The notes under the pieces were generated by a model. That model was not told where the DNA came from. It saw nothing but the letters and a program-made list of their open reading frames with translations, and did not search any database. From NCBI RefSeq assembly GCF_000378465.1, contig NZ_KB899930.1, forward strand, positions 6,165 through 70,164: 64,000 nt of DNA. Direction: 5' to 3'. This document shows positions 1-64,000 of the stretch, piece by piece (position 1 is the first letter of the stretch; each line of letters starts with the position of its first letter). Origin of the DNA: Elioraea tepidiphila DSM 17972. GTDB lineage: Bacteria > Pseudomonadota > Alphaproteobacteria > Acetobacterales > Acetobacteraceae. The translations under genes and the position numbers were made by a program.

Positions 1-83
1 ACCGGCTTCAGGGCGGGGGCGACACCACCGAGGCGGACCTTGCCGGCATCCAGCGTGGGAGAGGCGTTGAGGGTGTTGGTCAT
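1..83 (-). CDS. unknown protein, N-terminal fragment (cut by window edge)
   Basis: Only the first 27 codons are inside the window. The ATG at 83-81 is preceded by a strong Shine-Dalgarno (GAAGGAG, about 6 bases upstream), which is the main reason to call it. The visible peptide begins MTNTLNASPTLDAGKVRLGG and is followed by an Ala/Pro-rich stretch. I do not recognise the family, and the fragment shows no signal peptide or membrane segment. A possible promoter lies at 222-250 on the same strand, which would give an untranslated leader of about 130 bases. Confidence 0.55.
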   Translation of the reverse strand, partial: MTNTLNASPTLDAGKVRLGGVAPALKP

Positions 84-437
84 GAAGATCTCCTTCGGTC
101 GTCTCTCAGACTGCAGGTTCTTGCTTTGTTCCAGATTGCGCCCGCGAGAACCGGTGACTGGGTGGGCGACTGGGCTGGGTGAGCAAGGCGGCGAGGCAGT
201 CCTTCCCGCCGGATGGACGTGAACGTAACAGGAACTTTTGCCGGTTGCAAGAGACTAATCCTACAACCGACACGCGCCGTCATTGCGCCGTGGCCCGCGC
301 TCTCTCCGTCATGGCAACTAATCACGGCCGCTGACGACGATCTCACGCGCGAACCCCCGGATTGTTACGGCACTCTTCTAGCACGGACTGTTTCAAAATG
401 GACCGCGTCGGCCCCTGCCGGCGCGGATGGGGAAGTC
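84..437. other. intergenic region with no convincing gene
   Basis: This 354-base gap has lower GC than its surroundings and separates a leftward gene from a rightward one, so it should carry divergent promoters. Short open frames exist on both strands but lack ribosome sites and typical codon bias. Apart from the minus-strand promoter candidate at 222-250 I see no tRNA, repeat or strong hairpin. Confidence 0.5.
222..250 (-). promoter_or_regulatory. candidate sigma70-type promoter for the leftward gene
   Basis: On the minus strand TTGCAA (250-245) is followed after 17 bases by TACGTT (227-222), a plausible -35/-10 pair with ideal spacing. It would start a transcript near 214 towards the gene beginning at 83. 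The -10 box is a weak match, so this is a candidate only. Confidence 0.35.
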
Positions 438-734
438 ATGCGCAGGGCTGGTGAAGAAACCGTCGCCATCCAGGGCGACCGCGTGCTGATCGAAGTGCTC
501 GCCGCCGCGCAGCGTTTCGCGGCCTGGTACGCCGAATACCTCTCGCGCGACGCCGCCGGCCCGGCGCGGGACGATGGGGACGGCGAGCTCGTCGCGAGCA
601 AGCTGCAGCACGCGGTGTTCGATCTCATGGCGGCGGTGCACGAAATGAACCGTCACTGCACCGCGCCCGCGCGTGAGCGGAGCATCACCGCCGAGCCCGT
701 GCGCACACGGCTGACAGACGACGCCTTGCACTGA
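438..734 (+). CDS. hypothetical protein, 98 aa
   Basis: The reading frame from ATG 438 has the strong G/C third-position bias of real genes here and a GGGGAAG motif just upstream. The same frame stays open further upstream to 213, but that part lacks the bias, so the shorter start was chosen. The product is a small soluble protein rich in Ala, Arg and Glu, with a central amphipathic stretch that includes RFAAWYAEYLSR. There is no signal peptide or membrane helix. I do not recognise the family. It stands alone between a divergent leftward gene and the convergent ycjF-like gene. Confidence 0.5.
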   Translation: MRRAGEETVAIQGDRVLIEVLAAAQRFAAWYAEYLSRDAAGPARDDGDGELVASKLQHAVFDLMAAVHEMNRHCTAPARERSITAEPVRTRLTDDALH

Positions 735-772
735 GGCGAGCCGGGTGCCGGCCCGGCCCTACCGGTCCCTGG

Positions 773-1615
773 TCACGGCCCGGTCTGGTGGAGCGGGCGG
801 CAGGCGCGCTTCGCCAGCGCGCCGATGCGCGCGATCCGCTGCGCCGCCACCCCGGCGACCCCGGCATCGGCGAGCCCCGGGATCGCGCCCACCGCCCGCG
901 CCGCAGCGCCCGCCACCGCATCGGCCGCCCCGATCGCCCCCGCCTCGCCCAGCACCCGCCGCGCGAGCCGCCAGGTCGCCGCCGCCCCCGGGGCGAGTCC
1001 GTAGATCGCCGCGATCCGCCGGATCAGCGCGAACCCTTGCGCCGCGAACCAGAGCGTGTCGAGCAGCGCCGAGGGCAGCACGAACACGCCACCCGCCATG
1101 CGCAGGCAGGCGCGCCGGATCGCCGCATCCGCCTGAGCGTCCAGCGGGGCAAGCACGTGCTGCGCGAACAGCGCCGCCCGCCGGTCCGGGTCGTTGACGC
1201 CGCGCGCCACGCCGCGCCAGAGCGCGATCGGGCGCGCGAGACGCGGGTCCTTCTCCATGACCTCTGCCGCGCGGTCCGGATCGCCCGCCACCGCCTCGAC
1301 GCGGGCGAGCCGCCTGAGCCCGCGCCACTCGCGCCAGGCCAGCAGCACGAGCACGAGCGCCAACGCCGCGACCAGCGTCGCGGCCATCCAGCCCTGGGTG
1401 GCGCTCGCGGCGAAGCGCGCTTCGACGAAGGCCCAGAGATCGAGCGCGACCAGCCCCAGCGCCGCCACCACCGCGAGCGCGACGAGCCAGCCGAGGCCGC
1501 GCCGCCGCGGCGGTTCAGGCGGCGGCGCCTCGGGCAGCGCCTCAAGCTCGTCGGCGATCCGCGCGGCCTCGGCATCGAGCAGGCGGCGGCGCGCGCCGGG
1601 GGGCTCGCCGCTCAC
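773..1615 (-). CDS. ycjF: YcjF-type DUF697 (TIGR01620) inner-membrane protein
   Basis: This is a 280-residue protein with a proline-rich N-terminus, two hydrophobic helices at about residues 40-62 and 77-95, and a C-terminal helical DUF697-like region (motif DTLWFAAQGF near 180-190). YcjF and YcjX are commonly adjacent; YcjX is a predicted P-loop protein, and their shared role is poorly known (stress or phage-shock associated in enterobacteria). The GTG start at 1615-1613 overlaps the ycjX stop as GTGA, so the two are translationally coupled. The assignment rests on membrane topology, conserved residues and the ycjX neighbour. Confidence 0.8.
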   Translation of the reverse strand: MSGEPPGARRRLLDAEAARIADELEALPEAPPPEPPRRRGLGWLVALAVVAALGLVALDLWAFVEARFAASATQGWMAATLVAALALVLVLLAWREWRGLRRLARVEAVAGDPDRAAEVMEKDPRLARPIALWRGVARGVNDPDRRAALFAQHVLAPLDAQADAAIRRACLRMAGGVFVLPSALLDTLWFAAQGFALIRRIAAIYGLAPGAAATWRLARRVLGEAGAIGAADAVAGAAARAVGAIPGLADAGVAGVAAQRIARIGALAKRACRPLHQTGP

Positions 1616-3003
1616 GCGAACACCTCCGGCAACGCCGCGGCGAGCACGCGATCCAGGTTGAGGTGGCGCAGGCCCCGTTCCGGATCGATCGCCGGCGGGG
1701 CGAACACCGGCACGGCATAGCGGCGGTCGAACCACGCCGCGGAGGGCGTCTCCACCGGAATGCCGCCGGCGAACCAGAACGCCTCGCGTCCGCCGCCCTC
1801 CACCAGCCCCTCCACCGCTTCGACCGTGCGGCCGCGATCCTCGAGCGTGGTGTCGCGCGTGCAGGCCGCCGCCGCGACCGCCAGCGTCGCGCCGTTGCCG
1901 CCGACGAGATGGCGCAGCAGCGCGGCGAGCTGGCCGCGCTGGCTCTCGGGCACGTAATCGGCCTTGGTCGCGGCATAGACCGGGCGCGGCGGATGGCGCG
2001 CGAGCCCCAGCCGCGCAAGCCAGCCACCCTCGGGCCGCAGGGCTGCCGCGATGTCGGCGAGTGCGCTGCGCGTGTCGGCGAAGCTCGCCGCCCCGGAGGC
2101 GAGCGCGCGAAACAGGTCGACCAGCACGATCTGCGCATCGAACCGCGCCATGTGCGGGGCGAGGAACTCGGCGCGGGTGCGGCGCAGATACTCGTCGTAA
2201 TGCGCGCGCATCGTCGCCCACAGGCTGCCCGCGCGCGGCGACCCACCGGCCGGCAGGGGCAGGGGGCAGAACAGCAGGAACGGCATCCCCGCCCAGGCAT
2301 CGGGATTCAGGAACCGCCCGGGTGTGAGCAACGCCAGCCCCGCCTCGTCGCGGCAGCGGCGCAGATAGAGGGTGTAGGCCTCGGCCAGCCGCGCCAGCAC
2401 GGCGTGCTCGGCCGCCGCCTGCGGGTCGAGCCCGGCCAGCGCACCCCGCCACGCGGCGGCCCGTTCCGCCCGCGGCGCCTCCTCGGCGCGCGCCAGTTCC
2501 GCCGCCGACCACGCCTCGAAGCTGCGGCCGAGCAGGGGCAGGTCGAGCAGCCACTCGCCCGGATAGTCCACCACCTCCAGCCGCACCGCGCGCCGGGACG
2601 GCCCGAGCTGCCGGCCGAGCCAGCCGGGCGACGGCGTCATCACCTCCAGCGACAGCGCGAGCTTGGTGAGCCGCGTGGTGGGCTCCGGCCAGCGCGCCTC
2701 GCCCGACAGGGCGGCGAGGGCGGAGCGGAGCGGAAACAGGGGCGCGTCGGTCACCGTCAGCCCGGCCTCCTGCACCGCCACCACCCGGCCCTCGGCGACC
2801 GCCGGCAGCCCCGCCATCCGGCGCGGATCGCGGGGTGCGGCCATCAGGTTCGCCGCAAGTGCGGTGACGAACACCGTCTTGCCGGCGCGGCTCAGCCCCG
2901 TGACGGCGAGGCGGACCGTCTCCTCCGGCGCGCCGAGCAGCAGGCGGCGCAGCGCGCCGGCGGCCGCCCGCGCCTCGGCGATCGGGTCGGGAACCGCGAT
3001 CAG
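1612..3003 (-). CDS. ycjX: YcjX-family (DUF463) P-loop ATP/GTP-binding protein
   Basis: This 463-residue protein is close to the usual family length. The Walker A motif GLSRAGKT lies at residues 36-43, a DYPGEWLLDLPLL segment (the family's conserved Walker B-like region) follows, and the C-terminal part is typical of DUF463. No ATG, GTG or TTG exists near the expected N-terminus. The best start is CTG at 3003-3001, which overlaps the upstream GST stop as CTGA and has GAGG four bases upstream. The first in-frame ATG lies past the P-loop and would destroy the domain. It is coupled to ycjF downstream. Function is inferred by family only. Confidence 0.85.
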   Translation of the reverse strand: MIAVPDPIAEARAAAGALRRLLLGAPEETVRLAVTGLSRAGKTVFVTALAANLMAAPRDPRRMAGLPAVAEGRVVAVQEAGLTVTDAPLFPLRSALAALSGEARWPEPTTRLTKLALSLEVMTPSPGWLGRQLGPSRRAVRLEVVDYPGEWLLDLPLLGRSFEAWSAAELARAEEAPRAERAAAWRGALAGLDPQAAAEHAVLARLAEAYTLYLRRCRDEAGLALLTPGRFLNPDAWAGMPFLLFCPLPLPAGGSPRAGSLWATMRAHYDEYLRRTRAEFLAPHMARFDAQIVLVDLFRALASGAASFADTRSALADIAAALRPEGGWLARLGLARHPPRPVYAATKADYVPESQRGQLAALLRHLVGGNGATLAVAAAACTRDTTLEDRGRTVEAVEGLVEGGGREAFWFAGGIPVETPSAAWFDRRYAVPVFAPPAIDPERGLRHLNLDRVLAAALPEVFA

Positions 3004-3620
3004 GCCGCCTCGCGCATGTTGCGCGCGCGCAGCGCCGCCGGCCGGTTCAGGCAGCGGTCGAGCCACGCCTTCACCTTCGGGAACGGCGCGAGGTCGAAGC
3101 TGTTGAACCAGGCCGTGTAGAGCACGCAGGAGACCTGGAGGTCGGCCACGGAATAGGCGGCGCCGAGCAGATAGTCGCGGCCGGCGAGGCAGGTCTCCAG
3201 CACGCCGAGCGCCGCTTTCAGCTTCTCGGCACCGACGGCGGCGAGTGCCGCGTCGCGCTGATCGGCCGGGCGCACGAAGGTGTTGTAGGCCCACTGCATC
3301 TGCGCCGGCTCGATCTCGGTCGCCGTCCAGAGCGTCCATTGGAATACCCGGCCCTCGTCCTCGATCGTGCGCGGCCAGAGATCGCCGTACTTGCGCAGCA
3401 GGTAGAGATTGATCGCCAGGCTCTCGAACAGCACCGTGTCGCCGTCCACCAGCGCGGGGATCTTGGCGTTCGGGTTGATCGCGCGGAACGCGGCCGTCTT
3501 CACGCCCTCGGTGAAGTCGGTGGGCACGAGCTCGTACTCCACCCGCGCCTCCTCGGCCGCCATCAGGCAGCGGAAGGCGCGCGAACGGGGAATGCCGTAG
3601 ATCTTCACGGGGCCGGGCAT
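3000..3620 (-). CDS. glutathione S-transferase family protein
   Basis: This 206-residue protein has an N-terminal thioredoxin-fold GST domain (motif NPNAKIPALVDGD near residues 51-63, then the ES dipeptide that binds the gamma-glutamyl group) and an all-helical C-terminal domain with the YSVADLQVS motif near 155. These features place it among cytosolic GSTs that conjugate or reduce electrophiles with glutathione; the substrate cannot be told. The ATG at 3620 follows a short leader. The gene heads a leftward group with ycjX and ycjF, and its stop codon overlaps the ycjX start. Confidence 0.88.
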   Translation of the reverse strand: MPGPVKIYGIPRSRAFRCLMAAEEARVEYELVPTDFTEGVKTAAFRAINPNAKIPALVDGDTVLFESLAINLYLLRKYGDLWPRTIEDEGRVFQWTLWTATEIEPAQMQWAYNTFVRPADQRDAALAAVGAEKLKAALGVLETCLAGRDYLLGAAYSVADLQVSCVLYTAWFNSFDLAPFPKVKAWLDRCLNRPAALRARNMREAA

Positions 3621-3733
3621 GCGTCGTGGTCCTCGGGGGTTTGCGGATGGATGGCCGAGCCTAGCCCGCCGGGTGCCGCACGTCATCCGGGCGCCCGCTT
3701 GCGCCCGCCCTGGCGCTCGGCCATCTCTGCCGT

Positions 3734-4402
3734 GTGACCGCGTCCTCCTTCGCCCTCGACACGCCCTCGGGCCGCCTCCGCGCCTGGGCTGACGCGCTGT
3801 TCGTCGACCACGCGGTGCTGCGGCTCGGCTGGCGCAACCGCGGCGTGGTGGAGGCGGGGCGGCTCTATCGCTCCAACCAGCCGCTGCCGTTCCAGCTCGC
3901 GCTGGAGGCAAGGCGCGGCATCCGCACGGTGCTGAACCTGCGCGGCCGGCGCGACTGCGGTTCGGACGCGCTGGCGCGCGAGGCCTGCGCGCGGCTCGGC
4001 ATGACGATGATCGACGCGCCGTTCGAGAGCCGCGGCGCGCCGCACAAGGACCGGATCCTGCGCCTGGCCGGGCTGTTCGACACCATCGCCTATCCCGCGC
4101 TGATCCACTGCAAGTCGGGCGCCGACCGGGCCGGGCTGGTCGCGGCGATCTATCTGCTGCTGCGCGGCCATCCGGCCGAGGAGGCGGCGCGGCAGCTCTC
4201 CTGGCGCTACGGCCATGTCGCCGCCGGCAAGACCGGCATCCTCGACGCGTTCCTCGATCGCTACGCGGCGGCGCAGGCGGAGAGCGGGATCGGTTTCCTC
4301 GACTGGGTGCGCGGCCCCTATGACGAACAGGCGCTGCGCGAGGACTTCCACGCCGGCCGCGTCGGCACCTTCATCACCGACCGTCTGCTGCGGCGGGAGT
4401 AG
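3734..4402 (+). CDS. tyrosine/dual-specificity phosphatase-like protein
   Basis: This 222-residue protein carries the Cys-x5-Arg phosphatase signature HCKSGADRAG at residues 125-134, with C126 as nucleophile and R132 as phosphate-binding residue. An upstream Asp-containing segment (APFESRGAPHKD) could supply the general acid. It resembles the bacterial DSP/Siw14-like group, so substrates could be phosphotyrosine proteins, phosphoinositides or inositol phosphates; the sequence does not decide. The start is GTG 3734. The last 29 bases overlap, tail to tail, the end of the ABC exporter on the other strand. Confidence 0.85.
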   Translation: MTASSFALDTPSGRLRAWADALFVDHAVLRLGWRNRGVVEAGRLYRSNQPLPFQLALEARRGIRTVLNLRGRRDCGSDALAREACARLGMTMIDAPFESRGAPHKDRILRLAGLFDTIAYPALIHCKSGADRAGLVAAIYLLLRGHPAEEAARQLSWRYGHVAAGKTGILDAFLDRYAAAQAESGIGFLDWVRGPYDEQALREDFHAGRVGTFITDRLLRRE

Positions 4403-6152
4403 CCTCCGCCTCGAAGGCCTGGGCCGCGACCAGCCGCGCATAGGCGCCGCCCCGCGCGAGCAGCGCCTCGTGCGGCCCGTCCTCGACCACGCGGCCGCCC
4501 TCCAGCACGACGATCCGATCGGCCGCGCGCACAGTCGAGAGCCGGTGCGCGATCACCACCGTGGTGCGCCCGGCGCGCAGCCGCTCGAGTGCAGCCTGCA
4601 CGCGCGCTTCCGTCTCGGCATCGAGCGCGCTGGTCGCCTCGTCGAGCAGCAGGATGCGCGGATCGCGCAAGAGCGCGCGGGCCAGCGCGATGCGCTGGCG
4701 CTGCCCGCCGGAGAGCCGCAGGCCACGATCGCCGACGCGCGTCGCGTAGCCCTCGGGCAGCGCGGCGATGAACGCATGCGCCTCGGCGGCGCGCGCGGCC
4801 GCCTCGATCTCGGCCTCCGTCGCGTCGAGCCGGCCGAAGGCGATGTTGGCGCGCACCGTGTCGTCGAACAGCACCACCTCCTGGGTGACGAGTGCGATCG
4901 CGCGGCGGAGCGACGCGAGCGTGACGCCGCGCAGGTCCTGCCCGTCGATCAGCACGCGGCCTTCGGTCGGGTCGGTGAAGCGGGGGATCAGGTTGACCAG
5001 CGTGGTCTTGCCGGCCCCCGAGGCGCCGACCACCGCGACCGTGGTTCCGGGTGGGATGTCGAGCGACACGTCGTGCAGGGCGGGTCCGTCGCTGCCGTAG
5101 TGGAACGAGACGCGCTCGAACACGATCCGCCCCGGCCCGGACCCGAGCGGCACCGCATCCGCCGCGTCGGCGACGCGGGGAGCCTCATCGATCAGGGCGA
5201 AGCAGCGCGCGACCGCCGCCGCCCCCTCCTGCAAGGCGACCGAGAGTGTGCCCAGCGCCCGCATCGGCCGCGCGGCGATCAACAGGGCGGCGACGAAGCC
5301 GGTGAACTGTCCGGCCGAGGCCGCGCCCGAGGCGATGCGCCAGCCCGCGAAGGCGATCACGCCGGCGACCGCGACCCCGCCCATCGCCTCCAGCACCGGA
5401 TCGACCCGCGCGCGGCCGCGCACCACGCGCATCAGCGAGTCGAACCAGGTGCGGAACGCCCGCCCGGCGCGCTGGCGTTCGTAGTCCTCGAGCCCGTAGG
5501 CGCGCACCATGCGCGCGCCTGCGAGGCTTTCGGTGAGCAGCGCGACGACCTCGCCCGCCTGCTCCTGCTGCGCCTTCGACGCGCGACGCATGCGCGTGCC
5601 GATCGCGTTGATGGGGATGACCGCGATCGGCACGACCAGTAGGGCGAAGACCGTCAGCACCCAGTCGAGCCAGAGCATCGCCGCGACCAGCGCGACCACG
5701 GTGAGCGCATCAACCACGCCGGAGACGGCGCGCGAGAGGCTCTCGCGGATCACCGCGACATCGTTGGTAAAGCGGGATACGAAGCGGCCGGTGGGCTCGG
5801 CCTGGAGCCGCGCGAGATCGGCGGCGAGCAGCCGGTCGAACATGGCGCGCTGCAGCGACAGCACGACGCTGAGCACCACGCGCTGCATCAGCACCACCTG
5901 CGCGTATTGCGCGGCGGCCTTGGCGCAGACCACGAGGATCGCGACCAGCGGCACGAGCCAGATCACGCGCGCGTCGCGCGCCTCGAACAGCCGGTAGGCC
6001 CAGTCGATCACAACGGGGTAGAGGCCGGTCGCACCCGACACCACCGCCATCAGCGCGAACACGGCGAGCAGGCGGCGGGACTCGCCGCGCGCGTGGTCGC
6101 GCCAGAGACGGCGGCCGAGCAGGCCGAGCGCGGGATCGGCGGGGCGGGTCAT
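4374..6152 (-). CDS. ABC exporter, fused permease and ATPase (MsbA/lipid A exporter-like)
   Basis: This 592-residue half-transporter has an N-terminal six-helix ABC membrane domain (about residues 25-310) and a C-terminal ATPase with Walker A GASGAGKT at 376-383, signature LSGGQ at 480-484 and Walker B ILLLDEA at 500-506. The layout is that of MsbA-type exporters of lipids or drugs, working as a homodimer in the inner membrane. It starts 25 bases after the TRAP large-subunit gene in the same direction, so it is probably co-transcribed with dctPQM. Substrate is not determined. Confidence 0.9.
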   Translation of the reverse strand: MTRPADPALGLLGRRLWRDHARGESRRLLAVFALMAVVSGATGLYPVVIDWAYRLFEARDARVIWLVPLVAILVVCAKAAAQYAQVVLMQRVVLSVVLSLQRAMFDRLLAADLARLQAEPTGRFVSRFTNDVAVIRESLSRAVSGVVDALTVVALVAAMLWLDWVLTVFALLVVPIAVIPINAIGTRMRRASKAQQEQAGEVVALLTESLAGARMVRAYGLEDYERQRAGRAFRTWFDSLMRVVRGRARVDPVLEAMGGVAVAGVIAFAGWRIASGAASAGQFTGFVAALLIAARPMRALGTLSVALQEGAAAVARCFALIDEAPRVADAADAVPLGSGPGRIVFERVSFHYGSDGPALHDVSLDIPPGTTVAVVGASGAGKTTLVNLIPRFTDPTEGRVLIDGQDLRGVTLASLRRAIALVTQEVVLFDDTVRANIAFGRLDATEAEIEAAARAAEAHAFIAALPEGYATRVGDRGLRLSGGQRQRIALARALLRDPRILLLDEATSALDAETEARVQAALERLRAGRTTVVIAHRLSTVRAADRIVVLEGGRVVEDGPHEALLARGGAYARLVAAQAFEAEATPAAADGR

Positions 6153-6177
6153 GCGCGCCTCATAGCACGCGCGCTCA

Positions 6178-7461
6178 CTACCCCAGCACCAGCCGCGGCA
6201 GCCAGATCGCGAGCGGCGGGTAGAGCGTCACCGCCAGCAGCACCGCGACCAGCGGCGCGAGCCAGGGCACGATCGCGCGCGAGAGGCGGTCGAAGGGCAT
6301 GCCGGCGATGCGCGCGGTGACGAACAGTACGATGCCGACCGGCGGGGTGATCGTGCCGATCATCAGGTTCAGCACGAAGATCAGCCCGAAATGCACCGGG
6401 TCGATGCCGAAGCCGGCGGCGGCGGGCACCAGGATCGGCACCAGCACCAGCATCGCCGCGATCGCCTCCATCACCATGCCGACCAGCAGCAGCACGAGGT
6501 TCACCGCGAGCAGGAACAGCAGCGGATCGCCGACGGTCGCGACGATCATCGGCCCCAGCATCTGCGGAATGCGCGAGAGCGAGAGGCACCAGGCGAGCGC
6601 GGTCGCGGTCATCAGCAGTGCGAGCACCACGCCCGTGGTCTCGACCGTCTCGGCGAGCAGGCGCGGCAGATGCGCAAGCGGCAGGGAGCGGTAGATGACG
6701 AGCCCCAGCAGCAGCGCGTAGCCGGCCGCCACGGCCGCCGCCTCGGTCGGGGTGAACAGGCCCGAGATCAGCCCACCGAACAGGATCACCGGCGTCAGCA
6801 GCGACAGGAACGCCTCGGCGAAGGCGCGTGCCAGCGTGCGCATACCCGGGAAGGGCTCGCGCGGCAGGCCCTTGCGGCGGGAGACGACCACGACCAGCGC
6901 CATGAGTGCGCCCGCCATCAGCAGGCCCGGGATCACGCCGGCGAGGAACAGCGCGCCGATCGACACGTCCGCGCTCACCGCATAGATCACCATCGGCAGC
7001 GAGGGCGGAATGATCGGCCCGATCGTCGCCGAAGCGGCCGTGACCGAGGCGGCGGTCTCGTCGTCGTAGCCGGCATCGCGCATCGCCTTGATCTCGATCG
7101 TGCCGATGCCGCCGGCATCCGCCACCGCCGAGCCCGACATGCCGGCGAAGATCACGGAGGCGAGGATGTTGGCGTGGCAGAGCCCGCCGCGCAGCCAGCC
7201 GACCGCGGCGGTGGCGAAACGGAAGATCCGCTCCGTCACGCCCGAGGCGTTCATCACGTTGCCCATCAGGATGAACAGGGGGGCTGCGAGCAGCGGGAAG
7301 GAGTTCGCAGCCTGCGCCATCTTCTGCGGCACGATGCCGAGCGGAATCCCCGCCTGCCAGACGAAGGCGAAGGAGGCAAGGCCGAGCCCCGCGAACAGCG
7401 GCAGGCCGAGGAACAGCGAGACGAGCCAGAGCCCGAGCACGACCAGCATCGTCTCGGTCAC
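6178..7461 (-). CDS. dctM: TRAP transporter large permease subunit (DctM family)
   Basis: This 427-residue protein is very hydrophobic throughout (about 12 helices), with hallmark DctM segments including PLFILMGNVMNASGVTERIF near residues 55-75 and a TPTEAAAVAAGYALLLG motif near 250. It is the ion-coupled channel subunit of a tripartite TRAP importer. GTG 7461-7459 overlaps the dctQ stop as GTGA; an ATG four codons later is an alternative. With dctQ and dctP it forms a complete TRAP system. Confidence 0.93.
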   Translation of the reverse strand: MTETMLVVLGLWLVSLFLGLPLFAGLGLASFAFVWQAGIPLGIVPQKMAQAANSFPLLAAPLFILMGNVMNASGVTERIFRFATAAVGWLRGGLCHANILASVIFAGMSGSAVADAGGIGTIEIKAMRDAGYDDETAASVTAASATIGPIIPPSLPMVIYAVSADVSIGALFLAGVIPGLLMAGALMALVVVVSRRKGLPREPFPGMRTLARAFAEAFLSLLTPVILFGGLISGLFTPTEAAAVAAGYALLLGLVIYRSLPLAHLPRLLAETVETTGVVLALLMTATALAWCLSLSRIPQMLGPMIVATVGDPLLFLLAVNLVLLLVGMVMEAIAAMLVLVPILVPAAAGFGIDPVHFGLIFVLNLMIGTITPPVGIVLFVTARIAGMPFDRLSRAIVPWLAPLVAVLLAVTLYPPLAIWLPRLVLG

Positions 7462-7931
7462 GGCAGGCGCTCCCGCCGCAGGAGCGACGCGATCTCCGCG
7501 AGCGAGGTGAGAATCAGCCCCACAGCGGCGATCGGCACCGGGATGTAGAGCAGCGCGGAGGGGACCGGCAGGCTCACCCACTCGACGTCCCAGTTGCGCT
7601 CGATCAGCGACGGCCCCTCGCGCAGGAGCAGCGCCGCGAACACGATGACGAGCGCGTGCAGCGCGATCGTGAGCGCCGTGCGCGCACCGGTCGGCAGCAG
7701 GTTCAGCACCGCCTCGATGCGGATATGCGAGCCGTTGCGCGCGGCGATCACCAGGCCGACGAAGCCGGTCCAGACCAGCAGGTGCTGCGCGGCCTCCTCG
7801 GTCCAGGCGAGCGGATGGGCGAAGGCGCGCGCGCCTACTCCAAGCAGCACCGTCAGCAGGAGCGTGAGCAGCAGAGCCGCGGCCGAGGCGGCGAGGACCT
7901 GCCCCGCCGCCGCGCCGAGACGCGCGATCAA
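7458..7931 (-). CDS. dctQ: TRAP transporter small permease subunit (DctQ family)
   Basis: This 157-residue membrane protein has four predicted helices, the DctQ arrangement, with the family segment WTGFVGLVIAARNGSHIRIE near residues 48-67. It bridges the periplasmic binding protein and the large permease. The start is TTG at 7931-7929, overlapping the dctP stop as TTGA; no ATG or GTG lies at the expected N-terminus. The overlap implies coupled translation with dctP. Confidence 0.88.
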   Translation of the reverse strand: MIARLGAAAGQVLAASAAALLLTLLLTVLLGVGARAFAHPLAWTEEAAQHLLVWTGFVGLVIAARNGSHIRIEAVLNLLPTGARTALTIALHALVIVFAALLLREGPSLIERNWDVEWVSLPVPSALLYIPVPIAAVGLILTSLAEIASLLRRERLP

Positions 7932-8911
7932 AGGGCTGCGAGCGTGTCGAAGGTGCCCTGGCCCCAGCGATCCGCGAACTGCGCCGGGACCTTCGCCAGG
8001 ACGGGCGCACGGAAAGACGCCACATCCACCTCGATCACCTCCATGCCGGCAGCCTTCAGTGTCGCAACGAGTTCGCCCTCCTGGCGCGCGAGCTCGGCAT
8101 CCTGCCATTGCGCGGCCGAGGCGATCGCGGCCTCCAGCGCGTCGCGGTCGGGGCTGGCGAGCGAGCGCCAGAACGCCTCGTTCACGATCGGCATGCGCGG
8201 GGTGATGATGTGGCCGGTGAGCACGAGATGCTTCTGCACCTCGAACAGCTTCGCCGAGTGGATGGTCGGCAGCGGGTTCTCCTGCCCGTCCACGGCCCCC
8301 TGCGCGAGCGCCAGATAGAGCTCGGGGAAGGCGATCGGCGTCGGCCGGCCGCCCCAGGCCTCGACCATGGCGCGGAACACATCGACGGGCGGCACGCGCA
8401 GGCGGAACCCGGCCATGTCGCCCACCGCGCGCACGGGCTTGGCGGCCGAGGAGGTCAGGTGGCGCTTGCCGTAATAGGTGATGCCGATCATGCGCATGCC
8501 CCGCCGCGCGACGAGCTGCTCGTTCAGCCGCGCGAAGATCGGCGTGGCCGCGACCTTCGCCATGTGCGCGGCATCGCGCCACAGATACGGCGCCTCGATC
8601 ACCGAGAGCGGCGGCAGGAAGGCGGCGAGCGCGCCGGCGCCGTCGGTGGTGAACTGCAGCGCGCCGGTCGAGACCGCCTCCATCATGTCGCGCCCGGAGC
8701 CGAGCTGGCCGCCGGGGAAGGACTGGATCTCCAGCCGCCCGGCCGTCTTCTCGCGCACCTCGCGCGCGATCCGCTCCACCATCTGCACCTGCGGATGGTT
8801 GGCGGGCAAGAGCTCGCCCCAGCGGATCGCGCGCGGCTGGGCGCGCAGCGGGAGCGGGGCGGCGAGGGCTGCGGAAGCGCCGAGCACGGCGCGGCGCGTC
8901 ATCCTGGTCAT
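7928..8911 (-). CDS. dctP: TRAP transporter solute-binding protein (DctP family)
   Basis: This 327-residue protein begins with a twin-arginine-like signal (RR at residues 6-7 followed by a hydrophobic run), then a DctP fold. Conserved features include PGGQLGSGRDMMEAVSTGAL near residue 66, RLRVPPVDVF near 151 with the substrate-carboxylate-binding Arg, and the GAVDGQENPLPTI segment near 188. TRAP binding proteins mostly capture organic acids in the periplasm. It is the first gene of the dctPQM-exporter group. Confidence 0.92.
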   Translation of the reverse strand: MTRMTRRAVLGASAALAAPLPLRAQPRAIRWGELLPANHPQVQMVERIAREVREKTAGRLEIQSFPGGQLGSGRDMMEAVSTGALQFTTDGAGALAAFLPPLSVIEAPYLWRDAAHMAKVAATPIFARLNEQLVARRGMRMIGITYYGKRHLTSSAAKPVRAVGDMAGFRLRVPPVDVFRAMVEAWGGRPTPIAFPELYLALAQGAVDGQENPLPTIHSAKLFEVQKHLVLTGHIITPRMPIVNEAFWRSLASPDRDALEAAIASAAQWQDAELARQEGELVATLKAAGMEVIEVDVASFRAPVLAKVPAQFADRWGQGTFDTLAAL

Positions 8912-8984
8912 CGGCGTTTCCTCGTCTGTTGCGCCATCGTGGCGACCGCGGAGCGTAGCCGGGCCGCGCGCGGCGTCAACGCGC

Positions 8985-9476
8985 TCAGGCGGGCTCGCGT
9001 CTGCCGACGGCGTCCTTGTTGCGCTGCCAGACCGCGAGGTTGAGCGCGGCGGCGAAGCTGGTCCAGACGAGATAGGGGATCATCAGCAGCCCGGCCGTGG
9101 TGCTGATCGGCAGGAACAGCACGATCATCAGCGCGATCGAGAGCCAGAGCGCGATCACCTCGGCAAACGCCAGGTCCATGCGCCGCAGGCCGAAGAACAG
9201 CCATGACCACGCGGCGTTCAGCAGAAGCTGGACCGCCCAGACCGCGAGCGGCAGGGCCGCACCGGCGAATCCGGCCTCGCGCCACACCAGCCAGGGGGCC
9301 ACGCCGATCGCGATGTAGAGCAGCGTCCAGGCCACCGGGAACAGCCAGTCGGGCGGCGTCCAGGACGGTTTGTCGAGCCGGTCGTACCAGGGGCCGGGGC
9401 GGAAGAACGCGCCGCTGGTGGCGGCCGCGAAACAGGCGAGCAGGAAGGCCCCGAGGACCGCGAGTTCGCCCGCCAT
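8985..9476 (-). CDS. tspO: TspO/MBR family membrane protein
   Basis: This 163-residue protein has five hydrophobic helices and the family landmarks WYDRLDKPSWTPPDWLFP (near 30-47), WTLLYIAIG and the conserved NAAWSWLFFGLRR segment. TspO binds tetrapyrroles and in Rhodobacter modulates oxygen-dependent gene expression. It starts only 4 bases after the coq7-like gene, so the two form an operon. ATG 9476 was chosen because it gives the standard family length. Confidence 0.93.
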   Translation of the reverse strand: MAGELAVLGAFLLACFAAATSGAFFRPGPWYDRLDKPSWTPPDWLFPVAWTLLYIAIGVAPWLVWREAGFAGAALPLAVWAVQLLLNAAWSWLFFGLRRMDLAFAEVIALWLSIALMIVLFLPISTTAGLLMIPYLVWTSFAAALNLAVWQRNKDAVGRREPA

Positions 9477-9480
9477 CGCC

Positions 9481-10050
9481 TCAGATCCGTTTCGCCGCGG
9501 CGACCGCGGCCGCCGAACCCGCGCCGACGATGCGGCCCCAGAGCCGGAGTGCGGCGGAATAGCGCGGGCCCTCGCCGGCCTCGCGCGCCTCGTCGCGGTG
9601 ATGCACCTCCTCCAGCCGGCAGTGCTCCAGCAGGGCGCGGATCTCGGGCAGGATGCGCTCGGCATCCAGCCGGTCGATCTGCGCCCGGTAGTGGTGATCG
9701 ACGAAGCTCTCCACCGCGTCGATGGTGGCGAACACGGCGCGCGGGCCGAACAGCGCCGGCAGCGCGCCGGTCAGCCAGCCGGCGACGCGCCAGAGCGGCA
9801 GCAGCCGCGAGCGGTCGGCGGGCGGCAGCAGCGCGTCGAGCAGGTCGAGATGGCCCTGCTCGGTCGCCTTGTGGCGTTCGGCGAAGTCGCGCACGGCCGG
9901 GTCGCGGCTGATGGCGAGGATGCCGCGATAGATCATCACCGCGCCGGTCTCGCCCGCATGATCCGAGCGGAGTTCGGCCACCAGCCAGGCGGGCAGGGCG
10001 GGACCAGCGCTGCGTGGCGGGAGAGGGCGGTCGAGCGCGGCGACGTCCAT
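9481..10050 (-). CDS. coq7: demethoxyubiquinone hydroxylase family protein (Coq7-like diiron hydroxylase)
   Basis: This 189-residue protein is a Coq7/Cat5-type ferritin-like diiron enzyme. Iron-ligand motifs are visible: SDHAGETGA and KATEQGHL in the first half, VESFVDHHY and the paired CRLEEVHHRDEA in the second. Coq7 hydroxylates demethoxyubiquinone in ubiquinone synthesis, so this gene probably supports aerobic respiration. Start ATG 10050; the downstream tspO is almost contiguous. Confidence 0.92.
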   Translation of the reverse strand: MDVAALDRPLPPRSAGPALPAWLVAELRSDHAGETGAVMIYRGILAISRDPAVRDFAERHKATEQGHLDLLDALLPPADRSRLLPLWRVAGWLTGALPALFGPRAVFATIDAVESFVDHHYRAQIDRLDAERILPEIRALLEHCRLEEVHHRDEAREAGEGPRYSAALRLWGRIVGAGSAAAVAAAKRI

Positions 10051-10122
10051 GACGGTCAGATGGCCGGCGCGCAGCCGATTCCAACCCCTTGCGGGGCGCG
10101 CAGGCGCCGCCACCTGCGGCGC

Positions 10123-10503
10123 ATGGCTACGGAGACACAGGATCGCCCGGTCGCCTATTACGACGGCGCCTGCCGGGTCTGCGCGCGCGAGGTCGCGTTC
10201 TGGCGCGGCCGGCCCGGCGGCGAGGCGATCGCGTGGGTGGATGTCGCGCGGCCTGACGCGGCGCCGGGGCCGGGGCTGACGCGCGACGCGGCGCTCGCGC
10301 GGATGCATGTGCGCCTGCCTGATGGGCGGCTGGTCGCCGGCGCGCGCGCCTTTGCCGTCATCTGGGGCGCGATGCCGGGATTCCGCTGGCTCGGCCGGCT
10401 GATTGGGTGGCCTCTGGTCGCGCCGCTCGCCGAGGCCGCCTATCGCGGCTTCCTCGGCGTCAGGCGCCTGTGGCGGCGACCGTCTCGCGCAGCCAGCGCC
10501 TGA
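10123..10503 (+). CDS. DCC-family thiol-disulfide oxidoreductase-like protein (DUF393)
   Basis: This is a 126-residue protein with the DUF393 hallmark near the N-terminus, YYDGACRVCAREV (residues 12-24), which holds the CxxC pair C17 and C20. The fold resembles thioredoxin, but the physiological role is unproven. The C-terminal WxGxLIGWPLV region is also typical. It begins 72 bases after the divergent coq7, and its last 44 bases overlap the 3' end of cca on the opposite strand. Confidence 0.88.
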   Translation: MATETQDRPVAYYDGACRVCAREVAFWRGRPGGEAIAWVDVARPDAAPGPGLTRDAALARMHVRLPDGRLVAGARAFAVIWGAMPGFRWLGRLIGWPLVAPLAEAAYRGFLGVRRLWRRPSRAASA

Positions 10504-11656
10504 CCGTCTCGGCCTCGTCGCGGCAGCCCGCCTCGGCCCAGCGCCGTTGGAGCGCCGCCAGGATCGCGCCGACGCGCGGCCCCGGCGGCACGCCCTCGGC
10601 CAGCACATCGGCGCCGCGCAGCGGGAACACCGGACGTGGCGTCGCCGCGATCCAGGCGCGCCGTGCCGCCCAGTCGCCCGGCCGTCCCTCGGCCTCGGCG
10701 AGCCAGGTGGCGGCTGTCAGCGCCTCCGGCCCGCGCGACGCGAGCGCGGCGCGCCAGGCACGCTCGTCGCCCGCCGGCGCGGGGTCGGCCAGCGCGGCGA
10801 GCGTCGCGGTTTCGGCACCCGAAAGCTTCAGCCGTTCGGCAAGGCGCTCGACATCCGCGTCCGGGCAGAGCGCGGCGAGGCGCAGCAGCGGGTCGGCAGG
10901 CGCGCCGCCCGCCACCAGCGCGTCGAGCCGCTCGCGCGCGACCGCCTCCGGCAGCACGGCGGCGAGCACGCCGGTCTCCGCCATCAGCCGCACGGCCTCG
11001 CGCGGGTCGGGGGCGGCGAGGATGCGCTTGAGCTCCGACCACACGCGCTCGGCCGAGAGGATCGCGAGCCCTGGCACGGCGGCGCGGATCGCCGCGAGCG
11101 CGGCCGTATCGGGCGCGCCGCGGCCGTAGCGCGCGTGGAAACGGAAGAACCTGAGGGCGCGCAGGTAATCCTCGGCGATGCGCGTGGCCGGGTCGCCGAC
11201 GAACCGCACGACTCCCTGCGCGAGATCGTCACGCCCGCCGAACCAGTCCCAGACATTCCCCTCCGCGTCCATGCTCATCGCGTTGATGGTGAAGTCGCGC
11301 CGGGCCGCGTCCTCGCGCCAGTCGGTGGTGAAGGCGACGGTCGCGTGCCTGCCATCGGTCGCGACGTCGCGGCGCAGCGTCGTGATCTCGACCGGACGGC
11401 CATCCGCCACGGCGGTGACGGTGCCGTGCGCGAGCCCGGTCGGCACCACCGGGATGCCGGCGGCGCGCAGCGTGGCGATCACATCTTCCGGTACGCGCGG
11501 GGTCGCGAGATCGAGATCGGCGATCGGCCGTCCGGCCACCGCGTCGCGCACGCAACCGCCGACCAGCCGCGCCTCGGGCAGCGCGGCATGCACGCGCCGG
11601 AACGCCGGATCGTCCAGCACGGGCAGGCGCGCGAGGCGGAAGGCGGGAGGGTCCAT
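10460..11656 (-). CDS. cca: CCA tRNA nucleotidyltransferase / poly(A) polymerase family
   Basis: This 398-residue class II nucleotidyltransferase has the GGCVRDAVAGRPIADLDLAT catalytic motif near residues 33-52 (the DLD pair binds Mg2+), RRDFTINAM near 120 and an RAL(R/F)FF-type EDYLRALRFFRFHARYG segment near 162-178. It adds or repairs the 3' CCA of tRNAs. It lies leftward and alone, with its tail overlapping the DCC gene. In related genomes cca often sits beside NUDIX and DUF1285 genes; here a DUF3500 gene separates them. Confidence 0.93.
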   Translation of the reverse strand: MDPPAFRLARLPVLDDPAFRRVHAALPEARLVGGCVRDAVAGRPIADLDLATPRVPEDVIATLRAAGIPVVPTGLAHGTVTAVADGRPVEITTLRRDVATDGRHATVAFTTDWREDAARRDFTINAMSMDAEGNVWDWFGGRDDLAQGVVRFVGDPATRIAEDYLRALRFFRFHARYGRGAPDTAALAAIRAAVPGLAILSAERVWSELKRILAAPDPREAVRLMAETGVLAAVLPEAVARERLDALVAGGAPADPLLRLAALCPDADVERLAERLKLSGAETATLAALADPAPAGDERAWRAALASRGPEALTAATWLAEAEGRPGDWAARRAWIAATPRPVFPLRGADVLAEGVPPGPRVGAILAALQRRWAEAGCRDEAETVRRWLRETVAATGA

Positions 11657-11723
11657 CGCGGCGCTTTTATCACCGGGGGCAGGCCGAGCCGCTAGCGTCC
11701 GCCGCCCACCGAGGAGGAGTGCG

Positions 11724-12695
11724 ATGACCACCCTGCCCCGACGCCAGCTCATCGCCCTGGCCACGCTCGCGGCGACGATGCCGCGCGCGGTGCGCGCCGG
11801 GTCCGATGCGGCCGCGCTCACCGATGCCGCCTCCGCCTATCTGCGCGCGGTCGCCGATGATCCGCGCGCGCGGCTCGCCTGGGATGATCCGCGGCGCACG
11901 GACTGGCACTGGTTTCCCCCGCGCTTCCGCCCCGACCGCGAGGGCGTCCCCCTCGGCGACATGGCGCCCGAGACACGCCGCGCGGCCGAGGCGCTGCTGG
12001 AGGCGAGCACCACCGGCCCGGGCGCCGCCAAGGCGCGCGCGATCATCAGCCTCCAGCACGAACTGCGTCAGGACCCGGGGGCGTACTTCGTCAGCGTCTA
12101 CGGCACGCCCGGCGAGGGGCGCTGGGGCTGGGGCATCGAGGGCCATCACCTGTCGCTGAACTACGCCGTGCACGGTGATCACATCGCTGCCGGCCCGATC
12201 TTCCTCGGCGCGCATCCGACACGGGTCGAGTCGGGCGAGCGCGCGGGGCTGCGGGCGATGGCGGTGGAGGAGGACGAGGCGCGCGCGGCCCTGCTGGCGC
12301 TGCTCGCCGATCTGCGCGCGCGTGCGATCGTCGCCGAGCGCACGCCGCGCGACACGCGCACGCAGAACGCCGTCGCGGTCGAGCCGCTGCCACGCGAGGG
12401 GCTGGCGTGGTCCGAGCTGCCGGCCGAGTCGCGCGAGCGGCTAACGCGCGCGGTTCACGCGTATCTCGGCATGATGCCGCCCACCCTCGCCGCGGCCGAA
12501 CGCGCACGGCTCGCCTCCGCCGATCCGTCCTCGCTGACCTTCCAGTGGCGCGGCTCGACCGTGCCCGACCGGTTCCACTACTGGGCCGTGCAGGGCAACG
12601 CCTTCCTGATCGAGCACGACAACAGCCGCGACGGCGCGCGCCACATCCACAGCGTCTGGCGCGGCTTCGCCTCCGATTTCGGCGCGGCGCTGTAG
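11724..12695 (+). CDS. DUF3500 family exported protein
   Basis: This 323-residue protein starts at ATG 11724 after GAGGAGGAG. It has a signal-like N-terminus (PRRQLIALATLAATMPRAVRAG). The body shows DUF3500 landmarks: GAYFVSVYGTPG, GWGIEGHHLSLNY and, near the C-terminus, DRFHYWAVQGNAFLIEHDN followed by HIHSVWR. The His-rich motifs suggest metal binding or catalysis, but no function is established for the family. It runs opposite to its neighbours and interrupts the cca-NUDIX-DUF1285 neighbourhood. Confidence 0.85.
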   Translation: MTTLPRRQLIALATLAATMPRAVRAGSDAAALTDAASAYLRAVADDPRARLAWDDPRRTDWHWFPPRFRPDREGVPLGDMAPETRRAAEALLEASTTGPGAAKARAIISLQHELRQDPGAYFVSVYGTPGEGRWGWGIEGHHLSLNYAVHGDHIAAGPIFLGAHPTRVESGERAGLRAMAVEEDEARAALLALLADLRARAIVAERTPRDTRTQNAVAVEPLPREGLAWSELPAESRERLTRAVHAYLGMMPPTLAAAERARLASADPSSLTFQWRGSTVPDRFHYWAVQGNAFLIEHDNSRDGARHIHSVWRGFASDFGAAL

Positions 12696-12697
12696 CG

Positions 12698-12979
12698 CTA
12701 CCGGCCCCGTCCGCTGTCGGTGATGCGGCCATCCTCCAGCCGCGCCGGCACGTAACGCTCGCCCGGCTGCATCGAGCGCTGCTCGGCGAACCACAGGAGC
12801 CCGACCGCGAGCACGATCACGCCCACGACCGTCAGCACCAGCCAGGGCGCGTCGCGCCAGGCGATCGCGGGCTTGCCCTCGCCGTTGTCGGGCCCGACGC
12901 GGCGCATCAGGAACAGCCACGCGAAGTAGAGCGCGAAGGGAATCAGGAACAGCAGGATTCCCTGCACGATGCCGCGCAT
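12698..12979 (-). CDS. small two-helix membrane protein, DUF6111-like
   Basis: This is a 93-residue protein with two hydrophobic helices (residues about 5-25 and 46-64), a charged linker between them, and a polar tail ending RYVPARLEDGRITDSGRGR. It resembles small membrane proteins (DUF6111) found beside NUDIX and cca genes in alphaproteobacteria. It starts one base after the NUDIX stop, so it belongs to the DUF1285-NUDIX operon. Function is unknown. Confidence 0.7.
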   Translation of the reverse strand: MRGIVQGILLFLIPFALYFAWLFLMRRVGPDNGEGKPAIAWRDAPWLVLTVVGVIVLAVGLLWFAEQRSMQPGERYVPARLEDGRITDSGRGR

Positions 12980-12980
12980 C

Positions 12981-13571
12981 TCAGTCCTCCCGGATCAGCC
13001 TCCCGAGGGCGACCAGCATCGCCGCGGTCGCACCCCAGATCCGGTGCCGCTCATGCGGCACCACCCAATAGCGCCTGAGCCGGCCGCGGAACACCGCCTC
13101 CTCCTCGTACGGACCGGGTGGCCCGGTGAGCGCGGCGAGCGGCAGCTCGAACACCTCCGCCACTTCGCGCGGATCGGGCTTCGGCGCAACCGGGGGCGTG
13201 AGCAGGCCGAGCACGGGGGTGACGCGGTAGCCGGTGCCGGTGACATGCGTCGGCAGCCGCCCGATCACCTCGACGGTGGAGGCGGAGAGGCCGATCTCCT
13301 CCTCCGCCTCGCGCAGCGCCGCCGCCTCGGGCGAGGCGTCCTGCGGGTCGATGCGCCCGCCCGGGAAGCTCACCTGGCCCGGATGGCGGCTCAGGTGATG
13401 GGCGCGCAGCGTCAGCACGACGCTCGGTGCCGGATGCAGCACGATCGGCACCAGCACCGCCGCCCGCAGGGACGTGGCCTCGTCGGTCGGCTCGTCGGGA
13501 TGGTCGCGCGCACCCGCGCGACGGAGGAGCGCGAGAAGGTCGGGCGCGCCGGGGCCCGCCGTCCCGCTCAC
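12981..13571 (-). CDS. nudL: NUDIX hydrolase, CoA pyrophosphatase type (NudL/YeaB-like)
   Basis: This 196-residue protein has a Nudix box around residues 71-95 with the REAEEEIGL catalytic core, preceded by LRAHHLSRHPGQVSFPGG, the segment that marks the CoA pyrophosphatase subgroup. Such enzymes cleave CoA or related dinucleotides to phosphopantetheine and 3',5'-ADP. GTG 13571-13569 overlaps the DUF1285 stop as GTGA. Confidence 0.9.
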   Translation of the reverse strand: MSGTAGPGAPDLLALLRRAGARDHPDEPTDEATSLRAAVLVPIVLHPAPSVVLTLRAHHLSRHPGQVSFPGGRIDPQDASPEAAALREAEEEIGLSASTVEVIGRLPTHVTGTGYRVTPVLGLLTPPVAPKPDPREVAEVFELPLAALTGPPGPYEEEAVFRGRLRRYWVVPHERHRIWGATAAMLVALGRLIRED

Positions 13572-14188
13572 GCCTCGTCGGCCTGGCCGAGCGGGAAGAA
13601 GCTCTCGCCGGACCAGACGCCGAGCAGGGTCTCGCCGTGCACGGTCTCCGGCACCGCCAGCGCGACAAGCTCGTAATAGACCGAGCGTTCGATGCGCGCC
13701 TCCACCGGCAGGGAGCCGCGTCCGGGACGCACGGCGACATAAGGCGTGGGCAGGCAGGTCACGACATCGCGCGCCACGCGGATCGGGTGCTCCGGACCCG
13801 CCTCGATCACCTCGTCCACATTGGTGCGGAAGGACAGGATCTGTCGGCCCCGGCAGTGCGAGACGAACAGCTCGACGGCGAGGAAGGGCGCATCCTCGAC
13901 CTCGATGCGACCACGCTCGGCCGGCGTGATCAGCCAGAACGACCCATCCGTCTCGCGCGTCAGCACCGAGGCGAACAGACAGACGAGCTCCTTCCGGCGG
14001 ATCGGGCTGCCCTGGTAGTGCCAGCTGCCGTCGCGCGCGATGCGGATCGCGATGTCGCCGCAGAACACCGGCGTACGCGGTGCCCGGCGCACCGGCGGCG
14101 TGAGCGCGAGTCCCGGGATCGGAGAGGAGGGTTCGCTCTCCCGTTCCGTCGCGCGGCTCATCGCTCGCATCCGGTCAGACGCCGCCAC
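13568..14188 (-). CDS. DUF1285 family protein
   Basis: This protein of up to 206 residues matches DUF1285: IARDGSWHYQGSPIRRKELV, then FWLITPAERGRIEVEDAPF, and a C-terminal SYYE-like SVYYELVALA motif. The fold is beta-rich and soluble; function is unknown. Three starts are possible: GTG 14188 (with GGAAA upstream), ATG 14170 and ATG 14161; the longest is given. It leads the NUDIX/DUF6111 group and is divergent from the moxR operon. Confidence 0.85.
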   Translation of the reverse strand: MAASDRMRAMSRATERESEPSSPIPGLALTPPVRRAPRTPVFCGDIAIRIARDGSWHYQGSPIRRKELVCLFASVLTRETDGSFWLITPAERGRIEVEDAPFLAVELFVSHCRGRQILSFRTNVDEVIEAGPEHPIRVARDVVTCLPTPYVAVRPGRGSLPVEARIERSVYYELVALAVPETVHGETLLGVWSGESFFPLGQADEA

Positions 14189-14283
14189 ACAGTTTCCGCA
14201 CCGTCTCCGGCACAGCCTCCTTGCGCGCCGGCGTCACGTCCGCGTGACCCTCCGGCGTCCGGTTTTCCGACGCGCACACATAT

Positions 14284-14299
14284 AGGTAGCATCCTACCT
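14284..14299. promoter_or_regulatory. perfect inverted repeat between DUF1285 and moxR
   Basis: AGGTAG (14284-14289) and CTACCT (14294-14299) are perfect inverted arms around CATC, in a locally AT-rich patch (ACACATATAGG) of an otherwise GC-rich divergent promoter region. The geometry suits a dimeric repressor or activator site. No regulator for it is visible nearby. Confidence 0.4.
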
Positions 14300-14341
14300 C
14301 GCCGTGTAGATGCGACGGTGGAGATGCGGAGGGAGATCAGC

Positions 14342-15357
<1,016 letters not shown>

Positions 15358-15361
<4 letters not shown>

Positions 15362-16272
15362 GCGAGGGCGCGCCGGGCCATCCCGCGGCCGCCGCGCGGC
15401 GCGCCGAGCAGCTCGCCGCGCGCCTGCCGCCGCTGCTGGTGGCGGCCGAGCGGGTCGCGGCGACGGTGGCGCAGGGTGTGCACGGCCGGCGCCGGGTCGG
15501 CCAGGGCGACAGTTTCTGGCAGTTCCGCCAGTTCCTCGCGGGCGATCCGGTGCAACGGATCGACTGGCGCCAGTCCGCCAAGGGCGATCGCACCTTCGTG
15601 CGCGAGACCGAATGGGAGGCGGCGCAGAGCGTGTGGCTCTGGCGCGATGCCTCGGCCGGGATGCGCTGGCGCTCGGACCGCCGGCTGCCCGAGAAGGCCG
15701 AGCGGGCGGAGCTGCTGACGCTGGCGCTCGCCTCGCTGCTCTTGCGCGGCGGCGAGCGCGTCGCCCTGCTCGGTGCCGGGATGCGTCCGGTCTCCGGCCG
15801 GTCGATGATCGAGCTGTTCGCCGAGGCGGTGGCGCGCCGCGGCGATCCCGGTGCCCTCTCGGGCCTGCCGCCGGCGGCGAACCTGCCGCGCTACGGCCGC
15901 GTGGTGCTGATCGGCGACTTCCTCTCGCCGCTGCCGGACGTGCAGCAGGCGGTCGCGCGGTTGGCGCAGATCCCGGTCACGGGACATCTGCTCCAGGTGC
16001 TCGACCCGGCCGAGGCGGCGCTGCCGTTCCGCGGGCGGATCCGCTTCGAGGGGCTCAGGCGCGAGGGGGCCGCGCTGATCGGCAAGGTCGAGGGCATCCG
16101 CGGCGACTACCAGGCGAAGCTGGCCGCGCAGCAGGATGGCTTGCGCGCGATCGCCGCGGCGGCCGGCTGGAGCTTCGCCGTGCACATCACCGATCACCCG
16201 CCCGAAACCGCGCTGATGGGGCTCTACCTCGCCCTCGCCCCCGACCGCGCCGGGCGGGGCCGCGCCGCGTGA
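15358..16272 (+). CDS. DUF58 domain protein (MoxR partner)
   Basis: This 304-residue protein carries the DUF58 signature GDPVQRIDWRQSAKGDRTFVRE near residues 62-83, followed by a VWA-like region. DUF58 proteins are standard partners of MoxR ATPases and are thought to be cytoplasmic adaptors. The GTG start overlaps the moxR stop. The next gene follows after 13 bases. Confidence 0.9.
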
Positions 16273-16285
16273 GGGCGAGGCGACG

Positions 16286-18991
16286 ATGATCGAGGCGCTC
16301 GGCACGATCGGATTCGCGCATCCGTGGCTGCTCGCGACGCTGCTGCTGCTGCCGCTGCTGATCTGGCTGCTGCGCGTCACCCCGCCGGCGCCGAAGCTGC
16401 TCGCCTTCCCGGCGGTGCGTCTGCTGCTCGACCTGCAGCGGCGCGAGGAGAGCTCGGCACGCACGCCGTGGTGGCTGCTCGCGCTGCGCATCCTCGCCGC
16501 CGCGCTGGTGATCGTCGGCCTCGCCCGGCCGGTGCTGAACGCGGGCCAGGCGCCGGGCGGGTCGGGGCCGCTGCTGCTGGTGGTGGATGACGGATGGGCC
16601 GCGGGTCCCGACTGGGGCGCCCGGCTCGCCGCCGCCGAGGCGGCACTCGCCGAGGCCGAGCGCGCGGGCAGGCCCGTTGCGCTGCTGACCACCGCGCCCT
16701 CCGCCCGCGGCGAGGCGCCGCGCCTCTCGCCCGTGATGCCGGCGCCGGAGATGCGCGAGCGCGTGGCCGCGCTCAGGCCGCTGCCCTGGCCGCCCGACCG
16801 CGCGGCGGCGACGGAAGCCCTCGCGCCCTGGTCGGCATCCGGCGCCGCGGTCCTGTGGCTCGCCGACGGGCTCGCCCATGGCGAGGCCGACGCCGCCTTC
16901 GCGGCCCGGCTCGCTTCCCTCGGCCCGCTGACCGTCGCCGTCCCGCCCGCGGGCGCGCAGCACCACGTGCTGCTCGCGCCGCGCTCCGAGCCCGCGCGCA
17001 TCGTCGCGCGCATCGCCGCCACACCGGTGCCGGCGACCACCACCATCGGCGTGCTGGCGCGCACAGCCGACGGCCGTACCCTCGCGCGCGCCGAGGCGAC
17101 CCTGCCGCCCGGCACCACCGAGGCCGAGGCCGCGATCGCGCTGCCGCCGGAACTGCGCAACCGCCTCGCCGCGCTCGCGATCGAGAACGCCACCTCCGCC
17201 GGCGCGGTCGCGCTGCTCGACGAGCGCTGGCGCCGCCGTCCGGTCGGGCTGATCGCCGGTGCGGCCGAGACCGCCGATCAGCCGCTGCTCGGCGCGCTCT
17301 ACTACCTGGACCGCGCGCTCGCGCCCTTCACCGAGCTCCGCCGCGGCGCGGTGCGCGACCTGCTCGCGCGCGAGATCGCCGTGATCGTGCTCGCCGATGT
17401 GGACACGCTGACGCCGGTCGAGATCGACGCGCTCACGCGCTGGGTCGGGGAAGGTGGGGTGCTGGTGCGCTTCGCCGGGCCGCGCCTTGCTGCCCGCCCG
17501 GACCCGCTGCTGCCCGTGCGGCTGCGCGGCGGGGATCGCCAGCTCGGCGGCGCGCTCTCCTGGCAGCAGCCGGCGCGGCTCGCGCCCTTCCCGCAGGACA
17601 GCCCCTTCGCCGGGCTCGACGTGCCCAACGATGTGAGGGTCACGCGCCAGGTGCTGGCCGAACCCGCGCTCGACCTCGTGCGCCGCACCTGGGCGACGCT
17701 CACCGACGGCACGCCGCTGGTGACGGGCGAGACGCGCGGGCGCGGCGCGATCGCGCTGTTCCACGTCACCGCCAACACCGAATGGTCGAACCTGCCGCTG
17801 TCGGGGCTGTTCGTGGCGATGCTTCAGCGTCTCGTGCAGCTCTCCGCCGGGGTCGGCGCGGCCACGGGCGACGCGGTGCTCGCGCCGTTCGAGACGCTGG
17901 ACGGGTTCGGCCGGCTCGGCGCGCCGTCCGCCTTCACCACCGGCATCGCCGCCTCCGCGATCGAGCGGACCGTGCCCTCGCCGCGCCATCCGCCCGGCTT
18001 CTACGGCCCCGATGCGGCGCGGCGGGCGCTGAATCTCGGCGCGACGATCGAGCGGCTCACCCCGCTCGCCCTGCCCGAGGGTGCGGCGGTGCGTCCGCTC
18101 GGCGTGGAGGCGGCGGCGCGCGACCTCAGGCCATGGCTGCTCGGCGCGGCGCTCGCGCTGCTCACCCTCGATCTCCTGCTCGCGCTGTGGCTGCGCGGCC
18201 TCGTGCGGCCCGCGCCGGCGGCGCGCGCAGCGGCGGTCGTGGTCGGGCTCGCCTTCGTGCCGGCAGCAGCGAGCGCGCAGCTCGATCCGATGCAGGCGGC
18301 GCTGGAGACGCGGCTCGCCTTCGTCGTCACCGGCATTCCGCAGGTGGACAGCGTCTCGCGCGCGGGGCTGGTCGGGCTCACCGACTTCGTCAACCGCCGC
18401 ACGGCCACCAACCTCGCAGAACCGATGGGCGTGCGCCCGGGTGTCGATGACCTCTCGTTCTTCCCGCTGCTCTACTGGCCGGTGACACCGGATCAGGGCG
18501 CGCTCGACGAACGTGGGGTGGAGGCGCTCAACGCCTTCATGGCGGAAGGCGGGATCGTGCTGTTCGACACGCGTGACGCGGGTTCGGGCCAGGGCATGGC
18601 GGCCGGCGCGGAGGCGGCGCTGCGGCGCGTCACGCGCGGCCTCTCGATCCCGCCGCTCGCCCCGGTGCCGGCCGATCATGTGCTGACGCGCGCCTTCTAC
18701 CTGCTGACCGACTTCCCGGGCCGTTGGATCGGCGGCCAGGTCTGGGTGCAGCGCGACCAGGACCGCGCCAATGACAGCGTCAGCCCCGTGATCATCGGCG
18801 GGCATGACTGGGCGGCGGCCTGGGCGGTGGATGAGACGGGGCGCAACCCCTACGCCGCGGTGCCGGGGGGTGCGCGCCAGCGGCTGCTGGCGTATCGTTT
18901 CGGCGTCAATCTGGTCATGTACGCGCTCACCGGCAACTACAAGGGCGACCAGGTGCACGTGCCGATCATCCTCGAACGGCTGGGGCAGTAG
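16286..18991 (+). CDS. DUF4159 membrane protein with BatA-like N-terminus
   Basis: This is a 901-residue protein. It opens with the BatA/Aerotolerance N-terminal pair of helices (HPWLLATLLLLPLLIWLLR near residues 11-30 and another helix at 62-80), continues with a large periplasmic or VWA/amidotransferase-like region, has a further helix near 625-645, and ends with DUF4159 (from about 670: RLAFVVTGIPQVDSVS... then DLSFFPLLYWPVTPDQ). This arrangement is typical of alphaproteobacterial MoxR operons. Its role is probably assembly or quality control of envelope complexes; that is inference. Confidence 0.88.
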   Translation: MIEALGTIGFAHPWLLATLLLLPLLIWLLRVTPPAPKLLAFPAVRLLLDLQRREESSARTPWWLLALRILAAALVIVGLARPVLNAGQAPGGSGPLLLVVDDGWAAGPDWGARLAAAEAALAEAERAGRPVALLTTAPSARGEAPRLSPVMPAPEMRERVAALRPLPWPPDRAAATEALAPWSASGAAVLWLADGLAHGEADAAFAARLASLGPLTVAVPPAGAQHHVLLAPRSEPARIVARIAATPVPATTTIGVLARTADGRTLARAEATLPPGTTEAEAAIALPPELRNRLAALAIENATSAGAVALLDERWRRRPVGLIAGAAETADQPLLGALYYLDRALAPFTELRRGAVRDLLAREIAVIVLADVDTLTPVEIDALTRWVGEGGVLVRFAGPRLAARPDPLLPVRLRGGDRQLGGALSWQQPARLAPFPQDSPFAGLDVPNDVRVTRQVLAEPALDLVRRTWATLTDGTPLVTGETRGRGAIALFHVTANTEWSNLPLSGLFVAMLQRLVQLSAGVGAATGDAVLAPFETLDGFGRLGAPSAFTTGIAASAIERTVPSPRHPPGFYGPDAARRALNLGATIERLTPLALPEGAAVRPLGVEAAARDLRPWLLGAALALLTLDLLLALWLRGLVRPAPAARAAAVVVGLAFVPAAASAQLDPMQAALETRLAFVVTGIPQVDSVSRAGLVGLTDFVNRRTATNLAEPMGVRPGVDDLSFFPLLYWPVTPDQGALDERGVEALNAFMAEGGIVLFDTRDAGSGQGMAAGAEAALRRVTRGLSIPPLAPVPADHVLTRAFYLLTDFPGRWIGGQVWVQRDQDRANDSVSPVIIGGHDWAAAWAVDETGRNPYAAVPGGARQRLLAYRFGVNLVMYALTGNYKGDQVHVPIILERLGQ

Positions 18992-18993
18992 CG

Positions 18994-21084
18994 ATGGACG
19001 GAACGCGCGCCCTCGCCGCGGTGGTGTTCGAGCCGCTGCTGCCGCTGCCGCTGTTCTTCGCGCTGGCGGCGCTGGCCGTGCTCGCGGTGGCGCTCGCGCT
19101 CTGGCGGCGCGCACGCGGGGCGTGGCTGCGCGGCTTCGTCGCCCTCGTGCTCATCCTCGCGATCGCCAATCCGCGCCTCGTGCAGGAGACGCGCCAGGGG
19201 CTCACCGACATCGCCGTGCTGCTGGTGGACGAGACCGCGAGCCAGCGCGTCGGCGAGCGCGCCGCCCAGGCCGCCGCCGCGCGCGCGGAGATCGAGCGGC
19301 GCGTGCGCGACCTCGACGCGCTGGAACTCCGCACCGTCACCGTGCCCGAGGCGGGCAGCGCCGGCACGCGCCTGTTCGATGCGCTGGCCCGCGCGCTCGC
19401 CGAGATCCCGCGCGGCCGCTTCGCCGGCACGATCGCCGTCACCGACGGGCAGATCCACGACGCGCCGGCCGATGCGGCCGAGCCGATCGAGACCGCGACG
19501 GGCGGCGCGCCGTTCCACCTGCTCCTGACCGGGCGCCCCGGCGAGACCGACCGGCGCGTGCGCGTGATCGAGGCCCCGCCCTTCGGCATCGTGGGGCGCA
19601 GCGTCGATGTGCGCGTCGTGGTCGAGGACCTGGGCGGGACGCCGGCGACCGCGCCCGTGACGCTGACCGAACGGCGCGACGGGGCGGCACCGCGCCGCAC
19701 CCCCGTCCCGGTCGGGCGCGAGCACGTCATCTCGGTGCCGATCGAGCGGGCGGGCCAGACCGTGCTCGAGATCGAGGCCGAGGAACGCCCGGGCGAGGTG
19801 TCCCTGCTCAACAACCGCGCCGTGGTCGCGATCAACGGCGTGCGCGACCGGCTGCGCGTGCTGCTCGTCTCGGGCGAGCCGCATGCCGGCCAGCGCACCT
19901 GGCGGCGCCTGCTCAAGGCCGACCCGAATGTCGATCTGGTGCACTTCACCATCCTGCGCCCGCCGGAGAAGGACGACCTGACGCCGCTCTCGGAGCTGGC
20001 GCTGATCGCCTTTCCGGTGCGCGAGCTCTTTCAGGTGAAGCTGCGCGAGTTCGACCTGATCATCTTCGACCGCTTCAGCAATCGCGGCATCCTGCCGCCG
20101 ATCTATCTGCGCAACATCGCCGACTACGTGCGCGGCGGCGGCGCGCTGCTGATGAGCGTGGGCCCGGAATTCGTCGGCCCCGCGAGCCTCTACAACACCG
20201 CGCTCGGCCAGGTGCTGCCGGCGAGCCCCACAGGCCGGATCGCCGAGGCTCCGTACCGTGCGCGCGTCACCGAGCTCGGCGAGCGCCATCCGATCACCAC
20301 CGCGCTGCCGGGTGCGAATCTCGGCGACGCCGAGCCCGCCTGGGGCCGCTGGTATCGCCGCATCGAGACCGCCGCCCCGCGTGGTCAGGTGCTGATGAGC
20401 GGGCCGAACGACGAGCCGTTGCTGATCGCCGATCGGGTGGGCGAGGGGCGCGTGACCCTGCTGCTCTCCGACCATATCTGGCTCTGGAGCCGCAACCATG
20501 ACGGCGGCGGGCCGCAGGGCGAGATCCTGCGCCGGGTCGCACACTGGCTGATGAAGGAGCCGGAGCTCGAGGAGGAGGACCTGCGCGTCCACATCGAGGG
20601 CGAGCGGCTGGTGATCGAACGACGCTCGATCGCCGAGGGTCCGCCGCCGCAGGTCACGGTCACCTCGCCCTCGGGCGCGGTCTCGACGCATAGCCTGGAG
20701 CCGGCCGGACCGGGCCGCGCGATCCTCGAACTGCCGGCGACCGAGCCGGGCGCGTGGCGCGTCAGCGACGGCACGCGCTTCGCCTTCGGTGCCGTGGGCG
20801 CGGCCAATCCGCTCGAACTCGCCGATCTGCGCGCGACCGCCGAGCGCGCGGGCGCGGCGGCCTCGCGCTCGGGCGGGGCGACGATGTGGCTTGCCGACGG
20901 GGTGCCGGATGTCCGCCGCGTGCTGGCCGAGCGGGCGGCGCGCGGCCAGGGCTGGATCGGGCTCCGGCGCAACCGCGACCACGTCGTCACCGGGGTCGCC
21001 GACCTGCCGCTGATGCCACCCTGGGCGGCGCTGCTCCTGATCCTTGGCGGCGCGGTCTGGGCCTGGCGCCGCGAGGGACGGTGA
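18994..21084 (+). CDS. membrane-anchored glutamine amidotransferase-like protein of the MoxR operon
   Basis: This 696-residue protein has two N-terminal helices (about residues 14-60), a VWA-like segment beginning DIAVLLVDETAS, an Ig-like stretch, and an amidotransferase-like Rossmann domain from about 275 (LRVLLVSGEPHAGQRTWRRLL ... FDLIIFDRF). It ends in a single C-terminal helix (MPPWAALLLILGGAVWAWRR). Such proteins close MoxR-DUF58-DUF4159 operons. The start is 2 bases after the previous stop. No catalytic Cys-His-Glu triad is evident, so it is likely non-enzymatic. Confidence 0.85.
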   Translation: MDGTRALAAVVFEPLLPLPLFFALAALAVLAVALALWRRARGAWLRGFVALVLILAIANPRLVQETRQGLTDIAVLLVDETASQRVGERAAQAAAARAEIERRVRDLDALELRTVTVPEAGSAGTRLFDALARALAEIPRGRFAGTIAVTDGQIHDAPADAAEPIETATGGAPFHLLLTGRPGETDRRVRVIEAPPFGIVGRSVDVRVVVEDLGGTPATAPVTLTERRDGAAPRRTPVPVGREHVISVPIERAGQTVLEIEAEERPGEVSLLNNRAVVAINGVRDRLRVLLVSGEPHAGQRTWRRLLKADPNVDLVHFTILRPPEKDDLTPLSELALIAFPVRELFQVKLREFDLIIFDRFSNRGILPPIYLRNIADYVRGGGALLMSVGPEFVGPASLYNTALGQVLPASPTGRIAEAPYRARVTELGERHPITTALPGANLGDAEPAWGRWYRRIETAAPRGQVLMSGPNDEPLLIADRVGEGRVTLLLSDHIWLWSRNHDGGGPQGEILRRVAHWLMKEPELEEEDLRVHIEGERLVIERRSIAEGPPPQVTVTSPSGAVSTHSLEPAGPGRAILELPATEPGAWRVSDGTRFAFGAVGAANPLELADLRATAERAGAAASRSGGATMWLADGVPDVRRVLAERAARGQGWIGLRRNRDHVVTGVADLPLMPPWAALLLILGGAVWAWRREGR

Positions 21085-21115
21085 TCGCGCGGCGGATCCG
21101 GGCTATGGGTCGGCG

Positions 21116-21646
21116 ATGATCCAGCGTCTCGCCCTCGCCGCCCTGCTCGCCCTCGCCCCGGCCGTCGCCCTCGCCCAGCCGACGGCCCGCGGCGCGCCGC
21201 CCGCACTCGACGAGGCTCCGCCCGCCGCCAACCCGACCGAAGCGCTGTTCAACGCCATCAATCTCGGCGACATGGACCAGGTACGCGCGGCGGTTGCGGC
21301 CGGCGCGGATACCGGGCGGCGCAACGTGCTGGGGCTGACGCCGCTCGACCTCGCGGTCGATCTCGGCCACTCGGAGATCGCGTTCTATCTGATGTCGCTC
21401 GGCCGGACGAGCGCGCGTCCGGCCACCACCGCCCCGCCGCCTGCGGCCTCCCCGGCCCCGCGTCCGGCCCCGCCGCCCCGGGCGCCGGTGGTGCGCACCG
21501 CGCCCGCGCCCACCGCAACCGGTGCCGTGCCGATGGCGCCGCTCTGGCAGGGCGGCGGCGGCGCGCCGGTGCCCGAGGCCGGCTTCCTCGGCTTCGATGC
21601 CGGCCGGCCCGAGGGCGCCCGCCCGCCCCCGCGTCCGCGCGGCTGA
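21116..21646 (+). CDS. exported ankyrin-repeat protein with Pro/Ala-rich tail
   Basis: This 176-residue protein has a clear signal peptide (MIQRLALAALLALAPAVALA, cleavage after AQ-like site), then about two ankyrin-like repeats (residues 40-100; LFNAINLGDMDQVRAAVAAGAD and the GLTPLDLAVDLGHSEIAFYL segment), and a low-complexity Pro/Ala-rich C-terminal half. It lies 31 bases after the MoxR operon on the same strand and may be its last gene. Function unknown. Confidence 0.8.
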   Translation: MIQRLALAALLALAPAVALAQPTARGAPPALDEAPPAANPTEALFNAINLGDMDQVRAAVAAGADTGRRNVLGLTPLDLAVDLGHSEIAFYLMSLGRTSARPATTAPPPAASPAPRPAPPPRAPVVRTAPAPTATGAVPMAPLWQGGGGAPVPEAGFLGFDAGRPEGARPPPRPRG

Positions 21647-21763
21647 CCGGACGCGCCACGCGGCGGCCGGAACGCCCAGAAAAAAAGACCGATCAAAGGC
21701 TGCTGACGCACCCGCGCGGAGTGTGTAGCATCTTCCGAGGCTCACGCATGCGGTTTGCGGGCA

Positions 21764-21780
21764 AGGGACGGAACGTCCCT
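21764..21780. promoter_or_regulatory. inverted repeat upstream of the peptide ABC operon
   Basis: AGGGACG (21764-21770) and CGTCCCT (21774-21780) form perfect 7-bp arms around GAA, 33 bases before the solute-binding protein start. It could be an operator or an mRNA leader hairpin. There is no run of T, so a terminator is less likely. Confidence 0.35.
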
Positions 21781-21812
21781 GTCCGGGGCCCAATGGGAGG
21801 TTTGTTGGGACG

Positions 21813-23609
21813 ATGAACGAGCAGGAACTCTGGCGCCTGATGCGTCGCGTGCGCGACGGGAAGATGTCGCGCCGCGCCTTCGCCCGCCGCATGGCGGCAT
21901 TCGGCATCACCGCGCCGATGGCGACGCAGCTGCTGACCTTCGCCGGCGTCAGTCCGGCTTCGGCGCAGAGCGTGCCCGCCTATCGGCCGACCCGCCGCGG
22001 CGGTGGCGGTCACCTGAAGATCCTCTATTGGCAGGCCGCGACGCTGCTCAATCCGCATTTCGCGGTCGGCACCACCAACCAGGACGCGAGCCGCGTGTTC
22101 CATGAACCGCTCGCCGGCTGGGCGGCCGACGGCACGCTGGTGCCGATCCTGGCGGCCGAGGTTCCGTCGATCGAGAACAAGGGCGTGGCCGAGGATGGGC
22201 GGTCGGTCACCTGGAAGCTGAAGCGCAACGTGAAGTGGCACGACGGCGAGCAGTTCTCGGCCGACGACGTGCTGTTCAACTACGAGTACGCGAAGAACCC
22301 GCAGATCGCCGGCACCACCTCGGGCAGCTACCGCGACGTCAACGTCGTCAAGGTGGACGACTTCACGGTGCGCGTCGAGTTCGACAAGCCGACCCCGTTC
22401 TGGGCCGACGCTTTCGTCGGCGCGGTCGGGCTGATGATCCCGAAGCACCTCTACAAGGACTATGCCGGGGCGAACGCGCGCGAGGCGCCGGCGAATCTGC
22501 GCCCCGTGGGCACCGGCGCGTACCGCTTCGTCAGCTTCGCGCCGGGCGACCTGCTGCGCGGCGAGGCCTTCGCCGACTACCACACCGAGAACCGCCCCTA
22601 TTTCGACACGATGGAGATCAAGGGCGGCGGCGACGCAGTGTCGGCCGCGCGCGCGGTCCTGCAGACCGGCGACTACGACTACGCCTGGAACCTGCAGGTC
22701 GAGGACCAGACCCTGCAGCGGCTCGAGGCGGCCGGCCGCGGGCGGGTGAACATCGTCGAGGGCGGCTCGATCGAGTTCATCCAGCTCAACGCCACCGACC
22801 CGAACCGCGAGGTGGATGGCGAACGCTCGCACATCTCCACCCAGCACCCGGCGTTCCGCGACCCGGCGGTGCGCCAGGCGATGGCGCTGCTGGTGGACCG
22901 CCAGTCGATCCAGAACTTCATCTACGGCCGCACCGGCCCCGCGACGCCGAACTTCCTGAACGCCCCGCCGCGCTTCCGGTCGCCGAACATGACGATGGAG
23001 TTCAGCGTCGAGCGGGCGAACCAGCTCCTCGATCAGGCCGGCTGGGCGCGCGGCGGCGACGGCATCCGCGCCAAGGACGGCGTGCGGCTGAAGTTCCTCT
23101 ACCAGACCTCGATCAACGCGCCGCGCCAGCGCACGCAGCAGATCATCCAGCAGGCGGCGCGCCGCGCGGGGATCGAGATCGAGCTGAAGTCGGTGGTCGC
23201 CTCGGTGTTCTTCTCCTCGGATGTCGGCAATCCCGACACCTACGGGAAGTTCTACGCCGACATGCAGATGTACACGACGACGATGCCGCAGGCCGATCCG
23301 CAGCGGTTCATGAACCAGTACGTGTCGTGGGAGGTGTCACAGAAGGCGAACTCCTGGCAGGGGCGCAACATCGTCCGCTGGCGCAACGACGAGTACGACC
23401 GTGCCTATCGCGCGGCGGAGGGCGAGCTCGATCCGGTGAAGCGGGCGGCGCTGTTCATCCGCATGAACGACCTGATCGTCGGCTCGAACCACGTCATCCC
23501 GATCGTGCAGCGCCCGCTGGTCAGCGCCAGCCTGAACAACCTCCGGCCGGTGCTGAGCGGCTGGGACACGACGATGTGGCTGCTGCGCGACTGGTACCGC
23601 GAGACCTGA
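21813..23609 (+). CDS. ABC transporter substrate-binding protein, family 5 (peptide type)
   Basis: This 598-residue protein has an extended N-terminus with a twin-arginine-like export motif (SRRAFARRMAAFG, RR at 20-21). The SBP_bac_5 fold follows: VTWKLKRNVKWHDGEQFSADDV near 130-150 and a later RPVGTGAYRFVSF segment. Family 5 proteins bind di/oligopeptides, nickel or opines in the periplasm. It leads a complete five-gene importer (21813-27473), and the second ATPase (DppF type) supports peptide-like substrates. Confidence 0.93.
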   Translation: MNEQELWRLMRRVRDGKMSRRAFARRMAAFGITAPMATQLLTFAGVSPASAQSVPAYRPTRRGGGGHLKILYWQAATLLNPHFAVGTTNQDASRVFHEPLAGWAADGTLVPILAAEVPSIENKGVAEDGRSVTWKLKRNVKWHDGEQFSADDVLFNYEYAKNPQIAGTTSGSYRDVNVVKVDDFTVRVEFDKPTPFWADAFVGAVGLMIPKHLYKDYAGANAREAPANLRPVGTGAYRFVSFAPGDLLRGEAFADYHTENRPYFDTMEIKGGGDAVSAARAVLQTGDYDYAWNLQVEDQTLQRLEAAGRGRVNIVEGGSIEFIQLNATDPNREVDGERSHISTQHPAFRDPAVRQAMALLVDRQSIQNFIYGRTGPATPNFLNAPPRFRSPNMTMEFSVERANQLLDQAGWARGGDGIRAKDGVRLKFLYQTSINAPRQRTQQIIQQAARRAGIEIELKSVVASVFFSSDVGNPDTYGKFYADMQMYTTTMPQADPQRFMNQYVSWEVSQKANSWQGRNIVRWRNDEYDRAYRAAEGELDPVKRAALFIRMNDLIVGSNHVIPIVQRPLVSASLNNLRPVLSGWDTTMWLLRDWYRET

Positions 23610-23628
23610 TGCGGCCCGCGCCCGGCGC

Positions 23629-24588
23629 GTGACGCAGTACGTCATCCGTCGCCTGCTGATCGCGATCCCGAGCCTGCTCGGGATCAGCGTGATCCTCTTC
23701 ACGGTGCTGGCGCTCGCGCCGGGCGATCCGTTCGAGGAACTGGCGACCAACCCCGCCATCCCGCCCGAAGTGCGCCTGCAATTGCGGGCGAGCCTCGGGC
23801 TCGATGACCCGATCCATGTCCGCTACATCGCCTGGCTGACTTCGATGCTGCGCGGCGAATGGGGCTATTCGTTCGTCAGCCGCATCAACGTCGACCAGCT
23901 GATCCTCCAGCGCCTGCCGACCACGCTCATCGTCATCGGCACCTCCCAGGTGGTCGCGCTGCTGATCGCCCTGCCGGTGGGCGTGCTGGCGGCCACGCGA
24001 CCCTATTCGCTGTTCGACAAGATCGCCAATACCCTCGCCTTCATCGGCTTCTCGCTGCCGACCTTCTTCACCGGGCTGCTGTTCATCCTGTTCTTCTCGA
24101 TCTATCTCGACTGGCTGCCGTTCGTGTACCGCACGCAGATCGAGGCGACCGGCTGGCGCTGGTTCTGGGAGCAGGTGAAGCAGACGATCATGCCGGTGAT
24201 GGTGCTCGGCCTGTTCCAGGGCGCGGCCTGGACGCGCTTTGTCCGCTCCGCCGTGCTCGATGTGATCCGGCTCGACTACGTGACCACCGCGCGCTCCAAG
24301 GGCCTGCCCGAGCGCACCGTCATCACCAAGCACGTGGTGCGCAACGCGCTGATCCCGGTGGTGACGCTGGTCGCGCTGCAGATGCCGGTGGTGTTCGGCG
24401 GCGCGATCGTCACGGAACAGATCTTCCGCGTGCCCGGCATCGGCTCGCTGCTGATCACTGCGATCCTGTCCAACGACACGCCGGTGATCATGGCCGTGAC
24501 CTTCGTGTTCGCCTGCCTCGTCGTGTTCTTCAACCTGCTCGCCGACGTGATCTATGGCTGGCTCGACCCTCGCATCAGCTACCGCTAG
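23629..24588 (+). CDS. dppB: peptide ABC transporter permease (DppB type)
   Basis: This 319-residue protein has the DppB/OppB pattern: an N-terminal helix with the conserved VIRRLLIAIPSLLGISVILF, an LGLDDPIHVRYIAWL segment, and the inner-membrane permease domain with the EAA-type motif DYVTTARSKGLPERTVITKH near 220-240. It starts with GTG 20 bases after the binding protein, and its end overlaps the next permease by 35 bases. Confidence 0.93.
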   Translation: MTQYVIRRLLIAIPSLLGISVILFTVLALAPGDPFEELATNPAIPPEVRLQLRASLGLDDPIHVRYIAWLTSMLRGEWGYSFVSRINVDQLILQRLPTTLIVIGTSQVVALLIALPVGVLAATRPYSLFDKIANTLAFIGFSLPTFFTGLLFILFFSIYLDWLPFVYRTQIEATGWRWFWEQVKQTIMPVMVLGLFQGAAWTRFVRSAVLDVIRLDYVTTARSKGLPERTVITKHVVRNALIPVVTLVALQMPVVFGGAIVTEQIFRVPGIGSLLITAILSNDTPVIMAVTFVFACLVVFFNLLADVIYGWLDPRISYR

Positions 24589-25491
24589 CGCACCCCCGGC
24601 GGGCACCGTGCCGCGCAAGCGCGTCTCGCCCTGGGGCGAGGCGTGGCGGCGCTTCCGCAAGCACCGGCTCGCGGTGGCCAGCGCCGTCGTGCTGTCGGTG
24701 ATCATCCTTGCCGTCCTGCTGGGCCCGCTCGTCTGGCGCGTGCCGATCGACGAGATCGACTTCAGCGTCCGGCTCGAGGGCCCGTCCTGGGCGCACCCGC
24801 TCGGCACCGACGATCTCGGCCAGGATCTGCTCGCGCGCATGCTCTATGGCGGGCGGATCTCGCTCGCGGTCGGCTTCGCGGCCATGCTGGTCGCGGTGCT
24901 GCTCGGCACATTGGTGGGCTCGGTCGCCGGCATCGCCTCGGGGCGCGTCGATGCCTTCCTGATGTGGCTGACCGACCTGTTCCTCTCGCTGCCCGAACTG
25001 CCGCTGCTGCTGCTCGTGATCTACCTGTTCCGCGACACGCTGCGCAGCCTGGTCGGCGCCGAGCTCGGCGTATTCATCCTGATCGTCTCGGTGATCGGCG
25101 GGTTCCGCTGGATGCCGGTCGCGCGGCTGGTGCGCGCGCAGTTCTTCTCCCTGCGCGAGAAGGAGTTCGTCGAGGCCGCCCGCGCCCTCGGCGCCTCGAC
25201 GCCGCGGCTGGTGGTGCGCCACATCCTCCCGAATGCGCTCGGCCCGGTGATCGTCGCCGCCACGATCGACATCGCCGCCGCGATCATCGCCGAATCGACC
25301 CTCTCCTTCCTCGGCCTCGGCTTCCCGCCCGACATCCCCACCTGGGGCCGGCTGCTGTTCGACGCCAAGGACAATCTCGACTTCGCGCCGCACTGGGCGC
25401 TGTTCCCGGGGCTCGCGATCTTCCTCACCGTGCTGACCATCAACTTCGTCGGCGACGGGCTGCGCGACGCGCTCGATCCGCGGAGAGTCGT

Positions 25492-25495
<4 letters not shown>
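24554..25495 (+). CDS. dppC: peptide ABC transporter permease (DppC type)
   Basis: This 313-residue protein has an OppC-like N-terminal segment (WGEAWRRFRKHRLAVASAVVL), the HPLGTDDLGQDLLARMLYGGRISL motif near 80 and an EAA loop (EFVEAARALGASTPRLVVRHILPN). It pairs with the DppB-type subunit to form the translocation channel. ATG 24554 lies inside the end of the preceding gene, which implies coupled translation. Confidence 0.93.
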
Positions 25496-26477
<982 letters not shown>

Positions 26478-26481
<4 letters not shown>

Positions 26482-27473
26482 CCGTGCCCGCCTCCTCGCC
26501 CCGCCCCGGCCCCCTCCTGCGGGTGAAGGACCTCGTCAAGCGCTTCCCCGTGAAGGGCGGCATCCTGCGCCGCACGATCGACGAGGTGCATGCGGTCTCG
26601 GGCGTGACCTTCGACCTCGCCCCCGGCGAGACGCTCGGCGTGGTCGGCGAATCGGGCTGCGGCAAGTCCACCACCGGGCGCTGCATCCTGCGCCTGATCG
26701 AACCGACCGCGGGCGAGGTCTGGTTCGAGGGGAGGGACGTCACCGCGATGGACCGCAAGGCGCTCGGCGCGCTCCGGCGGGACATGCAGATCATCTTCCA
26801 GGACCCCTTCGCGTCGCTCAATCCGCGCATGACCGTGGGCGCGATCATCGGCGAGGCGCTGGTGATCCATCAGCTCGCGCGCGGGCGCGAGATCGAGGAC
26901 CGGGTCGCCGAGCTGCTCGAGACCGTGGGCCTGAACGCGGATCACATGCGCCGCTTCCCGCACGAGTTCTCGGGCGGGCAGCGCCAGCGCATCGGCATCG
27001 CGCGCGCGCTCGCGGTCTCGCCCAAGCTGGTCGTCTGCGACGAGCCGGTCTCCGCGCTCGACGTCTCGATCCAGGCCCAGGTGGTGAACCTGCTGGAGGA
27101 CCTCCAGGAGAAGTTCGGCCTCACCTACCTGTTCATCGCGCACGACCTCTCGGTGGTGGAGCACATCAGCGACCGCGTGGCGGTGATGTATCTGGGGCGG
27201 ATCGTCGAGCTCGCCTCCTCGCGCGAGCTCTACACCACGCCGCTGCATCCCTACACCGAGGCGCTGCTCTCCGCGGTGCCGATCCCGGATCCGACGCTCA
27301 AGCGCACGCGCATCCGTCTTCAGGGCGATGTGCCGAGCCCGCTCAACCCGCCTTCAGGCTGCCATTTCCACACGCGCTGCCCGATCGCGAAGCAGGATCT
27401 CTGCTCGGTTGAGGTGCCCGAGCTGCGCGAGGCGCGGCCGGGCCACTGGGTCTCGTGTCACCTGCGCGGCTGA
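26478..27473 (+). CDS. dppF: peptide ABC transporter ATP-binding protein (DppF type)
   Basis: This 331-residue ATPase has Walker [18 protein letters not shown] and Walker [13 protein letters not shown], with the oligopeptide C-terminal domain and its [12 protein letters not shown] motif. GTG 26478 overlaps the dppD stop as GTGA. It completes the importer operon. Downstream genes are convergent, after an 18-base gap. Confidence 0.93.
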
Positions 27474-27491
27474 GCCGCGCGATGCGGGCGA

Positions 27492-27650
27492 TCAGACCAG
27501 GAAGATCGCCATCAGGATCAGCAGCAGCACGATCCCGGCGATCGACCACACCGTGAAGGTGATGAAGTTGCCGTAGACGCGCTGGCGCGACTTGAGGAAC
27601 TCCGCCTGCTTCGGATCATCCGCCATCACCGCCCCGCCGTGCTGCGCCAT
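27492..27650 (-). CDS. aa3-type cytochrome c oxidase subunit IV
   Basis: This 52-residue protein has a polar N-terminus (DPKQAEFLKSRQRVYGNF) and a single C-terminal helix, the exact plan of the proteobacterial COX4_pro_2 family. It is a small accessory helix of the aa3 oxidase in the inner membrane. ATG 27650 has GAGGGG upstream; a second ATG nine codons in is possible. The oxidase catalytic subunits are not in this window. Confidence 0.85.
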   Translation of the reverse strand: MAQHGGAVMADDPKQAEFLKSRQRVYGNFITFTVWSIAGIVLLLILMAIFLV

Positions 27651-27678
27651 CGTCGCCCCTCGCTGTCGTCTCCGCCTT

Positions 27679-28317
27679 CTAGTCGCAGCCCGGCGCGCCC
27701 GGCAAGGGGTTGAACAGCACGGCCTCGCGCGGCGCCGGCCGGCCGCCGCCCCGGATGAAGGAGGCGAGGGCGGCGGGGTAGAGCACGTGCTCGGCCGCGA
27801 GCACACGCGCAGCCAGCGCGTCCGCATCGTCCCCCGGCAGCACCGGCACGGCCGCCTGGGCGAGGATCGGCCCCTCGTCGGTGCCCTCGGTGACGAGATG
27901 CACCGTGCAGCCATGCAGCGTCACCCCGGCGGCCAGCGCGCGCGCGTGCGTGTTGAGGCCCGGAAAGGCGGGCAGCAGGCTCGGGTGGATGTTCAGCATC
28001 CGCCCCTGCCACAGCCCGACCAGATAGGGGGTGAGCACGCGCATATACCCGGCGAGGCAGACGAGTTCCGCACCCGCACCGTGCAGCGCCGCCTGCACCG
28101 CCGCCTCGTGCGCCGCCCGGTCGCGGCCGAAGCGGCGGTGCTCGACCAGCGCGGTCGGCACGCCGGCGGCCTCCGCCGCCGCGAGCCCCGGCGCGCCGGC
28201 CACGTTCGACAGCACCAGCACGATCTCGGCCGGATAGCCGGGATCGGCGGCTGCGGCGAGCAGGGCGCGGAGGTTGCTGCCGCGGCCCGAGATCAGCACC
28301 GCGACGCGGCGCTTCAT
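27679..28317 (-). CDS. purN: phosphoribosylglycinamide formyltransferase (PurN)
   Basis: This is a 212-residue enzyme with the N-terminal phosphate-binding [12 protein letters not shown] motif (residues 9-20), the [13 protein letters not shown] segment and the catalytic [16 protein letters not shown] region with Asn, His and a downstream Asp ([12 protein letters not shown]). It formylates GAR with 10-formyl-THF, step 3 of purine synthesis. ATG 28317 overlaps the purM stop as ATGA. Confidence 0.95.
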
Positions 28318-29372
28318 CCCGGCCAGCCCTCGGGCAGCGCGATGGTCACGCGCGCCGCGCCCGCACCCGCGCGCAGCACGCCGATCCGGTGCACGGTCTC
28401 GCCGGCCTCGCGCAGGATCGTCTCGGCCTCGTCCGCCCGCGCGGCTGCCACCACCGCCACCATGCCGATGCCGCAGTTGAACACCCGCAGCATCTCCTCC
28501 GGCGCGACGCCGCCCTGCCGCGCGAGCCAGGCGAACACCGGCGGCACGGGCCAGGACGACGCGTCAAGTGCCGCCTCGATGCCCGCGGGCAGCGCGCGCG
28601 GCAGGTTGCCCGGCAGGCCGCCGCCCGTGATGTGCGCCGCCGCCTTGAGCAGCCCGGCCCGGTGCAGCGCGAGCAGGCTCGCCACATAGATCCGCGTCGG
28701 CGCGAGCAGCGCCTCGCCGAGCCGCGCCCCCGCCTGCCAGGGGCAGGGCGCCTGCCAGCGCGCCGCGTCGCCGCCGGCGATCCGCCGCACCAGCGAGAAT
28801 CCGTTCGAATGCACGCCCGTCGAGGCGAGGCCCAGCAGCACGTCGCCGGCGCCCACATCGTCGCGCGGCAACAGCCGCCCGCGCTCGGCCGCGCCGACCG
28901 CGAAACCCGCGAGATCGTAGTCGCCGCCGCGATACATGCCCGGCATCTCGGCGGTCTCGCCGCCGATCAGCGCGCAGCCGGCGATCCGGCAGCCCTCGGC
29001 GATGCCGGCGATCACATGCGCCGCCTCGTCCACCTCCAGCCTGCCGGTGGCGAAGTAGTCGAGGAAGAACAGCGGCTCCGCGCCCTGCACCACCAGGTCG
29101 TTCACGCACATCGCGACGAGATCGATGCCGACCGTCTCGTGGTGCCCGGTCTCGATCGCGATGCGCAGCTTGGTGCCGACCCCGTCGGTGCTCGCGACCA
29201 GCACCGGATCGGCGTAGCCGGCGGCGCGCAGGTCGAACAGCGCGCCGAAGCCGCCGATGCCGCCCATGACGCCGGCCCGGGCGGTGGCGCGGGCGAGCGG
29301 CTTGATCCGCTCGACCAGCGCGTCGCCGGCGTCGATGTCCACCCCGGCGTCGCGATAGCTCAGGCTTGGTAT
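28314..29372 (-). CDS. purM: phosphoribosylformylglycinamidine cyclo-ligase (PurM), apparent ATA start
   Basis: This 352-residue enzyme closes the imidazole ring of AIR in purine synthesis. Family motifs are clear: [20 protein letters not shown] at the N-terminus, [35 protein letters not shown] and [10 protein letters not shown]. No ATG, GTG or TTG lies in frame near the start. ATA at 29372-29370 sits exactly where the family's Met is expected and has a GGAGG five bases upstream. The only nearby alternative, CTG 29363-29361, is 14 bases from that site. It is coupled to purN downstream. Confidence 0.92.
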
Positions 29373-29450
29373 GGCGGCCTCCGATCGGCTAAGGGAACCC
29401 CTGCCGCGTGCCCGTGCCGGGACTGCGCGGCAACACGTCTGGGGGGAGAG

Positions 29451-30083
29451 GTGGCGAGAATAGACCGCCTGCGGCGGGGTGCGGCAATCGGGGTTTTCGC
29501 GGCCCTGCTCGGCGTGCCCCTGGGCGGCCGGCCGGCGGTGGCGCAGGGCGGCTTCGTCATCCGCGACATTCCCGTCGAGGCCAGCGGGCCGAGCCCGATG
29601 GCCGCGCGCGAGATCGCCCATCGCGAGGGCTTCCGCCTCGCCTGGCGGCGCCTGCTCGAGGCCGAGGCGCCGGACCAGGTGGCGCGGCTCGCCGATCTGC
29701 CCGACAGCGAGCTCGACCGCCTGGTCGAGAGCTTCGAGATCGACCGCGAGCACGTCACCACCACGCGCTACAGCGCGGCGATGACCGTGATCTTCCGTCC
29801 TGCCCAGGTGCGCGCGCTGCTGGCGCGCGGCGGCGCGGGGCCGGCGCAGATCGAGGCGGTCGCGGTGTTCGCCTCGCTCGCCGAGTGGACCGAGATCCGC
29901 CGCCGTCTCGCCGCCAGTCCCGCCGTATCGGCCGTCGAGCTGCGCGGACTTTCGGCCAATGCCGCAAGGCTCGGCCTGACGCTCACCGCAGGCCCCGAGC
30001 GCGCCGTCGCCTCGCTCGCCGCGTCCGGCCTCGTGCTCGCGCGCGAGCCCGAAGGCTGGCGCCTCTCGCGCCGCGCGGACTGA
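29451..30083 (+). CDS. DUF2066-like exported protein
   Basis: This 210-residue protein starts at GTG 29451 after GGGGGGAGAG. It has a signal peptide (hydrophobic run then AVAQGG near residues 28-33). The mature part fits DUF2066-like proteins seen beside purM in Rhodospirillales: [17 protein letters not shown] near 58-74 and [17 protein letters not shown] near 108-124. Function unknown. It diverges from purM across 78 bases and is followed closely by a phosphatidyltransferase gene. Confidence 0.75.
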
Positions 30084-30084
30084 C

Positions 30085-30663
30085 ATGCAGACGGCCCTGC
30101 CCGGTCCGGACGATCGGGACGCGATGATCACCCTGCCCAATCTCATCACGCTGGCGCGCCTGTTCGCCGTGCCGCTGGCGGTCTGGCTCATCCTCCAGCG
30201 CGAGATGGATCTGGCGTTCTGGCTGTTCGTCGCCGCCGGCATCTCCGATGCGGTCGACGGCTTCATCGCCAAGCGCTTCGATGCGCGCAGCCAGGTCGGC
30301 GCCGTGCTCGACCCGGTCGCCGACAAGGCCTTGCTGGTCAGCGTCTATGTCACCCTCGGCGCCACCGGGTTCCTGCCCTCCTGGCTCGTCATCCTCGTGG
30401 TGTTCCGCGACGTGCTGATCGTCGGCGGCGTGCTGACGCTCTATGTTCTCGGCCAGGAGCCGGCGATCCGGCCGCTGTTCGTCAGCAAGGCGAATACCGC
30501 GATGCAGATCCTGCTCGCCGCCGCGGTGCTGCTGAATGCCGCCTATGGCGTGCCCGCGTCCGGCGTCGTCGCCGCGCTGCTGTGGATCACCGCGGCGACG
30601 ACCTTCGCCTCGGGCGCGGCCTATGTCGCGCGCTGGGTGCGGGGCGGCGGGGCGAGCGGATGA
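30085..30663 (+). CDS. CDP-alcohol phosphatidyltransferase family protein
   Basis: This 192-residue membrane enzyme has about four to five helices and the catalytic CDP-alcohol motif [18 protein letters not shown] followed by AVLDPVADK (near residues 53-80), with all Asp residues present. It transfers a phosphatidyl group from CDP-diacylglycerol; PgsA-type (phosphatidylglycerophosphate) or cardiolipin synthase activity are the likely options. ATG 30085 is one base after the previous stop, and ATG 30124 is an alternative. It overlaps the next gene as ATGA. Confidence 0.9.
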
Positions 30664-31757
30664 GCGAGGCCGCACCCGCCGCGAACGGCAACGGCCGCCG
30701 CCAGCGGCTGTTCCTGATCCTGGGCGCGCTTGCCGGCTTCGCGCTCGCGCTGCACCTGTTCGCCTCGATCCTGCTGCCCTTCGTGCTCGGCGCGCTGATC
30801 GCCTATCTGCTCGATCCGCTGGCCGACCGGCTGGAGGCGATCGGCGCGCCGCGCAGCCTCGCCGCGGTGCTGCTGGTGGTGGCGATGCTGGCGCTGATCG
30901 TCGCCTTCTTCCTGCTGCTCTACCCGCTGATCCTCGCCCAGCTCACGATCCTGATCTCGCTCGTGCCGCAGTACATCCGCGCGGTCAGCGAACTCATCCA
31001 GGAATCGCTGCTCTGGCTGGAGGAGCGGCTCGGCCCCGAATTCGTCGATCAGCGCCTGCGCCAGCTCGCGCTCAACCAGGTGAACACGATGCTGGCCTGG
31101 GTGACCGGGGCGATCGCCTCGGTGGTGGGCGGGGGCGTGCAGCTCTTCAACGTGCTGATGGTCGTGGTCGTGACGCCGATCGTCGCGTTCTACCTGCTGC
31201 GCGACTGGCCGAAGATGGTAACGAGCGTCGATTCCTGGGTGCCGCGCCGCTACGTCAGCACCGTTCGCGAGATCGCGCGGGAGATCGACCGCATCCTCTC
31301 GGCCTGGGTGCGCGGCCAGGCGCTGGTCTGCCTGATCTTCGCCGTGTTCTACGCCGTCGCGCTCACCGCCGCCGGGCTCCAGCTCGGCCTGATCGTCGGG
31401 CTGACGGCAGGGCTGATCTCGTTCATCCCCTATGTCGGCACCCTGACCGGCTTCGTCATCAGCGTCGGCATGGCGATGGCCCAGTTCACCGACTGGCGCG
31501 ATGTCGCGCTGATCGCCGGCATCTTCGTGTTCGGCAACATCATCGAGGGCTACGTGATCTATCCGCGCCTGCTCGGCGAGCGCGTCGAGCTGCACGCGGT
31601 CTGGATCCTGTTCGCGCTGTTCGCCGGTGGCGCGGTGCTCGGCTTCATCGGCGTGCTGCTCGCCGTGCCGATCGCCGCCGCGATCGGCGTGGTGGCGCGC
31701 TACTGGCTGAAGCGCTACCGCGCGAGCCCGCTCTATCTCGACGAAGGCGGCCCGTGA
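30660..31757 (+). CDS. AI-2E family / PerM-like transporter
   Basis: This 365-residue protein has about eight helices and the AI-2E family landmarks PYLLDP-like AYLLDPLADRLE, FYLLRDWPKM near 185 and FIPYVGTLTGFVISV near 260. Members export autoinducer-2 or act as ion antiporters, but most, like this one, have no known substrate. ATG 30660 overlaps the previous stop, and its own stop overlaps hdaA. Confidence 0.92.
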   Translation: MSEAAPAANGNGRRQRLFLILGALAGFALALHLFASILLPFVLGALIAYLLDPLADRLEAIGAPRSLAAVLLVVAMLALIVAFFLLLYPLILAQLTILISLVPQYIRAVSELIQESLLWLEERLGPEFVDQRLRQLALNQVNTMLAWVTGAIASVVGGGVQLFNVLMVVVVTPIVAFYLLRDWPKMVTSVDSWVPRRYVSTVREIAREIDRILSAWVRGQALVCLIFAVFYAVALTAAGLQLGLIVGLTAGLISFIPYVGTLTGFVISVGMAMAQFTDWRDVALIAGIFVFGNIIEGYVIYPRLLGERVELHAVWILFALFAGGAVLGFIGVLLAVPIAAAIGVVARYWLKRYRASPLYLDEGGP

Positions 31758-32449
31758 CCGGGTCCGGCCAGCTCGCCTTCGCCTTTCCCCCTTCGGTCTC
31801 CTACGCGGAGGCCGATTTCGTCCCGGGCGCCTGCTCGGACGAGGCGCGCGCCTGGATTGCGCGCTGGCCGGACTGGCCGTCCGGCCGGCTCGGGCTCTGG
31901 GGGCCGGAGGGGTCGGGCAAGAGCCACCTCGCGGCGATCTGGGCGACGCGCAGCGGTGCTGCGCGTCTGCCCGGCGCGGCGCTCGCGCGCGCGGAGGCGC
32001 CGACGCTGCTCGGCCCCGCGCGCCATGCCGCGATCGAGGACGCCGACCGGGCGGCCGGGAACCCGGAGGCGGAGCGGACGCTGTTCCACCTGCTGAACCT
32101 GCTCGCCGAGGCGGGCGGTACGGCCCTGCTGACCGGCCGTGCCGCGCCGGCGCGCTGGCCGGTCGTGCTGCCCGATCTGCGCTCCCGGCTCGCCGCCTCG
32201 GGCGCGGTGGCGATCGCGGCGCCGGACGAGAGGGTGCTCGCTGCGGTGCTCACCAAGGCACTGGCCGACCGACAGCTCGCGGTCGAGCCGGAGGTCGTCG
32301 CCTATCTGGTTTCCCGCCTGCCGCGCACCTTCGCGGCCATGCAGCAGGCGGCCGCGGCCCTCGATCGCGCCGCGCTCGCCGCCGGGCGGCGGATCACCCG
32401 GGCCCTCGCGGCCCGGCTGGTCGCCGCGGATGACAATCCCGGGTCGTAG
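31754..32449 (+). CDS. hdaA: HdaA-type DnaA regulatory inactivator homologue
   Basis: This 231-residue protein has an N-terminal QLAFAF motif (residues 6-11), matching the sliding-clamp-binding motif of Hda/HdaA, followed by a short AAA+ domain with Walker A GPEGSGKSHLA and DnaA-like sensor/lid region (RLPRTFAAMQQAAAALDRAAL). It lacks the DnaA DNA-binding domain. HdaA promotes ATP hydrolysis by DnaA and limits replication initiation. GTG 31754 overlaps the PerM-like stop. Confidence 0.9.
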   Translation: MTGSGQLAFAFPPSVSYAEADFVPGACSDEARAWIARWPDWPSGRLGLWGPEGSGKSHLAAIWATRSGAARLPGAALARAEAPTLLGPARHAAIEDADRAAGNPEAERTLFHLLNLLAEAGGTALLTGRAAPARWPVVLPDLRSRLAASGAVAIAAPDERVLAAVLTKALADRQLAVEPEVVAYLVSRLPRTFAAMQQAAAALDRAALAAGRRITRALAARLVAADDNPGS

Positions 32450-32515
32450 CGGAGCGAACCCTCCCGCCGGCCCCCGGGGCTCCTGTATGGTGGGTCGCGC
32501 CTGGAGGAGAGCGGC

Positions 32516-34714
32516 ATGAACGAACTGCGCGACGCGGTCCGCGAGGAGGCCGTCGCCGGCACACCGGCCCGCACGATCGGGCCGGGCGATCCCGAGCGCT
32601 TCATCAACCGCGAGCTGTCGTGGCTCGCCTTCAACACGCGCGTGCTCGAGGAGGCCGACAATCCCCGCCATCCCCTGCTGGAGCGGGTGCGGTTCATCTC
32701 GATCTCGGCCACCAACCTCGACGAGTTCTACTCCGTGCGCGTCGCCGGGCTGATGGGGCAGGCGGCCGCCGGGCTCACCGTCACCAGCCAGGACGGGCTG
32801 ACGCCCGGCCAGCAGCTCGCCGCCATCCACCTCAAGGCGCAGGAGCTGATGGCCGAGCAGCAGCGGGTCTGGCGCGACCTGCGCGACGTCCTGCGCACGC
32901 AGGGCCTCGCCGTGATCGAGCCCGAGGAGCTGACCGAGGCCGACCGCGCCTGGCTCGATCAGTGGTTCATGGACCGGATCTTCCCGGTGCTCACCCCGCT
33001 CGCGATCGATCCCGCGCACCCGTTCCCGTTCATCCCCTCGATGGGCCTGGTGATGGTGCTGAAGCTGCAGCAGGACGAGGACGGCACGGTGATGCGGGCC
33101 TTGCTGCCGATTCCGGCCCAGCTCGACCGCTTCGTGCGCCTGCCGGAGGGGCCGGGCATCCGTTTCCTGCTGCTCGAGGACGTGATCGGGCTTTTCCTGG
33201 CCCGGCTGTTCCCGGGCTTCGCGCTCGCCGGCAAGGGCTGTTTCCGGCTGATCCGCGACAGCGACGTGGAGTTCGAGGAAGAGGCGGAGGATCTCGTCCG
33301 TTCCTACGAGACGGCGCTAAAGCGACGCCGCCGCGGCAACGTGATCCGGCTGTCGGTGAACAAGGCGATGCCGGCCGATCTGCTGGAGTTCGTCGCCGAC
33401 GAACTCGATGCCCAGCGTGCCGAGATGTTCGTGATCGACGGCATCCTCGGTATCGGCGATCTGAAGCAGATCATCGTCGATGACCGGCCCGACCTGCTCT
33501 TCACGCCGTTCAGCGCGCGCTTCCCCGAGCGCATCCGCGATTTCGGCGGCGACTGCTTCGCCGCGATCCGTCACAAGGACATCGTCGTCCACCACCCCTA
33601 CGAGTCCTTCGACGTCGTCGTGCAGTTCCTGCGCCAGGCCGCGCGCGATCCGAACGTGGTGGCGATCAAGCAGACGCTCTATCGCACCAGCCGCGACTCC
33701 CCGATCGTGCGCGCGCTGATCGAGGCGGCCGAGAACGGCAAGTCGGTCACCGCGATGGTGGAGCTGAAGGCGCGCTTCGACGAGGAGCAGAACATCCGCT
33801 GGGCGCGGGAGATGGAGGCGGCCGGGGTGCAGGTGGTCTACGGCTTTGTCGAGCTGAAGATCCACGCCAAGATCAGCCTGGTGGTGCGGCGCGAGGGCGG
33901 CGCGCTGCGCAGCTATGTCCATTACGGCACCGGCAACTACCACCCCTACACGGCGCGCGTGTACACCGATCTTTCGTTCTTCACCTGCGAACCGCGGCTG
34001 ACGCGCGATGCCGCACGCGTGTTCAACTACATGACCGGCTATGCCCGGCCCGAGACCATGGATGCGATCTCCTTCGCGCCCATTACGCTGCGGCGCGACC
34101 TGATTGGGCTGATCGAGGCCGAGGCCGCGCATGCGCGCGCCGGAAGGCCGGCGACGATCTGGCTGAAGATGAACTCACTGGTGGATGGCGAGTTGATCGA
34201 TGCGCTCTACCGCGCCTCGGCCGACGGGGTGACGATCGAGATCGTCTGCCGCGGCATCTGCTGCCTGCGTCCCGGCGTGCCGGGCCTCTCGGAGACGATC
34301 AGGGTGAAGTCGATCGTCGGCCGCTTCCTCGAACACGGGCGCATCTTCTGCTTCGGCAACGGTCATCCCATGCCCTCGCGCGAGGCCAAGGTGTTCATCT
34401 CCTCGGCGGACTGGATGGCGCGCAACATGGACTGGCGCGTCGAGGTGATGGTGCCCATCTTCAACGAAACCGTGCACGCGCAGATCCTCGACCAGATCAT
34501 GGTGGTGAACCTGAAGGACGAGGCCCAGTCATGGCGGCTGGATGCGGACGGCAACTACCGGCGCGCCGCGGTGAGCGAAGGTGCCGTCTCGGCGCATGAG
34601 TACTTCATGACCAACCCGTCGCTGTCGGGCCGCGGCAGCGCGCTGCACGGGCCTGGCGCGGTGGCGGCCGGGCCCGCGCCGCGCGAGCGGCAGGACCGGG
34701 TCGCGCACGACTGA
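32516..34714 (+). CDS. ppk: polyphosphate kinase 1
   Basis: This 732-residue enzyme begins with the Ppk N domain ([20 protein letters not shown] near residues 24-43), then head, and two phospholipase D-like C domains. The phosphorylated His lies in [14 protein letters not shown], and a second conserved His in [10 protein letters not shown]. It makes inorganic polyphosphate from ATP. ATG 32516 follows GGAGGAGAG. The stop overlaps the ppx start as TGATG. Confidence 0.96.
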
Positions 34715-36237
34715 TGGCCCTGCCGCGCCCGCTCAGCGAGACCGTTGCGATGCCGCGCCGGCTGGGCGTGGTCGATCTCGGCTCGAACTCGGTGCGGCTC
34801 GTCGTGTTCGAGGGCCTGACGCGCAACCCGCAGGTGGTGTTCAACGAGAAGTCGATCCTCGGCCTCGGCCGGGGCCTGCAGGCGAGCGGGCGGCTGAACG
34901 AGGAGGCGATCGGCGACTGCATCACCGTCCTCGAACGCTACGCGGTGGTCGCGGCGGCGATGCGCGCCGATCCGGTCGAGGTGCTGGCGACCGCGGCGGT
35001 GCGCGATGCGCTGAACGGCCCTGCCTTCGTGGAGATGCTGCGCCGCCGTTTTCCCGCGCTGCCGATCCGCGTGCTCGACGGCGACGAGGAGGCGCGGATC
35101 TCGGCCGAGGGCGTGCTCTGCGGTATTCCCGATGCGGCGGGCGTGCTGGGCGATCTCGGCGGCGGAAGTCTCGAAGTCGTGCGGATCGCCGAGGGGGTGG
35201 TTGCCGCCTCGGCCACGCTCAGGCTCGGCGTGATCCGGCTTGCCGAGCAATCGGGCGGCGACGTCCTGCGCGCGCGCGCGATCGCCGACGAGGCGCTGCG
35301 CACGGTGCCCTGGCTCGGCGAGGCGGCCGGGAGCGATCTCTATCTCGTCGGCGGGGCGTGGCGCGCGCTGGCGCGCATCCATATCGGCCAGACCGGCTAT
35401 CCGCTCCAGGTCGTGCATCACTACACGCTGGCGCGCGAGGAGGCGCGCGACCTCACCGGCGTGATCACCAATCTCTCCAGGAAGACGCTGGAACGGATTC
35501 AGGGCGTTTCGCGCAAGCGCCTGGAGACGCTGCCCTTCGCGGCGGTGCTGCTGCGCCGGCTGCTGCGCGCCACCCAGGCGCGGCGCGTGGTGTTCAGCGC
35601 GAGCGGGCTGCGCGAGGGCTGGTATGCGCGGCATCTGCCCCCGGCGGTGCGCGCCGAGGATCCGGTGATCGCCGCGGGCCAGGACCTCTGCCGCCGCTTC
35701 AGCCGCAGCGAGGACCTGCCGCCGGCGCTGATCGGCTGGACCGCGCCGTTGTTCCCTGACGAGACCCCGGCGCTCGCCCGGCTCCGCGAGACCGCCTGCT
35801 GGGTCGGCGACATCGGCGCGCACGAGCACCCCGACTACAAGGCCGAGCAGGCCTTCCTGCGCCTGATGCGCCAGCCCGGCATCGGCCTCGACCATCACGC
35901 GCGCGCCTTCCTCGCGCTGACGCTGGCGATGCGGCACGAGGCGCATCCGCTCGCCCCATGGCTGCAACCGGCGCGCACGCTGCTCGACGTCGCCTCGGCC
36001 AAGCGCGCCGAGACCTTGGGGGCGGCGCTCAGGCTCGCCTTCACGCTCTCGGGCGGCACGGCGACGCTGCTCGGCCTCACCTCGCTGCGGCTGGAGCAGC
36101 AGCGCCTGGTGCTGAGGCTCGCGCGCTCGGGCGGGGTGTTCGCCGGGGAGAGCGTCTGGCGCAGGCTGGAGCGGCTGGCCGAGGCGTTGGGCCGCGAGCC
36201 CGCGACCGAGATCGCGCCGGAGGAAGCCGCAGCCTGA
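34714..36237 (+). CDS. ppx: Ppx/GppA exopolyphosphatase family protein
   Basis: This 507-residue protein has an ASKHA fold with GVVDLGSNSVRLVV near residues 18-31, GDEEARISAEGV and the second phosphate loop LGDLGGGSLEVV near 147-158. It hydrolyses polyphosphate or pppGpp. It is translationally coupled to ppk, so synthesis and breakdown are made together. A downstream ATG (34750) would also give a plausible N-terminus. Confidence 0.94.
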   Translation: MALPRPLSETVAMPRRLGVVDLGSNSVRLVVFEGLTRNPQVVFNEKSILGLGRGLQASGRLNEEAIGDCITVLERYAVVAAAMRADPVEVLATAAVRDALNGPAFVEMLRRRFPALPIRVLDGDEEARISAEGVLCGIPDAAGVLGDLGGGSLEVVRIAEGVVAASATLRLGVIRLAEQSGGDVLRARAIADEALRTVPWLGEAAGSDLYLVGGAWRALARIHIGQTGYPLQVVHHYTLAREEARDLTGVITNLSRKTLERIQGVSRKRLETLPFAAVLLRRLLRATQARRVVFSASGLREGWYARHLPPAVRAEDPVIAAGQDLCRRFSRSEDLPPALIGWTAPLFPDETPALARLRETACWVGDIGAHEHPDYKAEQAFLRLMRQPGIGLDHHARAFLALTLAMRHEAHPLAPWLQPARTLLDVASAKRAETLGAALRLAFTLSGGTATLLGLTSLRLEQQRLVLRLARSGGVFAGESVWRRLERLAEALGREPATEIAPEEAAA

Positions 36238-36282
36238 GCCGTCCGCACGGCGGTCAGGCGGGGTGGCCGGCCCGTGCGCGCA

Positions 36283-36555
36283 TCACGGCAAGAGCAGTCC
36301 CGACCGGATGCGCAGCATCAGCGGCCATTGGATCACAAGCACGAGCCCCGTGAGCCCGCCCGCGAGTGCCGCGACGGCGGGCAGCGCCGCCTTCTCGGCG
36401 ATCGCGCCGTCGCGGGCGAGCAGGTCGATCACCTCGGGCAGCGCGCACAGCGCGAGCGCGAGCACCACCGGCGAGACCTCGTCATGGAGGTGAAGCACGC
36501 CGTCGGCGAGCCGGTACTCCGCCGCGACCGGCGCGCTGCCGATAGTGCCGCGCAC
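36283..36555 (-). CDS. small hypothetical membrane protein, 90 aa
   Basis: The leftward frame from GTG 36555 has strong third-position G/C bias along its length and AGGAAG nine bases upstream. The product has a polar first third, a hydrophobic segment around residues 28-45 and a second around 60-82, ending MLRIRSGLLLP. I do not recognise the family. It sits convergent to ppx and divergent to the next unknown membrane protein. Confidence 0.5.
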   Translation of the reverse strand: MRGTIGSAPVAAEYRLADGVLHLHDEVSPVVLALALCALPEVIDLLARDGAIAEKAALPAVAALAGGLTGLVLVIQWPLMLRIRSGLLLP

Positions 36556-36726
36556 GGTGCGACGCTTCCTGGGGCAGTCTTGCCGGTTGGCTGACCAGCC
36601 TTCATCCCAGGCATGGCGGGGCGCTCGGCGAAGCCCACGGGCGCCGGTGCCATGCCACGCGCCGGTTGCGCTGGTGTGAGGTTCCGCACTCGCATCTGAT
36701 TGCATGCAGGCGTAAGGTTGTCGGCA

Positions 36727-36741
36727 GGACCGATCCGGTCC
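36727..36741. promoter_or_regulatory. inverted repeat just upstream of a membrane protein gene
   Basis: GGACCG and CGGTCC form perfect 6-bp arms around ATC, ending 13 bases before the ATG at 36755. It could be an operator or could cover the ribosome site in the mRNA. There is no direct evidence of function. Confidence 0.3.
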
Positions 36742-36754
36742 GCGGAGACGTGTC

Positions 36755-38056
36755 ATGCCTGATGACCAGACCGCCCGCACCCCGACGCGCGAGGAGTCCG
36801 TGCCCCCGGCGCTGCTGGCGATGGTCCGGCGCGCGGTCGATGATCTCGAAACCCTGCTCAACACGCTCTCGGCGCGCAGCGACAAGACGCTTGCCCAGAT
36901 CGTCGAGCGCGCGGCCGCGAAGGAGGATCCGCTGCTGGCGAGTGCGGCGGCCTTCACGCATCGCTGTGCGGAGATCATGGCGACACCGCCCGAGACGATC
37001 GCACGGCGAACCGATCTGCTCGCCGATCTGATCCGCGCGCGCGACCTCCTCAACACGGCGTCCTGGCCGGCCACCGCCGACACGTTCCGCCTGACCGCGT
37101 TCTATACCGGCAAGCGCCGGCTCGACGAGGAGAACGGCACCGCGGCGATGTTCCGCGACGATGCCCGCGCGATGACGTCCACCCGCTGGACCATGCGCGC
37201 GATCGCGGTCGTCGCGCTTGTGGCGCTCACCTACACCATCATGCTCTCGGCCGCGGCCCTGAACGGCCGCTCGACGGTCGCCGACAACCGGGCGATCCGC
37301 GCCGATCTCGACAACACCGCCGAGATGATCGCCCGGCTCGCCGCGCCCGCCCTCGGCGTTGCGTTCCCGGATGCGATCGTCGGGGAGGCGACGCGCGACC
37401 TGCGCGTGCGCCCCTGCGACGCACGGGTACCGGTGCTGGTGCGTGCAGGCTCCACCCCCGTGGAGGTGATCGCGTTCCGCGACCCCGACCATGTCGGCGT
37501 GTGCGACCGCTACAACGACCGGCTGCGCCAGTTGCAGATCAACGAGGCGCAGATCCTCGACTGGAACCGCTGGGTGGACCGGCTGTTCTTCGGCATCCGC
37601 CCGCGCGTCACCCCGCAGACGCAGATCGGCGCGGCGGAGCCGGAGCGCGTGCTGGCCGTGAGCGAGCGGGCGGTCTCGGCGCGCGTGGACGATATCGCCG
37701 CGATGCTGCTGCCACTCTATGGCTTCATCGGCGCGGCCGCCTTCGTGTTCCGCCGGCTGATGCAGAAGGTGCAGGCGGCGGAACTCGATGCCACCGAGGT
37801 GCGCCAGGCGATCATCCGGCTGGCCCTGGGCACGATCCTCGGCGGCGTGATCGGCCTGTTCTTCGGTCCCGATGGCGCAGCGCTGGCCGGGGACGGGCTG
37901 CCGATCAAGGCCCTCGGGCTGTCGGCGTTGGCGCTGCTGGCGGGCTATGCGGTCGAACTCGTTTTCACCTTCTTCGACTTCATCATCCGCGCCCTGTTCA
38001 CGCCGCTGAAGACCGGGGCGCAGCCGGGACAACCCGCCGGGCAGGCCGCGCGCTGA
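36755..38056 (+). CDS. unknown integral membrane protein, 433 aa
   Basis: The protein has a soluble helical N-terminal region (about residues 1-145), a hydrophobic helix at 148-170, a middle domain with a CDARVPVLVRAG ... VGVCDRYNDRL stretch holding two Cys residues, and two to three C-terminal helices (about 310-325, 350-370, 385-410). It ends with a Gly/Gln-rich tail. The topology suggests a sensor-like or scaffold protein with a periplasmic middle domain. I do not recognise a family. It lies between the ppk-ppx pair and rnd. Confidence 0.75.
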   Translation: MPDDQTARTPTREESVPPALLAMVRRAVDDLETLLNTLSARSDKTLAQIVERAAAKEDPLLASAAAFTHRCAEIMATPPETIARRTDLLADLIRARDLLNTASWPATADTFRLTAFYTGKRRLDEENGTAAMFRDDARAMTSTRWTMRAIAVVALVALTYTIMLSAAALNGRSTVADNRAIRADLDNTAEMIARLAAPALGVAFPDAIVGEATRDLRVRPCDARVPVLVRAGSTPVEVIAFRDPDHVGVCDRYNDRLRQLQINEAQILDWNRWVDRLFFGIRPRVTPQTQIGAAEPERVLAVSERAVSARVDDIAAMLLPLYGFIGAAAFVFRRLMQKVQAAELDATEVRQAIIRLALGTILGGVIGLFFGPDGAALAGDGLPIKALGLSALALLAGYAVELVFTFFDFIIRALFTPLKTGAQPGQPAGQAAR

Positions 38057-38078
38057 CGGCGCGCCGATGAGCGGGTGA

Positions 38079-38095
38079 GGGACGACGCTCGTCCC
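38079..38095. terminator. hairpin between convergent genes (class B palindrome)
   Basis: GGGACGA (38079-38085) and TCGTCCC (38089-38095) pair around CGC. It sits in the 53-base gap between two convergent genes and is well placed as a bidirectional transcription stop. No T-run follows, so Rho-independent activity is uncertain. The same stem core recurs at 43640-43666. Confidence 0.5.
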
Positions 38096-38109
38096 CCAAA
38101 CACCCGGCA

Positions 38110-39294
38110 CTACCCGAGCGGCACCAGCCTGATCCGCCGGCCCTGCGCCGCAAGCGCGACGCGGCCGGCCTTCAAGGCGAGTGCGTCCTCGCCGAACACA
38201 CGGCGCCGCCAGCCATGCAGCGCGGGGATGTCGGGTGAATCCTCGCCCGCCAGGCGATCGATGTCCTCCGACGAGGCGACGAGCTTTTGCGCCACGTGGT
38301 GCTCGTCGCACTTCGCCGCCAGCAGCACCTTGAGCAACGCCACCAGCGCCGGGCTGGGCCGCGCGCCATTGCCGCGCTCCGGCGCCTCGGGCAGCGCGCT
38401 CTCGGGCAGCGCCTTGGCCTCGGCGATCGCGGCGAGCAACGCCGCCCCCGCCTTGCCCTCGGCCACGGACCGCGGGAAGCCGCGCGCGCGGGCGAGCTGC
38501 GCCGCATCGCCCGGCGCCTGCGCGGCGATTTCCAGGAGCGTCTCGTCCTTCACCAGGCGCTGGCGCGGGATGTTGATGCGCTGCGCCTCGCGCTCCCGCC
38601 AGGCCGCGACCGCGCGCAGCACGGCGAGGAAGCGGCGATTGCCGCTGCGGCTCCTCAGCCTGATCCAGGCCTCCTCGGGATCGACGCGATAGGTCGCGGG
38701 ATCGGCGAGCGCCGCCATCTCCTCCGCCACCCACTCGAGCCGGCCCTCGCGCTCCAGCCGCGCGCGCAGCTTCACATACACCTTGCGCAGATGCGTCACG
38801 TCGGCCGCGGCATAGGCGATCTGCTGCGCCGAGAGCGGCCGGGCCGACCAGTCGCTGAAGCGGAACGCCTTGTCGATCGAGGCGCCCGCGAGCGCGCCGA
38901 CCAGGGCGTCGTAGCCGACCTGGTCGCCGAAGCCGGCCACCATCGCCGCGATCTGGGTGTCGAACAGCGGGCTCGGCACGCGGCCCGTGCGCAGCACGAA
39001 GATCTCGATGTCCTGCCGCGCGGCGTGGAACACCTTGGTGACGGCCGTGTTGTCGAACAGCGCGTAGAGCGGCGCGAGGTCGAGACCCGGCGCCTGGGCG
39101 TCGATCACCGCGACGTCCTCGGGACCCGCGATCTGCACCACGCAGAGTTCGGGCCAGTAGGTGCGTTCGCGCATGAACTCGGTATCGACGGTGACGAACT
39201 CGGCCGATGCGAGTCGGGCGCAGAGCGCGGCGAGGGCCTCGGTGGTCTCGATCAGGACGGGCGGGGGCAGGGCCGCTCTGGCGGGGGCGTTCAT
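38110..39294 (-). CDS. rnd: ribonuclease D
   Basis: This 394-residue protein has a DEDD 3'-5' exonuclease domain (VDTEFMRERTYWPELCVVQIA near residues 35-55, then the FHAARQDIEI and YAAADVTHLRKVY motifs) followed by an HRDC region (RNIPRQRLVKDETL-like segment near 230-250). It trims tRNA and other structured RNA 3' ends. ATG 39294 is divergent from the GNAT gene. Confidence 0.95.
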   Translation of the reverse strand: MNAPARAALPPPVLIETTEALAALCARLASAEFVTVDTEFMRERTYWPELCVVQIAGPEDVAVIDAQAPGLDLAPLYALFDNTAVTKVFHAARQDIEIFVLRTGRVPSPLFDTQIAAMVAGFGDQVGYDALVGALAGASIDKAFRFSDWSARPLSAQQIAYAAADVTHLRKVYVKLRARLEREGRLEWVAEEMAALADPATYRVDPEEAWIRLRSRSGNRRFLAVLRAVAAWREREAQRINIPRQRLVKDETLLEIAAQAPGDAAQLARARGFPRSVAEGKAGAALLAAIAEAKALPESALPEAPERGNGARPSPALVALLKVLLAAKCDEHHVAQKLVASSEDIDRLAGEDSPDIPALHGWRRRVFGEDALALKAGRVALAAQGRRIRLVPLG

Positions 39295-39363
39295 TGGGCC
39301 TCGCTTCTACACGCGGGGGCGCCCCACACCAAGCGCCACGGGGATGGGCTGGTCGGATGGGCT

Positions 39364-39387
39364 GCGGGGCATGGCCATTGGCCCCGC
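39364..39387. repeat. degenerate palindromic element in rnd/GNAT intergenic region
   Basis: GCGGGGC (39364-39370) and GCCCCGC (39381-39387) flank ATGGCCAT. The core GGCCATTGGCC and the GGATGGG just upstream recall the class A repeats at 41534 and 62584, so this may be a decayed copy. It lies in a 172-base divergent region that otherwise shows no clear promoter. Confidence 0.35.
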
Positions 39388-39466
39388 TGCGGATTCCCCT
39401 GTCGGGCGGGGGCATCTGCATCGAGGGGTCTTGGGGAAGCCCGCGCGTTTCCCAAATCCTGGGCTG

Positions 39467-40609
39467 ATGTCCTCGCTCTCCCTCCACGCGCGGATCGCCG
39501 ACATCGCCTCCGGCGACTGGGATGCCTGCGCAGGCGACGACAACCCGTTCGTCTCCCACGCCTTCCTCTCGGCGCTGGAGGACAGCGGCTCGGCCTCGGC
39601 GCGCACCGGCTGGCTGCCGCAGCACGCGGTCCTGCGCGACGACACCGGCGCGATCGTCGGCGCAGCACCGCTCTACGCGAAGTCGCACTCCTACGGCGAA
39701 TACGTGTTCGATCACGGCTGGGCCGACGCGTTCGAACGGGCCGGTGGCCGCTACTACCCGAAACTGCAATGCGCCGTGCCGTTCAGCCCGGTCCCCGGCC
39801 CGCGCCTGCTCGCCCGAACACCCGTTCACCGGGACGCGCTCGTCTCCGCGCTCGTCCGCGCCGGCGAGGATCTGGACGTCTCCTCGGTGCACGTCACGTT
39901 CTGCTCCGGCGATGAACAGGACGCGCTCGGTGCCCAGGGCTTCCTGAAGCGGGTCGGCATGCAGTTCCACTGGTCGAATGACGGCTACGGCACGTTCGAC
40001 GACTTCCTGGCCACGCTCGCCAGCCGCAAGCGCAAGGTGATCCGCAAGGAGCGCGCCCGTGCCGCAGAGGGTCTCTGCATCCGCCCGCTGCGCGGGGCCG
40101 AGATCACCGCACGGCACTGGGACGTGTTCCACCGCTTCTATCTCGCAACAGTCGACAAGCGCTGGGGGCAGGCGTACCTGACGCGCCGGTTCTGGCCGCT
40201 GCTGGGCGAGCGTCTCGGCGACCGCGTGGTGCTGATGTGGGCCGAGGAACCGGACGGCACGCCGGTCGCCGGCGCGCTCAATCTGCTCGGCCGCGACGCG
40301 CTCTACGGCCGCAACTGGGGGGCAGCGCGGGAGGTGCCGTTCCTGCATTTCGAGCTCTGCTACTACCAGGCGATCGCGTTCGCGATCGCGCATGGCATCC
40401 CGCGCGTCGAGGCCGGGGCGCAGGGTCAGCACAAGGTGAGCCGCGGGTATCTGCCGGTGCCGACCCATTCGGCACACTGGATCGCGCATGAGGGCCTGCG
40501 CGAGGCGGTCGGCGCGTTCCTGGCGCGGGAACGTCCGGCGGTGCTGCGCCAGATCGAGGCGATCGCGGAGGAGGCGAGCCCCTACCGCGAGGTCGCGGCG
40601 CAGGATTGA
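39467..40609 (+). CDS. GNAT family N-acetyltransferase (DUF482 / peptidogalycan biosynthesis-like)
   Basis: This 380-residue protein matches the double-GNAT DUF482 family: an N-terminal NPFVSHAFLSALEDSGSA segment near residues 25-42, LASRKRKVIRKERARA near 186-201, WGxxYLTRRFW-like, and the C-terminal HGIPRVEAGAQGQHKVSRGY near 318-337. The family resembles FemAB-type aminoacyl or acyl transferases. Substrate is unknown. ATG 39467 gives the standard length. Confidence 0.88.
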   Translation: MSSLSLHARIADIASGDWDACAGDDNPFVSHAFLSALEDSGSASARTGWLPQHAVLRDDTGAIVGAAPLYAKSHSYGEYVFDHGWADAFERAGGRYYPKLQCAVPFSPVPGPRLLARTPVHRDALVSALVRAGEDLDVSSVHVTFCSGDEQDALGAQGFLKRVGMQFHWSNDGYGTFDDFLATLASRKRKVIRKERARAAEGLCIRPLRGAEITARHWDVFHRFYLATVDKRWGQAYLTRRFWPLLGERLGDRVVLMWAEEPDGTPVAGALNLLGRDALYGRNWGAAREVPFLHFELCYYQAIAFAIAHGIPRVEAGAQGQHKVSRGYLPVPTHSAHWIAHEGLREAVGAFLARERPAVLRQIEAIAEEASPYREVAAQD

Positions 40610-40643
40610 TCCCGGCCTCGGGGCGGGCGAGGGTCGGCGCCTG

Positions 40644-41612
40644 ATGCTCGTCGCCTATCTCATGCTCGCCGCGTCGATGATGCTGGTCGGCGCCAACGTG
40701 CCGGTGGCGAAACTGCTCGCCGAGGCGCTGCCCATTCCGCTGATCGCGTGCCTGCGCTGCCTGCTGGCGTGCGTGGTGCTGTGGCCGCTGATGCGGCTGG
40801 TGGAGCGGCCGGTGTCGCTGCCCTCGCGCGCGGTGATGGGCAACCTGTTCTGGCAGGCCGCGTTCGGCACGGCGCTCTACAACGCGGGGCTGCTGGCGGG
40901 GTTGCGGTTCACCTCGGCGCTGGAGGGCGGGCTGGTACTGGCGACCTTGCCCGCGGTGGTGGCGATGGGCTCGGCGGTGTGGCTGCGCGAGCGGTTGGGC
41001 GGGCGCGGCTGGGCGGCGGCGGCGCTGGCCGGGGTCGGGATGGCGGCGATCAACGCGGTACGCGCGGGCGATGGCGGCGAGGGGTCGCTGCTCGGCAATG
41101 CGCTGGTGTTCGCGGGTGTGATCGGCGAGGCGGTCTATGTGCTGCTGGCGAAGCGCAACGCGGGCCGCGTGGGCGTGATCACGGCGGCGTTCTGGATGCA
41201 GGTGTTCAGTGCGACCCAATTGCTGCCGTTCGCGCTGGTGTCGTTGCCGTGGCTCGCACCAGGGGCGGCGAGCGCGTTCCACGCGGGGCTGCTCGTGTTC
41301 CACAGTCTGACGGCGAGCGTGTTGTGTCTGTTGCTGTGGTATGGCGGGTTGCGGCGTGCGTCGGCGAGTGTCGCGGGCGTGTTCAGCGCGTTCCTGCCGG
41401 CGACGGCGGCGGTGCTGGCGGTGCTGGTGCTGGGCGAGGCCTTCACGCCGGTGCATGGAGCCGGGTTCGCGCTGATGCTGGGCTCGATCCTGCTTGCGAC
41501 GTGGCCGGGAGGCATCATCGGCGCGCGGCGCGACCAACGGGAGCGGCGCCCTCATGGGATGGGGGGTGCGGGGGCAAGGGCCAATGGCCCTTGGCCCCCG
41601 CGTGACTCATGA
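40644..41612 (+). CDS. EamA/DMT family transporter with repeat-encoded C-terminus
   Basis: This 322-residue protein has ten hydrophobic helices in two EamA repeats (first ends near residue 140, second near 290), the plan of drug/metabolite exporters. After the last helix (ATWPGGIIGARR) the final 25 or so residues are translated from an interspersed palindromic repeat (41534-41600), giving a hydrophilic tail with GARANGPWPP. Its stop overlaps the next gene's start as ATGA. Codons end in G more often than in neighbouring genes, a hint of transfer. Confidence 0.88.
   Translation: MLVAYLMLAASMMLVGANVPVAKLLAEALPIPLIACLRCLLACVVLWPLMRLVERPVSLPSRAVMGNLFWQAAFGTALYNAGLLAGLRFTSALEGGLVLATLPAVVAMGSAVWLRERLGGRGWAAAALAGVGMAAINAVRAGDGGEGSLLGNALVFAGVIGEAVYVLLAKRNAGRVGVITAAFWMQVFSATQLLPFALVSLPWLAPGAASAFHAGLLVFHSLTASVLCLLLWYGGLRRASASVAGVFSAFLPATAAVLAVLVLGEAFTPVHGAGFALMLGSILLATWPGGIIGARRDQRERRPHGMGGAGARANGPWPPRDS
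41534..41600. repeat. class A interspersed palindromic repeat, copy 1
   Basis: This 67-base element is nearly identical to 62584-62651. Both share CCAACG at the left, a GGGATGGGGGGT block and a right-hand palindrome (here 41569-41600) with core AAGGGCCAATGGCCCTT and flanking CGGGGG/CCCCCG arms. Here it lies inside the 3' end of the EamA gene. A related shorter palindrome occurs after rpsD at 60190. Confidence 0.8.
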
Positions 41613-43591
41613 GAGCCTGGTTCTCCTGCACCGGCGCCGAGTTGCTGTCGCGCGATCCGGCCGACACGGTCGGGAGGTTGGCGTCGGCGCAGGCGGCGCG
41701 AGGGTTGTCAGCGACGGCCGAGCAGGAGGCGGCATGGCATGCGCTGGTGGAGGCGCTGCGGCGTGCGGTGCGGCCGGAGTGGAGCGTCGCGCTGGAGTAC
41801 GACCTGATCCGGCTGGAGAAGCGCATCGATGCGGTGGTGCTGACCGATCGCGCAATTCTGGTGCTGGAGTTCAAGGCCGGCGATGCGTCGCCGGCAGCGC
41901 TGGCGCAGGTGGAGGATTACGCGCTCGACCTGCGGGACTTCCATGCGGGCAGCCGCGACCACCCGATCGTGCCGGTGCTGGTGGACGGCGACGCGGAGGC
42001 AGCGTTGCCGCGTCAGCCGCCGTTGCTGTGGGATGGCGTGGTGCCGCCGATGCGCACGAGTCATGCCTCGCTGGCGGCGTTCGTCGCGTGGGTGCAGGAG
42101 TCGGTACGAGCGCCGGCAGTGCCGTTGGATGGCGGCGCGTGGCTCGCGGCGCCCTACCGCCCTGTGCCGACGATCATCGAAGCGGCGACGATGCTCTATG
42201 CGCGCAACGGGGTCACCGAGATCGCGGCCGCGCGGGCGGACGTCGCCAACCTCACGCGCACCACGGCGGCGATCGACCGCGCGGTCGCGGCGGCGCGGCG
42301 CGACGATGCGCGCACGGTGGTGTTCGTCACCGGCATCCCGGGCGCGGGCAAGACGCTGTGCGGGCTGAACACGGTGTTCGGTCCTGCGCGGCAGGAAGGG
42401 GCGGCGTTCCTCACCGGCAACGCGCCACTGGTGACGGTGCTGCGCGAGGCCTTGGCGCGGGACGCGATCGCGCGGCAGGAGTGCGGATCGGCCGAGGCGC
42501 GGCGGCGGGTGCGCGCGGCGTTGCAGAACGTGCATCGATTCCTGGAGGACAATGCGGCGGACCCATCACGCTATCCGCCCGAGCGGCTGATCGTGTTCGA
42601 CGAGGCGCAGCGTGCGTGGGACGAGGCGAAGGCGCGGGCGGGGACGCAGCGGCGTCCGGGCCGGCTGACGATGAGCGAGCCCGCGCACACGCTGGAGATC
42701 ATGGCGCGGCGGCCCGGCTGGGCGGTGGTGGTGGCGTTGATCGGCAATGGGCAGGAGATCAACACGGGAGAGGCGGGGCTCGCGGAGTGGGGGCGCGTGA
42801 TCGCGGCGCGCGGGGATTGGAGGGCGGTGGCCGCGTCGCGCGCCATCGAGGCGGTCGATCCGGTGCAGCGTCTTGCCGACGGCGTGCCGGTCTGGCTGAC
42901 CATCGATCCCGATCTCGACCTCGCGGTGCCGATCCGCAGCGTGCGCGAAGCCGCGGCGGCGGCATGGGTGGATGCGCTGCTGGACGGGCGGATCGCCGAG
43001 GCGCGCACGATCGGGGAGGCGGCCGGGCGCGTTCCGTTCCTGCTGACGCGGGACCTCGGCGCGATGCGCGCGGCGCTGCGGATGCTCGCGCGCGGGGAGC
43101 GGCGGGCGGGGCTGGTGCGGTCGTCGGTGGCGAAGCGGCTGCGGGCGGACGGGCTCGGGCCGGAGGTCAGCGGGGACGAGGTGGCGGAATGGTTCCTCAA
43201 TCGTTGGCCGGATGTGCGCGGGTCGGATGCGTTGGAGGTTTGCGCCACCGAGTATGCGTGTCAGGGGCTGGAGTTGGATGTGGTGGGATTGGCGTGGGGC
43301 AACGACTTCCTGCCCGACGGCCGTGGGGGATGGCGCGCACGCCATTTCGCCGGGACGAAGTGGCAGATTGCCAGCAAGGACCACGCCTTCATCCGCAACA
43401 CCTATCGCGTGCTGCTGACGCGGGCGCGCTATGAGACAGTGATCTACGTGCCGCGAGGGGATGCGGCGGATGCGACGCGGCCGCCGGCGGAGTTCGACGC
43501 GATCGCCGCGGTGCTGACGGCGGCGGGGGCCGGGGCGCTGGAGGCGGCCGCTCCTGGGCCGGTTGCGCCGAGACAGGGAGGGCTCCTATAG
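41609..43591 (+). CDS. DUF2075-type P-loop helicase with N-terminal nuclease-like domain
   Basis: This is a 660-residue protein. Residues 60-90 show a PD-(D/E)xK nuclease pattern (D74, then E87-F-K89 in LVLEFKAG). A superfamily 1-like ATPase follows, with Walker A GIPGAGKT at 242-249, Walker B LIVFDEAQ at 327-334, a GNGQEINTGE motif near 385 and a C-terminal TYRVLLTRAR motif VI. This suggests a nucleic-acid-processing nuclease-helicase, possibly in phage defence; that role is inference. Its ATG overlaps the transporter stop and lacks a Shine-Dalgarno, so it depends on coupling. Confidence 0.82.
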   Translation: MRAWFSCTGAELLSRDPADTVGRLASAQAARGLSATAEQEAAWHALVEALRRAVRPEWSVALEYDLIRLEKRIDAVVLTDRAILVLEFKAGDASPAALAQVEDYALDLRDFHAGSRDHPIVPVLVDGDAEAALPRQPPLLWDGVVPPMRTSHASLAAFVAWVQESVRAPAVPLDGGAWLAAPYRPVPTIIEAATMLYARNGVTEIAAARADVANLTRTTAAIDRAVAAARRDDARTVVFVTGIPGAGKTLCGLNTVFGPARQEGAAFLTGNAPLVTVLREALARDAIARQECGSAEARRRVRAALQNVHRFLEDNAADPSRYPPERLIVFDEAQRAWDEAKARAGTQRRPGRLTMSEPAHTLEIMARRPGWAVVVALIGNGQEINTGEAGLAEWGRVIAARGDWRAVAASRAIEAVDPVQRLADGVPVWLTIDPDLDLAVPIRSVREAAAAAWVDALLDGRIAEARTIGEAAGRVPFLLTRDLGAMRAALRMLARGERRAGLVRSSVAKRLRADGLGPEVSGDEVAEWFLNRWPDVRGSDALEVCATEYACQGLELDVVGLAWGNDFLPDGRGGWRARHFAGTKWQIASKDHAFIRNTYRVLLTRARYETVIYVPRGDAADATRPPAEFDAIAAVLTAAGAGALEAAAPGPVAPRQGGLL

Positions 43592-43639
43592 CGGGGCCGA
43601 CCCGCCCCCTCCTGCGGGTGCGGTGGTCATGGAGGGGGT

Positions 43640-43666
43640 GTGGGGGGACGACCGTCGTCCCCCCAC
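43640..43666. terminator. perfect 12-bp hairpin after the nuclease-helicase gene (class B palindrome)
   Basis: GTGGGGGGACGA (43640-43651) and TCGTCCCCCCAC (43655-43666) pair perfectly around CCG. It lies between the helicase-like gene and gor on the same strand, 15 bases before the gor ATG, so it could end transcription or sit in the gor leader. The core matches the hairpin at 38079-38095. Confidence 0.55.
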
Positions 43667-43681
43667 TGCTTGGAGACCGTG

Positions 43682-45046
43682 ATGGATTTCGACCTGTTCG
43701 TGATCGGCGGCGGCAGCGCGGGCGTGCGCTGCGGCCGCATCTCGGCCGGCCACGGCGCGCGCGTGGCGGTCGCGGAGTCCCGGTTCTGGGGCGGCACCTG
43801 CGTCAATGTCGGCTGTGTGCCGAAGAAGCTGATGGTGCAGGCGGCGGAGTATGGCGCGCTCGCCGAGGATGCGCGCGGCTTCGGCTGGGACATCGCGGTG
43901 CGCGGCCATGACTGGGCCGCGCTCGCCGAGCGCCGCAACGCCGAGATCGCGCGGCTTGCCGGGATCTACCGCAAGCTGCTGGAAGGGGCCGGTGCGACCG
44001 TGTTCGAGGCGCATGCCCGCCTGGTCAGCCCCCATACGGTCGAGGTGGACGGCAAGCGCGTCACGGCGAAGCACATCGTCATCGCCACCGGCGGCGCCCC
44101 CGTCCGCCCCACCTTCCCTGGGGCCGAGCACTGCCTGGTCAGCGACGACCTGTTCACCTTGAAGCGGCGGCCCGAACGCGTGGTGCTGCTGGGCGGCGGC
44201 TACATCGCCTGCGAGTTCGCCGGGATCCTGCATGGCCTCGGCGCCAAGGTGCACCAGCTCTATCGCGGCCGGCTGTTCCTGCGCGGCTTCGACGAGGACA
44301 TCCGCGAGGCGCTGGCCGAGGAGATGCGCGCGGCAGGCATCGATCTGCGTTTCGACTCCGACGCCGTGCGGGTCGAGAAGGTGCGGCGCGGGTTCATCGT
44401 CCACACCACGGACAGGCGGATGCTGGAGGCGGACGCGGTGTTCGCCGCGGTCGGGCGGAAGCCCAACGTCGCCGGGCTCGGGCTGGAGGCGGCGGGTGTT
44501 GCGATCACCGAGGGTGGGGCGATCGCGGTGGACGAGGCCGGACGGACCTCGGTGCCGCATATCCACGCGCTCGGGGATGTCACCGACCGGCTGAACCTCA
44601 CCCCGGTGGCGACCGCCCAGGGCCATGCGCTGGCGGACACGCTGTTCGGGGCCAAGCCTCGGACCGTCAGCCTCGAGAATGTGCCGACGGGGATCTTCAC
44701 CATCCCGCCGATCGGCACGGTGGGGCTGTCGGAGGAGGCGGCGGCAAAGCGCGGACCGGTGGATGTCTACCTCGCCCGCTTCCGCCCGCTGCGCCACACG
44801 ATCTCGGGCCGCGACCGCAAGACCCTGATGAAGTTGGTGGTGGACCGCGAGACCCAGCGCGTGCTGGGGGCGCACATGCTGGGCGAGGATGCACCCGAGA
44901 TCATCCAGGGCATCGCGATCGCCCTGGTGATGGGAGCCACCAAGCAGGATTTCGACCGCACGATCGGCGTGCATCCCTCGGCCGCCGAGGAGTTCGTCAC
45001 CATGCGCCAGAAGCGACCCGACCCCCTGGCCGAGGCGGCGGAGTAG
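43682..45046 (+). CDS. gor: glutathione-disulfide reductase
   Basis: This 454-residue FAD enzyme has the N-terminal FAD loop GGGSAGVRCGR (residues 9-19), the redox-active pair C40/C45 in GGTCVNVGCVPKK, an NADPH Rossmann loop GGGYIACEFAG near 174, and the C-terminal HPSAAEEF motif with the catalytic His. It keeps glutathione reduced with NADPH. The GST and other glutathione users in the genome fit this role. Confidence 0.93.
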   Translation: MDFDLFVIGGGSAGVRCGRISAGHGARVAVAESRFWGGTCVNVGCVPKKLMVQAAEYGALAEDARGFGWDIAVRGHDWAALAERRNAEIARLAGIYRKLLEGAGATVFEAHARLVSPHTVEVDGKRVTAKHIVIATGGAPVRPTFPGAEHCLVSDDLFTLKRRPERVVLLGGGYIACEFAGILHGLGAKVHQLYRGRLFLRGFDEDIREALAEEMRAAGIDLRFDSDAVRVEKVRRGFIVHTTDRRMLEADAVFAAVGRKPNVAGLGLEAAGVAITEGGAIAVDEAGRTSVPHIHALGDVTDRLNLTPVATAQGHALADTLFGAKPRTVSLENVPTGIFTIPPIGTVGLSEEAAAKRGPVDVYLARFRPLRHTISGRDRKTLMKLVVDRETQRVLGAHMLGEDAPEIIQGIAIALVMGATKQDFDRTIGVHPSAAEEFVTMRQKRPDPLAEAAE

Positions 45047-45109
45047 CGTCCCCGCGCCGGCTGTGGGAAACTCCGCCGCAGTGCAATGAAGACCATCGAG
45101 GAACCCGCC

Positions 45110-46492
45110 ATGTCCCCGTCCTGGACCCCCGATTCCTGGAGGGCCAAGCCGATCAAGCAGATGCCGGTCTATCCGGACCAGGCAGCCTTGGCCGCGGTCG
45201 AGGACCGGGTGCGGCGATTTCCCCCGCTCGTGTTTGCAGGCGAGGCACGCCGGCTCAAGGCGGCGCTGGCCGCCGCAGCGGAGGGTCGCGCCTTCGTCCT
45301 GCAGGGCGGGGACTGCGCCGAGAGCTTCAACGACCTGAACGCCAACATCATCCGCGACAGCTTCCGCGTGCTGCTGCAGATGGCGGTGGTGCTGACCTAT
45401 GGCGGCCAGGTGCCGGTCGTGAAGCTCGGCCGCATGGCGGGCCAGTTCGCCAAGCCGCGGAGCTCGGACACCGAGACGGTGGACGGCGTCACCCTGCCGT
45501 CCTACCGCGGCGACAACATCAACGGCCCGGAGTTCACCGCCGAAGCGCGCACGCCCGACCCGACGCGGATGGAGCGCGGCTACTTTCACGCCGCGTCCAC
45601 GCTGAACCTGCTGCGCGCCTTCGCCCAGGGCGGTTATGCCGATCTGCACGAGGTGCATCGCTGGAATCTCGGCTTCGTCGAGCGCAGCCCCGCGGCCGAG
45701 CGCTACCGCGACCTCGCCGACCGGCTGGACCAGACGCTGTCGTTCATGGCGGCCTGCGGGCTGACCAGCGAAACCACGCCGCAGATCCGCGAGACCGACT
45801 TCTATGTCTCGCACGAGGCGCTGCTCCTGCCGTTCGAGCAGGCGATGACGCGCGTCGATTCGACCTCGGGCGACTGGTACTGCACCTCGGCGCATCTGCT
45901 CTGGATCGGCGACCGCACGCGCCAGCACGACCATGCGCATGTGGAGTTCCTGCGCGGGGTGAAGAACCCGCTGGGGCTCAAGTGCGGACCGAGCCTCGAC
46001 CCCGACGACCTGCTGCGCCTGATCGACGCGCTCAACCCGACGAACGAGGCGGGGCGGCTGACGCTGATCGCGCGGATGGGGGCGGACAAGGTCGAGACCA
46101 AGCTCGCGCCCCTGGTGCGCGCGGTGAAGCGTGAGGGCCGCAAGGTGGTGTGGCTGACCGACCCGATGCACGGCAACACGGTGAAGGCGGCGAACGACTA
46201 CAAGACGCGCAGCTTCGATGCGATCCTGAACGAGGTCACGCGCTTCTTCGACGTGCACGAGGCCGAAGGGACCTGGGCCGGCGGCGTGCACGTGGAGATG
46301 ACCGGACAGGACGTGACGGAGTGCCTCGGCGGCTCGCGCGCGGTGACCGAGGCCTCGCTCGGCTCGCGCTACCACACCTTCTGCGACCCCAGGCTGAACG
46401 CGGAGCAGTCGCTCGAGCTCGCCTTCCTGGTGGCGGCGGAACTGAAGGCGCGACGCCAGCCGGCCGAGCAGCGGCGGGTCGCGGCACAGTAG
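45110..46492 (+). CDS. class II 3-deoxy-7-phosphoheptulonate (DAHP) synthase
   Basis: This 460-residue protein is the plant/Mycobacterium-type DAHP synthase: WxPDSWRxKPIKQMPxYPD at the N-terminus, [11 protein letters not shown] near residue 65, the long [18 protein letters not shown] segment and a C-terminal [11 protein letters not shown]. It joins PEP and erythrose 4-phosphate, the first shikimate step. ATG 45110 has GAGGA seven bases upstream; the in-frame ATG 45086 lacks a ribosome site. Confidence 0.95.
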
Positions 46493-46505
46493 CCCAAGCT
46501 GCGCC

Positions 46506-47642
46506 GTGCCCGGTCCGCCCTCGCCGCCGCCCGAGGAGATCGCGCGCCGCACCGACAGCTATTTCAGCCGCACACGCGCGATCGTCGAGCGGTTCGGCGA
46601 CGTCGAGGTCACCTATGCGGTGTTCATGCGCCGTCCGGTGATCTCGGCGCCGCGCTTCGCGATCGACTGGCTCCAGGCGGTCCGCGGCACCGACATCACG
46701 ATCGAGGTGATGCACCAGGAGGGTGCGACGGTCGGCGCGGGGGACCCGATCCTCTACATTTCCGGCTCGTTCGCGGCACTGGCGGAGCTCGAGACGCTCT
46801 ATCTGCAGAAGCTCGGCCCGCCTTGCGTGGCGGCGTGGAACGCCTGGGCGATGTGCCTGGAGCTGCCGCAGGTGGCGTTCCTGGCGATGGACGCACGCCA
46901 CTGCGCCGGTACCGAGATGGCGGAGATGATGGCCTATGCGGCCTCGGTGGGCTCGCGCGCCGCGCAGGCCCAGGGCGCGAGAGGCTTCATCGGCAACGCC
47001 ACCGATGCGACCGCGCACTGGTTCGGCCAGAACCGAGGCCGTGGCACCATGCCGCATGCCTTGATCGGCTATGCCGGCTCGACCGTGCGGGCCGCCGAGA
47101 TGTTCCGCGAGACCTTCCCCGACGAGGATCTGACGGTGCTGGTCGATTACTTCGGGCATGAGGTGACCGACGCGATCGCGGTGGCCCGTCGCTTTCCCGA
47201 TCTCGCCTCGGCCGGGCGGCTCGCGGTCCGGCTCGATACCCATGGCGGGCGGTTCATGGAGGGGCTCGACCCGCCATCCTCCTATGCGGTGCTGGAGCGT
47301 CACGCGCCGCATGCGATCCGGCGCTACCGCAGCGAGACGGAACTCAAGTGGCTGGTCGGCACGGGGGTCTCGGCCGCCGCGGTCTGGCGCATGCGCGAGG
47401 CGCTGGACGAGGCGGGGTTCCCGCGGGTGCGCATCGTCGGCTCGTCGGGCTTCTCGGTCGAGAAATGCCGGGTGATGGCGGATGCCAAGGCGCCGCTCGA
47501 TGTGGTCGGTACCGGCTCCTACCTGCCCGAGGCCTGGAGCGAGACCTATGCCACCGCGGATGTGATCGCCTATGGCGGCACGTCGCGCGTCAAGGTCGGC
47601 CGGGAGTTCCTGTTCCGCAAGAACGGTGCCTCGCGCCCGTGA
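46506..47642 (+). CDS. pncB: nicotinate phosphoribosyltransferase
   Basis: This 378-residue protein belongs to the NAPRTase/quinolinate PRT-like group: RRTDSYFSRTRAIVERFGDV at the N-terminus, a SRAAQAQGARGFIGNATDAT segment, a VRLDTHGGRF phosphate-site region near 238-247 and VGTGSYLPE near 334. It makes nicotinate mononucleotide for NAD salvage. It starts at GTG 46506, and its stop overlaps the next gene. NAD synthase lies two genes downstream. Confidence 0.9.
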   Translation: MPGPPSPPPEEIARRTDSYFSRTRAIVERFGDVEVTYAVFMRRPVISAPRFAIDWLQAVRGTDITIEVMHQEGATVGAGDPILYISGSFAALAELETLYLQKLGPPCVAAWNAWAMCLELPQVAFLAMDARHCAGTEMAEMMAYAASVGSRAAQAQGARGFIGNATDATAHWFGQNRGRGTMPHALIGYAGSTVRAAEMFRETFPDEDLTVLVDYFGHEVTDAIAVARRFPDLASAGRLAVRLDTHGGRFMEGLDPPSSYAVLERHAPHAIRRYRSETELKWLVGTGVSAAAVWRMREALDEAGFPRVRIVGSSGFSVEKCRVMADAKAPLDVVGTGSYLPEAWSETYATADVIAYGGTSRVKVGREFLFRKNGASRP

Positions 47643-48562
47643 TCGCGACCGTGCTCGGCGCTTCCCGCGATCCTGTCCTGGAGCAGCGCATCGGCTTCGC
47701 CTGCGCCATTGCCATCCTGTTCGTCTGGACCGGCTTCATCCTGGCGAGCCGCGCCGGCGCGCGCGGCGTGCTCACGCCGTGGGATCTCGCCGCGCTGCGC
47801 TTCGGCGTGGCCCTGGTCGCGCTGTCGCCCCTGATGCTGCGCGGCGCGCTGCGCGACATCCCGCTTCAGCGCGTCCTGGTGATGGGCGCGACCGCGGGCC
47901 TCGGCTTCGCGCTGTTCGCATACAATGCCTTCGCGCTCGCGCCGGCGGCGCATGCGGCCGTGCTGCTGCCCGGGGCACTGCCCTTCGTCACCGCCGTGCT
48001 CGCCTGGGCCTGGCTCGGCGAGGCGCCGACCTCGCGGCGGGTGCTCTCGCTGCTCGTGGTCGCGGCCGGCATCGCGCTGCTCGCGGGCTCGGAATTCTTC
48101 GCCACCCCGGGGGCATGGCGCGGCGACATCCTGTTCGTCATCGCCACCTCCAGCTACGCCGTGTTCATCGTGCTGGTGCAGCGCTGGCGCGTCTCGGCGA
48201 TCCAGGCGACCGCGGCGGTGGCGTTGGGTGCGGCGCCGCTCTACCTGCCGGTCTGGTGGCTTGCGCTGCCCTCGGCGATCGCCGAGGCGCCGTGGCAGGA
48301 GGTGGTGTTCCAGGGATTCGTCCAGGGCCTGGTGGCGATGGTGCTCGCCTCGCTGCTCTATACCCGCGCGCTGGTGGCCTTGGGCTCGACGACAGTCTCG
48401 CTGTTCACGGCGGTCGTGCCGGCGCTGGCCGCCTTGGCGGCCTGGCCGGTGCTGGACGAACCGCTTGGATTGGGCGCGCTCCTCGGCGTGTTCCTGGTCA
48501 CGGCGGGGATGGCGCTCGGCGTGCGGCGCGGTCGCGTTGACGTGCCCCTGGCCCGACCATAG
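47639..48562 (+). CDS. EamA/DMT family transporter
   Basis: This 307-residue protein has ten helices in two EamA repeats, with typical motifs PWDLAALRFGVAL near residue 46 and LGSTTVSLFTAVVPALAAL near 252. GTG 47639 overlaps the pncB stop as GTGA, so it is coupled. Being placed between pncB and nadE suggests a pyridine or related metabolite could be its substrate, but that is speculation. Confidence 0.9.
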   Translation: MIATVLGASRDPVLEQRIGFACAIAILFVWTGFILASRAGARGVLTPWDLAALRFGVALVALSPLMLRGALRDIPLQRVLVMGATAGLGFALFAYNAFALAPAAHAAVLLPGALPFVTAVLAWAWLGEAPTSRRVLSLLVVAAGIALLAGSEFFATPGAWRGDILFVIATSSYAVFIVLVQRWRVSAIQATAAVALGAAPLYLPVWWLALPSAIAEAPWQEVVFQGFVQGLVAMVLASLLYTRALVALGSTTVSLFTAVVPALAALAAWPVLDEPLGLGALLGVFLVTAGMALGVRRGRVDVPLARP

Positions 48563-48572
48563 CGTGCCGGCC

Positions 48573-50237
48573 ATGACCGAGAGGCTTCGTATCGCGCTCG
48601 CGCAACTCAACATGCACGAGGGCGCGTTGGAGACGAATGCCGCGAGAATCCTCGATGCGCGCAGCCGGGCCGCGGCGCTTGGCGCCGATCTGGTGCTGAC
48701 GCCGGAGCTGTCGATCGCCGGTTATCCGCCCGAGGATCTCGTGATGAAGCCGGCCTTCATCGCGGCGTGCCGCGAGGGGATCGAGCGGCTCGCCGGTGCG
48801 ACGGCGGATGGCGGGCCGGGGCTCGTGGTCGGCGGGCCGTGGGTGAACGAGGGCAAGCTGCACAACGCGGCCTTTCTGCTCGATGGCGGGAAGATCACGG
48901 CCGTGCGCGCCAAGCACGAGCTGCCAAACTACGGCGTGTTCGACGACAAGCGCCATTTCGTCGCCGGCCCGGCACCTGGCCCGGTGTCGTTCCGCGGCTT
49001 CCGGCTCGGGCTGATGGTGTGCGAGGACTGGTGGCTGCCGGATGTCTGCGAGACCCTCGCCGAGAGCGGCGCCGAGGTGCTGCTCTCGATCAACGCCTCG
49101 CCCTACGAGGCGGGCAAGCGCGACACGCGGATCGGGCTCGCGGTCGGTCGGGTGGTGGAGAACGGGCTCGGCTTCGTGTTCCTCAACCAGGTGGGCGGGC
49201 AGGACGAGCTCGTGTTCGACGGCGCGTCCTTCGTGCTGAACCCCGACCGCACGGTCGCCGCGCGCCTGCCGGAGTTCGACGAGGACCTCGTGCTCACCGA
49301 GTGGACGCGCGACGGCGACCGGCTGGTCTGCGCGCCCGGCCCTGTCGCGGCGGAGGACAGCCGCGAGGAGAGCATCTGGCGCGCGATGACGCTCGGGCTC
49401 GCCGACTACGTGAACAAGAACGGCTTTCCGGGCGTGGTGCTCGGTCTCTCCGGCGGGATCGACAGCGCGGTCTCGGCGGCGGTCGCGGTCGATGCGCTGG
49501 GTGCCGAGCGGGTGCGCGCGGTGATGCTCCCGTCGCCCTACACCAGCCGCGACAGCCTGGAGGATGCCGAGGCCTGCGCCCGGCTGCTCGGCATCCGCTA
49601 CGACACGATCCCGATCACGCCGGCGATGGAGGCGTTCCACCAGGTGCTCTGCCCCGTGTTCGGCAACCGCGCGCCCGACATCACCGAGGAGAACATCCAG
49701 TCGCGCTCGCGTGGGCTGATCCTGATGGCGCTGTCGAACAAGTTCGGCGACATGGTGCTGACGACCGGCAACAAGAGCGAGATGTCGGTCGGCTACGCCA
49801 CGCTCTACGGCGACATGTGCGGCGGGTTCTCGGTGCTGAAGGACGTCTACAAGACGACCGTGTTCGCGCTCGCGCGCTGGCGCAACGCGCACCGTCCGCG
49901 CGGCGCGAGAGGGCCGGCCGGGCCCGTGATGCCGGAGCGGGTGATCACCAAGCCGCCCTCGGCCGAGCTGAAGCCGAATCAGACCGATCAGGATTCGCTG
50001 CCCCCGTACGACATGCTCGATGCGATCCTGGAAGGGCTGGTCGAGGGCGAGCAGAGCGTCGATGCGCTGGTGGCGAAGGGGCATGACCGCGCCACGGTGC
50101 TGCGCGTGTGGAAGATGCTGGATCGCGCCGAGTACAAGCGCCGCCAGGCGCCGCCGGGGGTGAAGATCTCGCCGCGTGCCTTCGGGCGCGACCGCCGCTA
50201 CCCGATCACCAACGGCTTCACGGCGCTGGTGCGATGA
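48573..50237 (+). CDS. nadE: glutamine-dependent NAD+ synthetase
   Basis: This 554-residue fusion has an N-terminal nitrilase-type glutaminase with the Glu-Lys-Cys triad (PELSIAGYPPEDL, AKHELPNYGVFDD, LMVCEDWW) and a C-terminal NAD synthetase with the P-loop LSGGIDSA near residue 293 and KSEMSVGYATLYGD near 403. It converts deamido-NAD to NAD using glutamine. ATG 48573 was chosen by family length. The stop overlaps the next gene as ATGA. Confidence 0.95.
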   Translation: MTERLRIALAQLNMHEGALETNAARILDARSRAAALGADLVLTPELSIAGYPPEDLVMKPAFIAACREGIERLAGATADGGPGLVVGGPWVNEGKLHNAAFLLDGGKITAVRAKHELPNYGVFDDKRHFVAGPAPGPVSFRGFRLGLMVCEDWWLPDVCETLAESGAEVLLSINASPYEAGKRDTRIGLAVGRVVENGLGFVFLNQVGGQDELVFDGASFVLNPDRTVAARLPEFDEDLVLTEWTRDGDRLVCAPGPVAAEDSREESIWRAMTLGLADYVNKNGFPGVVLGLSGGIDSAVSAAVAVDALGAERVRAVMLPSPYTSRDSLEDAEACARLLGIRYDTIPITPAMEAFHQVLCPVFGNRAPDITEENIQSRSRGLILMALSNKFGDMVLTTGNKSEMSVGYATLYGDMCGGFSVLKDVYKTTVFALARWRNAHRPRGARGPAGPVMPERVITKPPSAELKPNQTDQDSLPPYDMLDAILEGLVEGEQSVDALVAKGHDRATVLRVWKMLDRAEYKRRQAPPGVKISPRAFGRDRRYPITNGFTALVR

Positions 50238-50614
50238 TCGGCGATCTGTTCGCCCCCGAGGGCGGCTGGGTGGTGCGCATCCGCGACCACTCGGCCGAGA
50301 CCGAGGACGAGGCGATCGAGGATGTGCGCGGCTTCGAGAGCCTGATGCACGCCAATGCCTTCGCGCGCGCCTATGTGCGCGACAGCATCGAGCGCTGCCG
50401 CGTGCCGGACGCGACGCCCGAGGAGGTGCTGGGCGACTGGCATGCCTTCGGCGAGGATGCCGAGGTGCTGGAGGCGGGCGAGCAGGGCTGGTCCAGCTCC
50501 AGCGAGCTCGCCTTCTTCGCGCGCACTCCGGCGCCGTCGGGCAGCATCGAGCGCGACTGGCGCGGGCTCGATCCGCGCCGCAACGAGACCGACGAAGACG
50601 ACGACGATGAGTGA
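50234..50614 (+). CDS. hypothetical acidic protein between nadE and gltX
   Basis: This 126-residue soluble protein is acidic, with HANAFARAYVRDSIERCR near residues 38-55, an EVLGDWHAFGEDAEV segment and a final Asp/Glu-rich tail. It starts within the nadE stop (ATGA), and its last 8 bases overlap the gltX start, so all three genes are coupled. Codon bias supports it being real. I do not recognise the family. Confidence 0.75.
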   Translation: MIGDLFAPEGGWVVRIRDHSAETEDEAIEDVRGFESLMHANAFARAYVRDSIERCRVPDATPEEVLGDWHAFGEDAEVLEAGEQGWSSSSELAFFARTPAPSGSIERDWRGLDPRRNETDEDDDDE

Positions 50615-51974
50615 GGACGGGCGCGCGGCGGTTCGCGTCCGCTTCGCCCCGTCGCCGACCGGCTACCTGCATGTCGGCAACGCGCGCGTCGCGCTCGCCA
50701 ACTGGCTGTTCGCGCGCCGGCACGGCGGCGCCTTCGTGCTGCGCCTCGACGATACCGACACGACGCGCTGCAAGCCCGAATACGAGGCGGCGATCGAGGA
50801 GGATCTGCGCTGGCTCGGCCTTGCCTGGGACGAGGGGCCGATCCGCCAGCGCGACCGCCTTGCCGCCTACGCGGCCGCGGCCGAGCGGCTGAAGAACGCC
50901 GGCCGCCTCTACCCCTGCTGGGAGAGCGAGGAGGAACTCGCCTTCAAGCGCAACCAGCGCCTCAAGCGCGGCTTGGCACCGATCTACGACCGCGCCGCGC
51001 TGGCGATGACCGAGGACCAGCGCGCGCGCGCCTTCGCCTCCGGCCGGCCGCCCTACTGGCGCTTCCGCCTCTCCGCCGGCGAGACCGCCTGGGACGACCT
51101 CGTGCTCGGCCGCCGCGCGGTCAAGCTGCCGGCGGTGTCCGACCCGGTGCTGATCCGCGCCGACGGCACGCCGCTCTACACCTTCGCCTCGGTGGTGGAC
51201 GACCTGGAGATGGGGATCACCCACATCATCCGCGGCGAGGACCACATCACCAACTCGGGCGTGCAGCGTGATATCATGGCCGCCCTCGGCGCCGACCCGG
51301 AGGCGATCCGGCTCGCCCATCTGCCGCTGCTGGTGGGCAGCGAGGGCGAGCCCCTCTCCAAGCGCATCGGCTCGCTGTCGCTGCGTGCGCTGCGCGCCGA
51401 CGGCATCGAGCCCGCCGCACTCGGCGCCTATCTTGCGCGGCTCGGCACGCCCGACGATCTCGCCCCGGCCGATCTCGCGACCCTGGCGGCCGGCTTCGAT
51501 CTCGGGCGGATCAGCCACAGCCCCGGGCGCTTCGACGCGGCGCAACTGCTGGCGCTCAACCGCAAGGTGCTGCACGCGACCCCGTTCGATGCCGTGCGCG
51601 ACCGGCTGCCCGAGGGGGCCACCGAGGCGTTCTGGCTCGCCGTGCGCGGCAATCTCGACCTGGTGCGCGAGGCCCGCCATTGGTGGGAGGTCGTCTCCGG
51701 GACGATCGTGCCGCCGCCGCTGGAGGGCGAGGGCGGCTACCTGCGCGCGGCCGTCGCCGTCCTGCCGCCCGAGCCGTGGGACGGCGCCACCGCCAAGGCG
51801 TGGGCCGCCGCGCTCGCCGCGGCCACGGGCCGCAAGGGCCGCGCGCTCTGGCGCCCGCTCCGCCTCGCGCTCACGGGCGAGGAGCACGGGCCGGACATGG
51901 CCGCCCTGCTTCCCCTGATCGGCCGGGATCGCGTAGTCTCCCGGCTCAACCTGGCCGCAGGAGCCGCCCCGTGA
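50607..51974 (+). CDS. gltX: glutamyl-tRNA synthetase
   Basis: This 455-residue class I synthetase has the HIGH-type motif HVGNAR within RFAPSPTGYLHVGNAR near the N-terminus, DDTDTTR, and the KMSKS-type motif EPLSKRIGS near 250. It charges tRNA(Glu) and, in bacteria lacking GlnRS, possibly tRNA(Gln). ATG 50607 lies inside the preceding gene's end. Confidence 0.94.
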   Translation: MSEDGRAAVRVRFAPSPTGYLHVGNARVALANWLFARRHGGAFVLRLDDTDTTRCKPEYEAAIEEDLRWLGLAWDEGPIRQRDRLAAYAAAAERLKNAGRLYPCWESEEELAFKRNQRLKRGLAPIYDRAALAMTEDQRARAFASGRPPYWRFRLSAGETAWDDLVLGRRAVKLPAVSDPVLIRADGTPLYTFASVVDDLEMGITHIIRGEDHITNSGVQRDIMAALGADPEAIRLAHLPLLVGSEGEPLSKRIGSLSLRALRADGIEPAALGAYLARLGTPDDLAPADLATLAAGFDLGRISHSPGRFDAAQLLALNRKVLHATPFDAVRDRLPEGATEAFWLAVRGNLDLVREARHWWEVVSGTIVPPPLEGEGGYLRAAVAVLPPEPWDGATAKAWAAALAAATGRKGRALWRPLRLALTGEEHGPDMAALLPLIGRDRVVSRLNLAAGAAP

Positions 51975-51990
51975 TCTGTCCCCGCGCGAT

Positions 51991-52019
51991 TTGACCGACC
52001 CTCGCGCCTGACCCATACC
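51991..52019 (+). promoter_or_regulatory. candidate promoter upstream of cysS
   Basis: TTGACC (51991-51996) and CATACC (52014-52019) are separated by 17 bases, in the 74-base gap before cysS. The -35 is good and the -10 weak. It would start a transcript about 25 bases before the ATG. Confidence 0.35.
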
Positions 52020-52048
52020 CGGGGCATTGCCCCGCACGGACCGGACAG

Positions 52049-53404
52049 ATGACGGATCTCACGCTCTACAACTCCGCCACGCGGACGAAGGAACGCTTCC
52101 AGCCGATCGACCCGGCGCATGTGCGCCTCTATGTCTGCGGCCCGACCGTCTATGACCGCGCGCATATCGGCAACGCGCGCCCCGTCGTGGTGTTCGACGT
52201 GCTGGTGCGCCTGCTGCGCCGGCTCTATCCGCGCGTCACCTATGTGCGCAACGTCACCGACGTGGACGACAAGATCATGGCGGCGGCGCGCGAACGGGGC
52301 GAGCCGATCGAGGCGGTGACGGAACGCACGCTCCACTGGTTCCACGAGGACATGGCGGCGCTCGGCGCGCTGCCGCCGGATGTCGAGCCGCGCGCGACCG
52401 AGACCATCGCCGAGATGATCGCGCTGATCGAGCGGCTGATCGCCAACGGCCACGCCTATGTGGCCGACGGGCACGTGCTGTTCGACGTGCCGTCCTTCCC
52501 GCGGTACGGCGCGCTCTCGAACCGCACGCCGGACGAGATGGAGGCGGGCGCGCGGGTGGATGTCGCGCCCTACAAGCGCTCGCCCTACGACTTCGTGCTG
52601 TGGAAGCCCTCGACGCCGGACCAGCCGGGCTGGGCGAGCCCCTGGGGCCGCGGCCGGCCGGGCTGGCACATCGAGTGCAGCGCGATGGCGTGGCGCCATC
52701 TCGGCGAGGAGTTCGACATCCACGGCGGCGGGCTGGACCTGATCTTTCCGCACCACGAGAACGAGATCGCGCAGTCGGTGTGCGCGTTTCCGGGCAGCCG
52801 CTTCGCGCGCGTGTGGATGCACAACGGCATGCTGCTGGTCGGCGGCGAGAAGATGTCGAAGAGCCTCGGCAACTTCACGACCGTCGAGGAGGTGCTGCGG
52901 CATGGCGACTGGGCCGGCGAGGCGTTCCGACTGCTGCTCTTGAAGACGCATTACCGGATGCCGCTCGACTACTCCGAGGCGGCGCTGGCGGAGGCCCGGC
53001 GCGAGCTCGACCGGTTCTATCGCGCGCTCGAGCACGCGGGCGAGCCGGACGCGGCCGAGATGCTGCCAGGGCCGGTGCTGGCGGCGCTGCTCGACGACCT
53101 GAACACGCCGGCGGCATTGGCGGCGATGCATGCGCTCGCGGACCGCGCGGTCGCGGGGGATGCGCGCGCGGGCGCCGATCTGCGCGCGGCGGCGGATGTG
53201 CTCGGCCTGTTGCCGCGCACGGCCGCGGCATGGTTCCGCGGTGACGGCAACGTCGCGTGGATCGAGGACGCGATCGCGAGGCGTCTTGCCGCCCGCAAGG
53301 CGCGGGACTTCGCCACCGCGGACGCGATCCGCGCCGATCTTCTGGCGAAGGGCATCGTGCTGGAGGACGGGCCGCAGGGCACGACCTGGAGGCGCGCGTC
53401 GTGA
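52049..53404 (+). CDS. cysS: cysteinyl-tRNA synthetase
   Basis: This 451-residue class I synthetase has [16 protein letters not shown] (zinc Cys and HIGH-type motif) near residues 30-45, further zinc-binding residues in HIECSAM and HHENEIAQ, and KMSKS within [11 protein letters not shown] near 271. It charges tRNA(Cys). Its stop overlaps cimA as GTGA. Confidence 0.96.
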
Positions 53405-54978
53405 GCGCGCGCATCCACATCTACGACTGCACGCTGCGCGACGGCCAGCAGATGCAGGGCATCGACTGGGGGGTGGCCGACAAGCAGGCGATCGCGCGGG
53501 CACTCGATGCCTTCGGCGTCGATACCGTCGAAGGCGGCTGGCCCGGCGCGAACCCGATCGACGACGCCTTCTTCGCCGACCCCCCGCCGCTGCGCACGGC
53601 GCGCCTCTCGGCCTTCGGCATGACGCGCCGCTCCGGCCGCTCCGCTGGCAACGATCCGGGCCTCGCCGCGGTGTTCGCCGCGCGCACGCCCGTGGTGACG
53701 CTGGTCGGCAAGACCTGGGACTACCACGCCGAAGTGGCGCTCGGCGTCTCCCTCGACGAGAACCTCGCCATGATCGCCGACAGCGTCGCCGAGGCCGCGC
53801 GCCGCGGCGAGGCGATGTTCGACGCCGAGCACTTCTTCGACGGCTACAAGCGCAACCGTTCTTACGCGCTCGCCGCGATCACCGCCGCGCATCAGGCGGG
53901 GGCGCGCTGGATCGTGCTCTGCGACACCAATGGCGGGGCGCTGCCGCACGAGGTCGAGGCGATCGTCGCCGAGGTCGCCAAGATCATCCCCGGCGAGCAG
54001 CTCGGCTTCCATGGCCATGACGACACCGGCAACGGGGTCGCCAACACCCTCGCCGCGGTGCGCGCCGGCTGCCGCCAGGTGCAGGGCACGATCAACGGCA
54101 TCGGCGAGCGCTGCGGCAATGCCAACCTGATCAGCATCATCCCGACCCTGATGCTGAAGATGGGCTACACCACCGGCATCACGCCGGAGGCGCTGCGCGG
54201 CATAACCAAGCTCTCCCGCGCACTCGACGAGCGGCTGAACCGCGCACCCAATCGCGGCGCACCTTACGTTGGCGAGTCCGCCTTCGCCCACAAGGGCGGC
54301 CTGCACGTCTCGGCCGTGCAGCGCGACCCCACCACCTACGAGCACATCCCGCCCGAGACCGTCGGCAACCGCCGCCACATCGTCGTCTCCGACCAGTCGG
54401 GGCGGTCGAACATCCTCTCGCGCCTCACCGAGGTCGGCATCGAGATCGACCCCGACGATGTGCGCATCCGCCGCATCCTCGACGAGGTGAAGGCGAAGGA
54501 GTTCGCGGGCTATGCCTATGACGGCGCCGAGGCGAGCTTCGAGCTGCTCGCGCGCCGCGTGCTCGGCACCGTGCCGGAGTATTTCCGCCTGGAATCGTTC
54601 CGCACGCTGGTGGAACGGCGCGGCGAGCACGAGGAGCCGCTCTCCGAGGCGACGCTGAAACTGATCGTGAAGGGCGAGCGCGTGCTGACGGTGGCCGAGG
54701 GCAACGGCCCCGTGAACGCGCTCGATGCCGCGCTGCGCAAGGCGCTGCTGCCGCACTACCCGGCGGTCGCGAGCCTGCGCCTGGTGGACTACAAGGTGCG
54801 CATCCTGACGCCGGATCAGGCGACCGCGGCGACGACGCGCGTGATGATCGAGAGCGAGGGCAACGGCGGCGGGCGCTGGAGCACGGTCGGCGTCTCCGGC
54901 AACGTGATCGAGGCCTCGTTCGGGGCTCTCGGGGATGCCGTCACCTATCTGCTGATGCGCGAGGGCGTGGCGGCCTGA
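53401..54978 (+). CDS. cimA: (R)-citramalate synthase
   Basis: This 525-residue DRE-TIM metallolyase has YDCTLRDGQQMQGI (catalytic Arg-Asp) at residues 8-21, FHGHDDTGNGVANTLAA (metal-binding His pair) near 203, a NGIGERCGNANL segment, and a C-terminal LeuA-type regulatory dimerisation domain. The TIGR00977-like layout indicates citramalate synthase, which condenses pyruvate and acetyl-CoA towards isoleucine. GTG 53401 overlaps the cysS stop. Confidence 0.92.
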   Translation: MSARIHIYDCTLRDGQQMQGIDWGVADKQAIARALDAFGVDTVEGGWPGANPIDDAFFADPPPLRTARLSAFGMTRRSGRSAGNDPGLAAVFAARTPVVTLVGKTWDYHAEVALGVSLDENLAMIADSVAEAARRGEAMFDAEHFFDGYKRNRSYALAAITAAHQAGARWIVLCDTNGGALPHEVEAIVAEVAKIIPGEQLGFHGHDDTGNGVANTLAAVRAGCRQVQGTINGIGERCGNANLISIIPTLMLKMGYTTGITPEALRGITKLSRALDERLNRAPNRGAPYVGESAFAHKGGLHVSAVQRDPTTYEHIPPETVGNRRHIVVSDQSGRSNILSRLTEVGIEIDPDDVRIRRILDEVKAKEFAGYAYDGAEASFELLARRVLGTVPEYFRLESFRTLVERRGEHEEPLSEATLKLIVKGERVLTVAEGNGPVNALDAALRKALLPHYPAVASLRLVDYKVRILTPDQATAATTRVMIESEGNGGGRWSTVGVSGNVIEASFGALGDAVTYLLMREGVAA

Positions 54979-55016
54979 GCGGCGCGGCCGGGAGAGCGCC
55001 CGTCCGCAGCGCGGAC

Positions 55017-55044
55017 TTGACTATCCCCTCCTGGAGGATAGGAT
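55017..55044 (+). promoter_or_regulatory. promoter with embedded inverted-repeat operator for the metal-sensor gene
   Basis: TTGACT (55017-55022) and TAGGAT (55039-55044) are spaced by 16 bases. Between and across them CTATCC (55021-55026) and GGATAG (55036-55041) form a perfect inverted repeat around CCTCCTGGA, which is itself a small palindrome. G/C-tract inverted repeats of this kind are typical of CsoR/RcnR sites. Transcription would start at or very near the ATG at 55051. Confidence 0.6.
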
Positions 55045-55050
55045 GATCGC

Positions 55051-55338
55051 ATGAAGCACGACCCGCACGCGGGCGGCATCCGCCACGCCAGCCACGCCGA
55101 CATCGTCAAGCGGCTGCGCCGCGCCGAAGGCCACCTGCGCGCGGTGGTCGGCATGATCGACGACGGCCGTCCCTGTCTCGAGCTCGCCCAGCAGCTCCAT
55201 GCGATCGAACGCGCGATCGGCAACGCCAAGCGCGAACTGATCCAGGATCATATCGACCATTGCCTCGACCGCGCGATCGAAGAGGGCAAGGCGGAAGCGG
55301 CCCTCGCCGAGTTCCGCGCCCTGACCAAGTTCCTCTGA
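55051..55338 (+). CDS. CsoR/RcnR/FrmR-family metal-sensing repressor
   Basis: This 95-residue all-helical protein has the DUF156 core IVKRLRRAEGHLRAVVGMIDD (residues 18-38). Residues C42, H67 and C71 have the exact spacing (25 and 4) of the metal ligands in CsoR and InrS, unlike the H-C-H-H set of RcnR. A His-rich N-terminus (H3, H6, H12, H15) may add a ligand. It should repress its own promoter and the NicO exporter that follows 26 bases later. Cu(I) or Ni(II) are the likely signals. Confidence 0.88.
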   Translation: MKHDPHAGGIRHASHADIVKRLRRAEGHLRAVVGMIDDGRPCLELAQQLHAIERAIGNAKRELIQDHIDHCLDRAIEEGKAEAALAEFRALTKFL

Positions 55339-55364
55339 GGGCCGGAGCGGGGCGGGAGCGCGCC

Positions 55365-56147
55365 ATGGAAGGCGGCATCTTTTCGGCGGTCGCGGCAGGC
55401 GGAACCGCGCCCTTGCTCTGGCTGCCCGCCGCTTTCGCCCTCGGTGCGCTGCACGCCCTCGAGCCCGGGCACGCGAAGTCGATGATGGCGGGCTTCGTCA
55501 TCGCCACGCGCGGCACGCCGGCGCAGGGCGTGGTGCTCGGCCTCGCCGCGGCCCTCTCGCACTCCCTTGTCGTGTGGGGGCTCGTGCTCGCCGCCTTCGC
55601 GGGCGGGCTCGATCGGGTACCCGCCGCCTGGCTGCCCTGGTTCTCGCTCGCCGGCGGCGTGGTGGTGCTCGCGGTCGCAGCCTGGCTTGCCCGCGGCCTC
55701 GTCGCGGAGCGGGATCACCACCATGCCCACCACCATGGGGCCGGCCACCCCCATCACCACGACTATGAGCACGGCCACGCGCACCACCATCACGCCACGC
55801 CGACAGGACGACGCGTCGGTTGGCGCGCGGTGATCGCCGCCGGCTTCGGCGGCGGGCTCGCGCCCTGCCCGGGCGCGCTCGTCGTGCTGGCGCTGGCGCT
55901 GCAGGCCGGGGCGGCGGCCCTCGGGCTTGCCATGGTCGCCGTGTTCTCGATCGGCCTCGGCGTCGTGCTCAGCGGCGTCGCGCTCGCCGCCGCCCTCTCG
56001 CTTCGCCTCGCCTCCTCGGCCGGTGGCGAACAGCGCTTCGCCCGCCTCGCCGAGACCCTGCCCTGGGCCTCGGTCGCGGTGATGGCGGTCGCGGGCGTCT
56101 ACACGATCGGTCGTGCCCTGCTCGCGCTCGGCCAAGCCGGCGGCTGA
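55365..56147 (+). CDS. NicO-family nickel/cobalt exporter (RcnA-like)
   Basis: This 260-residue membrane protein has six helices, with the conserved [14 protein letters not shown] near residues 26-39 (His and acidic residues that bind metal), and a cytoplasmic loop near 115-140 that is almost all His, Gly and Ala ([15 protein letters not shown]). The second half starts with [14 protein letters not shown]. It probably exports Ni2+/Co2+ under control of the upstream repressor. Confidence 0.88.
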
Positions 56148-56238
56148 GCACGCGCGCATCCTCCCCCCTTCCGGTCCCTCCCCGCCGCGCTGTTCGCTGG
56201 CCGTGCCCGTCCACGAGCACGCCCAGGAGGAAACGACG

Positions 56239-56589
56239 ATGCGCAGGATGATCCTCACGCTGGCCCTCGGCACAGTGCTGGGAGGCACCGCCATGGCCCA
56301 GCATGCCCATCACGGCAGCGCCCCGGCCGCCGAGGCGGACAGCACGCGCGCGTTCCGGGACGCCAATGCGCGGATGCACCGCGAGATGGACATCCGCTAC
56401 TCCGGCAACGCCGACATCGACTTCGTGCGCGGCATGATCCCGCACCACCAGGGCGCGATCGACATGGCGCGCGTGGTCCTGCAGCACGGGCGCGATCCGG
56501 AGGTGCGCAAGCTCGCCGAGGAGATCATCAAGGCGCAGGAGGCGGAGATCGCGCAGATGCGCGCGATCCTGCGCCGCCTCGGCGGATGA
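56239..56589 (+). CDS. DUF305 exported protein
   Basis: This 116-residue protein has a signal peptide (residues 1-20, ending TAMAQ), a short His-rich stretch (HAHHG) and a four-helix DUF305/ferritin-like domain with [16 protein letters not shown] near 66-81 and [17 protein letters not shown]305 proteins such as CopM bind copper or silver in the periplasm. AGGAGG lies just upstream of ATG 56239. Its end is part of a 41-bp tandem duplication. Confidence 0.88.
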
Positions 56590-56628
56590 TCGCGCAGATG
56601 CGCGCGATCCTGCGCCGCCTCGGCGGAT
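56547..56628. repeat. 41-bp perfect tandem duplication at a gene junction
   Basis: Bases 56547-56587 are repeated exactly at 56588-56628; the start of a third copy matches for about 9 bases. The unit covers the last 13 codons of the DUF305 gene and the stop/start junction with the cytochrome gene. Because 41 is not a multiple of 3, the second copy is read from a new ATG (56586). Confidence 0.95.
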
Positions 56629-56630
56629 GA
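56586..56630 (+). other. 14-codon mini-ORF created by the duplication
   Basis: ATG 56586 overlaps the DUF305 stop, and the frame runs to TGA 56628-56630, which overlaps the cytochrome ATG at 56627. Its product, [14 protein letters not shown], repeats the DUF305 C-terminus. It could act as a translational bridge between the two genes. No evidence that the peptide itself matters. Confidence 0.5.
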
Positions 56631-57040
56631 TCGCGCGCGCGGCGTTCGCCGGCGTGCTTCTGCTCGCCGCGGAGGCCGTTGCCGCACGCGATCTCCAGCG
56701 TGGCCGGGCGGTGTATGTCGAGCACTGCGCCGCCTGCCACGGCGCCCGGCTGGAGGGCCAGCCGGACTGGCAGGTGCGCGGGCCGGACGGGCTGTTGCCG
56801 GCGCCGCCGCACGACGCCTCCGGCCACACCTGGCATCACGGCGACGACACGCTCTTCCGCATCGTGCGCGACGGTATGGCCGCACTGGTGCCCGGCTACC
56901 GGACGACCATGCCGGCCTATGCCGGGGTGCTGAGCGACGCCGAGATCCGCGACGTGCTCGCCTGGATCCGCTCCACCTGGCCGCCGAGGCTCCAGGCGAT
57001 CCAGGCCGAGATCACCGCCCGCGAACGCGCGCGCCGCTGA
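56627..57040 (+). CDS. monohaem c-type cytochrome
   Basis: This 137-residue protein has a signal peptide (residues 1-20), a CAACH haem-binding motif at 34-38, and a likely axial Met in RTTMPAYAG near 95. It ends with the typical DVLAWIRSTWP helix. It is a periplasmic electron carrier or sensor. It is translationally linked to DUF305 through the duplicated junction and fits the metal/oxidation module upstream. Confidence 0.9.
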   Translation: MIARAAFAGVLLLAAEAVAARDLQRGRAVYVEHCAACHGARLEGQPDWQVRGPDGLLPAPPHDASGHTWHHGDDTLFRIVRDGMAALVPGYRTTMPAYAGVLSDAEIRDVLAWIRSTWPPRLQAIQAEITARERARR

Positions 57041-57079
57041 GCCGTTGCCCGGCGACGCCACCCGTCCTATCCCGCCGCC

Positions 57080-57904
57080 ATGACGGGACGCGACGGAGGA
57101 GCGGCGATCGGGCCGGTGGGCGAGCATTCGCCCGTCGTCATCCTCGTCCGTCCGCAGCTCGCGGAGAACATCGGCGCCGCCGCGCGCGCGATGGCGAATG
57201 GCGGCCTGTTCCACCTGCGCCTGGTTGCGCCGCGCGACGGCTGGCCGCAGGACAAGGCCTGGCGCACCGCCTCGGGGGCGGATGCGATCCTGAACGCGGC
57301 GACGCTGCACCCGACGGTCGCGCACGCGGTCGCCGATCTCCAGCGTGTGTTCGCGACCTGCCCGCGGCCGCGCCACGTGATCGTCAACACCGCGACCGCG
57401 CGCGGCGCGGCGGCGATGCTGCGCGAGATCGCCGCGCGCGGGCTCGCCGCCGGCATCCTGTTCGGGCCTGAGCGCGCGGGCCTCACCGCGGATGATCTCG
57501 CCCATGCCGATACGCTGGTGCAGATCCCGCTCAATCCGGCGTTCAACTCGATGAACCTCGCCCAGGCGGTGATGGTAATGGCCTATGAGTGGTGGACCGC
57601 CGCCGATGCCACCCCGCCCCTCCGCCTCGTCACGAACGAGACGCGCATCGCCACCAAGGAGCAGCTCGAGAACTTCCTGCGCCACCTCGTCGCCGAGCTC
57701 GATGCCTGCGGCTTCCTGCGCAACCAGGCGAAGCGGCCGAGCATGGTGCGGAACATCCGCCACCTGTTCGAGCGCGGCGAGGTGACCGAACAGGAGCTGC
57801 GCACGCTGCACGGCATCATCACCGAGCTCTCGCGCGGCCGGCGCGTGCATGGGCGGATCGAGCCGGGCATGGTCGGGCGGCAAGAGCCGGAAGGTGCAGG
57901 GTAG
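57080..57904 (+). CDS. trmJ: tRNA/rRNA 2'-O-methyltransferase, TrmJ type
   Basis: This 274-residue SPOUT (TrmH superfamily) enzyme has VILVRPQLAENIGAAARAMAN near residues 20-40, the knot motifs ILFGPERAGLT near 126-136 and IPLNPAFNSMNLAQAVMVMAYE near 149-170, and a C-terminal helical extension typical of TrmJ. TrmJ methylates nucleotide 32 of tRNAs using SAM. ATG 57080 gives the usual length. Confidence 0.9.
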   Translation: MTGRDGGAAIGPVGEHSPVVILVRPQLAENIGAAARAMANGGLFHLRLVAPRDGWPQDKAWRTASGADAILNAATLHPTVAHAVADLQRVFATCPRPRHVIVNTATARGAAAMLREIAARGLAAGILFGPERAGLTADDLAHADTLVQIPLNPAFNSMNLAQAVMVMAYEWWTAADATPPLRLVTNETRIATKEQLENFLRHLVAELDACGFLRNQAKRPSMVRNIRHLFERGEVTEQELRTLHGIITELSRGRRVHGRIEPGMVGRQEPEGAG

Positions 57905-58189
57905 AGATCTGTTGAGCCTGCGCGCTGCGTCCCAGCCTCGTACAACCGTCAACTCATCGGGATTGACCCGTCACGTATCGCCGCGGGCCTTGCGCTCTCG
58001 CTTCCCACCGCAACCATGGTCAAGGCAGCCGCGTCGTGGATCCGACTGTGCGTGGCGGCGGATCGGTCCGATGGCCGCGCTTGCTGGTCCGGATCCGACG
58101 GTGGCCCTGAGTGACCTGCCCAGCATCCTCGGCCCCCCGGGCATAGAACACCCCATCGCGCTGGCAGCGATGGTCTGAGCCGCAGGAGC
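57905..58189. other. intergenic region, lower GC, no gene seen
   Basis: About 285 bases between trmJ and the poly-G promoter. Stop codons are frequent in all frames, no ribosome site precedes a plausible start, and no hairpin stands out. Together with 58190-59190 it forms a patch less GC-biased than its flanks, consistent with inserted DNA. Confidence 0.5.
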
Positions 58190-58226
58190 TTGACGTCGCG
58201 GCGGGGGGGGGGGGGGTTATTATAGT
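58190..58226 (+). promoter_or_regulatory. promoter with a 14-G tract in the spacer (candidate phase-variable promoter)
   Basis: TTGACG (58190-58195) is a good -35. A run of 14 G (58203-58216) follows, directly abutting TTATTATAGT, which offers -10 boxes TATTAT (58218-58223) or TATAGT (58221-58226). The spacer is 22 or 25 bases, well above 17. Loss of a few G would bring it to optimum, as in poly-G spacer promoters of Neisseria. It faces the PEP-CTERM gene 42 bases downstream. Confidence 0.6.
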
Positions 58227-58267
58227 CCGAAATTGATCTGGGGTAACAACAGACAGGGGATCGGGGG

Positions 58268-58828
58268 ATGCACGTGATCCGCAGTGGCGCCTTGGCTGCG
58301 CTTCTCGTTCTTGGAGTGGTGCCGGCAGCGTCGGCGAGCCTGCTGGACCGCGCCTTCTCTGCGCAGTGGCGCGTCAGCACCCCGGTCTTAAGCTTCGCGG
58401 ATACGACGGGCTTCTCCCCGTCGGCCAGCTTCACGGTGGGCGCGGGGGCAGAGGCGATTTACACCTCACTTGCTATTGAGATCGACTTCGCCGCCACCTC
58501 GCTGACCTTGACCAATCGCTTTCTGGGCGCATCGATCGGGACGGGGGTGTTCAGGGGCTTTGACTTTACCGCCGCCGCGCCGCACGGCATCACTGGCTTC
58601 AGCATTGCCGGCGGCCCGGTCACGGGCTTCGACGTCGGCGACGTGACGATCACGCCGACCACGATCTCGGTGAACCTGGAAAGCGTGTCTCTGGGTCCGG
58701 GGAAACCGCCCATCGTGATCGATTTCACCTTCGGGGCCATCGCGGTGCCGGAGCCGGCGACGTTCGGGCTCCTGACGCTCGGCCTCATCGGGCTGGGCGC
58801 GGTGAGACGAGCCCGGCGGCGCACCTGA
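58268..58828 (+). CDS. PEP-CTERM sorting-domain exported protein
   Basis: This 186-residue protein has a signal peptide (about residues 1-23), a beta-rich Thr/Ser/Gly body, and a C-terminal VPEPATFGLLTLGLIGLG followed by a basic RRARRRT end, the PEP-CTERM tripartite tag (residues 160-186). Such proteins are cut and anchored by exosortase and secreted or linked to exopolysaccharide. No exosortase is in this window. AGGGGA seven bases upstream supports ATG 58268. GC bias is lower than in neighbours. Confidence 0.9.
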   Translation: MHVIRSGALAALLVLGVVPAASASLLDRAFSAQWRVSTPVLSFADTTGFSPSASFTVGAGAEAIYTSLAIEIDFAATSLTLTNRFLGASIGTGVFRGFDFTAAAPHGITGFSIAGGPVTGFDVGDVTITPTTISVNLESVSLGPGKPPIVIDFTFGAIAVPEPATFGLLTLGLIGLGAVRRARRRT

Positions 58829-58903
58829 TCCGCTCCTGGCAGGCTGCGGGGATTCGGCTGTCCAGGTCGGTTCGGTTCCAGGCCGGAACCTGGCCGGAAT
58901 AGC

Positions 58904-59092
58904 GCGTGCGACTTCCGCGGCGAGATGCGCCGCAACGAGACGCGAGACTCGACCACGGAACCCGATGCGCGGTTGGCACCCAAGTCGAACGGCAAGGTAT
59001 CCACGCTCGGTTGCGCCGTGACTGTGGTGATGGAGAACCGCCACCGTCTCGCAGTCGCGGCGATGGCGCCGCCGGCCACCGGCGCCGCATAG
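58904..59092 (+). pseudogene. IS5-type transposase remnant
   Basis: The frame ending at TAG 59090-59092 reads CDFRGEMRRNETRDSTTEPD, then ARLAPKSNGKVSTLG and MENRHRLAVAA, a recognisable internal segment of IS5-group DDE transposases (DFRGEKRSNxTHxSTTDPxARLxRKG ... LMENRNGL). Neither end of the gene nor terminal inverted repeats are present. Key positions are changed, so it is a decayed relic, rightward in orientation. Confidence 0.8.
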
Positions 59093-59190
59093 CGTGACAC
59101 GAGCGAGCCGGTGATGGCCCGGTGGATCATGCGCGGCGGAACACGCTTGGGGCGGACAAGAACGGACGACATGCGCGACTGCGCAGCCTG

Positions 59191-59397
59191 CTAGGGCGGC
59201 AGCTGCCTCGCAAGCCGCCGTGCCAGCAGCAGGCCGATCAGCCCGCCCGCCGGCGCGCCGGGAAGGGCCAGCAGCCAGCCGATATGCGCGCCCTGGACGA
59301 TCAGCCCCATGCCGACGCCGAGCATCAGGCCGCCGACCAGGGAGCCGATGACGCCGGCGGTCAGGCCGAGGATGAGGATTTCGGAGCGGGTCACCAT
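59191..59397 (-). CDS. small glycine-rich membrane protein, 68 aa
   Basis: Two hydrophobic segments (residues about 6-30 and 38-60) rich in Gly-x3-Gly spacing make this a likely two-helix membrane protein ending LLARRLARQLPP. The ATG at 59397 is given; an in-frame GTG follows as its second codon. There is no clear ribosome site. It is divergent from the rpsD promoter. Family not recognised. Confidence 0.55.
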   Translation of the reverse strand: MVTRSEILILGLTAGVIGSLVGGLMLGVGMGLIVQGAHIGWLLALPGAPAGGLIGLLLARRLARQLPP

Positions 59398-59426
59398 GGC
59401 CGGGGCATAAGGGCCGGGGCGGCGGT

Positions 59427-59455
59427 TTGACAAGCCGGGGCTGCCCCCGTATCAC
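59427..59455 (+). promoter_or_regulatory. strong promoter of rpsD
   Basis: A consensus TTGACA (59427-59432) is followed after exactly 17 bases by TATCAC (59450-59455). This predicts a transcript start near 59462 and a leader of about 107 bases before the rpsD ATG. That leader contains TTCCCGGGAA (59466-59475) and a GCCCC/GGGGC stem (59492-59505), which might take part in S4 autoregulation. Confidence 0.65.
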
Positions 59456-59568
59456 CCGCGGCTCATTCCCGGGAACGCGAACGGATGTTCCGCCCCCGAC
59501 GGGGCCTACCGGGACAGGAGGGGCGCGGCGGTCGCTGCCCCGCAGAACGAAGGAAAGGGCCTCGCGCC

Positions 59569-60183
59569 ATGACGAAGCGCGCCGAGAGCAAGTACAAGGT
59601 CAATCGCCGGCTGGGCCAGAACCTCTGGGGCCGGCCGAAGTCCCCGGTCAACAAGCGCGACTACGGTCCGGGACAGCATGGGCAGCGGCGCAAGAAGCCG
59701 ACCGATTTCGGCACCCAGCTCGCGGCCAAGCAGCGGCTGAAGTTCTACTACGGCAATATCGGCGAGCGGCAGTTCCGCCGCTACTACGAGGAGGCGGTGC
59801 GCCGGAAGGGCGACACCTCCGAGAACCTGATCGAACTCCTGGAACGGCGGCTGGACACGGTGGTGTACCGGCTGAAGTTCGCAATCACGCCCTTCGCCGC
59901 GCGCCAGCTCGTGAACCACGGCCATGTCACGGTGAACGGCAAGCGGGTGAACATCCCCTCCTATCTCGTGCGCGACGGCGACCAGGTCGAGGTCAAGGAG
60001 AAGTCGAAGCAGCTTGCGAGCGTGCTGGATGCCGCGCAGTCGGCCGAGCGCGACGTGCCCGAGTACCTGGAGGTGGATCACCGCGCGATGCGTGGCCGCT
60101 TCCTGCGCGCGCCCAAGCTGATGGATGTGCCCTATCCGGTGCAGATGGAGCCGGCGCAGGTCGTCGAGTTCTACTCGCGGTAA
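59569..60183 (+). CDS. rpsD: 30S ribosomal protein S4
   Basis: This 204-residue protein has the S4 N-terminal region ([34 protein letters not shown]), the S4 RNA-binding motif near residues 93-155 ([32 protein letters not shown]) and the usual C-terminus ([12 protein letters not shown]). It nucleates 30S assembly. GGAAAGGG precedes ATG 59569. A dedicated promoter suggests it is a single-gene unit. Confidence 0.98.
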
Positions 60184-60189
60184 AGGGGT

Positions 60190-60239
60190 CAAGGGGCCAA
60201 TGGCCCCTTGCGGGGGTGCAGGGGGCGGAGCCCCCTGCA
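60190..60239. terminator. double palindrome after rpsD
   Basis: CAAGGGGCCAATGGCCCCTTG (perfect palindromic, 60190-60210) begins 7 bases after the rpsD stop and is followed by TGCAGGGGGC/GCCCCCTGCA (60217-60239, loop GGA). The first shares the CCAATGG core with the class A repeats. It lies between convergent genes, suiting a bidirectional terminator. A run of 11 G (60246-60256) follows. Confidence 0.6.
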
Positions 60240-60256
60240 TCGCGCGGGGGGGGGGG

Positions 60257-60664
60257 TTACCCTTCCCGCTCCAGCCGGGCGATCTCCTCGTCGGAGAAGC
60301 CGAAGTGGTGCGCGATCTCGTGGATCAGCACGTTGCGCACCAGGCTGCGCAGGTCCTCGCCGGTCTCGATCCATTCGGCGAGGATCGGCAGCCGGTAGAG
60401 ATGCACCATCTCCGGCTCATCCGGCGTGTGCAGCACGCTGCGCTGGGTCAGGGGCACGCCGCGCCAGAGCCCGGTGAGCTCCCAGGGGCTTTCGAACCCC
60501 ATCTCCTCCACGGTTTCGTCGTCGGGCAGGTCATCGACGACGATCGCCACCCCGTCCAGCAGCTTGGCAAGGTCGCGCGGGAAGCGTCGTTGCGCCCAGG
60601 CGAGCGCCTCGTCGGCGAGGGCGACGATCTCGGCGGTGGTTGGGGCTGTCGTGAACTGCCGCAT
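60257..60664 (-). CDS. zincin-like metallopeptidase family protein (DUF1025 type)
   Basis: This 135-residue protein has the HExxH zinc-protease motif in [17 protein letters not shown] (near residues 112-128) and the family's N-terminal helical region plus a VVDDLPDDE segment. Members are minimal zincin-fold proteins of unknown substrate, often near rpsD-like housekeeping genes. ATG 60664 was chosen by family length. It is convergent to rpsD and divergent from the pterin dehydratase gene (38 bases). Confidence 0.9.
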
Positions 60665-60702
60665 GCGCGATAGATGGGGGCGGGAGAGCGCAGGAGGCAA
60701 GC

Positions 60703-60999
60703 ATGGTGGCGAAGCTGAGCGAGGCGGAGCGGGCGGGGCTGGCGCAGGCGCTGCCCGGCTGGGCGCTGGTCGAGGGGCGGGATGCGATCCGGCGTGCGTT
60801 CCGTTTCCGCGACTTCCCGGAGGCCTGGGCGTTCATGAGCCGCGTGGCGCTCCTGGCGGAGAAGCACGACCATCACCCGGAGTGGTTCAACGTGTGGAAC
60901 CGGGTGGAGATCGTGCTGTCCACGCATGATGCGGGTGGGCTGTCGATGCGCGACGTGACGCTCGCGCGGGCCATCGACGCGATCGCGCCGGCCGCCTAG
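60703..60999 (+). CDS. phhB: 4a-hydroxytetrahydrobiopterin dehydratase (PCD/DCoH)
   Basis: This 98-residue protein is full length for pterin-4a-carbinolamine dehydratase, with the catalytic His triplet region [19 protein letters not shown] near residues 52-70 and [15 protein letters not shown] near 31-45. It recycles pterin cofactor or acts as a protein cofactor. The gene starts 38 bases from the divergent zincin gene and is followed 9 bases later by a small ORF. Confidence 0.93.
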
Positions 61000-61008
61000 G
61001 CTGGCGCG

Positions 61009-61188
61009 ATGCCAGCACCGACCGACGATCCCTTCACCCGCGCCGGGTTCCCGCTCACCGAGGCGGAGCGTGCGCGACTCGCCGAGCCTGCGGCGCTGCT
61101 CGAGGCGCTGCTCGCGCGCGTGCGCGACGGTGCGGGGCAGGGCGAGCCGGCCGTGATCTTCGTGCCACCCGCGGCGCCGCGCCCGTGA
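61009..61188 (+). CDS. 59-aa protein coupled to the amidase (AtzG/DUF4089-like?)
   Basis: The frame from ATG 61009 encodes DPFTRAGFPLTEAERARLAE followed by a helix of the kind seen in small amidase partners (LLEALLARVRDG) and a Pro-rich end. Its TGA overlaps the amidase GTG as GTGA. Position and size match AtzG-like subunits that accompany AtzE-type amidases, but similarity is weak, so the name is an inference. Codon bias supports a real gene. Confidence 0.65.
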   Translation: MPAPTDDPFTRAGFPLTEAERARLAEPAALLEALLARVRDGAGQGEPAVIFVPPAAPRP

Positions 61189-62567
61189 GCGCCGTGCCGA
61201 CGATCGCCGAGGCGGCGCGCGCGATCGCCGCGCGCAGCCTCTCGCCGGTGGAGCTGATGCGCGACTGCATCGGCCGGGTCGAGCGTCTCGAACCCACGTT
61301 GCACGCGTTCGTCGCGCTGGATGGCGAGCGCGCGATGGAGGCCGCGCGGAACGCCGAGGCGCGGATCATGCGCGACGGCCCGCGCGGTCCGCTCGACGGC
61401 ATTCCGGTGGCGCACAAGGACATCGTCGATGTCGCGGGCCTGCCGACCACGGCGTGCTCGCACATCCTGGTCGGGAATGTGGCGACCCGGGACGCGGCGG
61501 TGGTGCGGCGCTGGGCCGAGGCGGGCGCGATCTCGCTCGGCAAGCTGACCACGCACGAGTTCGCCTGGGGCGGGCCGTCCTTCGATCTGCCGACACCGCC
61601 CGCGCGCAATCCGTGGAACCCGGAGCATTTCACTGCCGGATCGTCCTCGGGCACGGGGGCGGCGGTCGCGTCCGGCATGATCCTGGGGGGAACCGGATCG
61701 GACACGGGCGGATCGATCCGCGGGCCGGCGGCGCTCTGCGGGCTCGCCGGGATCAAGCCGACCTACGGGCTCGTGCCGCGCACCGGCGTGGTTCCGCTCG
61801 CCTGGTCGATGGACCATGTCGGGCCGCTCGCCTGGACCGTGGAGGATTGCGCGCTGCTGCTCCAGGCGGCGGCCGGCCACGACCCGGAGGACCCGGGCTC
61901 GGCCGCCCGGCCCGTACCGGACCTCGTGTCGGGGCTCGGCGGCGGGGTGAAGGGTTTGCGCATCGGCGTGGTGCGCCACTTCCACGAGACGGACGTGCAG
62001 GTCAGCCCCGCGACGAGGCGCGGCATCGACGAGGCGGCGCGGCTGTTCGGCGAGCTCGGGGCGAGCGTGCGCGACGTGACACTGCCGCCGCTCGCTGAGT
62101 TCTGGGCGCCGGGCATGACGCTGCTGCTCGGCGAGGCCTTCGCGGTGCACGCGCACTGGGTGCGGACCCAGCGCGAGAAGTACGGCGAGATCCTGCGCGA
62201 ACGGCTGCTGCTCGGCGCGCTGATCTCGGGCGAGCACATCATTGCCGCGCAGCGGATGCGGCGCAGGCTCGCCGAGGCGGTCGGCACGGTGATGCGCGAC
62301 GTCGATCTGCTGCTGACCGCGGCGGCGATGGGCGAGGCGCCGCGGATCGACGCGGTGGACCGCTGGATCGGCTTCAAGACGCCGAGCCTGACCATCCCGT
62401 TCAACCTCACCGGCCAGCCGGCGCTGACGGTGTGCTCGGGCCTTGGCGAGGGCGGGTTGCCGGTGGCGATCCAGCTTGCCGGGCGGCCGTGGGAGGACAC
62501 AACGGTGCTACGTGCCGGTCATGCCTACGAGCAGGTGCGCGGCGCGCTGAAGCGGCCGGCACCGTAA
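61185..62567 (+). CDS. amidase (amidase signature family)
   Basis: This 460-residue enzyme has the full amidase-signature triad: K78 in VAHKDI, S153 in the GSSSGTG motif and S177 in SDTGGSIRGPA; the 75- and 24-residue spacings equal those of FAAH. It hydrolyses or transfers amide nitrogen. The start is GTG 61185, inside the stop of the 59-aa gene. It may be AtzE-like; GatA is less likely because no gatC or gatB is adjacent. Confidence 0.92.
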   Translation: MSAVPTIAEAARAIAARSLSPVELMRDCIGRVERLEPTLHAFVALDGERAMEAARNAEARIMRDGPRGPLDGIPVAHKDIVDVAGLPTTACSHILVGNVATRDAAVVRRWAEAGAISLGKLTTHEFAWGGPSFDLPTPPARNPWNPEHFTAGSSSGTGAAVASGMILGGTGSDTGGSIRGPAALCGLAGIKPTYGLVPRTGVVPLAWSMDHVGPLAWTVEDCALLLQAAAGHDPEDPGSAARPVPDLVSGLGGGVKGLRIGVVRHFHETDVQVSPATRRGIDEAARLFGELGASVRDVTLPPLAEFWAPGMTLLLGEAFAVHAHWVRTQREKYGEILRERLLLGALISGEHIIAAQRMRRRLAEAVGTVMRDVDLLLTAAAMGEAPRIDAVDRWIGFKTPSLTIPFNLTGQPALTVCSGLGEGGLPVAIQLAGRPWEDTTVLRAGHAYEQVRGALKRPAP

Positions 62568-62583
62568 CGTGTCCGCGGCGCGC

Positions 62584-62651
62584 CCAACGAGGCGCGCCGC
62601 CCTCCTGGGATGGGGGGTACGGGGGCAAGGGCCAATGGCCCTTGGCCCCCG
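62584..62651. repeat. class A interspersed palindromic repeat, copy 2
   Basis: This 68-base element is nearly identical to the one at 41534-41600, from CCAACG through GGGATGGGGGGT to the 32-base palindrome 62620-62651. It lies in the 102-base gap between convergent amidase and efflux genes, where it could act as a bidirectional terminator. Copy 1 in contrast lies inside a gene. Confidence 0.8.
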
Positions 62652-62669
62652 GAGTTTCCCCCAAATCCC

Positions 62670-63857
62670 CTATCCCATGGACCGAGGCGGGAGCGTGCGG
62701 CGCCGCCAGCGCTCAGCGAGCAGTGCGCCGAGGCCGCCAAGGAGGATGAGCACCGCCATTGGCCGAGCGGTGCCATCGGCGAGCAGCGACACCCCCGCTG
62801 CGGCCACGCCGCCCAGCGCGAAGGCCAGCATCCCCATCAGTGCCGAGGCCGTGCCCGCCCGCGCGGCCTGACGCGCCAGCGCGAGGGCCGACGCATTCGG
62901 CACGACGACACCCAGCGCACCGGTCGCGGTGGCGAGCGGCACCACCAGCCCCGCCACCCCGCCCGCGCCGGTGAAGGCGGTGAACGCCAGCACCAGGGAG
63001 GCCAAGCCGAGCAGCGTCGCCGCGACCGCCAGCAGCACGCTCGGCGGATGGCGCTTGAGCAGCCAGGCATTGAGCTGTGCCGCGCCGACATAGCAGGCGG
63101 CGTTGGCCCCGAAGATCACGGCGTAGGTCGCGGCGCTCAACCCGTGCACACCCATGAACGCCACCGGCGAGCCGGCGATGTAGGCGAACATCGCGCCCAC
63201 GCCTGCGGCGGATGCGAGCGCCGGCGCCAGGAACGTCCGGTCCGACGCAGCGGCCGCATAGGCGCCGGCGATGCCCAGCAGATTGCGCCGTACGCGCCGC
63301 TCCGGCGGCAGGGTCTCGGGCAAGGCGAACCGCGTCAGCGCGAGGCAGGCCACACCGTAGGCCGCCAGCACCCAGAAGATCGCGCGCCAGTCGGCGACCT
63401 GGAGCACCAGCCCGCCGAGCGACGGCGCGAGGATCGGCGCCGCCCCCATCACCAGGATCAGCCGGCTCATCAGCCGCGCCGCCGCCGCGCCCTCGGCGAC
63501 GTCGCGCACGATCGCGCGCGGGATCACCATCCCGGCCGAGCCGCCGAAGGCGGCGAGCGCGCGGAACAGCGAGAAGCTGGCCGCATCGGGCGCCAGCGCG
63601 CAGCCCATCGAGGCGACGACATAGACCGCCCCGCCCGCCAGCAACGGCCGGCGTCGCCCGAACCGGTCGGCGAGCGGCCCCTGGGTCAGCTGCCCGACCG
63701 CGAGGCCGACGAAGAATGCCGCGAGTGTTGTCTCGGCCGTGCCGGCACCGCCGAACTCCGCGGCGATCGCAGGGAAGGCGGGCAGATACATGTCGATCGA
63801 GAGCGGCCCGACGGCGGTGAGGATGCCGAGCACAAGCGCGAGACGGGTCTGGGACAC
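62670..63857 (-). CDS. MFS drug efflux transporter, Bcr/CflA family
   Basis: This 395-residue protein has 12 helices and Bcr/CflA landmarks: SIDMYLPAFPAIAAEFG near residues 20-36, LTQGPLADRFGRRRPLL near 57-73 (motif A) and the motif C-like APILAPSLGGLVL near 137. It expels drugs or amino acids with the proton gradient. GTG 63857 is the start; it has no strong ribosome site. Confidence 0.92.
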   Translation of the reverse strand: MSQTRLALVLGILTAVGPLSIDMYLPAFPAIAAEFGGAGTAETTLAAFFVGLAVGQLTQGPLADRFGRRRPLLAGGAVYVVASMGCALAPDAASFSLFRALAAFGGSAGMVIPRAIVRDVAEGAAAARLMSRLILVMGAAPILAPSLGGLVLQVADWRAIFWVLAAYGVACLALTRFALPETLPPERRVRRNLLGIAGAYAAAASDRTFLAPALASAAGVGAMFAYIAGSPVAFMGVHGLSAATYAVIFGANAACYVGAAQLNAWLLKRHPPSVLLAVAATLLGLASLVLAFTAFTGAGGVAGLVVPLATATGALGVVVPNASALALARQAARAGTASALMGMLAFALGGVAAAGVSLLADGTARPMAVLILLGGLGALLAERWRRRTLPPRSMG

Positions 63858-63899
63858 GCGCGGAGAGAGGCACGCGGACGGGCCGCGCGCAAGCGCGGC

Positions 63900-64000
63900 T
63901 CAGAAGCGGCGCAGCAGCCGGTCGATGTACTCGAGCTCGGGCTGCGGCCGTTCGCGCTCGCCCGCGCGCCGGCGCAGCTCCTCCTGGATCTCGCGGGTGC
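63900..64000 (-). CDS. C-terminal end of a DUF4175 / TIGR02302-type protein (cut by window edge)
   Basis: Only the last 32 codons are visible. They end with ERPQPELEYIDRLLRRF, which matches the usual tail of the large alphaproteobacterial TIGR02302/DUF4175 membrane proteins (AGERxRPxxELxYIDRLLRRF). The rest lies to the right of the window. It precedes the efflux gene by 42 bases in the same direction. Confidence 0.65.
   Translation of the reverse strand, partial: TREIQEELRRRAGERERPQPELEYIDRLLRRF

Follow-up and report, generated by a model that had tools for sequence, protein, structure and literature searches.

A 14-G run between sigma-70-like hexamers upstream of an orphan PEP-CTERM gene in Elioraea tepidiphila: candidate promoter switch or incidental product of slippage

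In Neisseria meningitidis, a poly-G tract in the porA promoter modulates surface expression, which is high with 11 G, two-fold reduced with 10 G and lower still with 9 G (PMC3639595). In the Neisseria fetA promoter, a poly-C tract that was fixed at 6 C became variable, with 8–14 C, in one meningococcal lineage (PMC13293289). PEP-CTERM proteins have been described in another regulatory setting, the PEP-CTERM/EpsH system with PrsK, PrsR and sigma-54 promoters (Haft 2006, PMC1569441), in which pepA is RpoN-dependent (PMC9850573). In gut bacteria, moreover, PEP-CTERM genes are reported to be enriched near invertible elements (PMC11892184). A preliminary description of the locus studied here knew of no described case of such a switch for PEP-CTERM genes; given the reported association with invertible elements (PMC11892184), this holds for homopolymer switches, which are not what was reported, but should be put more cautiously for phase variation as a whole. 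What would be new is therefore a homopolymer acting within the promoter. Literature searches on homopolymer phase variation in alphaproteobacteria returned nothing relevant.

The locus lies in a window of 64,000 nucleotides (the whole stretch of DNA that was analysed) from Elioraea tepidiphila DSM 17972, whose assignment to the alphaproteobacteria was correctly anticipated. The features around the G run are as follows.

58190–58195, + strand: TTGACG, a -35-like hexamer, 5/6 to TTGACA (read directly; rarity from box scans)
58203–58216, + strand: the run of 14 G, G14 (read directly, counted genome-wide)
58218–58223, + strand: TATTAT, a -10-like hexamer with a spacer of 22 (read directly, box scan)
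58221–58226, + strand: TATAGT, an alternative -10-like hexamer with a spacer of 25 (read directly, box scan)
58244–58246, + strand: TAA, located between G14 and the ATG in the reading frame of the PEP-CTERM gene
58255–58259, + strand: AGGGG, a likely ribosome-binding site, with the ATG 8 nt further on (read directly)
58268–58828, + strand: PEP-CTERM protein gene, 186 aa, intact, with homologues detected only for the C-terminal motif

Read 5' to 3', TTGACG is followed by TCGCGGC, G14, a single T (58217) and TATTATAGT (58218–58226), within which TATTAT and TATAGT overlap each other; the PEP-CTERM gene starts about 50 bp from G14. The arrangement resembles that at porA in that a poly-G run sits between -35- and -10-like hexamers (assigned by sequence only), its length would alter the spacer and the product is exported. 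It differs from porA, where 9–11 G are found and variation has been demonstrated, by its 14 G, its spacer of 22 and its lack of conservation in relatives. The location of the tract between TTGACG and TATTAT/TATAGT, with spacers of 22 and 25, had been described correctly, but the tract does not end at the -10 element, as one T intervenes. The proposed arithmetic also holds: loss of 5 G would reduce the assembled 22-bp spacer of TATTAT to 17 (8 G for TATAGT), and 16–18 bp require 4–6 G fewer. A translational (frameshift) switch operating through G14 is ruled out by the in-frame TAA at 58244 between the tract and the ATG.

Runs of the G14 class occur far above chance expectation. When the window is modelled as a first-order Markov chain, the expected number of G or C runs of at least 14 is 0.0013 for the window and 0.09 for the whole genome (4.3 Mb), in which three were observed: G14, a run of 17 C on contig C15 and a tract assembled as 16 G on contig C4 and as 12 G on contig C7 (the C4/C7 tract). 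G/C runs in the window have lengths of 1–6, then 11 and 14. The genome contains 15 distinct runs of at least 9, comprising seven of 9, two of 10, two of 11 and one each of 12, 14, 16/12 and 17; given these 15, four runs of at least 12 were seen versus 0.7 expected (P 0.006). Such a flat, heavy tail of run lengths is the pattern expected of growth by slippage.

The flanking hexamers are likewise uncommon. When both strands of 21.2 kb of the genome's intergenic sequence were scanned, the only pairs in which both elements match at least 5/6 positions at spacings of 14–30 were the two at G14, and an independent -35 and -10 so close around a 14-mer are expected at 8 × 10−5 per position. No sigma-70-like pair with a 16–18 spacer was found in 57880–58900. 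The scan of the 21.2 kb, on both strands, also contained no 16–18-spaced pair of the same quality, suggesting that E. coli-type consensus pairs are an unreliable promoter mark in this genus.

The proposed target, a PEP-CTERM protein gene, was confirmed. The product of the intact frame at 58268–58828 scores above the cut-offs of PF07589 (Pfam; 26.9 bits versus 20.7) and TIGR02595 (21.1 bits versus 16), and it combines a C-terminal PEP motif, hydrophobic stretch and basic tail with an N-terminus that, by inspection, resembles a signal peptide. About 20 PEP-CTERM genes are present in the genome, together with exosortase A (TIGR03109, 280.6 bits, contig C39). Beyond the C-terminal motif, no orthologue of the 58268–58828 gene was found in the genome_contigs collection or in 39 related genomes.

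The genome resembles the PEP-CTERM/EpsH system in the PEP-CTERM motif of this product, in its exosortase A and in the promoters of most of its PEP-CTERM genes, which pair motif 1 with a -24/-12 box. Matches of at least 9/11 to the -24/-12 box were present in 12/18 tested PEP-CTERM upstream regions versus 13/145 for other genes of this genome (Fisher 1.2e-7), with the same pattern across the genus. In addition, the predicted PrsR site, motif 1 of Haft (PMC1569441), has TTTACA as its core, and this hexamer lies within 250 bp upstream of 12 of 15 PEP-CTERM genes. At PEP-CTERM loci of the genus (L027–L046, L144, L218 and others), TTTACA is mostly located 120–170 bp and TGGCAC-N5-TTGCW about 40–90 bp before the ATG; at several of these loci, AAC-N3-TTGA is found as well, some 25 nt ahead of the -24 box.

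Unlike the genes of that system, the 58268–58828 gene carries neither promoter motif: no -24/-12 match exceeds 7/11, a background-level score reached at 215 bp, and TTTACA is absent from 57905–58267. It therefore falls outside the PrsR/sigma-54 regulon as defined by a -24/-12 box with an upstream TTTACA. The frequency of both elements at the other PEP-CTERM genes would have favored a sigma-54/PrsR promoter driving this gene too, with G14 irrelevant, but with both missing we regard this as very improbable and have rejected sigma-54 control. The gene at the C4/C7 tract likewise has neither the -24/-12 box nor the TTTACA motif. By motif content, then, most PEP-CTERM genes of this genome carry the known PrsR/sigma-54 promoter while these two do not, which is a new observation. 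Another promoter is thus needed for the 58268–58828 gene, and the sigma-70-like boxes are a reasonable candidate.

Comparison with relatives places the gene and its tract in a lineage-specific insert, the elements of which are listed here with the second G run of the window.

57905–59190, no strand assigned: lineage-specific insert of 1.3 kb between trmJ and the 80-aa gene/rpsD (comparison with the relatives G006 and G002)
57905–58011, + strand: start of a TRAP transporter dctP gene, decayed, forming the scar on the insert's left side (HSP from the trmJ end, 75% overall)
58004–58142, + strand: ABC transporter ATPase gene remnant, N-terminal part (77% to C6:120497–120642)
60246–60256, + strand: run of 11 G, the window's second, where rpsD ends convergently (G002 and G006 lack it at this position)

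The left neighbor of the insert is trmJ (57080–57904), and across 57905–58011 the HSP that covers the end of trmJ carries on into the corresponding locus of G002, an intact trmJ-dctPQM, at 75% identity overall. The own-genome match of the ABC-ATPase remnant, C6:120497–120642, is part of an intact ATPase gene; 60 bp separate the remnant from G14. The trmJ-rpsD interval differs by species, being empty in G006 (a direct junction), holding an intact TRAP operon in G002 and, here, the PEP-CTERM insert with transporter remnants. When the flanks were searched against the genome itself, nothing beyond the ABC ATPase remnant and some weak matches came up, and a mobile-element origin for the insert was not retained. 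As the G14/PEP-CTERM locus is absent from all relatives examined, its tract length is not comparable between species, and gene plus tract appear, from these alignments, as a lineage-specific arrangement known in one species only.

A second long tract is associated with a PEP-CTERM-type gene, about 90 bp downstream of it. The start of contig C4 (L009:1–368) and the end of contig C7 (L010:3945–4308) overlap by 368 bp and are identical except for G16 on C4 versus G12 on C7. Among the 50 contig starts and 48 ends compared, this is the sole unique forward join, all other overlapping ends being repeats common to several contigs or inverted copies. The assembly apparently broke at the homopolymer. 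Probably the isolate's reads supported two lengths at this place, through stutter or real heterogeneity; this is the only direct sign of length instability, lies at another locus than G14 and is possibly technical. No -35/-10 boxes were present at the C4/C7 tract. Its orthologous place in G002 has G7, reminiscent of fetA, where a short fixed run became long and variable in one lineage; unlike fetA, for which 1,510 isolates were followed, we compare one genome per species and the tract is boxless. The gene itself matched no NCBIfam model at E 0.01 and has lost 31 bp of tail after the PEP motif that are present in G002, so that it looks decayed. With this tract, two of the four runs of at least 12 are situated upstream of PEP-CTERM genes. 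Taking the first as given, a second such placement among the remaining three runs has a chance probability of roughly 0.025, assuming 2500 upstream regions.

The other long G runs of the genome lie at convergent gene ends or elsewhere and have no promoter boxes. The run of 11 G at 60246–60256, where rpsD and the next gene converge, has no promoter role, and neither of the two nearest relatives, G002 and G006, has it; contig C24 carries G12 between convergent gene ends. At the family level, runs of at least 12 G were seen in 30 of 60 genera. None lies upstream of a PEP-CTERM gene outside this genome, among the PEP-CTERM genes listed for the 59 other genera. The porA-type arrangement thus does not recur, either at the boxless second tract or at the PEP-CTERM genes listed for those genera.

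We therefore consider it somewhat probable (roughly 0.57) that G14 is a slippage-grown and probably unstable run, incidental within a possible sigma-70-type spacer and with, at most, a putative effect on expression. Replication slippage in this lineage would have lengthened a G run between genes, at the scar left when a small insert with an orphan PEP-CTERM gene took the place of a decayed transporter operon, and the run probably changes length in growing cells. If the boxes are a promoter, the 22-bp spacer with its 14 G should leave that promoter weak or silent; were the run to shrink to about 8–10 G, a spacer of 16–18 bp would be restored, by the same physics as at porA. Slippage, instability of G14, use of the boxes and absence of selection are all points that we infer. 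G14 looks like a recent, incidental product of this lineage because this genome grows long G runs at several intergenic places without promoter roles, as illustrated by the 11 G at a convergent gene end, new relative to both nearest relatives, and by the boxless C4/C7 tract, with G7 in G002 versus G12/G16 here, before a gene with a shortened tail; the lack of co-location with listed PEP-CTERM genes in other genera points the same way. Against this, the boxes around G14 are the best in 21 kb of intergenic DNA, which fits an accident poorly unless the promoter predated the tract, and two of the four tracts of at least 12 precede PEP-CTERM genes (about 0.025, a rough estimate). Both tract-linked PEP-CTERM genes lack a sigma-54 promoter, making a different mode of control plausible.

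These last points would be accommodated by a true phase-variable promoter, in which slipped-strand changes in G number move the spacing into and out of 16–18 and switch the PEP-CTERM protein in sub-populations, the assembled state being OFF. The otherwise rare boxes closely flank G14, 8–10 G would yield the 16–18 spacer, the gene lies outside the PrsR/sigma-54 regulon, a further tract, likewise close to a PEP-CTERM gene, was assembled at two lengths, and porA (PMC3639595) and fetA (PMC13293289) provide precedents. Yet the assembly passes through G14 without a break and gives it a single length, only one species is known to have the gene and its tract, the other PEP-CTERM tract is boxless and precedes a decayed gene, and long G runs without a promoter occur in the same genome with no pattern in the family. 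We consider such a promoter unlikely, although its probability is not negligible. The preliminary proposal of a candidate switch thus stands as to tract, boxes, spacing and gene, but not as to a maintained switch, given the boxless long G runs elsewhere and the lack of recurrence at the PEP-CTERM genes listed for the family. Homopolymers longer than 10 are error-prone in short-read data, and the true run might be shorter and fixed, for example at 8–10 G, in which case the boxes would belong to an ordinary constitutive promoter whose spacer happens to be G-rich. That one other tract reads 12 and 16 in the same assembly agrees with this idea, but several independent runs of 9–17 were assembled here and similar runs are found in 30/60 related genera, leaving it improbable in our view. 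A run of 14 G can in principle form quadruplex layers, and G14 might act as a structural element, such as a G-quadruplex on the non-template strand, rather than as a spacer; nothing specific speaks against this, but with neither conservation nor partner elements it is hardly to be expected.

If a switch did operate here, the porA/fetA mechanism would reach beyond host-associated pathogens into a free-living alphaproteobacterium, and the PEP-CTERM system, mostly PrsK/PrsR and sigma-54 controlled, would gain a stochastic branch. It would share with the gut invertons a link of PEP-CTERM genes to a phase-variation mechanism, but through a homopolymer instead of DNA inversion, and in a different organism. 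The broader notion, that a subset of PEP-CTERM genes has dropped out of the sigma-54/PrsR regulon and come under hypermutable G-run control, so that a free-living, slightly thermophilic alphaproteobacterium would phase-vary an extracellular protein through spacer length, seems doubtful to us. If G14 is not a switch, it serves as a caution that GC-rich genomes of this kind acquire long intergenic G runs that have no promoter role.

Two further observations concern long runs elsewhere. Elsewhere in the genus, contig C7 of G001, whose assembly is otherwise good, carries an intergenic run of 19 G beside an N (L149:2053–2071). In the present genome, the run of 17 C on contig C15 and runs of 10 C on contigs C2 and C26 come after a GC hairpin; the combination of such a hairpin (GGGGGGCCGCAAGGCCCCCC or similar) with 9–17 C recurs near gene ends (L134, L142, L011, L136) and is perhaps a terminator-like repeat that gives rise to C runs.
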